Shown here: piece after piece, positions 1 through 48,043 of the stretch | Position numbering within the stretch: the stretch's first letter is position 1 | Layout: each line of letters begins with the position of its first letter | DNA from: Faecalibacterium sp. UBA1819 | Lineage (GTDB): Bacteria; Bacillota; Clostridia; Oscillospirales; Ruminococcaceae | Reading direction: 5' to 3' | Assembly: GCA_002315015.1 (NCBI GenBank) | Contig: DCEX01000004.1 | Span: forward strand, 1 to 48,043 | DNA length: 48,043 nucleotides | Translations under genes and position numbers: made by a program | The notes under the pieces: generated by a model | Database searches by the model: none | Told to the model about the DNA's origin: nothing | What the model saw: only the letters and a program-made list of their open reading frames with translations

Positions 1-88
1 ATATCCACCAGAGAACCAAAACAATAGCAATATCTTCCGCGTTTAAATCTTTGTATCAGTTTATCAATATCCACCAGAGAACCAAAAC
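1..88 (-). CRISPR. Type II-C CRISPR array, leader end (runs off the left edge)
   Basis: One complete 36-nt repeat (53-88), one full 30-nt spacer (23-52) and the last 22 nt of a second repeat (1-22, identical to the first) are visible. Read on the minus strand the repeat starts GTTTTGGTTCTCTGG, the usual start of type II repeats, and ends AAACTGATAC. Orientation is fixed by the tracrRNA at about 4896-5052, whose anti-repeat is plus-strand sequence, so crRNA must come from the minus strand. The 53-88 repeat is therefore leader-proximal and 23-52 is the newest spacer. The array follows cas2 by only about 50 bp. Its total length and the origin of the spacer cannot be seen. Confidence 0.95.
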
Positions 89-131
89 CGCAATATCTTG
101 TGGATATTTGCGGTTTTGGTGTGTTTTTTAC
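89..131 (-). ncRNA. CRISPR leader RNA with hairpin onto the first repeat
   Basis: This is the stretch between the predicted array transcription start (about 131) and the first repeat. It contains an inverted repeat whose arms are 81-97 (ACCAAAACCGCAATATC on plus) and 103-120, with a 5-nt loop and one bulged base. About 17 pairs form, and one arm uses the first 8 nt of the leader-proximal repeat. Read on plus, the hairpin is followed by six Ts (123-128), so it could also end antisense transcripts. Structure is seen in the sequence; function is inferred. Confidence 0.6.
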
Positions 132-137
132 CTATTC

Positions 138-167
138 ATTATAATTCAATCAAATCGCGCGTGTCAA
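138..167 (-). promoter_or_regulatory. Sigma-A-type promoter of the CRISPR array
   Basis: On the minus strand there is TTGACA (162-167), an 18-nt spacer and TATAAT (138-143). Both hexamers match consensus. The -35 lies inside the last codons of cas2 and the -10 overlaps its TAA stop (139-141). Predicted start is near 131, giving a leader RNA of about 43 nt before the first repeat. Confidence 0.75.
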
Positions 168-447
168 GGAAATTTTCGTCCTTCACCTTTTCGCCCACCA
201 AAAGCTGCATTTGCATGTATTGTTTTTCCGTTACAATCATGGAGCGCACCGAGCCGTGCGGCGGCAAGTTCGCCTGCACGGTGCGCAGGTGCTTTTGTGC
301 GTCGTCGTGGTTGCGCGCCAGCCGCGAATAGACCGAATATTGCAGCATCATAAACCCGTCTTTCAGCAGTGCTTTGCGAAACTGGGCATAGTCGCGGCGC
401 AGTTTTTTGGTGGTAACAGGCAAATCGAAAAAAATCAGCACTCTCAT
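139..447 (-). CDS. cas2: CRISPR-associated endonuclease Cas2
   Basis: Cas2 (102 aa from this start) forms the Cas1-Cas2 spacer integration complex. The N-terminus MRVLIFFDLPVTTKK is the typical beta-1 strand of type II Cas2 with the conserved Asp, followed by a ferredoxin-like fold of normal length. The frame is open upstream to a TTG at 477 and ATGs at 471 and 462. I prefer the ATG at 447 because it starts the conserved domain, sits 7 nt after the cas1 stop and has GGATGGG at a usable distance, whereas the SD-like bases for the earlier codons lie too close. It is the last cas gene; no csn2 or cas4 follows, which supports subtype II-C. Its 3' end carries the array promoter. Confidence 0.93.
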   Translation of the reverse strand: MRVLIFFDLPVTTKKLRRDYAQFRKALLKDGFMMLQYSVYSRLARNHDDAQKHLRTVQANLPPHGSVRSMIVTEKQYMQMQLLVGEKVKDENFLDTRDLIEL

Positions 448-454
448 CCAACGG

Positions 455-1375
455 TCACCCATCCTGCTCATCCTCAAAGCACGGGTCGCTGCGCAGCAGC
501 TCCGGCAGGCGCAGCAGCCCGGCGTCCTGTCCCTGCACGGCGGCGGTAAAGCTTTTTACATACCAGTCGATGGCGTAGCGCACCCGCATTTTTTTATTCT
601 CGAACCGGATAACATGGTTCACCAGTGCAATCAGGCTGCTGCGGTTCGATTTCGTCAGCGTTTCAAATAATTCGTCACAATGACTATCCACCCAGTAATC
701 CACCAGCGGGCGCAGCGGCTCCATCAAATCGTCCGCCAAATTAAAGGCGTTGCCGCGCCCCATGTGATGGATGCCCAGCGCGCAGTTGTAGCCGTATGCC
801 GCCAGCGTTTTGCACACCGCCGAGCGCAAAATGGTATAGCCGTAGTTCAAAGCGGCGTTGGTAACGTCGTCATCGCCGCGCGTAAAGCCCGCGCCGAACA
901 AGGCGCGGAAGTGGCGCTTTGCCGCCTGTGCTTCGCGGTTGCCCTTGTCGCCGGGCAGTACCGCGGCGGCGAGGGCTTCCAGCTCCTGCACTTTTTCGGT
1001 TTTCACATGGCAAAAGCGCAGGGCGCGCGCCTGATTTGCAATTTTTGCCTGCACAATGCGCTGCCAAACCAAGTCTTTCCATTCCTGCGTCCATGCCATT
1101 TGTGCCGAAAGCACGGCAAGCGGCTGGTAGTGCGCATTCAGGGGAAGCAGTTGGGCGGTGGGGACATGGCTCTCGTCACAAAACAAAATGTGAACGCCCG
1201 CCTGTGCCAGCGTGGTAAGCACCGCCACGCTGAGCACGGCGCGGCGGTTGTCAATCACCACGGAATACAAATCGCCCACCGGCACACGCGCTTCCTGTTC
1301 CTCGGAACACACATACAGCCAGTTGTTTTGCAGGGTTATTTTTTCGCCGGCTTGTACAATAAGGGTGCGCCACAT
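455..1375 (-). CDS. cas1: CRISPR-associated endonuclease Cas1 (type II)
   Basis: Cas1 (306 aa) is the metal-dependent integrase of spacer acquisition. It has the type II length and start (MWRTLIVQAGEKI), an N-terminal beta domain (about 1-85) and the helical catalytic domain. The catalytic set is visible: Glu148 in GNREAQAAK, His204 in GIHHMGRGNAFNLADD and the acidic residues of LADDLMEP (about 215-219). The ATG overlaps the end of cas9 by 40 bp and its stop is 7 bp before the chosen cas2 start, so cas9, cas1 and cas2 look translationally coupled in one transcript. Nothing appears broken. Confidence 0.96.
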   Translation of the reverse strand: MWRTLIVQAGEKITLQNNWLYVCSEEQEARVPVGDLYSVVIDNRRAVLSVAVLTTLAQAGVHILFCDESHVPTAQLLPLNAHYQPLAVLSAQMAWTQEWKDLVWQRIVQAKIANQARALRFCHVKTEKVQELEALAAAVLPGDKGNREAQAAKRHFRALFGAGFTRGDDDVTNAALNYGYTILRSAVCKTLAAYGYNCALGIHHMGRGNAFNLADDLMEPLRPLVDYWVDSHCDELFETLTKSNRSSLIALVNHVIRFENKKMRVRYAIDWYVKSFTAAVQGQDAGLLRLPELLRSDPCFEDEQDG

Positions 1376-4300
1376 GCCACTTCACCTCCCAGCCTGCCCA
1401 GCAGCGACACGGCGTATTTGCGCACAGTGTCTTTTTTGCCGATGCTCATGGCTTTTTTTCCATCAAAAGGTGCATTGCCTGCGATATAGCACAGTGCATT
1501 TTGATTGATATTAAATACCGACTTATAAAACCCGCGGTACTTTTCCTCACCGTTGCTTTTTGTGACAACAATATATTCATAGGGGAATAAATACATGACA
1601 TGCGCGGCGTAATCGGCAGGGGGCGGCGTTTGCAGCACCAGCTTTTTGCCCTCGCGCTTTACGTCCGCGTTCATAATGCCGCGCATTTGCAGCTCGCCTT
1701 TTTCGTTGCGGTACAGCTCCACGCACCAGTAATTGCGTGTATCCAGCGCGGTTTTGCCGCTTTCGGGCGTTTCCTTATAATACGGGTTGCGCCACTCGTT
1801 GCCCGTCAGGGTCACTTTGCGCACCGTCCTGCCTTTCTGGGTGACAAATTCCGTTTTGCCCTGTGCCTTTAAAATCTCGCCCAGCGGGTCGTCCTCTTTT
1901 TTGCGCGGCAGGGCAAACGCGGCTTCCAGCGATTCGCGCAGGTCGGTGTCATCGGTGCAAAGCTTGTCCAGCTCCTTGGCTTTCAGGCTCAGCACGTCGC
2001 GGCGCTTCATTTCCACCGCGCCTTCCGGCGTTTGCTTTATCAGCAGGGCGTTTTGCGAAGTGACGGCGCCGCGGCAGCGTGTGGACGTTTTATAGCTCAC
2101 CAGCGGCGGCGACAACCGCGCCACAAAAGCCTCGTCGTGGTAAAAGTTGCGCAGCTGGTTGTAGTAGCGCTCCAACAGTTCGGCGCGTGTGGGAACGGGC
2201 GGCACTTCCTCGCCGTCCTTTTTGGCTTGCTTGGCGAAAAGCTCGGCTTCTTTCCGTGCGGCGTCCACGTCAAAAAAGCGCACGTCTACCTCCAGCCCCA
2301 GCGCCGGGTGCAGGGCGGTGCAGCCGTCTTTGCGGCACAAAATTTCCATCGAAACGCGGCGCGGCATGTGGTAATGGTCTTCCAGCGCGTTGATGCACTT
2401 TTCCATCGTTTGGTAATATTCCGATGTTTTCTGCTTGCCCGCGGCGTGGTAGATGCGGTTTAAACGCAGTTTGTTTTCCATCAGCATGGAGGTGGCAGGT
2501 GTGATATGTGCGATGACAACGGCATCCACTGCGTGGTGCAGCTGGGTTTCCGTGCGGGTGGCGTCCTTTTCGTCTTTGCCCCACGTCTGTTTGTTCAGCC
2601 ATTGCCGCCGCAGGGAGGAGGTAAGCTGGCCTTTAACACCAAACACGGGCGTGCTGCGCGCACCGGGGGCAAATTGCAGCGTTTCGCTTAAATAGCGCAC
2701 CAGATATTTTGTAATATAGCGCGTGTCGTTTAAATTGCGCGATTTCCACTCAGAAAGCAGCTCGGTGTTGTCCAAATTGGGCAAGGTTAAGTAGCGGTAG
2801 GTGCGCTCAGAAATCTGCTTGTGTTTCAGCATGTCATTAGCACGCACACGCAGGCGGTCGCACGCGGCGGCATCCAGATACATCAAAGGCACAGTTTGCC
2901 CCTTGCGGCGGTTTTCGTCGGTATACACCAGCGCTTTGTTGTGAATGGTATCGTCCAAAATCAGCGAAAACGGCACAATGTGATCCACCTCAAACTCCTG
3001 ACGGCGTGGGTTCAGCGCGGTGACTTTATCAATGGGCTTGTCGGAATACAGGCAGTGCCAGCCCTGCCGCTCACCCAACCGATAGCGCAGGCGCATTTCG
3101 CCCGTGACAGCAGTTGGCTCAATGCCCAGCAGCGCGGCAACGGTTTCGGTGATTTGCTGGTTGTTTTTTTCGTTTTCTTTCTGACGGTTGTCAATATTTT
3201 GGCGTTCTTCAAAGCTGTTGCCCACTTCGCTTGCCACCTCTACATTGATGGCGTAGGGCGCGCCATAGGCTTGGATGACGGCATTGATAATTTTTCGCGT
3301 TTCGTTTAAGCTGCGCATAACGACAGCATTTTTGGCAAATTCGGCATCAGGCGAAAAGGCGGGAAGCAAGCGGTGTGTACCGCCCTTTGCCATAATGGGG
3401 GCGTTGTCGAGTTTTGACTGGAAATGGCCATACAGCTCGCCGCCTTCAAATGCCGCAATCGCACCCTTCATATATTTTTCCGAAACGGCAGCCGTGCCGG
3501 AAAAATTTTGCCCGGCAAGCTTGCGGATGGCGGCTTCATTCAGTTCCGGCACAGCCCGCAGCGCCCGCAGGCGGCGGCGCGGGGTATGGTTTTCGCACAC
3601 AATTTTGCTGATGCGGTTTAACAACGTGTCGGGCGCGGTGTAGTTCTCGCCCACGGCAGAAAGCCAGTCAATGCCGCACTCGTCCAGCAGCTTTTTCATC
3701 GGCTTTAAAAACTTCAGGCATTTGCCAAGCGTTTCCTGCTTTCCGCTTTCTTTGGCTGTGGGCATATTGACCCCAGTATCGAATTTTTTTGCCAGCTTGG
3801 TGACATCATTTTTTTTCAGTTCACCTTGTTCCAATGCTTTTTGCAGCAAAGCGCGTGCCAGCTCGGGGGCAAGCGTTAGCTCACCCGTTTCCAAATTGGT
3901 GTAGCGATACTGAGAAAGTACGTTCACTAATGAGTAAATGTCGGCAAGGGGAGAAGCGCGGAAGGCGCACGGTTCATCCCGGTAATACCGGCAGTTGCCC
4001 AGCGTGTCCAAAAAGCCTTTGTATTTGCGCATGGGGTCGCCCGCTGTGCCGGGGCCATCCTCAAAGTCGCGCTGGTTCAGCAAAATTTCCTCTAAAATTT
4101 CGGCGTTCGTCATGGGGCTGGCAAGCGGCTCTTTCCCGGCGCGTTTTTTGACTGCCGGGTTGGGCGCGAGTAAAATGGGGTAAGTTTCGCCTTGCTTTTG
4201 CAAAAGCATTTGCACCTCTTTGCGCAGCAGGTCACGCCCTACCAAGCAGCGATCAGTTACATAAGGGTGGTTGAGGTAAGCGCGCTGTTCGCCACCGGTG

Positions 4301-4842
4301 GGGCAGGCAAAAGCGGCGTCACGCAAAAACATTTCGGCGGCGGTGCGGTAGCCGCCCTGCTCCATCAGTCGGTTGACGCGGCTGATGCCCGCCAGCTCTT
4401 GCTCGGCTTCCTCTTTTTCGGCTTTTGTCATATCCTCGGTATCGGTTTCAAAATAGTCCTGATAGCCGCGGTGATTGCTGATATGAATGAGGCATGCTGC
4501 CAGCTCGCACGGGGAAAGCGGTTCGTCCAAGCCTTTGACGCGCAGAGAAAGCGGGTCGGGATGAGGAGCTTCAAAGTAGCGGGAAAGCTCGTCCAGCGTT
4601 AAAAGCCCCATGCGCTGCAAATGCTGCTTCACACGCATTTTGCGGTGACTGCGCCGCCGAGTAACGCGGCGGGCGGCACGCTGTGCGCGGCGCTCCTGAT
4701 TTTTATTGCATTTATCTTTGGGATTTTCCGAGGAGTCGAACAGGCGCACGCCAAAATCTTCAATCCAGTGTTCCCCCTCATTTTGAACCACTGCCCAACC
4801 TACCGAGCCAATGCCAATATCTAAACCAAGCGTGTACTTCAT
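1336..4842 (-). CDS. cas9: CRISPR-associated endonuclease Cas9 (type II-C)
   Basis: RNA-guided DNA nuclease of 1168 aa, at the long end for subtype II-C. Visible in order: RuvC-I with Asp8 (GLDIGIGSVGWAVV), an Arg-rich bridge helix (about 50-75), the recognition lobe, RuvC-II with Glu535 (INVEVASE), HNH with Asp620-His621 (EVDHIVPFS) and Asn644, and RuvC-III with His770 and Asp773 (HHAVDAVVIAH). All nuclease residues are present, so it should cut both strands. The C-terminal PAM-interacting region (about 900-1168) gives no PAM prediction by eye. The ATG is preceded by AAAGGATG. The 5' leader overlaps the divergent tracrRNA promoter. cas1 and cas2 follow with overlaps or a few bases, and no csn2 or cas4 is seen. 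Confidence 0.97.
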   Translation of the reverse strand: MKYTLGLDIGIGSVGWAVVQNEGEHWIEDFGVRLFDSSENPKDKCNKNQERRAQRAARRVTRRRSHRKMRVKQHLQRMGLLTLDELSRYFEAPHPDPLSLRVKGLDEPLSPCELAACLIHISNHRGYQDYFETDTEDMTKAEKEEAEQELAGISRVNRLMEQGGYRTAAEMFLRDAAFACPTGGEQRAYLNHPYVTDRCLVGRDLLRKEVQMLLQKQGETYPILLAPNPAVKKRAGKEPLASPMTNAEILEEILLNQRDFEDGPGTAGDPMRKYKGFLDTLGNCRYYRDEPCAFRASPLADIYSLVNVLSQYRYTNLETGELTLAPELARALLQKALEQGELKKNDVTKLAKKFDTGVNMPTAKESGKQETLGKCLKFLKPMKKLLDECGIDWLSAVGENYTAPDTLLNRISKIVCENHTPRRRLRALRAVPELNEAAIRKLAGQNFSGTAAVSEKYMKGAIAAFEGGELYGHFQSKLDNAPIMAKGGTHRLLPAFSPDAEFAKNAVVMRSLNETRKIINAVIQAYGAPYAINVEVASEVGNSFEERQNIDNRQKENEKNNQQITETVAALLGIEPTAVTGEMRLRYRLGERQGWHCLYSDKPIDKVTALNPRRQEFEVDHIVPFSLILDDTIHNKALVYTDENRRKGQTVPLMYLDAAACDRLRVRANDMLKHKQISERTYRYLTLPNLDNTELLSEWKSRNLNDTRYITKYLVRYLSETLQFAPGARSTPVFGVKGQLTSSLRRQWLNKQTWGKDEKDATRTETQLHHAVDAVVIAHITPATSMLMENKLRLNRIYHAAGKQKTSEYYQTMEKCINALEDHYHMPRRVSMEILCRKDGCTALHPALGLEVDVRFFDVDAARKEAELFAKQAKKDGEEVPPVPTRAELLERYYNQLRNFYHDEAFVARLSPPLVSYKTSTRCRGAVTSQNALLIKQTPEGAVEMKRRDVLSLKAKELDKLCTDDTDLRESLEAAFALPRKKEDDPLGEILKAQGKTEFVTQKGRTVRKVTLTGNEWRNPYYKETPESGKTALDTRNYWCVELYRNEKGELQMRGIMNADVKREGKKLVLQTPPPADYAAHVMYLFPYEYIVVTKSNGEEKYRGFYKSVFNINQNALCYIAGNAPFDGKKAMSIGKKDTVRKYAVSLLGRLGGEVACGAPLLYKPAKK

Positions 4843-4860
4843 GTTTTTTCATCCTTTCTG

Positions 4861-4889
4861 TTGACCTTTCCAAAGAAATACGATATAAT
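4861..4889 (+). promoter_or_regulatory. tracrRNA promoter, divergent from cas9
   Basis: TTGACC (4861-4866), a 17-nt spacer and TATAAT (4884-4889) form a near-consensus promoter on the plus strand, only 18 bp upstream of the cas9 start codon. The predicted start near 4896 precedes both anti-repeats. On the opposite strand TATTAT (complement of 4885-4890) could be a cas9 -10 box, but no good -35 is seen for it. Confidence 0.8.
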
Positions 4890-4895
4890 ACCCCT

Positions 4896-5052
4896 AGAGC
4901 TCAGATTATGATGTGTCGGTTTATCTATATCCATCAGAGAAACTTATTTTGAAAACTGTGTCAGTTTATCAATATCCATCAGAGTTCTGAGATAAGGCCG
5001 TTGTGCCGAAGGGTATGGTGGTAACCCGGCTTTTGCCGAACCCACTTTTTTT
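4896..5052 (+). ncRNA. tracrRNA with two tandem anti-repeats
   Basis: tracrRNA pairs with the crRNA repeat and docks it in Cas9. The functional anti-repeat is 4958-4993. Bases 4958-4984 match the array repeat with two changes, both still pairing as G-U wobbles; then a UU/UU bulge and a short wobble-rich lower stem follow, the standard type II layout. Downstream are a nexus-like hairpin (GGC 4996-4998 with GCC 5105-5107 numbering offset corrected to 5005-5007) and a terminator hairpin (CGGC 5027-5030 with GCCG 5035-5038, outer arm GTGG/CCAC) ending in seven Ts (5046-5052). A second, poorer copy of the repeat lies upstream at 4913-4948 inside the same predicted transcript; it keeps the upper stem but not the lower stem or nexus. 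Confidence 0.85.
4913..4948 (+). repeat. Degenerate CRISPR repeat / first anti-repeat copy
   Basis: This 36-bp block aligns to the array repeat in the same orientation as the true anti-repeat, 45 bp upstream of it. It shares TATCCATCAGAGAAAC-like core sequence and about three quarters of positions. It diverges where the lower stem would form and has no nexus after it, so alone it should not make a working tracrRNA. Confidence 0.75.
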
Positions 5053-5063
5053 GTTGCTTTTTT

Positions 5064-5085
5064 GCCGCGCTTTGCGCGGCTTTTT
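5064..5085 (+). terminator. Second terminator after the tracrRNA
   Basis: GCCGCGC (5064-5070), loop TTT, GCGCGGC (5074-5080), then TTTTTCTTTT. It is a compact intrinsic terminator just after the tracrRNA's own terminator. It probably catches read-through from the strong tracrRNA promoter. Confidence 0.8.
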
Positions 5086-5193
5086 CTTTTGTTCCTATTT
5101 TTTGTAAAGGAAAATATTTCCTGTTTTATTATACCAAATGAATTGTACGATAAAAACACCTGCAAATAAAATAATTAAAATTTGTGCATTTAC

Positions 5194-5235
5194 AACAAAA
5201 ACCGTGGATGTCGTTTGACATCCACGGTTTTTGTT
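5194..5235 (-). terminator. Bidirectional terminator after nahK
   Basis: An 18-bp stem (5195-5212 with 5217-5234, loop GTTT) is flanked by A-run and T-run, so it can stop transcription from either side. It closes the minus-strand sugar-processing genes. The 5086-5193 gap between it and the tracrRNA terminators is AT-rich and I see nothing else there. Confidence 0.88.
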
Positions 5236-5272
5236 TACCGCATACGCCGGTGAGCGCTGCGGACGATATTTT

Positions 5273-6385
5273 TTAATATTTTGCTGCGATGGCTTTCATC
5301 TGCTCCCAGCAGTTTTCCATGTCGCTTACCAGCTTGAACTGGGTGCGGCAGCGGTCGAGGTTCTGGCCTTCGCGGTGTACGCGGAAATAGTGGTCACCCT
5401 CGAGATAGTCGGTGAGGAAGCGGATGCCGCATTCCAGCGTCATCAGCTTAGCGCCCCAAGGCAGATATTCTTTCTCTGCGGGGGTCAATGCATCGCCGGC
5501 GGCTTCCATGAAGCCTTTGGTGTAGATTTCATACAGCTCAATGTCGAAGTTTACCTTAGACAGGTCTTTCTCATCCTCTGCGCTGTGGTTGGCACCAAAG
5601 CGGATGGAGTCGCCGTAGTCATTCAGTGCAAGGCCGGGCATAACGGTGTCGAGGTCGATGACGCAAATGCCGGTGCCGGTGGCTTTATCCATCAAAATAT
5701 TGTTCAGCTTGGTGTCGTTGTGGGTAACACGCAAGGGAAGCTTGCCGGCCTCCAGCAAATCCATCAGCACAGCGCAGTCTTTTTCACGCGCCAGCACGAA
5801 GTCGATTTCCGCCTGCACGTCTTTTGCACGGCCACATGCATCGGCATCCAATGCCTTTTTAAAGTTGGCGAAACGGTTGCGTGTATCGTGGAACTTGGCA
5901 ATCGTTTCGTGCAGGGTAGAAGCGTCATAGCCGGAGAGCAAGCGCTGGAAATGGCCGAACGCTTTAGCGCTCTCATAGAACTGCTCGGGCTTTTCTACAC
6001 TTTGCAGGCACACGGTTCCCTCAATGAAGGGATACACGCGCCAGCAGCCGCCCTCACTGTCACGATAGAAGTTTTTGCCTTCTTTGGTGCGCAGAACCGT
6101 CATGGTTTCGCGTGCGGCATCGCCGCCGTTTTTCTCAATGATGCTGCGCAGGTAATCGGTAACGCCCACAATGTTTTCCATCAGGCCGTCAGGATCGGTG
6201 AAGGTATTGGTGTTGATGCGCTGAAGAATGTAGCGCACACAGTCGCCTTCTTCATTTTGTGTATAAACACAGAACGTGTCGTTGATATGTCCTTTTCCGT
6301 AGCGCACTGCGCCGACGATTTCGCCGCCGAAATCAAAGCCGGTTAAGGCTTGGGACAGAGTTTCTTCCGCTTTGCAAAGTGCCAT
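5273..6385 (-). CDS. nahK: N-acetylhexosamine 1-kinase
   Basis: It phosphorylates the GlcNAc or GalNAc released by the GH112 phosphorylase at C1, using ATP. The protein (370 aa) closely resembles bifidobacterial NahK (LnpB) from end to end. Shared blocks are GDGHIN-like (GKGHINDTFCV), YILQRINT, the phosphotransferase catalytic loop VTHNDTKLNNILMD, the metal motif VIDLDTVMPG, and DYGDSIRFGAN and CGIRFLTDYLEGD. The ATG at 6385 has GGGAGG 8 nt upstream; the longer frame to 6448 runs back into the preceding gene and is not used. Only 4 bp separate it from the nucleotidyltransferase stop, so the two are co-transcribed. A general sugar or choline kinase is unlikely given the match and context. Confidence 0.93.
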   Translation of the reverse strand: MALCKAEETLSQALTGFDFGGEIVGAVRYGKGHINDTFCVYTQNEEGDCVRYILQRINTNTFTDPDGLMENIVGVTDYLRSIIEKNGGDAARETMTVLRTKEGKNFYRDSEGGCWRVYPFIEGTVCLQSVEKPEQFYESAKAFGHFQRLLSGYDASTLHETIAKFHDTRNRFANFKKALDADACGRAKDVQAEIDFVLAREKDCAVLMDLLEAGKLPLRVTHNDTKLNNILMDKATGTGICVIDLDTVMPGLALNDYGDSIRFGANHSAEDEKDLSKVNFDIELYEIYTKGFMEAAGDALTPAEKEYLPWGAKLMTLECGIRFLTDYLEGDHYFRVHREGQNLDRCRTQFKLVSDMENCWEQMKAIAAKY

Positions 6386-6389
6386 TTGC

Positions 6390-7313
6390 TTATGCCTCCC
6401 ACAAGTTGTCCGGGTACAATCCGGCTTTTGTTTTCTCCGCGATGGCATTTACCACAACGGGCTTATCCTCTTTGTAAGTAACGCCATACCATTTGTCGCC
6501 GCTGCGCAGTACGCGGACGTCGGCTTTGCCTTCTTCAATCAGCTGGCTGACCACGCTGGGCAGGAAGTACTCGCCCTTCAGCGGATTTTTCACCAATGCT
6601 TCATCGAGGAATTTGGCAAAACGAGCCTGAGTCTCTTTCACAAAGCTCTCAGTGAAGCCCCACAAGTTCATGGAAACGATGCTGTCCGGGGAAACGTCGG
6701 TCCAGGTTGCACCGTCGTCCTCAGTGAAGTGGATGCCGCCCTCATAAGTCTCAATTTTGGTGCGCTCGGTAACGCTGGCCAAAGTGCCGTCGTTATTCTC
6801 TACGCACACGCCGCGGGCAACGCTGCCGTGCTCGGTAACGGTGTTCTTGAGCAGATAGCCCACCATGGCGTAGCTGTATTTCTCGCCGTCCTCATGCGTG
6901 GACAGGTAGTTGTAAATTTCGCGGAATGCCTCGGGGCCATAGTAGTCGTCGGCGTTGATAACGGCAAACGGTGCGTCAATCACATCGCGTGCAGCCAAGA
7001 TAGCGTGGCTGGTGCCCCAGGGTTTGGTGCGGCCTTCCGGCACGGTGTAGCCTGCGGGAAGGTCTTCCAGCTGCTGATAAGCATAGCGCACGTCCATGAT
7101 TTTGGAAAGACGGTCGCCGATGGCTTCTTTAAAAGCGTCCTCAATTTCGTGCTTGATGATGAACACGACAGTTTCAAAGCCGGCGCGGCGTGCGTCGAAA
7201 ATGGAATAGTCGATGATGATTTGGCCATGGTTGCCCACCGGGTCAATTTGTTTTAATCCACCGTAGCGGCTGCCCATACCGGCTGCCATAACAACAAGAA
7301 TCGGTTTTTTCAT
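6390..7313 (-). CDS. Sugar-1-phosphate nucleotidyltransferase
   Basis: A 307-aa NTP-transferase with an N-terminal Rossmann-like domain. The nucleotide-binding signature is VVMAAGMGSRYGGLKQ (about 7-22), and INADDYYG (about 118-125) holds the metal-binding Asp residues. It is not a classical GalU nor a GalT-type uridylyltransferase. Lying between galE and nahK, it is well placed to turn HexNAc-1-P (and perhaps Gal-1-P) into UDP-sugars, the step done by LnpC in bifidobacteria; this substrate is inferred from context. SD GGAGG precedes the ATG. A hairpin (7336-7367) lies between galE and this gene. Confidence 0.85.
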   Translation of the reverse strand: MKKPILVVMAAGMGSRYGGLKQIDPVGNHGQIIIDYSIFDARRAGFETVVFIIKHEIEDAFKEAIGDRLSKIMDVRYAYQQLEDLPAGYTVPEGRTKPWGTSHAILAARDVIDAPFAVINADDYYGPEAFREIYNYLSTHEDGEKYSYAMVGYLLKNTVTEHGSVARGVCVENNDGTLASVTERTKIETYEGGIHFTEDDGATWTDVSPDSIVSMNLWGFTESFVKETQARFAKFLDEALVKNPLKGEYFLPSVVSQLIEEGKADVRVLRSGDKWYGVTYKEDKPVVVNAIAEKTKAGLYPDNLWEA

Positions 7314-7335
7314 ACGATAACCTCCGCATATTATC

Positions 7336-7367
7336 AGCGGCAGTGCAAAACAAAGTACACTGCCGCT
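7336..7367 (-). repeat. Intercistronic hairpin between galE and the nucleotidyltransferase
   Basis: A 10-bp perfect stem (AGCGGCAGTG 7336-7345 with CACTGCCGCT 7358-7367) and a 12-nt loop. No T-run follows on the minus strand, so it is more likely an mRNA processing or stability element than a terminator. Confidence 0.55.
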
Positions 7368-7401
7368 CTATTACGATTGAAAATAGATAGCGAATAACGG
7401 C

Positions 7402-8421
7402 TTAGCCTTTGTAGCCGTTGGGGTTCATGCTCTGCCATTTGTAGCTGGATGCGCACATCTCGTCAATGCCGTACTCAGCTTCCCAGCCCAGCTCTTCACG
7501 CGCTTTTGTGGGGTCGGCATAGCACTCGGCAATATCGCCGGGGCGGCGCGGGTCGATGACATAGGGCAGCTCTTTGCCGCAGGCTTTGGAGTATGCCTTG
7601 ATGACATCCAAAACACTGTAACCGTGGCCGGTACCCAGGTTGCAGATGAACAGGCCGCAGTTGGTGGACAGCTTTTTCAGGGCTGCAACGTGGCCGCGAG
7701 CCAAATCAACAACATGGATATAGTCGCGCACACCGGTGCCGTCCGGGGTGGGGTAGTCGTTGCCGAACACATGTACCTCTTTCAGCTTGCCGACAGCCAC
7801 TTTTGCAATGTACGGCACGAGGTTGTTGGGAATGCCGTTGGGATCCTCGCCAATCAGGCCGCTCTCATGTGCGCCAATCGGGTTGAAGTAACGCAGCAGG
7901 GCAACGTTCATGGTGGGGTCTGCCTTGCAGATATCCTTGAGCATATTTTCGTTCATGACCTTGGTAGCGCCGTACGGGTTTGTGGTAGCGCCAACAGGGA
8001 AGTCCTCACGGATGGGCACGCTGGCGGGATCGCCGTACACCGTAGCGGAGGAGGAGAACACAAAGTTCTTCACGCCGTATTTTTTCATGGCGTTCAGCAC
8101 GTTCAATGCGCTGATGAGGTTGTTGCTGTAATATTCCAGCGGCTTCTGCACGCTTTCGCCCACGGCCTTGTAAGCGGCAAAGTGGATGACCGCGTCAATT
8201 TCAGGATGGTCAGCAAACAGCTTGTCAACCGCAGGCTGGTCGCAAAGGTCGATGTTGATAAAGGGAACAGGCTTTCCGGCGATTTGCTCCACACGGTGCA
8301 GCGCTTCTTCACAGGAGTTGTAAAGGTTATCCGCTACGAGAATCTCATATCCGGCTTTCATCAACTCAATGCAGGTGTGGCTGCCGATGTAGCCGGCGCC
8401 GCCGCTTACTAAAATAGACAT
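7402..8421 (-). CDS. galE: UDP-glucose/UDP-hexosamine 4-epimerase GalE
   Basis: It interconverts UDP-Glc and UDP-Gal, and in this pathway probably UDP-GlcNAc and UDP-GalNAc. It is a full-length short-chain dehydrogenase-type epimerase (339 aa). It has the NAD-binding GGAGYIGSHT (about 7-16), the FSSSATVYG strand with the catalytic Ser/Thr region, the YGATK form of YxxxK, and the late motifs RDYIHVVDLA and NLGTGHGYSVLD. SD AAAGGAG lies 12 nt before the ATG. First of three sugar-processing genes on the minus strand, it fits LnpD of the bifidobacterial galacto-N-biose pathway. Confidence 0.95.
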   Translation of the reverse strand: MSILVSGGAGYIGSHTCIELMKAGYEILVADNLYNSCEEALHRVEQIAGKPVPFINIDLCDQPAVDKLFADHPEIDAVIHFAAYKAVGESVQKPLEYYSNNLISALNVLNAMKKYGVKNFVFSSSATVYGDPASVPIREDFPVGATTNPYGATKVMNENMLKDICKADPTMNVALLRYFNPIGAHESGLIGEDPNGIPNNLVPYIAKVAVGKLKEVHVFGNDYPTPDGTGVRDYIHVVDLARGHVAALKKLSTNCGLFICNLGTGHGYSVLDVIKAYSKACGKELPYVIDPRRPGDIAECYADPTKAREELGWEAEYGIDEMCASSYKWQSMNPNGYKG

Positions 8422-8460
8422 AGTGCATCATGCTCCTTTGCGTTGTTTCGTGTATAACGT

Positions 8461-8483
8461 CACGAACGCGATTTGCGTTCGTG
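8461..8483 (-). repeat. Hairpin in the galE upstream region
   Basis: CACGAACGC (8461-8469) and GCGTTCGTG (8475-8483) form a perfect 9-bp stem with a 5-nt loop, between the AraC regulator stop (8589) and galE. There is no good T-run on either side. It may be an attenuator or mRNA-stability element. The rest of 8422-8588 is AT-rich, and I see no convincing promoter. Confidence 0.5.
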
Positions 8484-8588
8484 CTCTTTCATTGTTTATT
8501 TTAAGAGTTTCTGCGCGATTATAAAATAGATTTTTTCGTATAATATTTGCACAATTATCCCCTAGGTGTCTAATCGTCCGCAAGATGT

Positions 8589-9497
8589 TCAAAGATGTTC
8601 ACTTTCCGGCGCTTTACCAGACAAACCTTTTACCGACGATGCATACTCTGACGGTGTCATGCCGGTAGTTTTTTTGAAGTGGCGGGAAAAATAATGAATC
8701 GAGGAATAACCCAGCATAGAGGCAATTTCGGTAAAATTATAGCATCCTTCGCGGATTTTTTCTTTTGCCGCTTCGATTTTCAGCTGCCCGAAATACTCCA
8801 TCGCACCGCCGCCGGTGCGCTCGCGGAAAATTTTCTGCAAATAGCTGCGGCCCACCAGATTATCGCGGCAGATGTCGGCAAGCGTCAGCTTGCGGGAAAG
8901 GTTATCCTGCAAATAACGTGTCATGGAGGCGATAAAATCCTGCTGGTTATGCTCACGCATCATCGTTCCAGAGCGCTCGGTTTGCAGCGAGCCGGCACGG
9001 CGCACCAGACGCACAAGCAGCTGCTCCAGCGCACAGGCAATCAGCTGCTCTGCGCCGAAGGAAGCATTTTCGCGGCGCTCAAGCCGAAGCATTTGAGGGT
9101 CGCCCAAATTAGAAGAGAAGGCGGCAGATGCTTCGGTGACAATGGAAGCCAAAAGCGCGCGTCCGCTGTCGCCCAGCGATTCGATGCGCTCTTCAAAAAA
9201 GCGCATGTGTTCACTGCGGCACACAAAGCCTACCACAACCAGATTGGGTGCGGTGCCGCCGCAAGAGCAAACGCTGTGAAATTCGCCCGGCTTGTGAAAA
9301 ATAATCTGTCCTTTTTGCAGAATGTGCTGGCATTCTCCGGCACAAACGGATACCTCTCCTTTATCTACATATAAAAATTCCCAAAAGTTGTGGCTTTCCC
9401 CTTCAAAAGAATAAGTACTGGTATACTCAAAATAGTGGATGGAAATAATTTCATCCACCACGAACGGCTTTTGCAGCTGAATGGTTTCATAGCCCAA
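8589..9497 (-). CDS. AraC-family transcriptional regulator (proximal)
   Basis: A 302-aa regulator with an N-terminal cupin-like sensing domain (about 1-120; NFWEFLYVDKGEVSV, then HKPGEFHS). At the C-terminus is a double helix-turn-helix AraC domain (about 195-295) ending in the family signature, here IASMLGYSSIHYFSRHFKK followed by TGMTPSEYA. SD GAGGAGG precedes the ATG. It starts 53 bp after the second AraC gene on the same strand with no separate promoter, so the two are probably one transcript. Position suggests control of the galacto-N-biose genes on one or both sides; the ligand is not known from sequence. Confidence 0.9.
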   Translation of the reverse strand: MGYETIQLQKPFVVDEIISIHYFEYTSTYSFEGESHNFWEFLYVDKGEVSVCAGECQHILQKGQIIFHKPGEFHSVCSCGGTAPNLVVVGFVCRSEHMRFFEERIESLGDSGRALLASIVTEASAAFSSNLGDPQMLRLERRENASFGAEQLIACALEQLLVRLVRRAGSLQTERSGTMMREHNQQDFIASMTRYLQDNLSRKLTLADICRDNLVGRSYLQKIFRERTGGGAMEYFGQLKIEAAKEKIREGCYNFTEIASMLGYSSIHYFSRHFKKTTGMTPSEYASSVKGLSGKAPESEHL

Positions 9498-9550
9498 GAG
9501 TAAGAACCTCCTCTTTGTGTTGCATAGGCGGCGAAAAAGGCTGCCGTGTG

Positions 9551-10429
9551 TTATTTTCCGTCGTCTTGCACGTGTTCACGCGCGAGGCGGCATTGCTTAC
9601 GGTATTCCATGGGGCTTTGCGCGGTCAGCCGGCGAAAGCTTTGGGAAAAATAGCTTGGCGAAGAAAAGCCCAAAAGATGAGAAATTTGGGACAGGGAGTA
9701 GTCGGTGTTTTCCAAAAGGTACTTGCTTTCTCGAATGCGGCGTTCAATTAAGTAGTTAATGGGGGAGATGCCGTATTCTTTGTTAAACGCATGAACCAGA
9801 TAATACTTATTGACGTGCGCAATATCCGCCAGCAAATTTAAGGTAATGGCTTCAGCGAAATGCTCATCAATATAGCGCCGGGCAGCGGCGCATTCCTTAT
9901 TGGTACGCCGTGTGGGCTCCAGCTGCATGGTAAAATGGGTGTGACGCAAAATCAGTGTGAGCAGCACCTCTAAAAGATGCTGACACACATCTTCCCATCC
10001 GCGGGGATGATCTTCCGCTTCCTTTAAAAGCGTGCGCAGGAAAAAGATAATTTCGTTGCGGTCTTCGCGATAGTTTAAGATGGCATGGTCTTTATTTTGG
10101 GTTCCAAAGCTGAAATCCAGCCCGTCAATGCCTAAAACGATGTATTCCAGCGGATTGCTGGTAATACTGGACTCGGTGTGCTCGATATTCGGGTTCACAA
10201 TTACCATGTCGTCGCTTCCGACAGGGATAACTTGGTCTTTCATGCGAAACTCACCAATGCCGCGCATACAGTAAAACAGCTCGGTGCATGGGTGACTGTG
10301 CAGAGTGCTGTGCCAATCTGTGCTGAAGTGGGCTTCCGTGACATATAAAAGCCGTGCGCCGCTGAGATTGTTTCCGGTGCGGTTTCTTCCGGAGGGTTTA
10401 TCGCCGATGTCATATCTGCTGTTGCTCAT
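9551..10429 (-). CDS. AraC-family transcriptional regulator (distal)
   Basis: A 292-aa AraC regulator. The N-terminal cupin has the sensor strand HSHPCTELFYCMRGIGEFRM and INPNIEHT-type turn (VNPNIEHTE). The C-terminal AraC HTH pair (about 185-280) ends LLGFSSPSYFSQSFRRL. It is only distantly like its neighbour, so this is not a fresh duplication. Its own promoter (10575-10603) faces the 773-bp gap and diverges from the transporter operon. The start is supported by GAGGAGG before the ATG. One regulator may act on the transporter operon and the other on galE-nahK; this is inference. Confidence 0.9.
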   Translation of the reverse strand: MSNSRYDIGDKPSGRNRTGNNLSGARLLYVTEAHFSTDWHSTLHSHPCTELFYCMRGIGEFRMKDQVIPVGSDDMVIVNPNIEHTESSITSNPLEYIVLGIDGLDFSFGTQNKDHAILNYREDRNEIIFFLRTLLKEAEDHPRGWEDVCQHLLEVLLTLILRHTHFTMQLEPTRRTNKECAAARRYIDEHFAEAITLNLLADIAHVNKYYLVHAFNKEYGISPINYLIERRIRESKYLLENTDYSLSQISHLLGFSSPSYFSQSFRRLTAQSPMEYRKQCRLAREHVQDDGK

Positions 10430-10574
10430 GGTGAACCTCCTCGTCGCTTGTGCACGCTGTCATATATTTTTGCTTTGGCAAAAGTTTTTTTGAGCTTGTC
10501 GTGCAAAAAATCTGTGTTATTTTTATGTTCTGCTGAGGAATTAACAACATCTTTATATTTTGGATGTTGATTTC

Positions 10575-10603
10575 ATTATAAGTGTAAAAAAGGTGGAATA
10601 CAA
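10575..10603 (-). promoter_or_regulatory. Promoter of the AraC pair
   Basis: On the minus strand TTGTAT (10598-10603), 17 nt, TATAAT (10575-10580). The predicted start near 10568 leaves a leader of about 139 nt. An inverted repeat (CAACATC 10545-10551, GATGTTG 10563-10569) overlaps the start site and could be an operator. Confidence 0.75.
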
Positions 10604-11075
10604 GGACAAAAAAGCTTAAATGGAGCAATGTTTCGTCTTTTTTCGCTTATAAGGCCTGTTTTTTCCAGCTTGTACGAAGAAACGCTTGGTTTTTTAGCAA
10701 ATAGAACCAAAAAAGAATCTCATTTAGGGAGGTTAACAGTTATCAAACAGTCATAAAATTTGTCAAATATTGCTTTAGTGGAAAAATATAGCCATACAGC
10801 AAAAACATTGTGAGCAATATTTATTAAATTATAAATCCGGTTAATTAACGAAAGACAAATAGATAAAGTAATTTTTGTAAAATAACTTGCATAATGTACA
10901 CATAATATCTTAGATGTTTGATATAATTTTGGATGAAAAAAGGATATAAAGTGAAAATAACCAGAAAAAAACACATTGTTTTGTGCATTTAGCTATAAAA
11001 GGACGCAAATTCGGCTCTTTTTTGAAGAAAATGACCATCAAAACAATATTTATAAACTTAAAAGCAACAAATCTC

Positions 11076-11103
11076 TTGCATTAAATTTCAAAAAAGCTAT
11101 ACT
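11076..11103 (+). promoter_or_regulatory. Promoter of the disaccharide transporter operon
   Basis: TTGCAT (11076-11081), 16 nt, TATACT (11098-11103), with start expected near 11110. It is the best promoter before the binding-protein gene and gives a 5' UTR of about 93 nt containing a large inverted repeat. Confidence 0.65.
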
Positions 11104-11114
11104 GGAAGCATAGG

Positions 11115-11163
11115 GCAGACAACCGGCAAACGTGTGGAGCAATTCGGAAGCCGGGATGTCTGC
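11115..11163 (+). promoter_or_regulatory. Inverted repeat in the 5' UTR of the transporter operon
   Basis: GCAGACA (11115-11121) plus CCGGC (11123-11127) pair with GCCGG (11150-11154) plus TGTCTGC (11157-11163), closing a 22-nt loop. It starts a few bases after the predicted transcription start and ends 39 bp before the ATG, without a T-run. It may be an operator or a 5' stabilising stem. Confidence 0.55.
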
Positions 11164-11202
11164 ACGGGTTATTTCATTTCACAATTATAGGAGGTTTGTT
11201 TT

Positions 11203-12588
11203 ATGAAAAAGGCAATCAGTACTGTACTGGCCTTCGGCATGAGCTTGTCGATGCTGACAGCTTGCGGCGGGGCAACATCGTCTTCCACCGCAGCTTCCAC
11301 AGCGGCTTCCGAGAGCACGGCAGCTTCTACTTCCACTTCTGCGGCAGCAACCGGCACCGGTGACTATGCCGGCCAGACGCTGAAGGTAGCGGCTATCGAG
11401 ACCGCTTACGGCGCAGAGATGTGGCAGCAAATTGCCGATGGCTTTGAGGCAAAAACGGGCGCTACCGTTGAGCTGACCACCGACAAAAACCTGGAGGACG
11501 TGATCGATCCCCAGATGAAGGCAGGCAACTTCTACGATGTAGTTCACCTGGCAGCAGGCCGTGAGAAGGCTTTGCCGGAGACCATGCTGAAAGAGAATGC
11601 CATCGAGGAAGTAACCGACGTTCTGAGCATGAACGTTCTGGGCGAGGATATCACCGTTGGTGAGAAGATCATCCCCGGCTTCACCGGCAACCTGACCACC
11701 AACCCCTATGGCGATGACCGCGTATTCATGATGCCGATGTTCTACGGCCCCTGCGGCTTGTTCTACAACAAGGCAAACTTCACTGAAGGCGGCGGCGATC
11801 TGGAGCTGCCCACCACTTGGGACGAGTTCTTTGCTCTGGCTGACCAGACTGATATCCCCCTGTTCACCTATCCGGTAGCTGGCTACCTCGACGCTTTCAC
11901 CTATGCTTTGATCGCAGAGATTGGCGGCCAGGACTTCTTCAACAAGGCTTTGCAGTATGACGAGACTGTTTGGAGCAGCCCCGAGATGGACAAAATGTTC
12001 GAAATCCTGGGCAAGCTGGCTGAGAACACCAACGACGCTACCACTGGCTATGCAAACAACGACAACTTCACCAAGAACCAGCAGATGATCCTCGACAACG
12101 AGGCCCTCTTCATGCCGAACGGCAACTGGGTAATCGGTGAGATGGCTGACGCTCCTCGTGCAGAAGGCTTCGAGTGGGGCTTCATGGCTCTGCCCGCAAT
12201 TGAAGAGGGCGGCGACCGTTACAGCTACACCTTCTTTGAGCAGAGCTGGATTCCGGCCGGCGCAGAGAACAAAGAGCTGGCAAAAGTGTTCCTGACCTAT
12301 CTGTACAGCGATGAGGCAGCTGAAATCTTTGCAGCTTCTGGTGCAGTTCAGCCCATCACCGGCATGACCGATAAGCTCAGCGACGACAACAAAGTTTATT
12401 ACAGCGTATACGACAACGGTGCAAAAGCTGCTATCGGTACCTTCGCAACCACAGCTCCTGTGGAAGGCGTGAACATCAAAGAGGACGTTTGCTTCACCAT
12501 GGATAGTGTTGTAAACGGCACCAAGACTGTTGACGACTGGAAAGCAGCAGTGCAGGCTTCTTGTGCAGCATTGCGTGAGGCAATGTAA
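11203..12588 (+). CDS. Sugar ABC transporter substrate-binding lipoprotein
   Basis: Extracellular solute-binding protein (461 aa) that should capture the beta-1,3-galactosyl-HexNAc disaccharide. The N-terminus is a lipoprotein signal with lipobox LTAC (Cys21), then a Ser/Thr/Ala-rich linker (about 24-50) that tethers the domain. The mature part is of the family that includes N-acetylglucosamine/chitobiose binders (NgcE-like), judged from its overall pattern (WQQIADGFEAKTGATVEL near 69-86, aromatic-rich binding surface). SD AGGAGG precedes the ATG. It is first in the operon and is followed by a terminator-like hairpin, which would give more binding protein than permease. The substrate is inferred from the GH112 gene downstream. 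Confidence 0.92.
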   Translation: MKKAISTVLAFGMSLSMLTACGGATSSSTAASTAASESTAASTSTSAAATGTGDYAGQTLKVAAIETAYGAEMWQQIADGFEAKTGATVELTTDKNLEDVIDPQMKAGNFYDVVHLAAGREKALPETMLKENAIEEVTDVLSMNVLGEDITVGEKIIPGFTGNLTTNPYGDDRVFMMPMFYGPCGLFYNKANFTEGGGDLELPTTWDEFFALADQTDIPLFTYPVAGYLDAFTYALIAEIGGQDFFNKALQYDETVWSSPEMDKMFEILGKLAENTNDATTGYANNDNFTKNQQMILDNEALFMPNGNWVIGEMADAPRAEGFEWGFMALPAIEEGGDRYSYTFFEQSWIPAGAENKELAKVFLTYLYSDEAAEIFAASGAVQPITGMTDKLSDDNKVYYSVYDNGAKAAIGTFATTAPVEGVNIKEDVCFTMDSVVNGTKTVDDWKAAVQASCAALREAM

Positions 12589-12713
12589 AAAAGTTTCATC
12601 AGGATGCTTGAAAGATAATCTGTGAGAAAGCATCCATCACGACAAAGGCGAACCGATTCAAACAAGGATGGCACCGTCTGGTGTCTGCCGCGTAGGAGAT
12701 AAGGTAAACCAAG

Positions 12714-12753
12714 GCGGTGAGTGAAAGGCGATGCTTTTTGCTCACCGCTTTTT
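12714..12753 (+). terminator. Leaky terminator between binding protein and permeases
   Basis: GCGGTGAG (12714-12721) pairs with CTCACCGC (12741-12748) over a 19-nt loop, followed by TTTTT. It sits in the 187-bp gap after the binding-protein gene and 23 bp before the permease ATG. No new promoter is obvious, so partial termination is likely and would set the ratio of binding protein to permease. Confidence 0.7.
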
Positions 12754-12775
12754 AAATCGAAATGGAGATGGTACA

Positions 12776-13669
12776 ATGCAAAAGAATAAGGCGCGTAGCC
12801 GGTTTATCGTAGCCTGCGTGGCTCCGGCAACCATTTTGGCATTTATTTTTCTTGTGGTTCCTACGTTCAACGTGTTCCGCATGTCCCTGTTTAAATGGGG
12901 CGGATACTCCCCTAACCAAACTTTTGTGGCGTTTGATAACTTTGTAACGCTGTTCAAAGACGAAAACTTCTACCGCGCATGCCGCAACAGCATCTTGCTG
13001 ATTGTGGTGGTAACGGTGATTACCATTGTGTTTGCACTGCTCTTTGCGTTTATCTTAACACGCGAAAAGCTGAAGGGACAGAACATTTTCCGCATTATTT
13101 TCTATATTCCGAACATTCTTTCCGTCGTTGTTATCAGCGCAATTTTCAGCGCTATTTACGACGTGAACCGCGGCCTTCTGAACAACCTGCTCAGCATTTT
13201 CGGCATTGGAGCCGAAAGCCCCATTGCATGGCTGGGCGACCAAAAGATTGTTATTTACAGCTTGGTTGGCGCAATGGTTTGGCAGGCAATTGGCTACTAC
13301 ATGGTTATGTACATGGCTTCTATGTCCGCGATTCCCGAAAGCTTGTATGAGAGCGCTAACTTGGAAGGCGCTTCCCGTATGACCCAATTCTTCCAGATCA
13401 CCTTGCCGTTAATCTGGACGAATATCCGTACCACGCTGACCTTCTTTATTATTTCTAACATCAACATGAGCTTCCTGTTTGTAAAAGCAATGACAGGCGG
13501 CGGCCCGGACGGCGCGTCCGAGGTATTCCTCAGCTACATGTATAAGCAAGCGTATACCAACTCCACTTACGGCTACGGCATGGCTGTTGGCGTTGTGGTG
13601 TTCAGCTTCTCGTTTGCACTGGCGGCCATTGTGAACCGTGTGACCAAGCGCGAGCCGCTGGAATTCTAA
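12776..13669 (+). CDS. Sugar ABC transporter permease, MalF/UgpA type
   Basis: Inner membrane subunit (297 aa) of a CUT1 sugar importer, with six predicted membrane helices. The EAA loop that docks the ATPase is visible (YESANLEGASRMTQFFQI then TLPLIW, about 195-220). The ATG at 12776 follows GGAGATGG; the longer frame from 12731 lies over the terminator hairpin and has no SD, so it is rejected. It pairs with the next permease. No ATPase gene lies in the locus. Confidence 0.94.
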   Translation: MQKNKARSRFIVACVAPATILAFIFLVVPTFNVFRMSLFKWGGYSPNQTFVAFDNFVTLFKDENFYRACRNSILLIVVVTVITIVFALLFAFILTREKLKGQNIFRIIFYIPNILSVVVISAIFSAIYDVNRGLLNNLLSIFGIGAESPIAWLGDQKIVIYSLVGAMVWQAIGYYMVMYMASMSAIPESLYESANLEGASRMTQFFQITLPLIWTNIRTTLTFFIISNINMSFLFVKAMTGGGPDGASEVFLSYMYKQAYTNSTYGYGMAVGVVVFSFSFALAAIVNRVTKREPLEF

Positions 13670-13684
13670 GGAAGGACGGTGTAT

Positions 13685-14581
13685 GTGAGAATGAATGAAA
13701 AAATCGCAGGCACGAAAACAAGTATTGTGCCGAAGGTTATCATCTATATTTTACTGATTTTACTACTGATTTCCATTGTAGTTCCTGTGGCTTGGGTGTT
13801 TATGGCATCCATTAAGCAGAACACGGAATTTTATGGCAACCCGTTTGCACTGCCGCAGGGCGTTTACCTGCAAAACTTTGTCGATGCGTGGACAAAGGCA
13901 CGCATGGGCGATTACTTCTTCTATTCCGTTGTGATTACTGCATTGTCGCTGTTGATCCTGCTTTTGGTTGCGCTGCCGGCCTCTTATGTGCTCAGCCGCT
14001 ATCGCTTCTGGGGCAGCAAGGTGTTGAATACCTGCTTCATGGCCGGTTTGTTCATCAACGTCAGCTACATTGTAGTTCCCATCTTCTTGATGTTTGTTTC
14101 CGGTGACAAAATTGTCAAGAGCATGTTCGGCACCACATTTTTCTTGAACAATCCGTTTGTGGTTGCTGTTGTGTTGGCCTCCACCACGCTTCCGTTTACC
14201 ATTTACTTACTCAGCGGCTATTTGGCCACTTTGCCGAAGGATTATGAGGAAGCAGCTTATGTGGACGGCGCAGGCTACTTCACCACGATGGTTCGCATCA
14301 TCCTGCCGATGGCAAAGCCCAGCATTATCACGGTTATTTTGTTCGAGTTCTTGGCTTACTGGAACGAGTACATCATTTCCATGACCATGCTGACCGACCC
14401 CAACGGCGCACGCACGCTGCCGGTTGGTTTGCTGAACCTGATGAAGGCACAGAACGCGAAAGCAGAGTACGGCCAGATGTACGCCGGCATGGTGATGGTA
14501 ATGCTTCCCACGTTGATTTTGTACATGTGCGTACAAAAGAAACTGACACAAGGCATGACCTTGGGCGGCCTGAAGGGTTAA
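13685..14581 (+). CDS. Sugar ABC transporter permease, MalG/UgpE type
   Basis: Second CUT1 permease (about 298 aa), with six helices and the EAA loop YEEAAYVDGAGYFTTMVRII (about 190-210) followed by LPMAKP. The start is uncertain: the GTG at 13685 has GGAAGG 9 nt upstream and is preferred; the ATG at 13691 and the GTG at 13679 are in the same frame. It begins 15 bp after the first permease stop. With the binding protein it forms an importer that must borrow an ATPase encoded elsewhere, as is usual for MsmX-type systems. Confidence 0.93.
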   Translation: MRMNEKIAGTKTSIVPKVIIYILLILLLISIVVPVAWVFMASIKQNTEFYGNPFALPQGVYLQNFVDAWTKARMGDYFFYSVVITALSLLILLLVALPASYVLSRYRFWGSKVLNTCFMAGLFINVSYIVVPIFLMFVSGDKIVKSMFGTTFFLNNPFVVAVVLASTTLPFTIYLLSGYLATLPKDYEEAAYVDGAGYFTTMVRIILPMAKPSIITVILFEFLAYWNEYIISMTMLTDPNGARTLPVGLLNLMKAQNAKAEYGQMYAGMVMVMLPTLILYMCVQKKLTQGMTLGGLKG

Positions 14582-14596
14582 GGAGGCGAACAAGCA

Positions 14597-14800
14597 ATGA
14601 ATGAATACACAAAGAAAAAGCTGACCGTTGCCGCAGGCGTTGTGGCGCTGCTGGTATGCATTGGGCTCGTTATTTTCGGCCATAGCTACGGCTTTTCTGG
14701 AGAATTGTCAAAGGGCATTTCCGGCCTTGGCATCGAGCTGCTGGGTTTGGCAGGTATTTTAGTGCTGCTGTACCTCTATAACAAACCTTTTACAAAATAA
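14597..14800 (+). CDS. Small two-helix membrane protein of unknown function
   Basis: A 67-aa protein with SD AAGGAGG and only 15 bp between it and the permease stop, so it is a real operon member. It has a short charged N-terminus (MNEYTKKK), two hydrophobic helices (about 9-27 and 45-60) and a basic tail (NKPFTK). I do not recognise the family. Its place between the permeases and the phosphorylase suggests an accessory role with the transporter, but that is only context. A strong hairpin follows at 14833-14877. Confidence 0.75.
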   Translation: MNEYTKKKLTVAAGVVALLVCIGLVIFGHSYGFSGELSKGISGLGIELLGLAGILVLLYLYNKPFTK

Positions 14801-14832
14801 GCTGGCGCTGAAAGGCGCTTTTCACACAAAAT

Positions 14833-14877
14833 AAACAGGCTTTGTACCCCGATGCACAATAGGTGCAAAGTCTGTTT
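14833..14877 (+). repeat. Intercistronic hairpin before the GH112 gene
   Basis: AAACAGGCTTTG (14833-14844) pairs with CAAAGTCTGTTT (14866-14877), 12 bp with one wobble, around a 21-nt loop. No T-run follows. It probably protects or separates the downstream phosphorylase message rather than ending transcription. Confidence 0.55.
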
Positions 14878-14925
14878 ATGTGTGTCAAAAACCATCTGAA
14901 ATTAAAATATGAAGGAGTAACCGCA

Positions 14926-17091
14926 ATGAGCGATTTGACCAAAGGCCGCGTAACCATTCCGACCAACCTCGATGTCGTTCCCGAAACCATTGATATTTTG
15001 AAGCGCTGGGGCGCTGACGCAATCCGCGACTGCGACGGAACCGAGTTCCCCGAGGAGCTGACACAGGTAGGCGCTAAGATTTATTCTACCTATTACACCA
15101 CCCGTAAGGATAACGCATGGGCAAAGGCAAACCCGGATGAGGTGCAGCAGTGCTACATCATGACCGGTTTCTATACGGCAACCGGCGGCAAGCTGGAGAT
15201 TCCCCTGATGAAGGGCATTTCCGACGAGCTGATGGAAGTGAACACCCGCGACGACATCAAACGCTGGTGGGAAGTTGTCGACCGTACAACAGGTGAAGTT
15301 GTCTCCACCGACGCATGGTGCTACAACAAAGAGACCGGCTGTGTCGAAATTGCCGAGCCGAAGGAGTTCCACGATTATACCGTCAGCTTCTTGGCTTACT
15401 TAATTTGGGACCCCGTGCATATGTACAATGCGGTGACCAATAACTGGCAGAACTTTGAGCATCAAATTACGTTCGACGTGCGTCAGCCGAAAACCCACAA
15501 GTTCACGATGGAGCGTCTGCGCAAGTTTATTGCCGATCATCCCTATGTCAACGTGATTCGCTACACCACGTTCTTCCATCAGTTCACCCTGATGTTCGAC
15601 GAGCTCAAGCGCGAAAAATATGTAGATTGGTACGGCTATTCTGCTTCCGTTTCTCCGTACATTTTGGAGCAGTTTGAGAAGGAAGTCGGCTACAAATTCC
15701 GCCCCGAGTTCATCATTGACCAGGGCTACTACAACAACCAGTATCGTGTACCTTCTAAAGAGTTTAAAGACTTTATGGCCTTCCAGCGCCGTGAGGTAGC
15801 AAAGCTGGCCAAAGAGATGGTAGACATCACCCATGAGCTGGGCAAAGAGGCCATGATGTTCCTCGGCGACCACTTCATCGGCACCGAGCCGTTTATGGAC
15901 GAGTTCAAAACCATCGGTTTGGATGCTGTCGTAGGCAGCGTGGGCAACGGTTCCACCCTGCGTTTGATCAGCGATATCCCCGGCGTAAAATACACCGAGG
16001 GCCGCTTCCTGCCGTACTTCTTCCCCGATACCTTCCACGAGGGCGGCGACCCTGTGAAAGAGGGCAAGGAGAACTGGGTAACTGCTCGCCGCGCAATTCT
16101 GCGTAAGCCGATTGACCGTATCGGATACGGCGGCTACCTGAAGCTGGCTTTGGAATTCCCCGAGTTTATTGATTACATCGAGAGCGTTTGCAACGAGTTC
16201 CGCGTGCTGTATGAAAACATCAAGGGCACCACACCGTATTGCGTCAAGACCGTGGCTGTTCTGAACAGCTGGGGTAAGTGCCGCAGCTGGGGTTGCCACA
16301 TGGTACACCATGCACTGTATCAAAAGCAGAATTACAGCTATGCAGGCATTATCGAAGCGCTGTCCGGCGCTCCGTTTGATGTGAAGTTCATCAGCTTTGA
16401 CGACATCAAAGAGAATCCGTCTATTCTGGACGAGATTGATGTCATCATCAACGTGGGCGACGGCGATACCGCACACACCGGCGGTGCTGTTTGGGAGGAT
16501 GCTGAAATCTCCAGCGCCATTAAAGCATTCGTACACAATGGCGGCGGCTTCATCGGCGTTGGTGAGCCGGCTGGCCACCAGTACGAGGGCCGTTACTTGC
16601 AGTTGGCCGGCGTGATGGGCGTAGAGAAAGAAACCGGCTTCACGCTCAACTACGACAAGTACAACTGGGATGAGCACAAAGATCATTTTATCCTGGCCGA
16701 CACCACGAAAGAGGTCGATTTCGGCGAGGGCAAAAAGTCGATCTATGCCCTCGAGGGCGCTCAGATTCTCGTGCAGCGCGAGAAAGAAGTACAGATGGCT
16801 GTCAACGAGTTCGGCAAAGGCCGCAGCGTTTATATCAGCGGTTTGCCTTACAGCTTTGAAAACAGCCGTATTCTGTACCGTGCAATCCTGTGGTCCACTC
16901 ACGATGAAGAAGAGCTGCACAAGTGGTTCTCCTCCAACTTCAACGTGGAAGTACATGCCTATGTAAAGAACGGCAAATACTGCGTAGTAAACAATACTTA
17001 TGAACCCCAGCACACCACTGTGTATAAAGGCGACGGCAGCAGCTTTGAGCTGGACATGGAAGCCAACGAAATCAAGTGGTATGAGATCTAA
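14926..17091 (+). CDS. 1,3-beta-galactosyl-N-acetylhexosamine phosphorylase (GH112)
   Basis: It cleaves galacto-N-biose and/or lacto-N-biose with phosphate, giving alpha-Gal-1-P and GalNAc or GlcNAc in the cytoplasm. The 721-aa protein is collinear with bifidobacterial LnpA: start block RWGADAIRDCDGTEFPEE, YWEVVDRTTGEVV-like block (WWEVVDRTTGEVVS), SFLAYLIWDPVHMYN, and the catalytic-acid region MMFLGDHFIGTEPF with the conserved Asp. Later blocks include VVGSVGNGSTLR and VKYTEGRFLPYFFPDTF. The preference between GalNAc and GlcNAc acceptors cannot be read by eye. The ATG at 14926 has GAAGGAG; the 21-codon upstream extension overlaps the hairpin and is rejected. It is the last gene of the operon, with a strong terminator after it. 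Confidence 0.95.
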   Translation: MSDLTKGRVTIPTNLDVVPETIDILKRWGADAIRDCDGTEFPEELTQVGAKIYSTYYTTRKDNAWAKANPDEVQQCYIMTGFYTATGGKLEIPLMKGISDELMEVNTRDDIKRWWEVVDRTTGEVVSTDAWCYNKETGCVEIAEPKEFHDYTVSFLAYLIWDPVHMYNAVTNNWQNFEHQITFDVRQPKTHKFTMERLRKFIADHPYVNVIRYTTFFHQFTLMFDELKREKYVDWYGYSASVSPYILEQFEKEVGYKFRPEFIIDQGYYNNQYRVPSKEFKDFMAFQRREVAKLAKEMVDITHELGKEAMMFLGDHFIGTEPFMDEFKTIGLDAVVGSVGNGSTLRLISDIPGVKYTEGRFLPYFFPDTFHEGGDPVKEGKENWVTARRAILRKPIDRIGYGGYLKLALEFPEFIDYIESVCNEFRVLYENIKGTTPYCVKTVAVLNSWGKCRSWGCHMVHHALYQKQNYSYAGIIEALSGAPFDVKFISFDDIKENPSILDEIDVIINVGDGDTAHTGGAVWEDAEISSAIKAFVHNGGGFIGVGEPAGHQYEGRYLQLAGVMGVEKETGFTLNYDKYNWDEHKDHFILADTTKEVDFGEGKKSIYALEGAQILVQREKEVQMAVNEFGKGRSVYISGLPYSFENSRILYRAILWSTHDEEELHKWFSSNFNVEVHAYVKNGKYCVVNNTYEPQHTTVYKGDGSSFELDMEANEIKWYEI

Positions 17092-17126
17092 TAAAAGCCA
17101 ATTGTTTCGGTCAAAGAACATTGGTG

Positions 17127-17166
17127 AATCCGCTCTGCGTATTTTGCGCAGAGCGGATTTTTTTGC
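17127..17166 (+). terminator. Terminator of the transporter-phosphorylase operon
   Basis: A 13-bp perfect stem (AATCCGCTCTGCG 17127-17139 with 17147-17159) and a 7-nt loop, ending in a run of Ts (17158-17164). It isolates the sugar locus from the repressor gene downstream. Confidence 0.92.
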
Positions 17167-17174
17167 CTTAAAAC

Positions 17175-17222
17175 AACTTTTGGGTGTAAAATTGCTTTAC
17201 AAAAACAACTTTTAGTAGTAAA
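17175..17222 (+). promoter_or_regulatory. Putative operators of the LexA-like repressor (own promoter)
   Basis: Two direct copies of AACTTTTRGKRGTAAA-like sequence lie at 17175-17190 and 17207-17222, 32 bp apart. The first is also part of an inverted repeat, TGTAAA-ATTGC-TTTACA (17185-17201). They cover the -35 and -10 of the promoter, as autorepression needs. The same core recurs in the palindrome at 17881-17918. Confidence 0.6.
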
Positions 17223-17224
17223 AT
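17196..17224 (+). promoter_or_regulatory. Promoter of the LexA-like repressor
   Basis: TTTACA (17196-17201), 17 nt, TAAAAT (17219-17224). The start is predicted near 17231, which lies inside the 5' extension of the longest frame. Translation must therefore start at the later ATG or GTG. Confidence 0.75.
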
Positions 17225-17267
17225 GAAGAAAACAAACCGCTTTTGCAGAAAGCAGGACAAGGAGTGG

Positions 17268-17879
17268 ATGCCTGTGTTTGCACAGAGATTGAAAGAACTG
17301 CGCAAGCAAAACGGCCTTTCTCAGGCCAGTTTGGCGCAGCAGCTGGGAATGACTCAGCAGGCGGTCGGCAAGTGGGAGCGTGGAACGGCAACTCCAGACC
17401 CGCAAACCATTGCAAAATTGGCGGAAATTTTCAATGTGCCGAGCGATGTATTATTGGGGCTGGATGCAGGCAGTATTCGGCCTTATTCATCCGGGCAGGA
17501 ATTTCTGGTACCGATTTTGGGTACTGTGCGTGCCGGATATGGGTTATTTGCCGAACAGGAGGAACTGGGCCGAGAGTATGCGCGCGTCAAGGACCCAGAA
17601 AGCTACTTTTATTTAGAAGTCAAAGGGGACAGTATGGAGCCGCGTATCTGTGAAGGTGATTTAGCTTTAGTCCATCGACAAAATACGCTAAATTCCGGCG
17701 ACTTAGGTGTGGTAGTATTTGGAGAAGGCGAGGGAACCTTGAAGAAATATGTCATCAAGGGTGACACTGTTGTGCTGCAGCCCTTTAACCCCGCTTACCC
17801 ACCCCAGATTTTGACTGGTGAGGATTTAAACTCATTATTTATTGCCGGAAAAGTAGTACAGACCATTCGACGCTGGTGA
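17268..17879 (+). CDS. XRE-S24 repressor, LexA/CI-like self-cleaving type
   Basis: A 203-aa regulator. Residues 4-60 are an XRE helix-turn-helix (RLKELRKQNGLSQASLAQQL). Residues 78-203 are an S24 peptidase domain of the LexA/UmuD kind with all cleavage elements: scissile Ala89-Gly90 (VRAGYG), nucleophile Ser122 (KGDSMEP) and general base Lys159 (TLKKYVIKGD). The Ser-Lys spacing of 37 equals that of E. coli LexA. The start at 17268 follows from the promoter; the GTG at 17274 has a better SD distance and is an alternative. It probably represses itself and the repair genes downstream until DNA damage triggers self-cleavage. That role is inferred from architecture and operators. Confidence 0.9.
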   Translation: MPVFAQRLKELRKQNGLSQASLAQQLGMTQQAVGKWERGTATPDPQTIAKLAEIFNVPSDVLLGLDAGSIRPYSSGQEFLVPILGTVRAGYGLFAEQEELGREYARVKDPESYFYLEVKGDSMEPRICEGDLALVHRQNTLNSGDLGVVVFGEGEGTLKKYVIKGDTVVLQPFNPAYPPQILTGEDLNSLFIAGKVVQTIRRW

Positions 17880-17880
17880 A

Positions 17881-17918
17881 AATAACTATTAGTATAAATT
17901 GTTATACCAATAGTTATT
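17881..17918 (+). promoter_or_regulatory. 38-bp palindromic operator before the repair genes
   Basis: AATAACTATT (17881-17890), A, GTATAA (17892-17897), ATTG, TTATAC (17902-17907), C, AATAGTTATT (17909-17918): both arms are perfect. The core GTATAA-ATTG-TTATAC resembles TGTAAA-ATTGC-TTTACA in the repressor's own promoter. It begins right after the repressor stop and ends 44 bp before the radical-SAM ATG. The repair-gene promoter should lie in or beside it, but I cannot fix its boxes. Confidence 0.75.
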
Positions 17919-17962
17919 ACACAAGACGGCGAAACGGCAATCACGAAACGGGGGACGCGATC

Positions 17963-19300
17963 ATGGATTTGATGCAAAAGCTGAATATTTTGGCCGACAG
18001 TGCGAAATATGATGTGGCCTGTACCTCGTCCGGGGTGCAGCGCAAGGGCAATGGCTCCGGGATCGGGAGCACGGCGGCACAGGGCATTTGCCATGCTTTT
18101 TCTGCGGATGGACGCTGCATTAGTCTATTAAAGGTGCTTTTAACAAATTTTTGTGTGTACGACTGCAAATACTGCGTCAACCGTCGTTCACGCGATGTGC
18201 CGCGCGCCGCGTTTTCACCCAAAGAATTGGCTGAACTCACCATCGAATTTTATCGCCGCAATTACATCGAAGGTCTTTTCTTGTCCAGTGCAGTTTGCGG
18301 CAGTGCGGACAATACCATGGAGCGTATGATTGAAGTGCTGCGGCTGCTGCGGGAAGAATACGGCTTTCGCGGTTATATTCACGCCAAAACCATTCCCGGC
18401 GCCAGTGCCGCGCTGATCGAGAGAATGGGGCTGTTAGCAGACCGCTTGAGCGTTAACATCGAACTGCCAAGCGAAGAAAGCCTGCGCCGTTTGGCGCCCG
18501 AAAAGACAAAGGCGGGTATTTTGGCGCCCATGAAGCAAGTGCGCATTGGAATTTTAGAAAATCAAACCGACTTGGTTCGATATCGCCATGCGCCGCAGTT
18601 TGCGCCCGCAGGTCAAAGCACACAGATGATTGTGGGGGCAAGCGGCGAAAGCGACCGTCAAATTTTACGCTTGACGCAGGGCTTATACAATCGCTATCAG
18701 CTCAAGCGAGTCTTTTTTTCCGCCTATATTCCCGTGGTACAGGATGCAGCATTGCCCGATGCCCAAACACCACCTCCGCTTTTGCGCGAACATCGGCTGT
18801 ATCAGGCGGATTGGCTGCTTCGCTTTTATGGGTTCCATGCAGATGAATTGCTGGATGAACAGCAGCAAAACTTTGAACCTTACTTAGATCCAAAATGTAG
18901 TTGGGCACTGCGCCATTTGGAAGAATTTCCGGTGGATGTCAACAAATGTACTTATGAGCAGCTTTTGCGCGTGCCGGGTATCGGGGTAAAAAGTGCGCGC
19001 AGGATTTGCACTGCACGTCGGGCAGGGCGTTTGTCTATGCTGGACTTGAAGCGCTTAGGCGTTGTGCTCAAGCGCGCCCAGCACTTTATTATTTGTTCTG
19101 ATTTTGGGCTGCGTCGTTTTGCCGCGAGGCCCAACCAAAGCCAAATTGTACACGCCTTGCTGGACCCACAGGCGTTTCATTTCGGCTATGAACAGCTTTC
19201 CATGTTTTCACCGGAGGAAGGGGTGCAAAGCCCCAACAAGCAAATATGGATTGCAGAGAAAAGGGGGGAGGCAGCAGAATGCCTTTTGCGTCAGATATAA
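17963..19300 (+). CDS. Putative DNA modification/repair radical SAM protein (TIGR03916-like)
   Basis: A 445-aa radical SAM enzyme. The [4Fe-4S] cluster motif is Cys64-x3-Cys68-x2-Cys71 (NFCVYDCKYCVNRRS). The SAM barrel follows, and near the C-terminus a helix-hairpin-helix DNA-binding motif (VPGIGVKSARRI, about 345-356). This matches the family always found beside a uracil-DNA-glycosylase-linked partner; the exact reaction is unknown. The ATG at 17963 has GGGGGA upstream; the longer frame to 17876 would put the palindromic operator inside the gene. The next gene overlaps its end by 22 bp, so the pair is coupled. Repression by the upstream LexA-like protein is likely. Confidence 0.88.
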   Translation: MDLMQKLNILADSAKYDVACTSSGVQRKGNGSGIGSTAAQGICHAFSADGRCISLLKVLLTNFCVYDCKYCVNRRSRDVPRAAFSPKELAELTIEFYRRNYIEGLFLSSAVCGSADNTMERMIEVLRLLREEYGFRGYIHAKTIPGASAALIERMGLLADRLSVNIELPSEESLRRLAPEKTKAGILAPMKQVRIGILENQTDLVRYRHAPQFAPAGQSTQMIVGASGESDRQILRLTQGLYNRYQLKRVFFSAYIPVVQDAALPDAQTPPPLLREHRLYQADWLLRFYGFHADELLDEQQQNFEPYLDPKCSWALRHLEEFPVDVNKCTYEQLLRVPGIGVKSARRICTARRAGRLSMLDLKRLGVVLKRAQHFIICSDFGLRRFAARPNQSQIVHALLDPQAFHFGYEQLSMFSPEEGVQSPNKQIWIAEKRGEAAECLLRQI

Positions 19301-20106
19301 GATATTTGTATGATGGAAGCTTTGAAGGCTTTCTGTCTTGCGTATTTGATGCAGTTTACAGCAGAACCGTTCCCGTGGACATTTGCGAACAGTCAATTGC
19401 ACAGCCAAGCTTTTATCAAGATGTGTGGGTTTCTACAGATTTGGAACATGCACAGCGTGTTTATGATTCCATCCCCAAAAAGATTTGTCCAGACGCTGCC
19501 GAATTGGTGCGTGATGCATTTTGCAGCTGTGTTCCGCAAAAGGAATTGCTGATTTTTCGCTTTTTAATTTTTGGCTATCGTTACGGCAAACAAGTATACT
19601 ATATGAGAAGTCATGCACGAGTGGCGCCTTTGTATGAAGCACAGCGCCATTTGCATAACGAGGCGCACTTGCTGCAAGGTTTTGTTCGCTTTACCGACAC
19701 GGGCAGAGCGCTGGTGGCCAAAATTACGCCTAAAAATTTTGTTTTGCCTTATTTAGCGCCGCATTTTTGCGAGCGCTATGCCACAGAAGATTTTTTGATT
19801 TATGATGATACTCACGGTGTCGCCTTAATGTGGAAGCAGGGTGTGGGCAGTATGCTCCCCTTAGAGGCACTTGAAATGCCGCCTGTGACGGAAAAAGAAG
19901 CGCAGATGCGCGCGCTGTGGAAAAACTTTTATCAAACGATTGCAATTAAAGAGCGCGAAAACCCGGTATGCCGCCGCACCCACTGCCCAATGCGCTATTG
20001 GAGCAATATGACGGAGTTTTTGCCGGAAGTTCCTATTCATACGCCTCAGTCTCTTTCGGCGCCGCGTTCGGACTGGAATGAACAGCCGTGGATTGAATTG
20101 CCGTGA
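19279..20106 (+). CDS. TIGR03915-family putative DNA repair/metabolism protein
   Basis: A 275-aa partner of the radical SAM protein. The start MPFASDIRYLYDGSFEGFL is the hallmark of this family (D-G-S-F/x-E-G-L/F), followed by an alpha-helical domain (SIPKKICPD; FRFLIFGYRYGKQV) and a middle segment ending HFCERYATEDFLIYDDTH. The tail has Cys/His residues (CRRTHCPMRYW) that may bind an Fe-S cluster, as in some uracil-DNA glycosylases; this is inference. The ATG at 19279 follows GGGGGAGG, and the 11-codon longer form is rejected. It ends before a strong bidirectional terminator. Confidence 0.85.
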   Translation: MPFASDIRYLYDGSFEGFLSCVFDAVYSRTVPVDICEQSIAQPSFYQDVWVSTDLEHAQRVYDSIPKKICPDAAELVRDAFCSCVPQKELLIFRFLIFGYRYGKQVYYMRSHARVAPLYEAQRHLHNEAHLLQGFVRFTDTGRALVAKITPKNFVLPYLAPHFCERYATEDFLIYDDTHGVALMWKQGVGSMLPLEALEMPPVTEKEAQMRALWKNFYQTIAIKERENPVCRRTHCPMRYWSNMTEFLPEVPIHTPQSLSAPRSDWNEQPWIELP

Positions 20107-20159
20107 CATTCCCAAAGTTTGTGCGCAGCAAATTTTAATACATACAAAATATGCAAAGA

Positions 20160-20199
20160 AAAAGCTAGGAGAAAGCGGCTGCTTTCTCCTAGCTTTTTT
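20160..20199. terminator. Bidirectional terminator between repair genes and chemoreceptor
   Basis: A 16-bp stem (AAAGCTAGGAGAAAGC at 20161-20176 with 20181-20196, loop GGCT) is flanked by As on the left and Ts on the right. It can end both the plus-strand repair operon and the minus-strand chemoreceptor transcript. Confidence 0.92.
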
Positions 20200-20226
20200 G
20201 TGAGATACTGTCAAGCGAGGTAAGTT

Positions 20227-22290
20227 TTATTCGTTATCTTCAATATGCAGACGGAATTGTGCAACCAATTTTTTCATCATACGCGCCTGGCCTGCAAGCT
20301 GCTCGCTGGCGGCGGCAGCTTCTTCGGCAGTTGCGGAGTTTGTTTGAATGACAGAAGAAATTTGATCAACGCCGATTGCCGTTTGCTGAACCTGTTTATC
20401 CTGCTCCTCCGAATTTTGCACAACGTGGCTGGTTTGTTCTGCCACGCGGTTTACGCCCTCAAATACACGGTGGAACGAAGCCGCGGTTTCATCGGCAATC
20501 GTTTTGCCGTTTTGAACGGCCACAAGCGCTTTTTCAATCAGCGTTGCCGTTGTTTTAGACGCTTCTGCCGATTTGCCGGCCAGATTTCTCACCTCGTCAG
20601 CAACGACGGCAAAGCCTTTTCCGGCCTGTCCGGCGCGTGCAGCCTCTACGGCGGCATTCAGCGCAAGAATATTGGTTTGGAATGCGATATCCTCAATGCT
20701 CTTGATGATTTTCTCAATCTCCAAAGAGCTTTGTGTAATTTCGTTCATTGCTTGGAGCATATGTTCCATTTTTTGGTCGCCGGAACGAATCTCCGTGACA
20801 ACGGCGGTCATTTCTTCATTGGCGCTTTCCAAGTGATGGGTGCTGCTGTTAATTTGCTCGGAAATCTGTGCCACCGTAGCGGTAAGCTGCTCTGCGCTGG
20901 CTGCCTGCTCGGTAGCGCCCTGTGCCTGAGACTGAGCACCGATAGAAACTTGCTCGGCGCCGGTGCTTACCTCATCCGCAGCAACCACAACTTCATGCAG
21001 CGTTTGCGACAACAGCTCCTGAACGCGCAAAAGCTCATCTTTAACCCTAGAAAACTCGCCGGCATAGTCATGCTCCAGCGTGAAATCGAGATTACCTTTA
21101 CTGATTTCCAAAAGCACATCACAAATTTCGTCAATGTACTCCATGTAGGTTTTCAAGCGGGCAACAATACGCGAAATATTGTAGCCCAGCACGGCAACTT
21201 CATCGCTGCCGGTAACATCGACGTTGACATTCAATTCGCCCGCCGCAATCTTTCCGGCAACATGGGTCAGCTTGCGCACAGAACGTGTGATATTAAACCC
21301 AAACAGCGTTACAATCACGCCAAGAACGATGATGCAAGCGACAAAGCAAATCGTGATGGATAAAACGGTTTCACTGATGTAGGAGTTGTACTCTGCCTGC
21401 GGAACAATTCCTAACACAACGCCGCCAAACGCCTCTAAGTAATAAACAGAACCTTGATAGGCTTGGCCATCTCGGACATAAGAAAGGCTCTTTTGTGTTT
21501 CGTTGTTATTGATTGCCTGTGCAATATTTTCAGAATAATCCACTTCGGAGATGTTCTTTCCTACCAAAGAGGAATCGGGATGGAAAGCAATGGTTTTTGT
21601 CGGGTCAAACAAGGTGATATAACCGCTTTCACCAATTTTTACGGAAGAGAGTTCGTCAATGAGGCCCGAAATGGAAACGTCCATTCCGACGATGGCTTTA
21701 ATCGTACCGTTTTGAACAACCGGTGCGGCAACGGTGACAATGGTTTCGCCGCTGAGTGTATCCTCATAAGCACTGCTTACTGTGCATTCGCCTGTGTTCA
21801 TAATGGATTGATACCAATCGCGCTGGGATACGTCCTGCTTTTCGCTTCCATACAAGCTGCCGTCTGCAAAAAGCGTCTGCCCATTCTTGCTGATGTTGCA
21901 CAGCCACGCACTGGAAATGTTTGCGGTATCGGCATCCATTAAGCTTTTCAGCTCTTGTGTAGCTGCAGCAAACGACTCACTTTTTTCAAAGTCCTCGGTA
22001 CCCCAGTCTTTTATGGCGTTAAAAAATACCTGAGAGCCGGAGTGCGCGCGCACCATGCCCAGAAACTCAGAGAAAAAGGCATCCACCTGCCAGCCGGCAC
22101 GATGAGTTTCTGCCGAAAGATAGTTGTCGTCCAAGTCTACTACCATCTTCTTCATGCTATTTGTAATCAAAGCCCCGGCGATCAGCAAAACGACCGCAAG
22201 AGGAAGCATAATACCGGCAATGAGCTTGACAAGGACACTGACTTTCACTTTAGTCACGCTCTTTTTATCAGCGCTTACTGTCGATTTCAT
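20227..22290 (-). CDS. Methyl-accepting chemotaxis protein
   Basis: A 687-aa transmembrane chemoreceptor. Membrane helix 1 is near 20-45. An extracellular dCache-like sensing domain runs about 46-285 ([19 protein letters not shown], then [12 protein letters not shown] [14 protein letters not shown]). Membrane helix 2 is near 300-325, a HAMP domain about 325-380, and the cytoplasmic signalling helices carry the conserved tip [20 protein letters not shown]. The ligand cannot be told. It is a single gene bounded by a terminator; the other chemotaxis genes are 4.5 kb away on the plus strand. No pentapeptide CheR tether is seen at the C-terminus (ends RLHIEDNE). Confidence 0.94.
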
Positions 22291-22632
22291 CCTTCATCAT
22301 TCCTTCCCACCTGATGATTGATAGTTGTGAGTCGACCTGAAAAATTTTATTCATCTAAAGTGTAAAAAGATATGTTCAAGCAACTCTAGTATAATTATAC
22401 TTCCTTTTCTATAATGTTGAAATTGATTTTTTGGACAAAGAATGAAAAAATTTTGTGGTAAAAATGACTAATCCTACAAATAAAGGGCAATTAGTATAAA
22501 AGTTTTTCATATAATACTGGATGTATTTGTTTCTTATGCCTAAAAGTTTGACAATTGAAAAAGTTTTTTGCGACACAATGAAAGCAGGGTGTTATTGTAT
22601 AAAAATACAATAACACCCTGCTTGAGTGCAAA
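22291..22632. other. Intergenic region between chemoreceptor and EAL-HDOD gene (342 bp)
   Basis: AT-rich, with no gene. It holds a perfect 14-bp palindrome AGTATAATTATACT (22388-22401) that contains a TATAAT on each strand and may carry the -10 of the chemoreceptor promoter, although the matching -35 (TTTCAA on minus) is weak. The hairpin at 22584-22621 is listed separately. I see no sigma-28 motif. Confidence 0.6.
22584..22621 (-). terminator. Long perfect hairpin after the EAL-HDOD gene
   Basis: A 17-bp perfect stem (22584-22600 with 22605-22621, arms GCAGGGTGTTATTGTAT and complement) and a 4-nt loop, 11 bp after the EAL-HDOD stop. On the minus strand the U-tract is short (CTTTCATTG), so termination would rest on the stem. 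Confidence 0.7.
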
Positions 22633-23895
22633 TTATTCTTTGTTTTCGTTTTCGTCGGTTTGTGCTGCACCGTCAAACGGCTCCATCAAGCTGTTCCAAG
22701 TAGAGGTTACATAATCTACTGCTTCCAAATACTTGCGGGAAATCGTTTCCATGCTGAGGTTCAGCTCCTGTGCAATGCGTGTTACACGCGGCCACTCGCC
22801 TTGCTCGTAGGCGATGGTCAAACGGTACAGAGAACCGCACATGCCTTCTTTTTTCACAAGGCCGTTTTTCAGCTCGTCGGAAACCGGCAGCGATTTCAGT
22901 GCCTCTTCCAAAGTAACATCCAACAGACGATCCAAAATGGAGAACATACCCAGCATATAAGCCTCGCTGTATGCCAAGGGGAAATCGGGGATTTCCTGAG
23001 ACAGTGCCTGGCAGAACACAGCGCGCTGGAACGAAATTTTAATGATCTCGTCGGTGAAGTCACCCTCGCCGCCGAAGCTCAACAGATAAATCCACTGACG
23101 CAGCTGGCCCAAGCCCAAAATGGTAAGCGCCTGCTTAATGTCTTTTACACGGTTGGGAATGGCGAAGTAAGCCGAGTTTACCATTTTCAGCAAAGAGAAC
23201 GTAAGAGTAACGTCCATGCCGATCAGCTCTGCAATCTCCTCCAAGTCCGGCTCCTCGCGGGTAGCGGCAGCCATCAAGCGGAAGAAGTTCGACTGCAGGT
23301 GCTTGGGGTTTTTCTGGGCTTTGCTTTGAGCAATGTCCGCCACACTGGTGCCCTGCAAATAATCAAAGTGATTGCTTTCTGCCAATGCGCGTGCCTCGGG
23401 AGTATCAATGTGATAGGCCGCAAGCTTTAAATTGAACTCTTTGGCAACAGAAAGATAAGTATCCAGCTTTTTCTGGGAAATGCCGTCAAAGTTGATTTTT
23501 AAAATATCAATCAGCGACAAAATGTTCATATAGCGGCTGTTGAACTGGAAGCCGGAAAGAGAAAGACGATACCCCTGCTTTTTGTAGCGCTGAAGCATCA
23601 TACGCGCCACAGGATGAACCAGCACGCTGTCCTCCACTTGAATGACCAGCTTGTGAGGGTCAAACACGCGGGGAATATTCTGCATCAGCAAATTGGGCGT
23701 AAAGCTCAAAAAGGCATCGCGCCCATCCAAGAACGAAGACTCATCCAATTGGTTAAAAAACTGCACAATGGCTTGTGCGGTATGGAAGTCATGCGGGCTG
23801 TCTACCGTTTGGCTGTTTTGAAAATAAAGCAGCTCATACGCAGCAATCTTTCCGTCCTTGCCGATAATCGGCTGGCGTGCAATACAATTATCCAT
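22633..23895 (-). CDS. EAL-HDOD signalling protein with degenerate EAL domain
   Basis: A 420-aa YuxH-type protein. The N-terminal EAL-like domain (about 1-200) starts IARQPIIGKDGKIAAYELLY. The metal-binding acidic pairs of active c-di-GMP phosphodiesterases are replaced (LSLSGFQ, LKINFDGIS), so it should not cut c-di-GMP. The C-terminal HDOD domain (about 205-400) has EIAELIGMDVTLTFSLLKMV and ILGLGQLRQWIYLLS. Such proteins are found with motility and chemotaxis genes and are thought to act as adaptors. SD AAGGAGG precedes the ATG. It lies 46 bp after the FhlB-like gene and probably shares its transcript. Confidence 0.88.
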   Translation of the reverse strand: MDNCIARQPIIGKDGKIAAYELLYFQNSQTVDSPHDFHTAQAIVQFFNQLDESSFLDGRDAFLSFTPNLLMQNIPRVFDPHKLVIQVEDSVLVHPVARMMLQRYKKQGYRLSLSGFQFNSRYMNILSLIDILKINFDGISQKKLDTYLSVAKEFNLKLAAYHIDTPEARALAESNHFDYLQGTSVADIAQSKAQKNPKHLQSNFFRLMAAATREEPDLEEIAELIGMDVTLTFSLLKMVNSAYFAIPNRVKDIKQALTILGLGQLRQWIYLLSFGGEGDFTDEIIKISFQRAVFCQALSQEIPDFPLAYSEAYMLGMFSILDRLLDVTLEEALKSLPVSDELKNGLVKKEGMCGSLYRLTIAYEQGEWPRVTRIAQELNLSMETISRKYLEAVDYVTSTWNSLMEPFDGAAQTDENENKE

Positions 23896-23941
23896 ATTAT
23901 TTCCTCCTTAATACAGTGCCCCGGCAAGGCCGGAGTGAGTA

Positions 23942-24322
23942 TTATGTTGACTGGGGTTCCTGCGCTTGGGGCTGCGCTTCGAGCGAAGGCTCGGCCGCAG
24001 CGGCAGGGGTAGGGGCAGGGGGCGGCTCACGGCGCACAGGCACAGGTGCCGGCGCCCCTTGCAGCTGAGAAGCTGTTTTTAAAATTTGCAGGTAAATGGC
24101 AGCCACAAGCTCATACATATCACGAGGAATCGTGGTGCCGATTTCCAACATGCACAGCATCGAGGCAGCGCTGTCATCGCGATAAACGGGAATACCGCGC
24201 TGTTCGGCAATATCAATGATATTTTCCGCCACTTCGCCGTAACCCGAAGCAATCACAACGGGTGCAAGATCCTGCTCGGCGTTATACTTTAAGGCAACCG
24301 CCTTTTTATCAAACTTTGACAT
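23942..24322 (-). CDS. FhlB-like (FlhB C-terminal domain) protein
   Basis: A 126-aa protein whose first 90 residues match the cytoplasmic export-switch domain of FlhB/YscU (KKAVALKYNAEQDLAPVVIA, then GIPVYRDDSAASMLCMLEIG). It has no membrane helices and no NPTH autocleavage motif, as in B. subtilis YlqH. The tail (about 91-126) is Pro/Ala/Gln-rich and probably disordered. Such stand-alone domains are thought to help substrate switching in flagellar type III export. The ATG at 24322 overlaps the preceding gene by 14 bp, so the two are coupled. Confidence 0.88.
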   Translation of the reverse strand: MSKFDKKAVALKYNAEQDLAPVVIASGYGEVAENIIDIAEQRGIPVYRDDSAASMLCMLEIGTTIPRDMYELVAAIYLQILKTASQLQGAPAPVPVRREPPPAPTPAAAAEPSLEAQPQAQEPQST

Positions 24323-25919
24323 CAAGACCCATCCTTTTATACGGAAGCGATTTAAAGGCTTCCATCAGAGAACGCGGGCGCTCCAGCGCGTCAAAACGCA
24401 TCGAGCCCGCACGGTAATCCATCGCGGTAAACATTTGGGCCAAGGGCTTGGACATTTGAGAAAACGTTGATTCAAGCCCGGGCGGACAGAATAGCTGGAA
24501 GTCGACAACGCGGTCTTTGTCGTGCACATAAACGTCTGCTTCAAAGCGGCCAACGCCCTCGGAGTCAATGACCAGCAAGAAGTGGACGCCTTTTCCGGCC
24601 CCCTTGGGCATATCTTTTTCATCGCTGTCGGGGTTAACCCAAATTTCCGCGAATGCGCGGGAGCCCAGATGGTCTACCGGAATAATAAAGTGTAAAAGCG
24701 GCGTAAAGTTGCACGGCGAAGAAAGCAAGCTGTGCAGAATTTGCTCCACCTTTGCCTCGTCACCTGCGGAAAGGCGCTCGTTTGCCGCTTGAATGCCCAG
24801 CAGCTTTGTCAGCGTGTCCATTACGCGCGATGTGCCGTCTTTGAGTTCGGGATGAAAGCGACCCTCACGCAAACCGGCCAAAAAGCCGTCGATTAAACCG
24901 GAAAACATACGGCGCTGCGGCCCGCTGAGATGCTGACGCAGGAAAAAAGCCGACTCGTGAAAATAATCCTCACTGGCGGTGTAACGCGAAAGGTTGTACT
25001 TTAAAATAGACAGCACTTTATCCATTTTGGAGTTGTACAAAATGCTGGATTCCACATCGGACAAAAACGAGAGAATCTCACGCTTGAGAGCGGGGAAATC
25101 CTCCACATTTTTCATGGTCTGCTTTCCCTCAGACGTTTCCACGGGCTTTTCCAGCGCTTGCTTTAAGGCTGAAAGTTCCTCGTCGGTGTGAGCCGTTTGA
25201 GCGCCGCCCGCCATTTGTGCCGCTTGGCCGGACGCCATTGGCTTAGCCTGCTGCATGGCCTCGTTTAATGCAGAAGCACTTTGCTGACCCGCCTGAGGCG
25301 TTTCTTCCGCAAGCTGAGCAAGCAGGCGGTCAAGTTTGGCCGATAAATCCTTGCTGGAATGAAGCGATTTTTTCAAATACAGAAGGTTGTTGTAAACCGC
25401 CCCTTGAATATCCTGCCGACAAAGCAAGCCGTTGGCCGCGCGCAGAAAATTGGCAATTGCAGCTTGCAGATCACTGCGCGGCGCGGCCTTTTCGTTAATC
25501 TGGCGCAAAAAATCGAACAGCTCACCGCGCAAAAGCGTGGCTGTTTCGCCCTGACGCATCATCTCGGGAGCAATTTCCTGCTCGTTCATCATCATGCCGC
25601 CGAACAATTGCTCAATTTCCGCCGTCATAGAGCGGTTATTGGCAGGAAGTAGCTTGAAAATCTCCTCCAAAAACGAAATGTTTTTGAGGTAGGAGGCGGC
25701 GACGGCAGGGTCTTTCAAAAGGCTTAAAAGCATTGCCGGCGCGCTGGAATTTTCAAGGCCGTTGTTGTGTTCCTGGCTCAGATTGGTTTGATTATGGGTT
25801 TGGATGACCTTTTCTGTGTTTTGAATATTTAATATGCCTGGAGCATCCGTAGGCATATTCGGCTGAACCGGTTGATTTTTATTGATGACCGGTGTCATTA
25901 CTTTCAGTAAATCTGCCAA
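24309..25919 (-). CDS. FliK/YlqG-like protein, probably flagellar export
   Basis: A protein of about 536 aa that I recognise only by architecture and context. The N-terminal half is Gln/Ala/Asn-rich and low in structure. The C-terminal part (about 400-536) is a compact beta-rich domain (FTPLLHFIIPVDHLGSRAFAEIWVN-like, then VHFLLVIDSEGVGRFEADVY) resembling the C-terminal domain of hook-length proteins. It precedes and overlaps the FhlB-like gene, the same pair as ylqG-ylqH. The start is taken as the TTG at 25919, since GAAGGAG lies 8 nt upstream; the longer frame to 25973 and the ATG at 25898 lack an SD. Confidence 0.7.
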   Translation of the reverse strand: MADLLKVMTPVINKNQPVQPNMPTDAPGILNIQNTEKVIQTHNQTNLSQEHNNGLENSSAPAMLLSLLKDPAVAASYLKNISFLEEIFKLLPANNRSMTAEIEQLFGGMMMNEQEIAPEMMRQGETATLLRGELFDFLRQINEKAAPRSDLQAAIANFLRAANGLLCRQDIQGAVYNNLLYLKKSLHSSKDLSAKLDRLLAQLAEETPQAGQQSASALNEAMQQAKPMASGQAAQMAGGAQTAHTDEELSALKQALEKPVETSEGKQTMKNVEDFPALKREILSFLSDVESSILYNSKMDKVLSILKYNLSRYTASEDYFHESAFFLRQHLSGPQRRMFSGLIDGFLAGLREGRFHPELKDGTSRVMDTLTKLLGIQAANERLSAGDEAKVEQILHSLLSSPCNFTPLLHFIIPVDHLGSRAFAEIWVNPDSDEKDMPKGAGKGVHFLLVIDSEGVGRFEADVYVHDKDRVVDFQLFCPPGLESTFSQMSKPLAQMFTAMDYRAGSMRFDALERPRSLMEAFKSLPYKRMGLDVKV

Positions 25920-26184
25920 TGCCGAATCTCCTTCACAAGTAAAATTGCCGCAAATATAGGTGCACACGCGCACCCTACATATAAGTTATCTCACAGAAAA
26001 CCAAAATTTCAAGACTAAGCAGCACAAAAATCAATATTTTTTCCTTGACTGACGTCAAAGAAATCAAGAAAGTGAAATACCTGCCCGTTAACAGTGCACA
26101 CACGATATTGTGTTTGCTGTGCGGACAAGTGGGCAAAAAGCGCAAGTTTTGGCGTAAAGCGCTGCAAAAAAATTTACAAAAAAG

Positions 26185-26213
26185 TTGCTTTATACATGGG
26201 TATGTAGTAAAAT
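26185..26213 (+). promoter_or_regulatory. Promoter of an unassigned transcript
   Basis: TTGCTT (26185-26190), 17 nt, TAAAAT (26208-26213). Transcription would start near 26220, some 525 bp before cheA, with no reading frame after it. It suggests a non-coding RNA or a long cheA leader. Confidence 0.6.
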
Positions 26214-26219
26214 AAAACC

Positions 26220-26520
26220 TATAAGGCTTGGGGAATTGGTGTCTGTGCAGGCCCGAACAGCATGCAAAATAAGTGAATGAAACGCGGGGAACGCCAAGCG
26301 AAACATTCTCGCAGTATGCGCAGGGAAAAGCACAAATATGCACCCCGGCCAAGAGCGGCTTGTGCGTATGTTTGGCGCAGGACAGCCCGTGCTGTGAAAA
26401 AGCGTACAACTTTTTAACATGTCTTTCCCTTTGACAAACAGGGAAAGCTCCGGTGCGCCGCCGTTTGAAGCGGCGGGGGTTGCGCGCAAAAATACGCGGC
26501 ATACAGGGCTGTTTTTTAGT
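26220..26520 (+). ncRNA. Candidate structured non-coding RNA (family unknown)
   Basis: This stretch follows a good promoter, is richer in GC than the flanks, has several perfect hairpins and no coding frame, and ends near a T-run (26511-26517). I compared it in mind with RNase P, tmRNA, SRP RNA, c-di-GMP and cobalamin riboswitches and 6S RNA, and could not make a match. Boundaries are approximate. Confidence 0.3.
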
Positions 26521-26597
26521 CGATTGACAGTGTGCATAACCGCGACAACTGTCCGGCATACGGGTGAGGTGAAAATATAAAAATCGCCTGTCAAGGC

Positions 26598-26625
26598 TTG
26601 TATTTTCCTTAAACCGTGTGATAAT
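26598..26625 (+). promoter_or_regulatory. Promoter of the che operon
   Basis: TTGTAT (26598-26603), 16 nt, and an extended -10 TGTGATAAT (GATAAT 26620-26625), with start near 26632. The leader of about 110 nt holds GCCGG/CCGGC followed by a T-run (about 26663-26687), which could attenuate. Confidence 0.65.
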
Positions 26626-26744
26626 AAAATTACGAGGTATTATCTGCTTACTGGCACTGAACAGGCCGGGGACGCCGGCGCTTTTTAAAAGCGATGTGTG
26701 CGGCCCGTTTGGGGTGTCAAATGAAATGAAGAGGGTGAATGTTT

Positions 26745-28871
26745 ATGAGCGAGATCGATTCCGGAATGGAATCCCTGGTGGAGGCATTTATTTACGAAAC
26801 CAGTGGACTGTTAGACGAGCTGGATGAAATCCTGCTTGAGTCCGAAAAGGCAAAAAACATCAGCGAAGATAACATCAATATGATTTTCCGCATTACTCAC
26901 ACAATCAAAGGTTCTGCGGCCATGCTGGAATTTGCGGAGATGTCTACGCTGGCGCATGCGGTGGAGGATGTTTTCTACATCATCCGTGAAGATCCTTCCA
27001 AATTGGATTTGGTGTTTGACGCTATTTTTGACTTGGTGTTCCAAACGTCTGATTTCCTGCGCAAAGAGATTGCGTCTTTGCAAACCTCCAGCTATACGCC
27101 GGCAGACCCCAGCGCTTTGGTAGAGCAGCTGCATGAGCAAGCGGCTATCATGAAGGGCGAGGCCAGCGCACCGGCGAACGACCAGGAGGCACCTGCAACG
27201 CAGGAAACAGCAGCCGCTGAGCCTGCACCTGAGGCAGCGCAGGCAGCGGCACCGGCTGGTGACGGCGATGAGCTGCGCGTGCGCGTTTATTTTGACGATG
27301 GCTGCCAGATGGAAAATATGCGTGCCTTCATGCTGATTTCTCAGCTGAAAGGCTGCTGCATCAGCGTAACGTCTGTGCCGGCAAATCCTGAAACGGATGC
27401 ATCGACGAGCGCGGAAATTATCAAAAACGGTCTTTTGCTGATCTGCCGTCCGGCTGATTCTGAGGACGAGGTTATCAAAACGATTGAGGAGTCGCTCAAT
27501 ATTAAATCGTATCAGGTTGAGGCCAACGTTCCGGCACAGGAAGCACAGCCCGAGAGCGCACCGGCCGCACAGCCCGCAGCGAAGGCAAAGCCCAGCGCTG
27601 CTGTTGAGAAGGCACCGGCAAAACCGGCTGCTTCTAGGCCGAGCGCGGCAGAGTCTGCCCAAAAGGGTACGCCGGCCGCTGCAAAAGTTGGCGTAAAGCA
27701 AAGCCTCATCAGCGTCAATCAGTCTAAGCTGGACCGCTTGATGGATTTGGTGGGCGAAATTGTAACTGCCGAGTCGATGGTTGCGCGTGACCCCGATTTG
27801 AACGGCCTGCGTTTGGACCACTTCACAAAGTCCATCCGTGAGCTGCGCAAGCTGACCGACGAATTGCAGGATGTCGTTATGAGCATCCGCATGGTGCCGC
27901 TGCACGGCACGTTCCAGAAAATGTCCCGCATTGTGCGCGATATGGCGAAAAAGCTGGATAAGCAGGCAGAGCTGGTTACATACGGCGGCGATACTGAGGT
28001 GGATAAAACCATCAATGACGCCATTGCCGACCCGTTTATGCACATGATCCGCAACTCGATGGATCATGCCATTGAGCATCCCGATGAGCGTGTCAAGCTT
28101 GGAAAACCGGCCATGGGTAAGATTACGCTGGCTGCACGCAATGTGGGTGGTGAAATTCACATTGATGTGGCGGATGACGGCTGCGGCTTGGATCCGAAAA
28201 AGATTTTGGCCAAAGCGCGCGAGAACGGCTTGCTGACAAAGCTGGAAAGCGAATATACGGACAAAGAAATTTTCCAGATGATTATGCTTCCGGGCTTCTC
28301 TACCAACAAAGAGGTAACGGAGTATTCCGGCCGCGGCGTGGGTATGGACGTTGTGCGCAAAAACATTGAAAAAGTTGGCGGCAGCATTACCATTCACAGC
28401 GAGTACGGCAAAGGCACAACCTTTACCATTAAGATTCCGCTGACGCTGGCAATTGTAGACGGTATGAACCTGGCAGTGGGCAACACCGTATTCACTTTGC
28501 CGATTACTTCCATCAAGCAGTCGTTTAAGCCTACCGGCCCCGAGCAGATTATCCACAATGCAAACGGCACCGAGATGATTATGGTTCGCGGCGAGTGTTT
28601 GCCGATTTTGCGTTTGCATAAGATGTATCAAATTGACGCAAAGCACTCCGACATTATGGACGGTATTTTGATTCAAGTAGAAAACAGCTCCTCGAGCGCC
28701 TGCATCTTTGCGGATGAGCTGTTGGGCGAGTATCAAGTTGTGGTAAAGCCCTTCCCGACCTTCTTTAATAAGTACGACTTGAAGTCGCAGGGGCTTTCGG
28801 GATGCAGCATCCTGGGCGACGGTACCGTCAGCCTGATTTTGGATGCCAATGCGTTGATCAACAATCTGTAA
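26745..28871 (+). CDS. cheA: Chemotaxis histidine kinase CheA
   Basis: A 708-aa kinase of the chemoreceptor array. Domains: HPt with phosphorylated His52 (ITHTIKGSAAMLEF), an Ala/Pro-rich linker and a P2-like CheY-binding domain (about 180-255), a second Ala/Pro linker, the dimerisation helices (LMDLVGEIVTAESMVAR), the HATPase (N box HMIRNSMDHAIEHP, G boxes ADDGCGLDPKK and EYSGRGVGMDVVR) and a C-terminal CheW-like domain. The ATG at 26745 is preferred because GAGGG lies 9 nt upstream; the ATG at 26739 is too close to it. It is first of the che operon and phosphorylates CheB and a CheY not found here. Confidence 0.96.
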   Translation: MSEIDSGMESLVEAFIYETSGLLDELDEILLESEKAKNISEDNINMIFRITHTIKGSAAMLEFAEMSTLAHAVEDVFYIIREDPSKLDLVFDAIFDLVFQTSDFLRKEIASLQTSSYTPADPSALVEQLHEQAAIMKGEASAPANDQEAPATQETAAAEPAPEAAQAAAPAGDGDELRVRVYFDDGCQMENMRAFMLISQLKGCCISVTSVPANPETDASTSAEIIKNGLLLICRPADSEDEVIKTIEESLNIKSYQVEANVPAQEAQPESAPAAQPAAKAKPSAAVEKAPAKPAASRPSAAESAQKGTPAAAKVGVKQSLISVNQSKLDRLMDLVGEIVTAESMVARDPDLNGLRLDHFTKSIRELRKLTDELQDVVMSIRMVPLHGTFQKMSRIVRDMAKKLDKQAELVTYGGDTEVDKTINDAIADPFMHMIRNSMDHAIEHPDERVKLGKPAMGKITLAARNVGGEIHIDVADDGCGLDPKKILAKARENGLLTKLESEYTDKEIFQMIMLPGFSTNKEVTEYSGRGVGMDVVRKNIEKVGGSITIHSEYGKGTTFTIKIPLTLAIVDGMNLAVGNTVFTLPITSIKQSFKPTGPEQIIHNANGTEMIMVRGECLPILRLHKMYQIDAKHSDIMDGILIQVENSSSSACIFADELLGEYQVVVKPFPTFFNKYDLKSQGLSGCSILGDGTVSLILDANALINNL

Positions 28872-28887
28872 TGAGGGAGGCAAACGT

Positions 28888-29376
28888 ATGGCGGAAGAAC
28901 TTATGTTAAACGCAGAACAAAACAGTCACTCCGAGCTGGAGGGCCGTTATCTGCTGTTTTATATTCAAGACATGCTGTACAGCGTAGAGCTGCGGTATGT
29001 AATCGAAATTATTGCAGTGCAGACGGCAACCCATCTGCCCAATTTGCCTATCTATATCAAGGGAATTATCAACCTGCGCGGCAAGGTGATTCCGGTGATT
29101 GATATGCGGTTGAAGCTGGGCTTGCCCGAGCGCGAATACGACGACAAAACGTGTATTGTTGTGATTGATATCAGCGATATTCACATTGGTTTGATTGTGG
29201 ACAGCGTGTCTGAGGTTGTCACGATTTCCGAGTCGCAGATTTCCGACACACCTTCCGGCGATATTGCCGAAAAGTATATTTCGTCGGTTTCTACCCACAC
29301 GGATGGCGGTACGATCTTAAACATTGACAGTGAAAAGCTGTTCATCAATGATTTTGGAACCATTGTGGCACAATGA
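28888..29376 (+). CDS. cheW: Chemotaxis coupling protein CheW
   Basis: A 162-aa scaffold that links CheA to receptors. It is one CheW fold, with the conserved signatures YLLFYIQDMLYSVELRYVIEI, IKGIINLRGKVIPVIDMRLKLG and GLIVDSVSEVVTIS. The N-terminal extension of about 18 residues is polar and probably flexible. SD GGGAGG precedes the ATG and the gap from cheA is 16 bp. The length and the arginine-containing core (NLRGKVIPV) are typical, with nothing unusual. Confidence 0.95.
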   Translation: MAEELMLNAEQNSHSELEGRYLLFYIQDMLYSVELRYVIEIIAVQTATHLPNLPIYIKGIINLRGKVIPVIDMRLKLGLPEREYDDKTCIVVIDISDIHIGLIVDSVSEVVTISESQISDTPSGDIAEKYISSVSTHTDGGTILNIDSEKLFINDFGTIVAQ

Positions 29377-29419
29377 TGCACACAGCTTTTAGCATCATAC
29401 AGGAAAGGAGCTGCGTGAT

Positions 29420-30271
29420 ATGCCCATATTGATGGATACGCAGGGACTTATCAAGCTTACGGATAAAGAATTTAACGATTTGGTTGCATTTGTTTACAAA
29501 AAATACGGTATCGATTTAAGCAGAAAGCGTCAGCTTATTGAGGGACGGCTGTCACACACGATTCGTGCAAAGGGAATGGCAAATTTTTCCCAGTACATGG
29601 AGCGGCTGTTTCATGACGGAAGCGGCGAGGAGATGCACCAGTTCTTAAATAAGATCACAACCAATCATTCTTATTTTGCGCGCGAGAACGAGCATTTTGA
29701 GTTTTTGATGAAGGTGGCACTGCCGCAGCTTGAAAAGACAAGGCGGGGAGATTTGCGCATTTGGAGCGCGGGTTGCTCCGCCGGGCAGGAGGCTTACAAT
29801 ATTGCCATGGTAATGGATCAATATTTTGGGCCGCGTAAGCCTCAATGGGATACCACGATTTTAGCAACCGATATTTCTACCAATGTTTTAACAAAGGCAA
29901 GAGAGGGCATTTATCCTGCCGACAGCGTGAAAGGGCTGCCTGCCGCATGGAAAACAAAATACCTGCGGCAGCTTCCAAACGGTGATTATCAGGTGTGTGA
30001 TAAAATTCGCAAAGAGGTCGTATTCCGTATTTTTAACTTGATGGATCCCTTTGTTTACAAAAAACCGTTTGACATTATTTTCTGCAGAAACGTCATGATT
30101 TATTTTGACGCACAAACCACCAATCGAACCGTGGAAAAGTTCTATAATGCAACTGCTCCCGGAGGGTATCTCTTCATTGGTCATTCTGAAAGCGTTGACA
30201 GGGCAAGTTCTAAATATACCTACTTGATGCCTGCAATTTATCAAAAGCAGCCAAATAAAGGAGGACGTTGA
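29420..30271 (+). CDS. cheR: Chemotaxis methyltransferase CheR
   Basis: It methylates receptor glutamates using SAM. The 283-aa protein has the N-terminal helical domain (about 10-75), then the SAM-dependent methyltransferase fold. Motif I is written WSAGCSAGQEAYNIAM, where most CheR proteins have a GEE-like acidic pair and Pro; the fold residues are otherwise kept (ATDISTNVL, FCRNVMIYFD, GHSES). The ATG has AAAGGAG 9 nt upstream; an in-frame ATG at 29432 is the alternative. Its stop is 2 bp before the cheB start. Confidence 0.94.
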   Translation: MPILMDTQGLIKLTDKEFNDLVAFVYKKYGIDLSRKRQLIEGRLSHTIRAKGMANFSQYMERLFHDGSGEEMHQFLNKITTNHSYFARENEHFEFLMKVALPQLEKTRRGDLRIWSAGCSAGQEAYNIAMVMDQYFGPRKPQWDTTILATDISTNVLTKAREGIYPADSVKGLPAAWKTKYLRQLPNGDYQVCDKIRKEVVFRIFNLMDPFVYKKPFDIIFCRNVMIYFDAQTTNRTVEKFYNATAPGGYLFIGHSESVDRASSKYTYLMPAIYQKQPNKGGR

Positions 30272-30273
30272 AG

Positions 30274-31323
30274 ATGAATCAGCCTGTACGGGTTCTGGTG
30301 GTGGATGATTCGATTCTGTTTCGCACAAAGCTTCGCATGAGCCTTTCGGAAGATCCTTCGTTGTCGGTTGTCGGCAGCGCAATGGATCCCGAGGACGCCA
30401 TGCGCAAAATAGAGCAGCTGAAGCCGGATGTTATTACGCTGGACGTGGAAATGCCGAAGATGAACGGCATCGAGTTTTTAAAGAAACTGATGCCCATTAA
30501 GCCGATTCCCGTTATCGTTGTGACATCGCTTCCCATGAATGCTCTGGACGCTTTGGAAGCGGGCGCCGTTGACTTTGTCAACAAGCCTTCCGCCGATGCA
30601 CCGGGCAGCGTGGACATCTTTTTGCAAAATTTGCGCAGCAAAGTAAAAATGGCTGCGCAGGCGAAGGTAAGGCGTCCGGGCGCTGTGGTGCGTCAGCCGT
30701 CTTTGGTGCAGCGCTTGGCGCCGCCCATTAAAGCTTCGCAGGATACACTGATTGCCATTGGTGCATCCACAGGCGGTACCGAGGCCATTATTGAAGTGGT
30801 GAAGAATCTGCCGCCCACAACACCGGGTATCATTATCGTACAGCATATGCCGGCGAATTTTACGAATTTGTATGCACAGCGTTTGGACCGCATTTGCAAG
30901 ATGTCGGTTAAGGAGGCGCAGGATATGGACCGAGTGATGACGGGCCATATCATTGTTGCGGCAGGCGACTACCATTTAACGCTGAAAAAAGACGGAAAAG
31001 GCTATTATATCAGAAGCATGAAGGGCGAGCGCGTAAGCGGCCATTGTCCCTCTGTGGATGTGATGTTTGATTCTGTGGCAGACGTGGCGCGTGACAAAGC
31101 GATTGGCGTCATTTTAACCGGTATGGGTGCAGATGGCGCACGCGGATTGACAAAAATGCGCAAGGCCGGGGCCTATACCATTGGCCAAGACCGTGAGAGC
31201 TGTGTTGTTTACGGTATGCCCATGGAGGCTTACAAGATGGGCGGCGTTTGCAAACAGCTTCCGTTGGATCAAATCGGCGACGAGATTTTGTATTCTCTTT
31301 CCAAAAGTGCAAAAAGAGGCTGA
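30274..31323 (+). CDS. cheB: Chemotaxis methylesterase/glutaminase CheB
   Basis: A 349-aa receptor demethylase. The receiver domain has acidic Asp10-Asp11, phospho-acceptor Asp57 (ITLDVEMPKMNG) and Lys104 (VNKPS). The esterase domain has the triad Ser165 (GASTGG), His191 (QHMPANFT) and Asp287 (GMGADGARG). All catalytic residues are present. The ATG at 30274 has GGAGG 9 nt upstream; the TTG at 30268 is rejected. CheR and CheB adjacent give reversible receptor methylation. No cheY, cheC or cheD follows. Confidence 0.96.
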   Translation: MNQPVRVLVVDDSILFRTKLRMSLSEDPSLSVVGSAMDPEDAMRKIEQLKPDVITLDVEMPKMNGIEFLKKLMPIKPIPVIVVTSLPMNALDALEAGAVDFVNKPSADAPGSVDIFLQNLRSKVKMAAQAKVRRPGAVVRQPSLVQRLAPPIKASQDTLIAIGASTGGTEAIIEVVKNLPPTTPGIIIVQHMPANFTNLYAQRLDRICKMSVKEAQDMDRVMTGHIIVAAGDYHLTLKKDGKGYYIRSMKGERVSGHCPSVDVMFDSVADVARDKAIGVILTGMGADGARGLTKMRKAGAYTIGQDRESCVVYGMPMEAYKMGGVCKQLPLDQIGDEILYSLSKSAKRG

Positions 31324-31474
31324 TTTGGCTTCTGGCAGGAAAGAGATCGTCCAATAGCCTCAAAAAGGTAAAATTGCCTTTCAATTTGTTTTGAAGCAAT
31401 GGTGCGTAAAAATTTTTAGGTGCTGCTGCTCCAAAAAATATGCAACGGATGTTGAACAAGAAAGGAGAATGGCT

Positions 31475-31654
31475 ATGGATATGAGCATTGCAAGTGCAAG
31501 CACAGCAATGGCACAAGTTGACGTGCTGCAGCAAACCTCGATTTCTTTGTTGAAAAAAACAATGGAAACACAGGAAGTGCAGGCACAGCAGCTGATGGAG
31601 ATGCTGCCGCGCCAGGCTGCATCTTTTGGCCATCAGCTGGATGTTTACATCTAA
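31475..31654 (+). CDS. YjfB-family putative motility protein
   Basis: A 59-aa protein that matches the small YjfB family linked to motility regulons: MDMSIASASTAMAQ at the start, then a helical Gln-rich core (VDVLQQTSISLLKKTMETQE) and a hydrophobic end. The function is unknown. The ATG at 31475 is preferred since AAAGGAG is 7 nt upstream; the ATG at 31469 is too close and the 87-codon frame has no SD. The 151-bp gap from cheB may hold its own promoter, which I cannot define. A long terminator follows. Confidence 0.8.
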   Translation: MDMSIASASTAMAQVDVLQQTSISLLKKTMETQEVQAQQLMEMLPRQAASFGHQLDVYI

Positions 31655-31667
31655 CGTGCAGTAATGC

Positions 31668-31710
31668 AAAAGCGCCGTGACGAGCGAATTTCGTTCGTCA
31701 CGGCGCTTTT
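31668..31710. terminator. Long terminator after the che operon
   Basis: A stem of about 18 bp (from 31668, AAAAGCGCCGTGACGA..., to about 31707) with a few wobbles near the tip, flanked by As on the left and Ts on the right. It acts on plus and possibly on minus. Confidence 0.88.
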
Positions 31711-31761
31711 GCGTGTTTCAACTTCAAGTTTGTCCAAGTAAATCAGAACTTGCCGATGAAA

Positions 31762-31793
31762 ATACCGCCCGATTCTTGACCGGGCGGTATCTT
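31762..31793 (-). terminator. Terminator of the ABC exporter genes
   Basis: ATACCGCCCG (31762-31771) pairs with CGGGCGGTAT (31781-31790), with a 9-nt loop. On the minus strand it is followed by TTTTC. It lies 20 bp after the permease stop. Confidence 0.85.
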
Positions 31794-31809
31794 TGGTTTA
31801 AATAATCGG

Positions 31810-34800
31810 TTATTCAGGTGCTTTCATGCTTTCTACCATGTTGATGCGCTGCAATTTGCGGTGCATCACAAGATTGACCAAAACGCTGAAAGCAATTGTC
31901 AAAGCGGAACTGTACAAATAGCTCAAGGGCTTAATCGTTCGGCCAAACATCACGGCATCCACTTCCACGCTTTGGATGACAAAGATATGCAGGAAAATGC
32001 CGAAAATCAGGCCAAAAAACGTGCCGATCACTGTTAATGCGGCCGATTCGCGGTAAACATAGGCCGAAACCTCTCGGTCAAAAAAGCCCAGCACCTTAAT
32101 AGTGGCAATTTCCTTGGTACGCTCCGTAATATTGATGTTGGTTAGGTTGTACAGCACCACAAAGGCAAGCATACCGGCCGAAAGAATGAGCACAACCACA
32201 ATGATATTGATTTTTTCCAGCATGTTTTCAAAGCTGGCTTTTAAATCGCTGATAAAGCTTACCCCCGATACCGTTCCCGTGTTCAGTAAAGCTTCGCTCA
32301 ATTGGTCGTGTACTTCTTGTGAGCTGCCCGCAGCACGAAGCACAATGGTATCAAAAGAGGGCTCGCTTCCAAAAGCGGCGCGATAGGTTTCGGCGGAAAG
32401 ATAGACGTAGTTTTGCACATAGTTTTCCGCAACGCCATCCACACGGAATTCAGCCTCTTTGCCGCTGCTGTTTGCCAAAGTAATGACATCGCCCGGCTTT
32501 GCGTTCATGCGTTCACTCATTTTTTCTGTAATGACAATGCCGCTTTCACTGAAAGGAACAGGGCTTTGCGATAAGCGGTCTTTCAGCGTCACAAAGCTGT
32601 CAAACAAAGCGGTATTTTCGGGAACAAATAAAGTAGTGCTGAATGTTTCGCCGTCAACGTCATTTTCGCTGTTTTCTTGGTGCACCAGTAAGCAGCTTTC
32701 TACTAACTCACCATTGTTGAGGACATCGGAAAGAGAGTCTTCCACGCCTTTGTCGGCATCTTTTAAGGTAGTAGTTAAATCGTAGGTGAAAATGGAACCA
32801 AACTGCTGGTACACAATATCACTGATAGAGTCATGCAGACCAAAGCCTGTCAGCAGCAGTCCGGTACAGCCTGCAATGCCGATGACCGTCATAAAAAAGC
32901 GCTTTTTATAGCGGAACAAGTTGCGCGCCGTTACCTTGTGCGTAAATTTCATGCGGTTCCAAACCGGTTTCACACGCTCCAGCAAAATGCGTTTTCCGGC
33001 TCGCGGTGCCTTGGGCAGCATCAAAGAACCGGCATTTTCCCGCAGCGTGGTAAGAGAAGCGTTCAGGGTTGCCGCCAACGTGGCAACGAGCGCCAGCCCG
33101 CAAGCCATTAAAGCATAGGGGGCATCAAATAAATAGTGCAGCGGCGGCAGGAGGTACATCATGGTGTAGGCGTTCCAGATGACCGTGGGGAACAGGTAAA
33201 GGCCAACAGAAATGCCGATGACGCAGCCGGAGCCGGTGGCCGCAACGGCATAGAGCAGATATTTTTTCATAATATCAAAGCTGCTGTATCCAAGCGCCTT
33301 CATGGTTCCGATTTGCGTGCGTTCTTCTTCCACCATGCGCGTCATTGTGGTGAGCGACACCAATGCCGCAACCAAGAAGAAGAAAATGGGGAAAACACCG
33401 GCGATGGCTTCTACCTTTTCCACATTGGAGGAGAAAGAGGCATAGCTGACATTTGTCGAACGAGTCAGCACATACCATTCCGGCACCTTCATTTCACTTA
33501 AAGCGCGTTCACCATCTTCCAACTGCTTGCGTGCGTCGTCGAGCTGTGCCTGTGCCTCCTCTTTGCTGGCCTGGTACTCGTTTTCGCCCTGCGCCAGCTC
33601 CTGCTTGGCGGCTTCCAGCTGTTCTTCTCCGTCTGCCACTTCGTTTTTCGAGTTTTCCAGCTTGGCCTCAGCGAGTTCCATTTGCAGCCGTGCCAGATCG
33701 GGCGCCAGATTCAATGAAGTTTCACCGGCAGCAAGCTGTGCTTCCGCGGCAGTAATTTGTGCCTTTGCTTGGGCAAGCTGTACTTTGCCCTGTGCCAACT
33801 GCTGCTCACCCTGTTCAATCTTGGGCGTATTTTCTGCAATTTGCTGTTTGGCGCTTTCCAGCTGTGCCGAAGTATCATCCACTGCCTGCTGGGCGGCTAT
33901 CAAACCGTCCTGTGCCGCTTTTAAAGACGCCTTTGCTGCATCGGCTTGTATTTGTGCGGCAGAGGCAGCCGCTTCCAGCACGGCCAAGCGCTGCTTTTCG
34001 GCTTCATAGGCCGCTCGTGCGCTGTCGCGCGCACTTAACAGCGGTGCTGCGGCAGTGGGGTCTTGCGCTGCCCATTCTGCTTCTGATAAATCGCCGCGGG
34101 CCGCATCAACGGCAGCTTGTGCGTCTAAATAAGTTTGCTCCAGCGTGGCGAGCGGCGACGAAGCCAGCGCCGTATCATATTCTTTTTGCGCTGCATCCGC
34201 CGCGCTTTGCAGTGACGAAGCCTGCTGCTCCAATGCGGGAATCTGCGCTTGTGCGCTCGACAGCGCGCTTTGTGCGCGTGTGAGCATCGGCTCTAAAGTA
34301 GTGACAAGCGTCTGCGCTTGTGCCAGCTGCTGCTTTGCATTGTTTAATTCCGTTTCTTTTTCGGCCAAAAGAGCGGCGTTTTCTTCACACTGCGCCTTGG
34401 CCTGCACCAGCTGTGCCTTACCGGCACTGAGCTCCTCCGTTTTTTGGGTCAGCTCACCGCCGATGGAAGCCTGCGACTGCTCCAGCTCGGCCTCGCCCTG
34501 TTCAATTTGCTCTTTGGCATCGTTTAAGAGGGCTTCATTATCGGCAATTTCCTGCCGCCCATCCTCCAGCTTTTGCTCGGCTTGTGCAAATTCCTCGTTG
34601 GCATCGCTGAGGGCGTCTTCGTACTCCTTACGCGCTTTTTCCAGTTCTTCCTGCGTTTGGGTGTAAACCTCGTTATAACGGATTTCGCACCGCTCTCCCG
34701 CGATGGCTTCCATGCGGGAAACGGTTTCCTCTACAAGGCTTTCATAATCGTCCGTCAGACTGTTTTGTGCCGCAGCACCGCTGACCGTGACATAAATATC

Positions 34801-35463
34801 AGTGTACGCTTCCAGTGCAAAGTTTTGCTCGCCTGTATAGACAATCATGGCGACGCTGCCGTTGCCTACCGTAGAACTTTCATTTTCAATGGAAAAGTAA
34901 TAAGGCGACGTGACAATGCCGGTCACTTGATATTCCGTGCAGGAAAAATTGGTATCTGCATTGGGGCTGTCCGGCGAAATAGTCAGCGTTTCTCCCACTT
35001 GTACGGGTGCGCCCGTCAGCTCGTTGTTGATAATGACAACGCATTCGTTATCACGCACGGGTAAGCGGCCTTGCGCGACCTCCAGCCGGTTGAGATAGCC
35101 CACCGGTTCTTGAGCTTCAATTTGGTCCATGGGCAGGCTGTGAAAGCGCGTGACCAGCGTATCGCCGCCGGAGGTGTTTACCAGGGCATCGGCGCTGTAA
35201 GCGGGCATGATTTCTTCCACACCCTCCAACGCTTGAATGGCGTCGGCATCGTCTTGCGTCAGCGCAAGCGTACCCACCACGCGAATGTCGAACAAATGAC
35301 CTTCGTCAAAAAAGCGATCAGCCGAATAGCGCATGTCGGGCGTGGTGGTGAGCAGACCGGCAAAAAAGCCCGTGCCCAGCGCGACAATTGCCACAATGGC
35401 GGCAAAGCGGCTGAAAGAGCTTTTCACCGTGCGCAGGATATTTTTGCGATATGTTTTTTTCAC
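31810..35463 (-). CDS. FtsX-like ABC permease with very long coiled coil
   Basis: A 1217-aa MacB/FtsX-family permease. Membrane helix 1 is near 20-40, followed by a MacB-like extracytoplasmic domain (about 45-260). Then comes an extracellular Glu/Gln/Ala-rich coiled coil of about 400 residues (about 268-665, repeated LAQAKAQ- and LEQAKQ-type heptads). A first FtsX helix set is near 690-830 (FFFLVAALVSLTTMTRMVEEE), then a second extracellular domain, and a second FtsX domain ends the protein (ILSAGMLAFVVLYNLTNINI). The GTG start immediately follows the ATPase stop, so the two are coupled. The substrate is unknown; lipid, peptide or cell-wall roles are possible for such systems. Confidence 0.9.
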   Translation of the reverse strand: MKKTYRKNILRTVKSSFSRFAAIVAIVALGTGFFAGLLTTTPDMRYSADRFFDEGHLFDIRVVGTLALTQDDADAIQALEGVEEIMPAYSADALVNTSGGDTLVTRFHSLPMDQIEAQEPVGYLNRLEVAQGRLPVRDNECVVIINNELTGAPVQVGETLTISPDSPNADTNFSCTEYQVTGIVTSPYYFSIENESSTVGNGSVAMIVYTGEQNFALEAYTDIYVTVSGAAAQNSLTDDYESLVEETVSRMEAIAGERCEIRYNEVYTQTQEELEKARKEYEDALSDANEEFAQAEQKLEDGRQEIADNEALLNDAKEQIEQGEAELEQSQASIGGELTQKTEELSAGKAQLVQAKAQCEENAALLAEKETELNNAKQQLAQAQTLVTTLEPMLTRAQSALSSAQAQIPALEQQASSLQSAADAAQKEYDTALASSPLATLEQTYLDAQAAVDAARGDLSEAEWAAQDPTAAAPLLSARDSARAAYEAEKQRLAVLEAAASAAQIQADAAKASLKAAQDGLIAAQQAVDDTSAQLESAKQQIAENTPKIEQGEQQLAQGKVQLAQAKAQITAAEAQLAAGETSLNLAPDLARLQMELAEAKLENSKNEVADGEEQLEAAKQELAQGENEYQASKEEAQAQLDDARKQLEDGERALSEMKVPEWYVLTRSTNVSYASFSSNVEKVEAIAGVFPIFFFLVAALVSLTTMTRMVEEERTQIGTMKALGYSSFDIMKKYLLYAVAATGSGCVIGISVGLYLFPTVIWNAYTMMYLLPPLHYLFDAPYALMACGLALVATLAATLNASLTTLRENAGSLMLPKAPRAGKRILLERVKPVWNRMKFTHKVTARNLFRYKKRFFMTVIGIAGCTGLLLTGFGLHDSISDIVYQQFGSIFTYDLTTTLKDADKGVEDSLSDVLNNGELVESCLLVHQENSENDVDGETFSTTLFVPENTALFDSFVTLKDRLSQSPVPFSESGIVITEKMSERMNAKPGDVITLANSSGKEAEFRVDGVAENYVQNYVYLSAETYRAAFGSEPSFDTIVLRAAGSSQEVHDQLSEALLNTGTVSGVSFISDLKASFENMLEKINIIVVVLILSAGMLAFVVLYNLTNINITERTKEIATIKVLGFFDREVSAYVYRESAALTVIGTFFGLIFGIFLHIFVIQSVEVDAVMFGRTIKPLSYLYSSALTIAFSVLVNLVMHRKLQRINMVESMKAPE

Positions 35464-36171
35464 TTACCACTCAATCCTTTCCACCGGGGTGGGGCAGGCG
35501 TTGATTTCCATTGCCTGAACCGTACCGCTCTTGATATGGATTACCCGGTCCGCCATGGCGGTCAGCGCCGTGTTGTGCGTGATGACAATAACGGTTTTTC
35601 CGGTGCGGCGGCAGGTGTCCTGCAAAAGCTTGAGCACCTGCTTGCCCGTCACATAGTCCAATGCGCCGGTCGGTTCATCGCACAGCAAAATTTTGGGGTT
35701 TTTGGCCAGTGCGCGCGCAATGGAAACGCGCTGCTGTTCGCCGCCGGAAAGCTGTGCGGGGAAATTGTCCAAACGATGCTCTAAGCCCACCTCACGCAGG
35801 ACGGTAGCGGCATCCAGCGGGTCGCGGCAAATTTCGGACGCAAGCTCGACGTTTTCCAGTGCGGTCAAGTTCTGCACCAAGTTGTAAAACTGAAACACAA
35901 AACCCACGTCATAGCGGCGGTATTGCGTCAGCTGGCGGTCATTGTAGGCGCTGATTTCATTTCCGTCCAGCAAAATTTTTCCTTCGTCGCACATGTCCAT
36001 GCCGCCCAGCATGTTGAGCACTGTGGTTTTTCCCGCGCCCGAAGGCCCGACAATGATGCAGAACTCCCCTTGTTCAATCGTAAAGGAAACGTGGTCGGCT
36101 GCGGCAATACGCACACCGCCGTTTTGGTAATATTTACAAACGTTTTCAAACGTGACAAACGATGGCTGCAT
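35464..36171 (-). CDS. ABC transporter ATPase, MacB/LolD type
   Basis: A 235-aa ATPase that powers the FtsX-like permease. Walker A is GPSGAGKTT (about 42-50), the Q-loop [16 protein letters not shown], the signature [15 protein letters not shown], Walker [13 protein letters not shown] and the H-loop VITHN. The DEPTGALD form is typical of MacB-type exporters. SD GGAGG precedes the ATG. Its stop touches the permease start. It is driven by the minus-strand promoter at 36260-36288, which overlaps the promoter of the divergent TetR gene. Confidence 0.95.
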
Positions 36172-36235
36172 GAGTCAATCCTCCAATAATAGACAAAATC
36201 ATCGGCTGCAAAAACCGATAATAATAAACGCAGTG

Positions 36236-36264
36236 TTGATTATTTTATTTGCTTTCTCTATTAT
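36236..36264 (+). promoter_or_regulatory. Promoter of the TetR regulator
   Basis: TTGATT (36236-36241), 17 nt, TATTAT (36259-36264). The -10 overlaps the -10 of the opposite ABC promoter (36260-36265), so one bound protein could block both. Confidence 0.6.
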
Positions 36265-36288
36265 AATGAAAAGAACAAAAAACGACAA
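36260..36288 (-). promoter_or_regulatory. Promoter of the ABC exporter genes
   Basis: On the minus strand TTGTCG (36283-36288), 17 nt, TATAAT (36260-36265). The start is expected near 36253, 82 bp before the ATPase ATG. Confidence 0.7.
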
Positions 36289-36387
36289 TCCGTAAAAAAG
36301 CGTATTTTGCCGATAAATGAACAAATGATAAAAAAGGTGTCGATTAACAAAATGTGAAATTTTTGTAAAGCAACAGGAGGGCGTGAG

Positions 36388-36978
36388 ATGGAAAAAGTGG
36401 ATGCACGGGTGAAGAAAACCAAAAAACGGCTGTGTGATGCGCTGATTGGCCTCATGCAGGAAAAGCGGCTGGAGCATATTACGGTAAAAGAGCTGTGCGC
36501 CCGAAGCGGGTTAAACCGCGGAACGTTCTATCTGCACTATCAAAATGTATTTGAGCTGATGCAGGACGTGGAGCAAGGCTTGGAGGAGGGCTTTTCTCAA
36601 GTTCTGCTTCGTGCACCCATTGAGACGCTTTATGCAGGGGGACAAAAACCGGTGCTGGATGACGTGTGCCGCTACTTTGAAGAACATGCGGCAGCGTGTC
36701 GGCTGTTTTTGTCCCGCGGAGAGCACACAGCGTTGGTAGAGCGTGTGAAGCGCGTGGTGCGTGAGCGCGCGTTGGCGCAGTGGCGGCTGATGTATGGCGA
36801 GGACCCCCGCTATGAGTATGCCTTTGCCTTTGTTGCTTCGGGCTGTATCGGAATGCTGAGCCTTTGGCTGGAGCAGGACACGCCCTGCTCTGCCGAGGAA
36901 ATGGCACAGATGATGGAGGGCTTTATTGCAAAGGCGGCGGAGGCCATGGCGCCGCAAAGCGACCCGAAAACCCGCTGA
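36388..36978 (+). CDS. TetR/AcrR-family regulator
   Basis: A 196-aa regulator with the N-terminal TetR HTH (about 10-56: RLCDALIGLMQEKRLEHITV, then ELCARSGLNRGTFYLHYQNV). The C-terminal ligand domain (about 60-190) is of the kind found in Firmicutes TetR proteins with a TetR_C-like helical bundle (FVASGCIGMLSLWLEQ). SD AGGAGGG precedes the ATG. It is divergent from the ABC exporter with overlapping promoters, so it most likely represses the exporter and itself; the inducer is unknown. No clear palindromic operator is visible. Confidence 0.92.
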   Translation: MEKVDARVKKTKKRLCDALIGLMQEKRLEHITVKELCARSGLNRGTFYLHYQNVFELMQDVEQGLEEGFSQVLLRAPIETLYAGGQKPVLDDVCRYFEEHAAACRLFLSRGEHTALVERVKRVVRERALAQWRLMYGEDPRYEYAFAFVASGCIGMLSLWLEQDTPCSAEEMAQMMEGFIAKAAEAMAPQSDPKTR

Positions 36979-37008
36979 ACATCCGCTTTGACCGGCGGGA
37001 GCTTTCCC

Positions 37009-37037
37009 TTGTACAAAAAAGCGCTTCGTGGTATAAT
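37009..37037 (+). promoter_or_regulatory. Promoter of the lipoprotein gene
   Basis: TTGTAC (37009-37014), 17 nt, TATAAT (37032-37037), with start near 37044. A CGCCC/GGGCG hairpin with a TTCG loop (about 37059-37073) lies in the leader. Confidence 0.82.
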
Positions 37038-37118
37038 AGCCGCAAAGCGGCGAAAAAACGCCCTTCGGGGCGGTGTAAAACGGATCGTTTTCTCAAGCGC
37101 GCTGTGAGACAGGAGGCG

Positions 37119-38396
37119 TTGAACATCAAAAAAGGACGATTGATTTTCGTGCTGTGCATCGGGTGCCTTTTGATGCTGACCGCCTGCGGCGGCGTTTCTT
37201 TAACCGGGCAAAATGTGGAGGAGCTTCTGCGTGCGCCGCAGCTGAGCACCATGCAGAATGCCGTCCAAACGGCGCTGAACCACTATTTGGGGGAAACGCT
37301 GCAGCTGAAATATCCGCGTGGGGGTGAGGAAATGGCCCCGTTTTTGTTTGAGGATTTTGACGGCGACGGCGCGCAGGAGGCGGCTGTGCTGTACACGACG
37401 GAGGCCGGCGCCAAGACGGTGAATATTGCTGTTTTGGAGCAAGACGGCAGCGATTGGCTTGTGGCGTATAACTTGCCGGGTTTAGGCGCTGAAGTGGCGC
37501 AGGCGCAGGTGGTGACGTTAACAGAGGGCGGAAAGCAGCTTGTCATCGGTTATGCCAACGCCAATTTAACCGAAAAATATTTGGTGGCCTACGGCTATGC
37601 AGACGACCAGCTGCATGTGATGACAACGCAGGCTTACGATGCCTACACTGCACAGGATTTGTTTGACACCGGCCTTCAGCAGCTGCTGTTGGTGCCGCCG
37701 GCAACACAGCCCGGTGCGCTGAGTATGCAGGTGTATGACGGCAGCAGCGGCGAGGTAACGCTGCGGCAAACGCTGCTTTTGGACGAAAGACTGACGCGAT
37801 GCACCGCTTTAGACGCCACGCAGTCCGGCCGGCGGCGAGGGATTGTCGTAAGCGCAGAGCTGAGCGCGGGCGGAACGGCGAATCAGGTGGCGTGCGCCGA
37901 TGATGGTGCGCTGGTGCTTTGGCCGAAAGACCACCCGGAAGATGTGGTGCAAGCCTCGTCCCGCACCGACGAAGCGCTCACGGTGCGCGATTTGTGGCAG
38001 CGCGGCACACTGTATATTCCCTGCTTGCCCGGAAGCTTTTCTACGCAAAGTACCTCTCAGCGTTATTATGCAGTGGAGTGGCGCGATTATCTTTCCGACG
38101 GCAGCACCGGGCAGTTTGGAATTTTTGACAGCACATCCGGCGTTTATGTGCGTGTTCCGCTGTATTGGAAGGGTGAAATTCAGCTTGAAGATGGTTTGGA
38201 AGAAAACGTGTGGCGTATTTGTCAAAAGAGCACCGGCGAAACCTTAGTGGTTTTGCGCATCGGAACAAACGAAACGCCGCTTGGCGCCTATCAGATGCTG
38301 CGCACAAAGGGCAGTGTTGCTGTTATGGCTTTATTCGGGGAAGGCTGCACTCCGTCGGAACGCAGCATCCTTCAAACCGGGATTCAATTCTTTTAA
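37119..38396 (+). CDS. Lipoprotein of unknown function
   Basis: A protein of about 425 aa. The signal peptide KKGRLIFVLCIGCLLMLTAC has lipobox LTAC with Cys near 23, so it is anchored on the outer face of the membrane. An Asp-rich FEDFDGDGAQEAAVLY segment (about 70-86) looks like an FG-GAP/calcium-binding repeat, and the rest is a beta-rich repeat-like body. I do not recognise the family. The start is uncertain: the TTG at 37119 gives the best signal peptide, but AGGAGG is only 2 nt away; the strong promoter at 37009-37037 rules out the longer frame from 36864. It lies 95 bp before the response regulator and may be read with it. Confidence 0.75.
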   Translation: MNIKKGRLIFVLCIGCLLMLTACGGVSLTGQNVEELLRAPQLSTMQNAVQTALNHYLGETLQLKYPRGGEEMAPFLFEDFDGDGAQEAAVLYTTEAGAKTVNIAVLEQDGSDWLVAYNLPGLGAEVAQAQVVTLTEGGKQLVIGYANANLTEKYLVAYGYADDQLHVMTTQAYDAYTAQDLFDTGLQQLLLVPPATQPGALSMQVYDGSSGEVTLRQTLLLDERLTRCTALDATQSGRRRGIVVSAELSAGGTANQVACADDGALVLWPKDHPEDVVQASSRTDEALTVRDLWQRGTLYIPCLPGSFSTQSTSQRYYAVEWRDYLSDGSTGQFGIFDSTSGVYVRVPLYWKGEIQLEDGLEENVWRICQKSTGETLVVLRIGTNETPLGAYQMLRTKGSVAVMALFGEGCTPSERSILQTGIQFF

Positions 38397-38491
38397 CGCT
38401 TGTTTTTAAGCGGCTTGCTGCGAAAGTAAGCTGTAATGAGAATCGCCGCGGGCTGCGGCGGATACAATGAACAGCAAAGGAGAAGCAAATC

Positions 38492-39184
38492 ATGCAAAAG
38501 ATATTGGTCGTTGAGGACGAGGAATCGATCCGCGAGGTATTGGTGCTCAATTTGCGCATGGCAGGCTATGAAGTGGCGGAAGCCGGCAGCGCGGAATCTG
38601 CCTTGAGCTTGTTTGAGTCGGGCGCCGTGTTTGACGCTGCGATTTTGGATATTATGCTTCCCGGCATGAACGGGTTTTCCCTTTGCGAAACCATCCGGCG
38701 GGAACATGCTGATATTGGTATTATCATGCTGAGTGCTAAGGCGATGGAGGCCGACAAAATTAAGGGCCTTTCCATTGGTGCAGACGATTATATGACAAAG
38801 CCGTTCAGCGTCAGCGAGCTTTTGGCGCGCGTAGAGGCGCTGGTGCGCCGTGTTGCGCGTGTGAGCAATGAGCGGCAGGAGGATGGACGCATTGTCAGCG
38901 GTAACTTTGTGCTGGACGAAAAAAGCCGTGTGCTGTATAAAAACGGTGTCCCCATTGATTTAACCCAAGTGGAGTTTCAAATTATGGAGCTGTTTTTCGC
39001 CAACCCCGGCGTCGCGCTGGTGCGCGAGAAAATTTTGGAGGGCGTTTGGGGCGAAAACTACTATGGCGATGTGAAAATTGTGGATGTGAACATCCGCCGT
39101 CTTCGCATGAAAGTGGAGGACGAGCCGTCCAGCCCCAAGCATATTCTGACCGTGTGGGGTTACGGTTACCGCTGGAACGCATAA
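38492..39184 (+). CDS. PhoB/OmpR-type response regulator
   Basis: A 230-aa regulator. The receiver has acidic Glu8-Asp9, phospho-acceptor Asp53 (AILDIMLPGMNG) and Lys (TKPFS, about 103). The C-terminal winged helix (about 130-228) has FVLDEKSRVLYKNGVPIDLT, a recognition region VDVNIRRLRMKVE and the last strand TVWGYGYRW. SD AAAGGAG precedes the ATG. A TACAAT box (38463-38468) before it could be a promoter, with a weak -35 and a CGCCGC/GCGGCG hairpin between. It is paired with the kinase that follows, 42 bp downstream. The signal is unknown. Confidence 0.95.
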   Translation: MQKILVVEDEESIREVLVLNLRMAGYEVAEAGSAESALSLFESGAVFDAAILDIMLPGMNGFSLCETIRREHADIGIIMLSAKAMEADKIKGLSIGADDYMTKPFSVSELLARVEALVRRVARVSNERQEDGRIVSGNFVLDEKSRVLYKNGVPIDLTQVEFQIMELFFANPGVALVREKILEGVWGENYYGDVKIVDVNIRRLRMKVEDEPSSPKHILTVWGYGYRWNA

Positions 39185-39226
39185 CATTGCCCCGGCAAGC
39201 GCAAAACAGGAAAAGGAGGCCGCGCA

Positions 39227-40660
39227 TTGGATAGCATTACACGCCGCTGGGTGCGCGGCAGCTTATTGATTACCGTTTTGGTTTTGGTGTTTGCCGAGGC
39301 CATGTTTTTGTATTTTTCCATCAGCGGCTATTATGAAGGCGCGGCGCGCACTTTGCGCAGCCGCATTGACACGCTGATCACCCAGCTTTCCGTCAACGAC
39401 GCTTCTACACCGCAAAGCCGTGAGCTGGTGCTGCGCCGTATGGTGGAGCAGTTTGCCGAGAAAGATAAGTTTGAGCTGATGCTGATTGACACGCAGGGAC
39501 GCATCTCGGTGTCTACCGCGGGCTTTGCCGCCGATAAGGACACCCGCGCCGAGGATTTTGCACAGGCGCTGTTTGACAAGGAAGGCATCGGCCAGTCGAT
39601 TTACCGTACTTCCAGCGGCGAGCGCGTGATGGCCATGAGCGCTATTTTGCCCTTTGCCTGCGGCGAAATTTTGTCGGTGCGGCTGGTGACCAGCATGGCG
39701 CTGATTGATAAAACGCTTTTTTCCATGATTGCTGTCAGCCTTTTGGTGGCGGCGGCTGTGCTGGGCTTTACCCTGTGGTCGGGCCTGTTTTTTATTCGCA
39801 GTATTGTGCGCCCCATCGGCGTGATTGAGGCCAACGCGGCACGCATTGCCCGCGGCAATTTGGACGTGCGCATTGACAACAAATATGATGACGAGGTGGG
39901 CAAGCTGGCGAACGCCATCAACCGCATGGCGGGAGATTTGGAAAAGACCGAGCGCATGAAAAACGAATTTATTTCCTCGGTTTCGCACGAGCTGCGCACC
40001 CCGCTGACTTCCATTAAAGGCTGGGTGGAAACCATCCGCAGCACCAAAGACACGAGCGACCCCATTTTTCAGCGCGGTTTGCAGGTGATTGCCGGCGAAA
40101 CTGACCGTTTATATGAAATGGTGGAGGAGCTGCTGGACTTTTCCCGGATGCAAAGCGGGTTGGTTTTGAAGTGTCAAAAGCTGGATTTAGCCGCCGAGGT
40201 GAGCGACGCGGTATTGGTGGTAGAGCAGCGCGCCGGTTTGGAGGGCGTTGCTTTGTCTTGGGAAGAACCGGCGGAGCCCGTTGTGGTCAGCGCCGACCCC
40301 GGACGGCTGCGGCAGGTGTTCGTGAATCTTTTGGATAACGCTTTAAAATACTCCGGCAAAGGCACTGCCATTCGTTTGGAAATGCTGGAGGACGGCAGAA
40401 GCGTCTATGTGAATATCACAGATGAAGGCCCCGGCATTGCGCCCGAGGACTTGGAGCATGTGAAGATGAAATTTTACAAAGGCAAGGGGGCGGTACGCGG
40501 AAGCGGCATCGGCCTTGCCGTGGTAGATGAAATTGTGCGCGCGCACGGGGGAACGTTTGATATTCAAAGCGAGCAGGGCAAAGGAACCACCGTGACGGTG
40601 CGTTTGCCGCTGGAAGGACGCGCACAAATTGCAAACGATGAAAGGACAAAACAAGTATGA
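39227..40660 (+). CDS. Sensor histidine kinase
   Basis: A 477-aa membrane kinase for the response regulator before it. Helix 1 is near 12-34, an extracellular sensing domain about 35-160 and helix 2 about 165-190. A HAMP domain follows (about 190-243), then HisKA with His254 (SSVSHELRTPL) and HATPase boxes (NLLDNALKYSG, DEGPGIAPED, GSGIGLAVVDEIV). It starts at TTG 39227 with AAGGAGG 8 nt upstream. It overlaps DUF1385 by four bases (ATGA), so the pair is translated together. It resembles PhoR-type kinases; a phosphate role is not shown. Confidence 0.93.
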   Translation: MDSITRRWVRGSLLITVLVLVFAEAMFLYFSISGYYEGAARTLRSRIDTLITQLSVNDASTPQSRELVLRRMVEQFAEKDKFELMLIDTQGRISVSTAGFAADKDTRAEDFAQALFDKEGIGQSIYRTSSGERVMAMSAILPFACGEILSVRLVTSMALIDKTLFSMIAVSLLVAAAVLGFTLWSGLFFIRSIVRPIGVIEANAARIARGNLDVRIDNKYDDEVGKLANAINRMAGDLEKTERMKNEFISSVSHELRTPLTSIKGWVETIRSTKDTSDPIFQRGLQVIAGETDRLYEMVEELLDFSRMQSGLVLKCQKLDLAAEVSDAVLVVEQRAGLEGVALSWEEPAEPVVVSADPGRLRQVFVNLLDNALKYSGKGTAIRLEMLEDGRSVYVNITDEGPGIAPEDLEHVKMKFYKGKGAVRGSGIGLAVVDEIVRAHGGTFDIQSEQGKGTTVTVRLPLEGRAQIANDERTKQV

Positions 40661-41604
40661 AGCAGCGTTCGGGCGGCAATGCCGCCTTTAAAACAACCGT
40701 TGGCGGTCAAGCGCTGATGGAAGGCGTGATGATGCGCGGGCCGCACAAAATTGCTTATGCCGTGCGAAGCCCCGAGGGAAAAATTGTGACAGAGGTGGAG
40801 CCGGTAAAAAAGTATGCCTGGCAGAAAATTCCATTTGTACGCGGCGTGGGAAGCTTTATCGAAAGCATGGTGAACGGCTATCGCTATTTGATGAAAAGCG
40901 CCGATATTGCCATGACGGAAGAAGAAAAGCAGGAGGAACAGCCCTCGCGCTTCGAGCTTTGGATGGAAAAGCATTTGGGCGAAAAAGGCTTTCAGGTTTT
41001 GATGACGCTTTCCTCCGTGCTCGGCGCCGTGATTGCCATTGTGCTGTTTATGGTGGTGCCGACGTTCCTGGTCGGGCTTTTGAACAAGGTGGTAGACCTC
41101 GGCGGTTGGAAAACGCTGTTGGAAGGCATTGTCAAAATTGCGCTCTTGGTGGGATACATGGCGGCGGTCAGCCTTGTGCCGGACATTGCCCGCATGTTCC
41201 GCTATCACGGCGCAGAACATAAAACGATTGCATGCTATGAACATGATTTGGAACTGACGGTGGAAAACGTGCGCCAGTGCAGCCGATTTCATCCCCGCTG
41301 CGGCACCAGCTTTATTTTAATTATTTTGGTGGTTTCGGTGCTGCTGTTCAGCGTCATTCCCTGGTCAAGCCTGGGTTTGCGCATTGTGTATAAGATTTTG
41401 CTGCTGCCTGTCGTGATGGGCGTCAGCTACGAAATTTTAAAAATCTGCGGCAGATATGATAACCTTGTCACAAGGGCTATTTCTGCGCCCGGCCTGTGGC
41501 TCCAGCGCATTACGACGAAAGAGCCGGATGACAGCATGATTGAATGTGCGATTGCCGCTGTTAAGCCCGTTTTGCCCGAAGACAGACGCGAGGGCGAATG
41601 GTGA
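40657..41604 (+). CDS. DUF1385 family membrane protein
   Basis: A 315-aa protein with the family start (VGGQALMEGVMMRGP), a central Cys/His core (YHGAEHKTIACYEH; CSRFHPRCGTSFI) that is strongly conserved, and three to four membrane helices (about 115-135, 150-170, 220-245). The function is unknown. It usually sits just before prmC, as here, with a 7-bp overlap, and often near release-factor genes. The start uses ATGA overlap with the kinase stop and AAAGGA upstream. Confidence 0.92.
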   Translation: MKQRSGGNAAFKTTVGGQALMEGVMMRGPHKIAYAVRSPEGKIVTEVEPVKKYAWQKIPFVRGVGSFIESMVNGYRYLMKSADIAMTEEEKQEEQPSRFELWMEKHLGEKGFQVLMTLSSVLGAVIAIVLFMVVPTFLVGLLNKVVDLGGWKTLLEGIVKIALLVGYMAAVSLVPDIARMFRYHGAEHKTIACYEHDLELTVENVRQCSRFHPRCGTSFILIILVVSVLLFSVIPWSSLGLRIVYKILLLPVVMGVSYEILKICGRYDNLVTRAISAPGLWLQRITTKEPDDSMIECAIAAVKPVLPEDRREGEW

Positions 41605-42458
41605 CGGCGCGTGAACACGCCGCCCGTCTGCGTGCGGCGCTGGAACAGGCGGGGCTGGAAGATGCCGCGTTTGAAGCCGTTCAGCTGCTGGAAATTGTAG
41701 GGATATCCGCCCGGCGCACGCCGGATGCGGTGCTTTTGCCGCGCCAAAGCGAACAGCTGGACCATTTGTTGGAACAGCGCCTTCGCCGCGTCCCCTTGCA
41801 GTATTTGGCAGGAGAATGGGACTTTTGGGATTTTACCGTTTGTGTTGGGGAAGGGGTGTTGATCCCGCGCCCGGATACCGAGCTGTGCGCGATGCTCACC
41901 GTAGAGAAAGCGGCTGCGGCGGGTGAAAACGCCTGTGTGCTCGATTTGTGCAGCGGAAGCGGTATCATTGCGCTGGCGGCGGCACTTCACTGCCCGAAAG
42001 CGAAGGTGACGGCTGTCGAGCTTTCCGACGCGGCGCTTCCTTACTTGCGGCGCAATAACGAGCGCCACGGCGAACGCTGCACCATTGTGCAGGCCGATGT
42101 GCTGACGTGGCACGAAACGCAGCCGTCGGCGGCATGGGACGTGATTGCCTCAAACCCGCCTTATGTAACGGAAGAAGAATATCAAGTGCTGGAACCGGAG
42201 CTGTTTTATGAGCCGAAAATGGCGCTGACTGCCCCCGAACAGGGGCTTGCCTTTTACCGGCGCATCATTCCGGCCTATCATCGCCTGTTAAAGCCGGGCG
42301 GCTGGATGGTGCTGGAAATTGGCGAAACACAAGCGCCGGACGTTTGCGCCTTTTATGAGCAGGCCGGTTATGCAAATGTGCAGGTGCATCGGGATTTGGC
42401 TGGGCTGCCGCGTGTGGTGATGGCGCAAAAGCCGTCAACCGGCCACAAAACCGTATAG
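41598..42458 (+). CDS. prmC: Peptide chain release factor N5-glutamine methyltransferase PrmC
   Basis: It methylates the Gln of the GGQ motif of RF1/RF2. The 286-aa protein has the helical N-terminal domain (about 1-85) with RVPLQYLAGEWDFWD, then the SAM-binding fold (VLDLCSGSGIIALAAA, about 113-128) and the catalytic NPPY (VIASNPPYVTEEEY, about 182-195). All key motifs are intact. The ATG overlaps the DUF1385 stop. After the stop is a short A/T run without a clear stem, then the recA leader. Confidence 0.96.
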   Translation: MVTAREHAARLRAALEQAGLEDAAFEAVQLLEIVGISARRTPDAVLLPRQSEQLDHLLEQRLRRVPLQYLAGEWDFWDFTVCVGEGVLIPRPDTELCAMLTVEKAAAAGENACVLDLCSGSGIIALAAALHCPKAKVTAVELSDAALPYLRRNNERHGERCTIVQADVLTWHETQPSAAWDVIASNPPYVTEEEYQVLEPELFYEPKMALTAPEQGLAFYRRIIPAYHRLLKPGGWMVLEIGETQAPDVCAFYEQAGYANVQVHRDLAGLPRVVMAQKPSTGHKTV

Positions 42459-42582
42459 GAAAAATTTTTTTGGAAAATTTTATTGAAGGTGTTTTTATCG
42501 GACATCTGATTCGGTACAATAGAAGTAAGAGAGCAAACATTTGTGCTTTGCTGATCAAGCAACAAACAGGAGGAACACAACT

Positions 42583-43770
42583 ATGGCTGAAAAGAAGCCC
42601 TTGCCGCCCGTAGAAAAGAAAGCGGGAAATGAAAAGAAAAATGCATTGGAAACCGCGCTTTCGCAAATTGAAAAGCAATTCGGAAAAGGCGCTGTGATGA
42701 AGCTGGGGCAAAACGTGACTATGCAGGTGGACGCCATCAGCACGGGCAGCCTGTCGCTGGACTTGGCGCTGGGCATCGGCGGCTTGCCGCGCGGCCGTGT
42801 GGTAGAGGTGTACGGCCCGGAATCTTCCGGTAAAACCACCTTGGCGCTGCACTGCATTGCCCAGGCGCAGAAAAACGGCGGCGAGGTTGCGTTTATCGAC
42901 GTAGAACACGCGCTCGACCCCGTGTATGCCAAGGCGCTGGGCGTGGACATCGACTCTTTGCTGGTCAGCCAGCCGGATACCGGCGAGCAGGCGCTGGAAA
43001 TTTGTGAAGCGCTGGTGCGTTCGGGCGCTATTGACGCTATTGTCATCGACTCCGTTGCCGCTATGGTTCCCCGCGCCGAAATTGAGGGCGAAATGGGCGA
43101 TTCCCACGTCGGTTTGCAGGCGCGTTTGATGAGCCAGGCGCTGCGCAAGCTGACCAGCATCATCGGCAAAACCGGAACCGTTGCCATTTTCATCAACCAG
43201 CTGCGTGAAAAAGTGGGCGTGGTATATGGCAACCCCGAAGTAACCACGGGTGGCCGTGCTTTGAAGTATTACTCCTCTGTGCGCATTGATGTACGCCGCG
43301 TGGAGGGCCTCAAGGATTCCAGCGGTGCATTTATCGGCAACCGCACCCGCGCCAAAGTGGTGAAAAACAAGGTGGCTCCTCCGTTTAAGGAAGCGGAATT
43401 TGACATCATGTTTGGTCAGGGCATTTCCAAGACAGGCGAGCTGGTGGATTTGGCCGTTAAGCTTGGCTTTATTCAAAAGAGCGGAGCATGGTTCAGCTAC
43501 GGTGAAACGCGCTTGGGTCAAGGCCGCGACAACACCAAGAATTATTTAGACGAGCATCCCGAGCTGTTTGCCGAGATTGAAACGCTTGTGCGTGAAAACG
43601 CCGATAAGCTCTATGCCGGAAAGCCCAAGGCAAGCGGTAAGAAGGCCGCCAGCTTGGACGATGCCCCCGCAAAAACAGAACAGGCCGCCCCGGCAGAACC
43701 GGAAAAACCGGCGGAAAAGCCCGCCCGTGCCCCCAAAGCCAACATTGATATCATGGTGGAGGATGAATGA
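42583..43770 (+). CDS. recA: Recombinase RecA
   Basis: It forms filaments on single-stranded DNA and drives strand exchange and LexA-type cleavage. The 395-aa protein has Walker [10 protein letters not shown], Walker B-like IVIDSVAAM and the L1/L2 loops ([33 protein letters not shown]). The acidic, Lys/Pro/Ala-rich C-tail from about 335 is longer than usual. The ATG at 42583 follows CAGGAGG; the frame from 42541 has no SD. A TACAAT box (42515-42520) with a weak -35 may be its promoter. I find no GAAC-N4-GTTC SOS box. RecA could also trigger the LexA-like repressor at 17268. Confidence 0.97.
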
Positions 43771-44402
43771 GAATTTCCAAAATCACGCAGACGCGCCGCG
43801 GGCGCTTTGCGCTGTTTGATGAAAACGAGGAATTTCTCTTTTCCGTGGATGGGGAGACGCTGGTGCGTCACCATTTGGAAGAAGGAACGCTGCTGGAGCC
43901 TTACCAGCTGAAAGAAGTTTTTTCCCAAAGCGAAACGCGCCGCGCCAAAGATCAGGCGCTGCGCTGGCTTTCCCTGCGCGCTTATGCATCGGGAGAGCTG
44001 TATGACAAGCTGTGCCAAAAGTTTGACGAGCATTCTGCGGCGGCCGCCGTGGCGGAGATGAACCGGCTGGAGCTGCTCGATGACGAAGCTTATGCCGAAC
44101 GGCGTGCTGCCTATCTTTGTCAAAAGGGAAAGTCGGCGCGTGAAATTGCCGCCGATTTGAGCCGAAAAGGGCTGTGCCGTGAGCTGATCCAGCAAGTGAT
44201 GGACGAGCTTGCGCCCGACGAAGGCGAACAGTGCTACCGTTTGGTGTGCAAAAGCTATTGGTCAAAACTGCTGGCGGGACAAACCGACAAGGTCATGGCG
44301 GCTTTGGCAAGGCGCGGCTTTTCCTACGGGGAAGCAAGGCGTGCGGTGGAGCGTGCGCTGGAGGAGCAGAATCTCGACTGCGATGTTTTGGACGATGAAT
44401 GA
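43767..44402 (+). CDS. recX: Regulatory protein RecX
   Basis: A 211-aa inhibitor of RecA filaments. It is a helical protein with the RecX repeats: [20 protein letters not shown] (about 52-71), [20 protein letters not shown] and the last repeat [19 protein letters not shown]. The ATG overlaps the recA stop by four bases (ATGA), with GGAGG inside the recA end, so it is coupled to recA as in most Firmicutes. The N-terminal beta part (about 1-45) is of normal length for this group. Confidence 0.93.
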
Positions 44403-44416
44403 AAAGGAGCAAAACG

Positions 44417-45751
44417 ATGAAAATTGCCATTATTTCTTTGGGATGCCCCAAAAACCAAGCGGATGCCGATGTGATGGCGCATTCGCTGTTGGCGGCTGGG
44501 CACACCACCACACCGGAGCTTTCCGAAGCCGACTGCATCATGGTGAACACCTGCGGCTTCATTGAAAGCGCCAAGCAGGAGGCCATTGAAAACATTTTAA
44601 AGGCGTGTGCCGGGAAAGAGGAAAACCCGAATTTGAAAGTGGTGGTAACGGGCTGTCTTGCCGAGCGCTACCGCCATGAAATTGTCACGGAAATCCCCGA
44701 AGTAGATGCTGTGGTGGGTATGGCATCCAACCAAAACATTGTAGATATCATCGAGCAGACCGTGCGCGGCAGTGAACAGCCCGTGGAGGCGTACGGCGCA
44801 AAAGAGGATTATGCCTTGGGCGGTGCGCGTGTGATTTCCACGCCGTCCCACTATGCCTATTTGAAAATTGCCGAAGGCTGCAACAACCGCTGCACCTACT
44901 GCGCCATTCCGCTGATTCGCGGCAATCTGCGCAGCCGCACCGTAGAGGATGTGGTAAAGGAAGCTGAGTTTTTGGCGCAGCAGGGCGTAAAAGAACTTAT
45001 TTTGGTGGCACAGGACTTGACGGCGTTTGGCCAAGACCGCGGCGCGGTGGAAATTGCGCCTTTGCTGGATGCACTCAACGCGGTAGAGGGCATTGAGTGG
45101 GTTCGCTTGCTGTACGCTTATCCCGAGCGCATTACCGACGAGTTTATCGCGGCAATGGTGCGCAATGAAAAAGTGCTGCATTATTTGGATGTCCCCATCC
45201 AGCACATTGACAGCGACGTGCTGCGCGCCATGAACCGCAAGGGCGACGAGCAAACCGTCCGCAGTGCGCTGGCTCGCTTGCGCAAGGCGATGCCGGACAT
45301 CACCCTGCGCACGACGCTGATTGCGGGCTTCCCCGGCGAAACGGAACGGCAGTTTGAAAAGCTGTGCGCCTTTGTGCGCGAGGAGCGCTTTGACCGCCTG
45401 GGCTGTTTTGCTTACAGCGAGGAGGAAGGCACACCGGCGGCGCAGATGGAGCAAATGCCTATGGAGGTGCGCGAGCAGCGCGCCGAGGCCGTGATGCGTG
45501 CACAGGCCGATGTAATGAACGAGCTGCAAGCGGCAAAAGTGGGCACTGTGATGCAGGTGATTTGCGACGGCTACGACGATGAAAATGACCTGTATTTGTG
45601 CCGCAGCCGTGGAGATGCACCGGAAATTGATTCTGAGGTTTGCGTGGCAAGCGAGGAACCGCTTTATCCGGGTAATTTCTATACGGTTTGTATTAAAGAT
45701 AGTGATGTTTACGATTTGTACGGAGAACTGACAGAGGAGGCGCAGGCATGA
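44417..45751 (+). CDS. rimO: Ribosomal protein S12 methylthiotransferase RimO
   Basis: A radical SAM enzyme that adds a methylthio group to an Asp of ribosomal protein S12. The 444-aa protein has the UPF0004 domain (IAIISLGCPKNQADADVM; NTCGFIESAKQEAIE; VTGCLAERY) with three Cys for the second Fe-S cluster. The radical SAM domain has GCNNRCTYCAIPLIRG (CxxxCxxC), and a C-terminal TRAM domain follows (about 375-440). GCPKN and the DVM/QDLT pattern favour RimO over MiaB. The ATG at 44417 has AAAGGAG; the 6-codon longer form is less likely. It overlaps pgsA by four bases. Confidence 0.94.
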   Translation: MKIAIISLGCPKNQADADVMAHSLLAAGHTTTPELSEADCIMVNTCGFIESAKQEAIENILKACAGKEENPNLKVVVTGCLAERYRHEIVTEIPEVDAVVGMASNQNIVDIIEQTVRGSEQPVEAYGAKEDYALGGARVISTPSHYAYLKIAEGCNNRCTYCAIPLIRGNLRSRTVEDVVKEAEFLAQQGVKELILVAQDLTAFGQDRGAVEIAPLLDALNAVEGIEWVRLLYAYPERITDEFIAAMVRNEKVLHYLDVPIQHIDSDVLRAMNRKGDEQTVRSALARLRKAMPDITLRTTLIAGFPGETERQFEKLCAFVREERFDRLGCFAYSEEEGTPAAQMEQMPMEVREQRAEAVMRAQADVMNELQAAKVGTVMQVICDGYDDENDLYLCRSRGDAPEIDSEVCVASEEPLYPGNFYTVCIKDSDVYDLYGELTEEAQA

Positions 45752-46317
45752 ATCTTCCCAATAAATTGACAATGCTGCGTATTTTGCTCGTGCCGGTATT
45801 TATGGTTTTGGCGGCTTATCACTGGATGCTGGCGGCGGGCGTGGTATTTGCACTGGCGAGCATTACCGACTTTTTGGACGGCGCCATTGCGCGCAAGTAT
45901 CACTTGGTGACGGATTTCGGCAAATTTGCCGACCCGCTTGCGGATAAGCTGCTCACAACAACGGCTTTTATTTACATGATTGTGGACGGTGTGTGCAGCC
46001 CGGTTGTGGTTGTTATTATTTTGGCACGCGAATTTGCCGTTTCGGGCCTGCGCATGATTGCCGCCGGTGCGCCGGATGGAAAAGTCATTGCCGCCAACTG
46101 GTGGGGTAAGGTAAAAACCGTGCTGCAAATGCTGACGATTATTTTTTATTACTTCGCCGTCCCCATTGAACAAATGACCGCCGGTGCGCCGGCACAAAGC
46201 GCCTTGCTGACGCAAACGGTTACTTATGTGCTGTGCTGGCTGGTTGCGGCTGTGACGCTGTTTTCCGGCGTGAAGTATCTTTGGGACAATAGAAGCTTTA
46301 TCAATACTGCGAAATAA
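45748..46317 (+). CDS. pgsA: CDP-diacylglycerol-glycerol-3-phosphate 3-phosphatidyltransferase
   Basis: It makes phosphatidylglycerol-phosphate, the first step to phosphatidylglycerol. The 189-aa protein has four to five membrane helices and the CDP-alcohol phosphotransferase motif D-x2-D-G-x2-A-R-x8-G-x3-D-x3-D (DFLDGAIARKYHLVTDFGKF then ADPLADK, about 48-74), with all Asp residues present. The start MNLPNKLTMLRI is the usual PgsA start. SD GAGGAGG lies inside rimO. A strong terminator closes the recA-recX-rimO-pgsA group. Confidence 0.95.
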   Translation: MNLPNKLTMLRILLVPVFMVLAAYHWMLAAGVVFALASITDFLDGAIARKYHLVTDFGKFADPLADKLLTTTAFIYMIVDGVCSPVVVVIILAREFAVSGLRMIAAGAPDGKVIAANWWGKVKTVLQMLTIIFYYFAVPIEQMTAGAPAQSALLTQTVTYVLCWLVAAVTLFSGVKYLWDNRSFINTAK

Positions 46318-46330
46318 AGCCTTGCAAAAT

Positions 46331-46388
46331 AAAACGCCCGCTGTTTCGTCTCAGTTTTGTCAACTGGGAAGAAACGGCGGGCGTTTTT
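46331..46388. terminator. Bidirectional terminator after pgsA
   Basis: A long stem with small mismatches (AAAACGCCCGC... from 46331 to GGCGGGCGTTTTT ending 46388; inner CAGTT/AACTG) separates pgsA from the convergent membrane-protein gene and serves both. Confidence 0.9.
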
Positions 46389-46800
46389 ATGATGGTGTGC
46401 CGGTTTGCGTAGGCGTAGAATCCCGGCCGACAAGAAGGAGTTTTTGCAGATAGCGAAGTGAAAAAAAGATGGGCAGACACAGCAAAAACCAGTAAAAACT
46501 AAACAGCGGACAAATTTGCCCCCACAAATTCAAGGGGTAGGCGTAATAATCCCATACATTCCAGCCCAAAATGTGGTTGACGACAATACCCACGCAAAGT
46601 TCAGCAGCTGTAATGACTGCCGCGCCCAGCAAGGCTTGCGCCCCGATGCGCCAGCTGGGAAAGCGTCGGGAAATGTGGCACAGCACCATCAAACACAGCC
46701 CTCCGAGCAGGGTCATGCTCCAGTGCGTATACCCCCGAACCAAAATTTCGATGAAGCTGTATCCGGCCGCCCCAATACAAAATTGAAATGAATATTTCAT
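46387..46800 (-). CDS. Small membrane protein, putative ABC transporter type IV-like
   Basis: A 137-aa protein with four hydrophobic helices. The pattern EILVRGYTHWSMTLLGGLCL, AELCVGIVVNHILGWNVWDY and NLWGQICPLFSFYW fits the small Firmicutes family often called putative ABC transporter permease (type IV), whose function is unknown. The ATG at 46800 has GGCGGGTGA upstream; the frame to 46809 is less likely. It is a single gene on the minus strand, convergent with pgsA and divergent from the glycosyltransferase gene. Its 3' end reaches into the shared terminator. Confidence 0.8.
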   Translation of the reverse strand: MKYSFQFCIGAAGYSFIEILVRGYTHWSMTLLGGLCLMVLCHISRRFPSWRIGAQALLGAAVITAAELCVGIVVNHILGWNVWDYYAYPLNLWGQICPLFSFYWFLLCLPIFFSLRYLQKLLLVGRDSTPTQTGTPS

Positions 46801-46843
46801 GCAAATCACCCGCCATTAGTATGAACGGGAAAAGACGTATTTA

Positions 46844-46872
46844 TTTACAAAAAAGTGTCAGTATGGTATAAT
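46844..46872 (+). promoter_or_regulatory. Promoter of the polysaccharide genes
   Basis: TTTACA (46844-46849), 17 nt, TATAAT (46867-46872), with start near 46879. It overlaps the ATG of the longest frame (46855), which therefore cannot be the translation start. Confidence 0.85.
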
Positions 46873-46902
46873 CAAGGGAAATATGGGAGAAGGAGAATCG
46901 TT

Positions 46903-47679
46903 GTGGAGAAAACACCGGTTACGGCGGGAATCGTCACTTACAATGGGTACGAGGAGGCGGTGCAGGCGGCGCGCAGTGTTTTGCAGCACACGAAAGGTGT
47001 GGATCTGCACCTGTTTTTAATCGACAATCATTCTCCCGATGGAACAGGCGAGCGTTTGCGCAATACGGACTTTGGCGAACATGCAACGGTGCTTTGCCTG
47101 GAGAAAAATATCGGCTTCGGCAGTGGACACAATCAGGTGCTGCCGCATTTGAACAGCCGGTATCATGCCGTCATCAATCCTGATATTGAATTAACCGAGG
47201 ACAGCATTGCCGCGCTTTGCGCGTGGATGGACGAGCATCCCGATGTGGTGATGGCAACGCCGCGTCTGCGCTTTCCCAGCGGGCAGGAGCAGTTTACCGC
47301 AAAACGCCGCCCCACCTTTGCGGCGCTTTTGGCGCGTCAAGTTCCGCTGCCCTTTTTAAAAAAGGTGGAGCGTCACTATTTGATGCTGGACGAGGATTTA
47401 TCCGTCCCGCGCGAAATTGACTTTTGCACGGGATGCTTTTTTGTCATGCGCAGCGATGTGTATGAAAAGATTGGCGGTTTTGACGAGGAATACTTCATGT
47501 ATGTGGAAGATGCCGACATCACGCGCAAGGCGCAGGCCTACGGGAAAGTGATGTATGTGCCTGTCACCACGGTGACGCACGCTTGGCACCGCGATGCAAA
47601 CCGCAAATGGAAAAACTTTTGGATGCAGGTGCATTCCATGTTCCGTTACTGGAAAAAATGGGGCTTTCGGCTGTTCTAA
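46903..47679 (+). CDS. GT2 family glycosyltransferase (rhamnosyltransferase-like)
   Basis: A 258-aa GT-A enzyme. The nucleotide-sugar binding start is VTAGIVTYNGYEEAVQAARS, and the DxD-like site is in AVINPDIELT. Then CTGCFFVMRSDVYEKIGGFD and the catalytic-base region EEYFMYVEDADITRKAQAYG follow, as in WbbL-type rhamnosyltransferases. The C-terminus is basic and aromatic (WKNFWMQVHSMFRYWKKW), perhaps for membrane contact. The GTG start at 46903 is set by the promoter and by AAGGAG 7 nt upstream. The following dTDP-sugar gene supports a rhamnose-containing surface polysaccharide. Confidence 0.9.
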   Translation: MEKTPVTAGIVTYNGYEEAVQAARSVLQHTKGVDLHLFLIDNHSPDGTGERLRNTDFGEHATVLCLEKNIGFGSGHNQVLPHLNSRYHAVINPDIELTEDSIAALCAWMDEHPDVVMATPRLRFPSGQEQFTAKRRPTFAALLARQVPLPFLKKVERHYLMLDEDLSVPREIDFCTGCFFVMRSDVYEKIGGFDEEYFMYVEDADITRKAQAYGKVMYVPVTTVTHAWHRDANRKWKNFWMQVHSMFRYWKKWGFRLF

Positions 47680-47784
47680 AAGCGGCGTTTTTGGCCGGAT
47701 ACAGCGCAAAAAGCATTCTTTGATATGGTAAGTGTGTGGGCGGTACTTAGCCCGTTGAAATATATTCGTATAAGGAGTTTTGAC

Positions 47785-48043
47785 ATGAAAGGGATTATTT
47801 TGGCCGGCGGCGCCGGAACAAGACTGTACCCCCTCACGATGGTGACGTCGAAGCAGCTGCTGCCTGTGTATGACAAGCCGATGATCTACTATCCGCTTTC
47901 CACGCTGATGCTGGCGGGGGTTCAAGACATCTTGATTATCTCTACCCCGCAGGACACGCCGCGCTTTGAGGATTTGCTGGGTGACGGCAGTCAGTACGGC
48001 GTGCATTTTTCCTACAAGGTGCAGCCCAGCCCCGACGGCCTGG
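47785..48043 (+). CDS. rmlA: Glucose-1-phosphate thymidylyltransferase RmlA (partial, cut by window)
   Basis: The first 86 codons are seen. The start [18 protein letters not shown] is the RmlA/RfbA nucleotide-binding motif, followed by [20 protein letters not shown] and [13 protein letters not shown], all typical. It would make dTDP-glucose, first step of dTDP-rhamnose. SD AAGGAG precedes the ATG. The 105-bp gap from the glycosyltransferase has a GGGC/GCCC hairpin (about 47737-47752) and no clear terminator. The rest of the gene lies beyond 48043. Confidence 0.95.

Follow-up and report, generated by a model that had tools for sequence, protein, structure and literature searches.

Tandem anti-repeats and a crRNA-mimicking leader in the tracrRNA of a clade of II-C-type Cas9 loci

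The tracrRNA gene beside cas9 of Faecalibacterium sp. UBA1819 contains two anti-repeats in tandem on the same strand, 4913-4941 (copy 1) and 4958-4993 (copy 2), behind one strong predicted promoter and a leader that imitates the 5' half of the crRNA repeat. The same arrangement recurs in all 16 loci collected from the Cas9 clade to which the window (the whole stretch of 48,043 nucleotides analysed here) belongs. Tandem copies and mimic layout together form an architecture that, as read from the sequence, we hold to be highly probable. tracrRNAs are, to our knowledge, normally described with one anti-repeat. The architecture is a clade-wide tracrRNA variant, and the gating mechanism that it may serve is testable and unproven.

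Locus layout and anti-repeats in the window

The window begins with the near end of a CRISPR array (1..88, crRNA strand minus), consisting of a half repeat at 1-22 and a whole repeat at about 52-88. The array repeat reads GTTTTGGTTCTCTGGTGGATATTGATAAACTGATAC in crRNA sense; more copies of it are found on contig C29 of the same genome and are taken as the rest of the array. The last repeat on that contig (L008, about 712-745) is degenerate and has G and T for A and C in anti-repeat sense, the same two letters that separate the anti-repeats from the main repeat. Next to the array, all on the minus strand, lie cas2 (139..477, TIGR01573), a type II cas1 (455..1375, TIGR03639) and cas9 (1336..4842, 1168 aa, TIGR01865 with 572 bits). 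The order cas9, cas1, cas2, then array is II-C-type by the gene order in the window, with neither csn2 nor cas4 among these genes. The closest named relative of this Cas9, 88% identical, is that of Candidatus Ruthenibacterium merdavium, which seems to be the same genome as G002, a member of the window's genus.

The tracrRNA gene adjoins cas9 in divergent orientation, on the plus strand. Its predicted promoter for a long tracrRNA (4861..4889, TTGACC-17-TATAAT) has 11/12 consensus letters, a weight-matrix score of 14.6 and counterparts in the relatives. The leader (4896..4912) extends from the predicted transcript start to copy 1 (4913..4941), which a linker (4942..4957, variable in relatives) separates from copy 2 (4958..4993). 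The tracrRNA 3' part (4994..5051), recognised by its sequence, its predicted folds and a conserved block, comprises a nexus-like region and 3' hairpins with a T run at the end. The sole entry of the terminator scan here is a hairpin at 5064-5080, and the hairpins of 4994-5051 are absent from that list. Further downstream (5194-5235) lies a perfect inverted repeat of 19 bp, which has a loop of 4 nt and A/T runs at either end; situated between the tracrRNA and the gene after it, it may terminate transcription in both directions.

To score anti-repeats, they were locally aligned, with wobble pairs allowed, to the reverse complement of the array repeat. The scores are 56 for copy 2 and 50 for copy 1 (46 with the same repeat in the scoring that also covered locus L119), against a maximum of 35 in 300 dinucleotide shuffles of 4843-5060 and 33 at the next best place in the window (both strands, array excluded). 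Two repeat-like copies in the same orientation, as proposed in an earlier note on this DNA, are present where that note had placed them, complementary to the array repeat and near cas9 as is expected of a tracrRNA. Its division of the copies also stands: copy 1 comprises the upper stem only, without bulge, lower stem and nexus, and copy 2 is a full anti-repeat of upper stem, bulge and lower stem. For copy 1 the note had given 4913-4948, of which the start is right; the end is too far, ungapped homology stopping near 4941, and copy 1 reaches the AAAAC at 4952-4956 only with an 8-nt insertion. An Rfam search (E<=1) returned 16 matches, all under the gathering score. Pairing between copy 1 and copy 2 was considered and rejected, the copies having the same orientation and no such helix standing out in the predicted folds. 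Likewise rejected was an origin as degenerate array unit: the copies are spaced 40-50 nt apart vs 65-66 nt in the array of L009, and no decay was seen.

Promoters just before the leader score 13.1-17.5 in 15 of the 16 clade loci, and the best promoters with a start near copy 2 score 3.8-7.1 in the same 15; the promoter of L119 is weak (8.7 before the leader vs 7.7 near copy 2). By these scores, both copies are expected in the primary transcript. The shorter form with a start after 4948, which had been taken for the normal guide partner, finds no promoter support (6.4 at best near copy 2 in the window vs 14.6 at 4861-4889); if there is a short form, processing would be its source. Nor does a separate short-form promoter, as in the tracr-L system of Streptococcus pyogenes, stand out in the scan of the 16 loci.

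Distribution and constraint in the Cas9 clade

Tandem anti-repeats lie beside cas9 in 16/16 clade loci (the window, L009, L017, L040-L044, L116, L117, L118, L119, L137, L138, L158 and L159), which represent 16 genomes, nine genera and five families. Copy 1 is always 5' of copy 2 on the same strand, with a start-to-start distance of 40-50 nt, and lacks the lower stem in every locus. A lack of copy 1 in close relatives would have spoken against the arrangement; it is present in every readable relative of the clade. Identity to the Cas9 of the window ranges from 34 to 88% among 11 aligned relatives. L009 and L011 (genome G002) look like one genome and were counted once.

These loci derive from genome searches with Cas9, which gave matches in 2/11 genomes of the genus (the window's own included), 41/396 of the family, 30/394 of the order and 35/391 of the class; a phylum search with the Cas9 of L119 matched 13/398 genomes, and follow-up searches were added. 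Since each search covers a part of its group, more members of the clade surely exist; many of the 120 listed out of 637 related Cas9 belong to it. Most search matches are more distant Cas9, and the distant hits (short or weak, mostly larger Cas9) stand outside the anti-repeat counts.

Canonical II-C tracrRNAs, represented by the outgroup, share with the clade the place near cas9 and the parts seen in copy 2, i.e. upper stem, bulge, lower stem and nexus-like region. In contrast to the two anti-repeats of the clade, 18 of the 19 outgroup loci with known repeat possess a single one (score at least 43) and none has a tandem second. This count leaves aside L047, L125 and L163 and masks 140 bases around each array; in the remaining locus, L127, no anti-repeat was found. 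Two weak hits were seen in addition, one next to the array in L045 (35) and a distant one in L128 (34). In the outgroup loci L045-L052 a promoter-like stretch, recognised by pattern in 4/8 and by eye in the rest, extends up to the single anti-repeat, and both leader and copy 1 are missing.

In a maximum-likelihood tree built from the Cas9 of 15 clade loci and 22 outgroup loci, a single trait change suffices, on a branch with 100/100 support. L138, the cas9 of which is cut by the contig end, was left out, and L137 was entered as its longer open piece. The tree program warned of L119 as a long branch. Five of the 22 outgroup rows, all entered as single-copy, are labelled on weaker ground: L127 (no anti-repeat found), L163 (no array found), L047 and L125 (scanned with a borrowed or guessed repeat only) and L128 (anti-repeat near the array, away from cas9).

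Two loci of the clade have unusual surroundings. In L137 (G1153, about 7150-10495) cas9 is in two open pieces with a stop, and promoter, leader and both anti-repeats are present. In L043 (10589-10725) the array follows directly after cas9, with no frame of at least 90 aa between them on that strand, so cas1 and cas2 are out of their usual place.

On viral contigs, a scan by Cas9 alignment yielded one relative of 27% identity (L081), a scan with the Cas9 of L119 yielded none, and the pattern of anti-repeat plus lower stem had 0 matches. The core pattern alone matched three viral contigs in one common stretch beside a gene start, which was taken as chance. Plasmid carriers were likewise rejected: tblastn gave 54 records, all below 60% identity, the best of which, from Ilyobacter, has one anti-repeat.

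The sequence comparisons show copy 1 to be constrained and matched to its own locus's repeat. Its identity is 81-100% (median 96%) in 11 locus pairs, which overlap in loci and are not independent, and at least 89% in ten of them; the same pairs give 86-100% for copy 2, 42-100% for the linker and 53-89% for the first 900 bases of cas9. Between the window and L009 copy 1 is identical in 27/27 letters. The repeat of L119 has 11 of the first 12 letters in common with that of the window and 11 of the next 24 (13/24 differ). The copies of L119 score 48 and 53 with their own repeat and 27 and 27 with the window's, and those of the window 46 and 56 with their own and 11 and 18 with that of L119. In 13 loci copy 1 differs from its own repeat by 18 changes that keep a G-U pair (A to G, C to T), 7 opposite transitions and 12 transversions, vs 9, 9 and 9 for copy 2; the copy 1 changes are not independent events because many are shared by descent. 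Predicted duplexes with the repeat (12 loci) reach -32.4 to -49.1 kcal/mol for copy 1 and -40.2 to -48.9 kcal/mol for copy 2. By simple energy sums, the crRNA prefers copy 2 in 8/12 loci and copy 1 in 4/12 (differences -6.2 to +13.0 kcal/mol); copy 1 is thus the preferred dock in some loci only.

Leader pairing and comparison with known guide RNAs

In 16/16 loci the leader, 14-18 nt long, shows complementarity to the 3' part of copy 2, where crRNA binds. Its target in copy 2 comprises the lower stem, the bulge side and the start of the upper stem, the same part that the 5' half of the crRNA repeat binds. In the window, 4900-4905 can pair with 4986-4991 and 4909-4913 with 4977-4981, for a predicted duplex of -14.5 kcal/mol (RNAduplex), an energy that 10/1000 dinucleotide shuffles of the leader reach. 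Over all 16 loci the duplex ranges from -9.1 to -16.6 kcal/mol, with 0 to 32 of 1000 such shuffles per locus attaining the real energy. The first 16 nt of the crRNA itself give -8.2 to -18.1 kcal/mol with the same target (13 loci with known repeat). As isolated duplexes, the leaders prefer copy 2 over the 3' end of copy 1 in 16/16 loci. Leader identity is 53-100% and diverges more than the pairing does; leaders swapped between lineages pair worse on average (-10.0 vs -13.1 kcal/mol). The mimic is shifted towards the bulge in the f79 loci L116, L117, L137 and L138, where its partners are the bulge side and no more than the start of the lower stem.

Ensemble predictions for the unbound long form pair letters of the leader with copy 2 at P>0.5 in 14/16 loci. 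The helix has P 0.00 in L044 and L017, where the leader letters pair on the copy 1 side instead (max P 0.73 and 0.92), and the lowest-energy fold of L009 is without it as well. With copy 1 blocked, as if bound by crRNA, the helix falls below P 0.5 in L041, L044, L017 and L159 (max P 0.27-0.45). Of the cells of the six-pair helix in the alignment, 82.3% are paired, vs 15.6-59.4% for slid versions. A single pair has both of its letters changed, from U-A to C-G, in the window and L009, and this counts as one event because it is confined to these related rows; at least one both-sided pair appears in 138/500 shuffles and as many pair types in 450/500. The evidence of the alignment for the leader helix is suggestive, and not proof.

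In 12/16 loci the -10 box is followed by CTTAG or CTCAG, at a distance of 9 nt (9 loci), 10 nt (window and L009) or 11 nt (L119), and the short stretch after this motif runs directly into copy 1. With the -10 box 9-11 nt before this motif of the mimic in these 12 loci, transcription from the predicted start would put about 3-4 nt ahead of the mimic. A guide was rejected for the long form since there is no room for one. For the long form a fold like that of the S. pyogenes tracr-L is expected, with these few nucleotides at the guide position.

The S. pyogenes tracr-L was reportedly described by Workman in 2021, and its 5' part imitates the crRNA repeat. It is a natural single guide of a II-A system that matches the cas promoter region over 11 nt (PMC8616872; Kim and Marraffini 2024, PMC11417352), and PMC8616872 states that it is not found in other subtypes. 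Both tracr-L and the predicted long form described here are 5'-extended tracrRNAs, the 5' part of which can replace the crRNA repeat and yield a single-guide-like RNA. The pairing of a 5' mimic with the anti-repeat was found in 16/16 loci as duplex and in 14/16 in the ensemble (P>0.5). A 5' guide of about 11 nt has no counterpart here. The clade differs furthermore in the conserved second anti-repeat in the loop, in the absence of a separate short-form promoter from our scan and in its II-C-type locus.

The scaRNAs of Francisella novicida (PMC8616872) and of the II-C system of Neisseria meningitidis (PMC13431127) are small RNAs of type II loci with a regulatory role, and thereby likewise extra RNA elements tied to such loci. 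A scaRNA is a separate RNA that pairs with the tracrRNA, whereas copy 1 is of anti-repeat sense and lies inside the tracrRNA. The tracrRNA of Cas12g also has 'two anti-repeat regions' (PMC10511118), which form two duplexes with one crRNA repeat; here, in contrast, the two copies have their complement in one and the same part of a repeat. No description of a tandem anti-repeat tracrRNA was found in titles and abstracts of the open-licence literature searched, which is not proof of novelty.

Candidate roles of the second anti-repeat

The explanation that we favour, tentatively, is a self-closed tracrRNA without guide that is opened by crRNA, copy 1 serving as the docking place of crRNA or as the site of an RNase III cut. 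With the transcript ends that we infer, the gene would produce one long tracrRNA made up of about 3-4 nt, the leader mimic, copy 1, linker, copy 2, nexus and terminator. In the cell, the mimic would fold back on the 3' half of copy 2 and give a single-guide-like RNA without a guide, exposing in its loop the distal half of copy 2 and copy 1, which is kept complementary to the array repeat. This closed long form would be a resting or placeholder tracrRNA. The repeat of a pre-crRNA would then dock on copy 1, on the exposed distal part of copy 2, or on both, and the mimic would be displaced; a putative RNase III cut of the duplex of copy 1 and repeat would sever the mimic from copy 2 and leave an open tracrRNA. 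Activation of the tracrRNA would be coupled to the supply of crRNA, each crRNA opening its own partner. The closed form may hinder crRNA little, since copy 2 offers it a free toehold. That the RNA acts as a crRNA-gated tracrRNA, in which Cas9 or the RNA's own anti-repeat stays blocked up to the pairing of a pre-crRNA with the second anti-repeat and the severing of the mimic by RNase III, seems to us somewhat doubtful.

Copy 1 pairs with the repeat about as strongly as copy 2, the copy 1-bound state being the more stable in 4/12 loci, and is without bulge and lower stem in all 16. These properties would also suit the sequestering of crRNA that the earlier note had suggested, as a sponge for crRNA or pre-crRNA that tunes down mature guides, the duplex being unusable by Cas9 and destroyed by RNase III. 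A sponge, however, has no reason for a conserved leader that mimics the crRNA, and as part of the tracrRNA itself it would have a fixed 1:1 ratio to the working copy; we consider this role unlikely.

The earlier note had also likened the RNA to the long tracrRNA of S. pyogenes that lowers cas expression. The likeness holds for the predicted fold, since a leader imitating the crRNA repeat can base-pair with copy 2, and finds no support for repression of cas by an 11-nt guide. An autoregulator of this kind, in which Cas9 with the self-closed form lowers cas expression via the promoter or the cas9 5' UTR and copy 1 serves as loop spacer or sensor, would accord with the leader pairing as in the tracr-L fold and with an RNA that is divergent from cas9 and close to its start. 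Yet tracr-L matches the cas promoter region over 11 nt (PMC8616872), and here the predicted start, with about 3-4 nt before the mimic, has no room for a guide, making the autoregulator improbable.

Equally improbable in our estimation is that copy 1 promotes maturation as a second long RNase III substrate for pre-crRNA, where the repeats are without a built-in promoter. II-C arrays exist that have a promoter in each repeat, with repeats ending in TATAAT. By eye, 11/19 outgroup repeats end in TATAAT and the 13 known clade repeats end in GATAC, AATAC, TATAC, TACAC or ACTTA, as would be expected under such a role. The loss of the repeat-borne promoter and the gain of the second anti-repeat may go together. 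The existence of RNase III-dependent systems with one anti-repeat counts against a role in maturation, which moreover leaves the leader unexplained.

Very improbably, copy 1 works as DNA, being part of the divergent cas9 promoter through a -35-like TTGATA on the minus strand. Such a TTGATA occurs in the copies of most loci, and the scan of the window reports TGGATA-17-CATAAT at 4933-4905 of the minus strand. The best minus-strand promoters of 14 scanned loci, however, score 7.4-12.5 at differing places, too weak and with no fixed position, and this candidate was rejected; a promoter element would also not need to match the repeat of its own locus, as copy 1 does, L119 included. A functionless relic of an old repeat or a chance duplication, which the earlier note had allowed for and with which the missing lower stem and nexus might agree, is rejected as scarcely credible: copy 1 is present in 16/16 loci, arose on a single branch (100/100), scores above all 300 shuffles, matches the local repeat and, with 81-100% identity beside diverged linkers, is about as conserved as copy 2.

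Programs that predict tracrRNAs by searching for a single best anti-repeat may settle on the wrong one of the two copies in this clade. The conserved second anti-repeat and the crRNA mimic in the tracrRNA of these Cas9 suggest another control of Cas9 at the level of the guide RNA, and offer a natural design for crRNA-triggered guide RNAs. If the self-closed, crRNA-opened tracrRNA is true, these bacteria would possess a built-in sensor that makes the loading of Cas9 conditional on the supply of guides, kept across the whole Cas9 clade.
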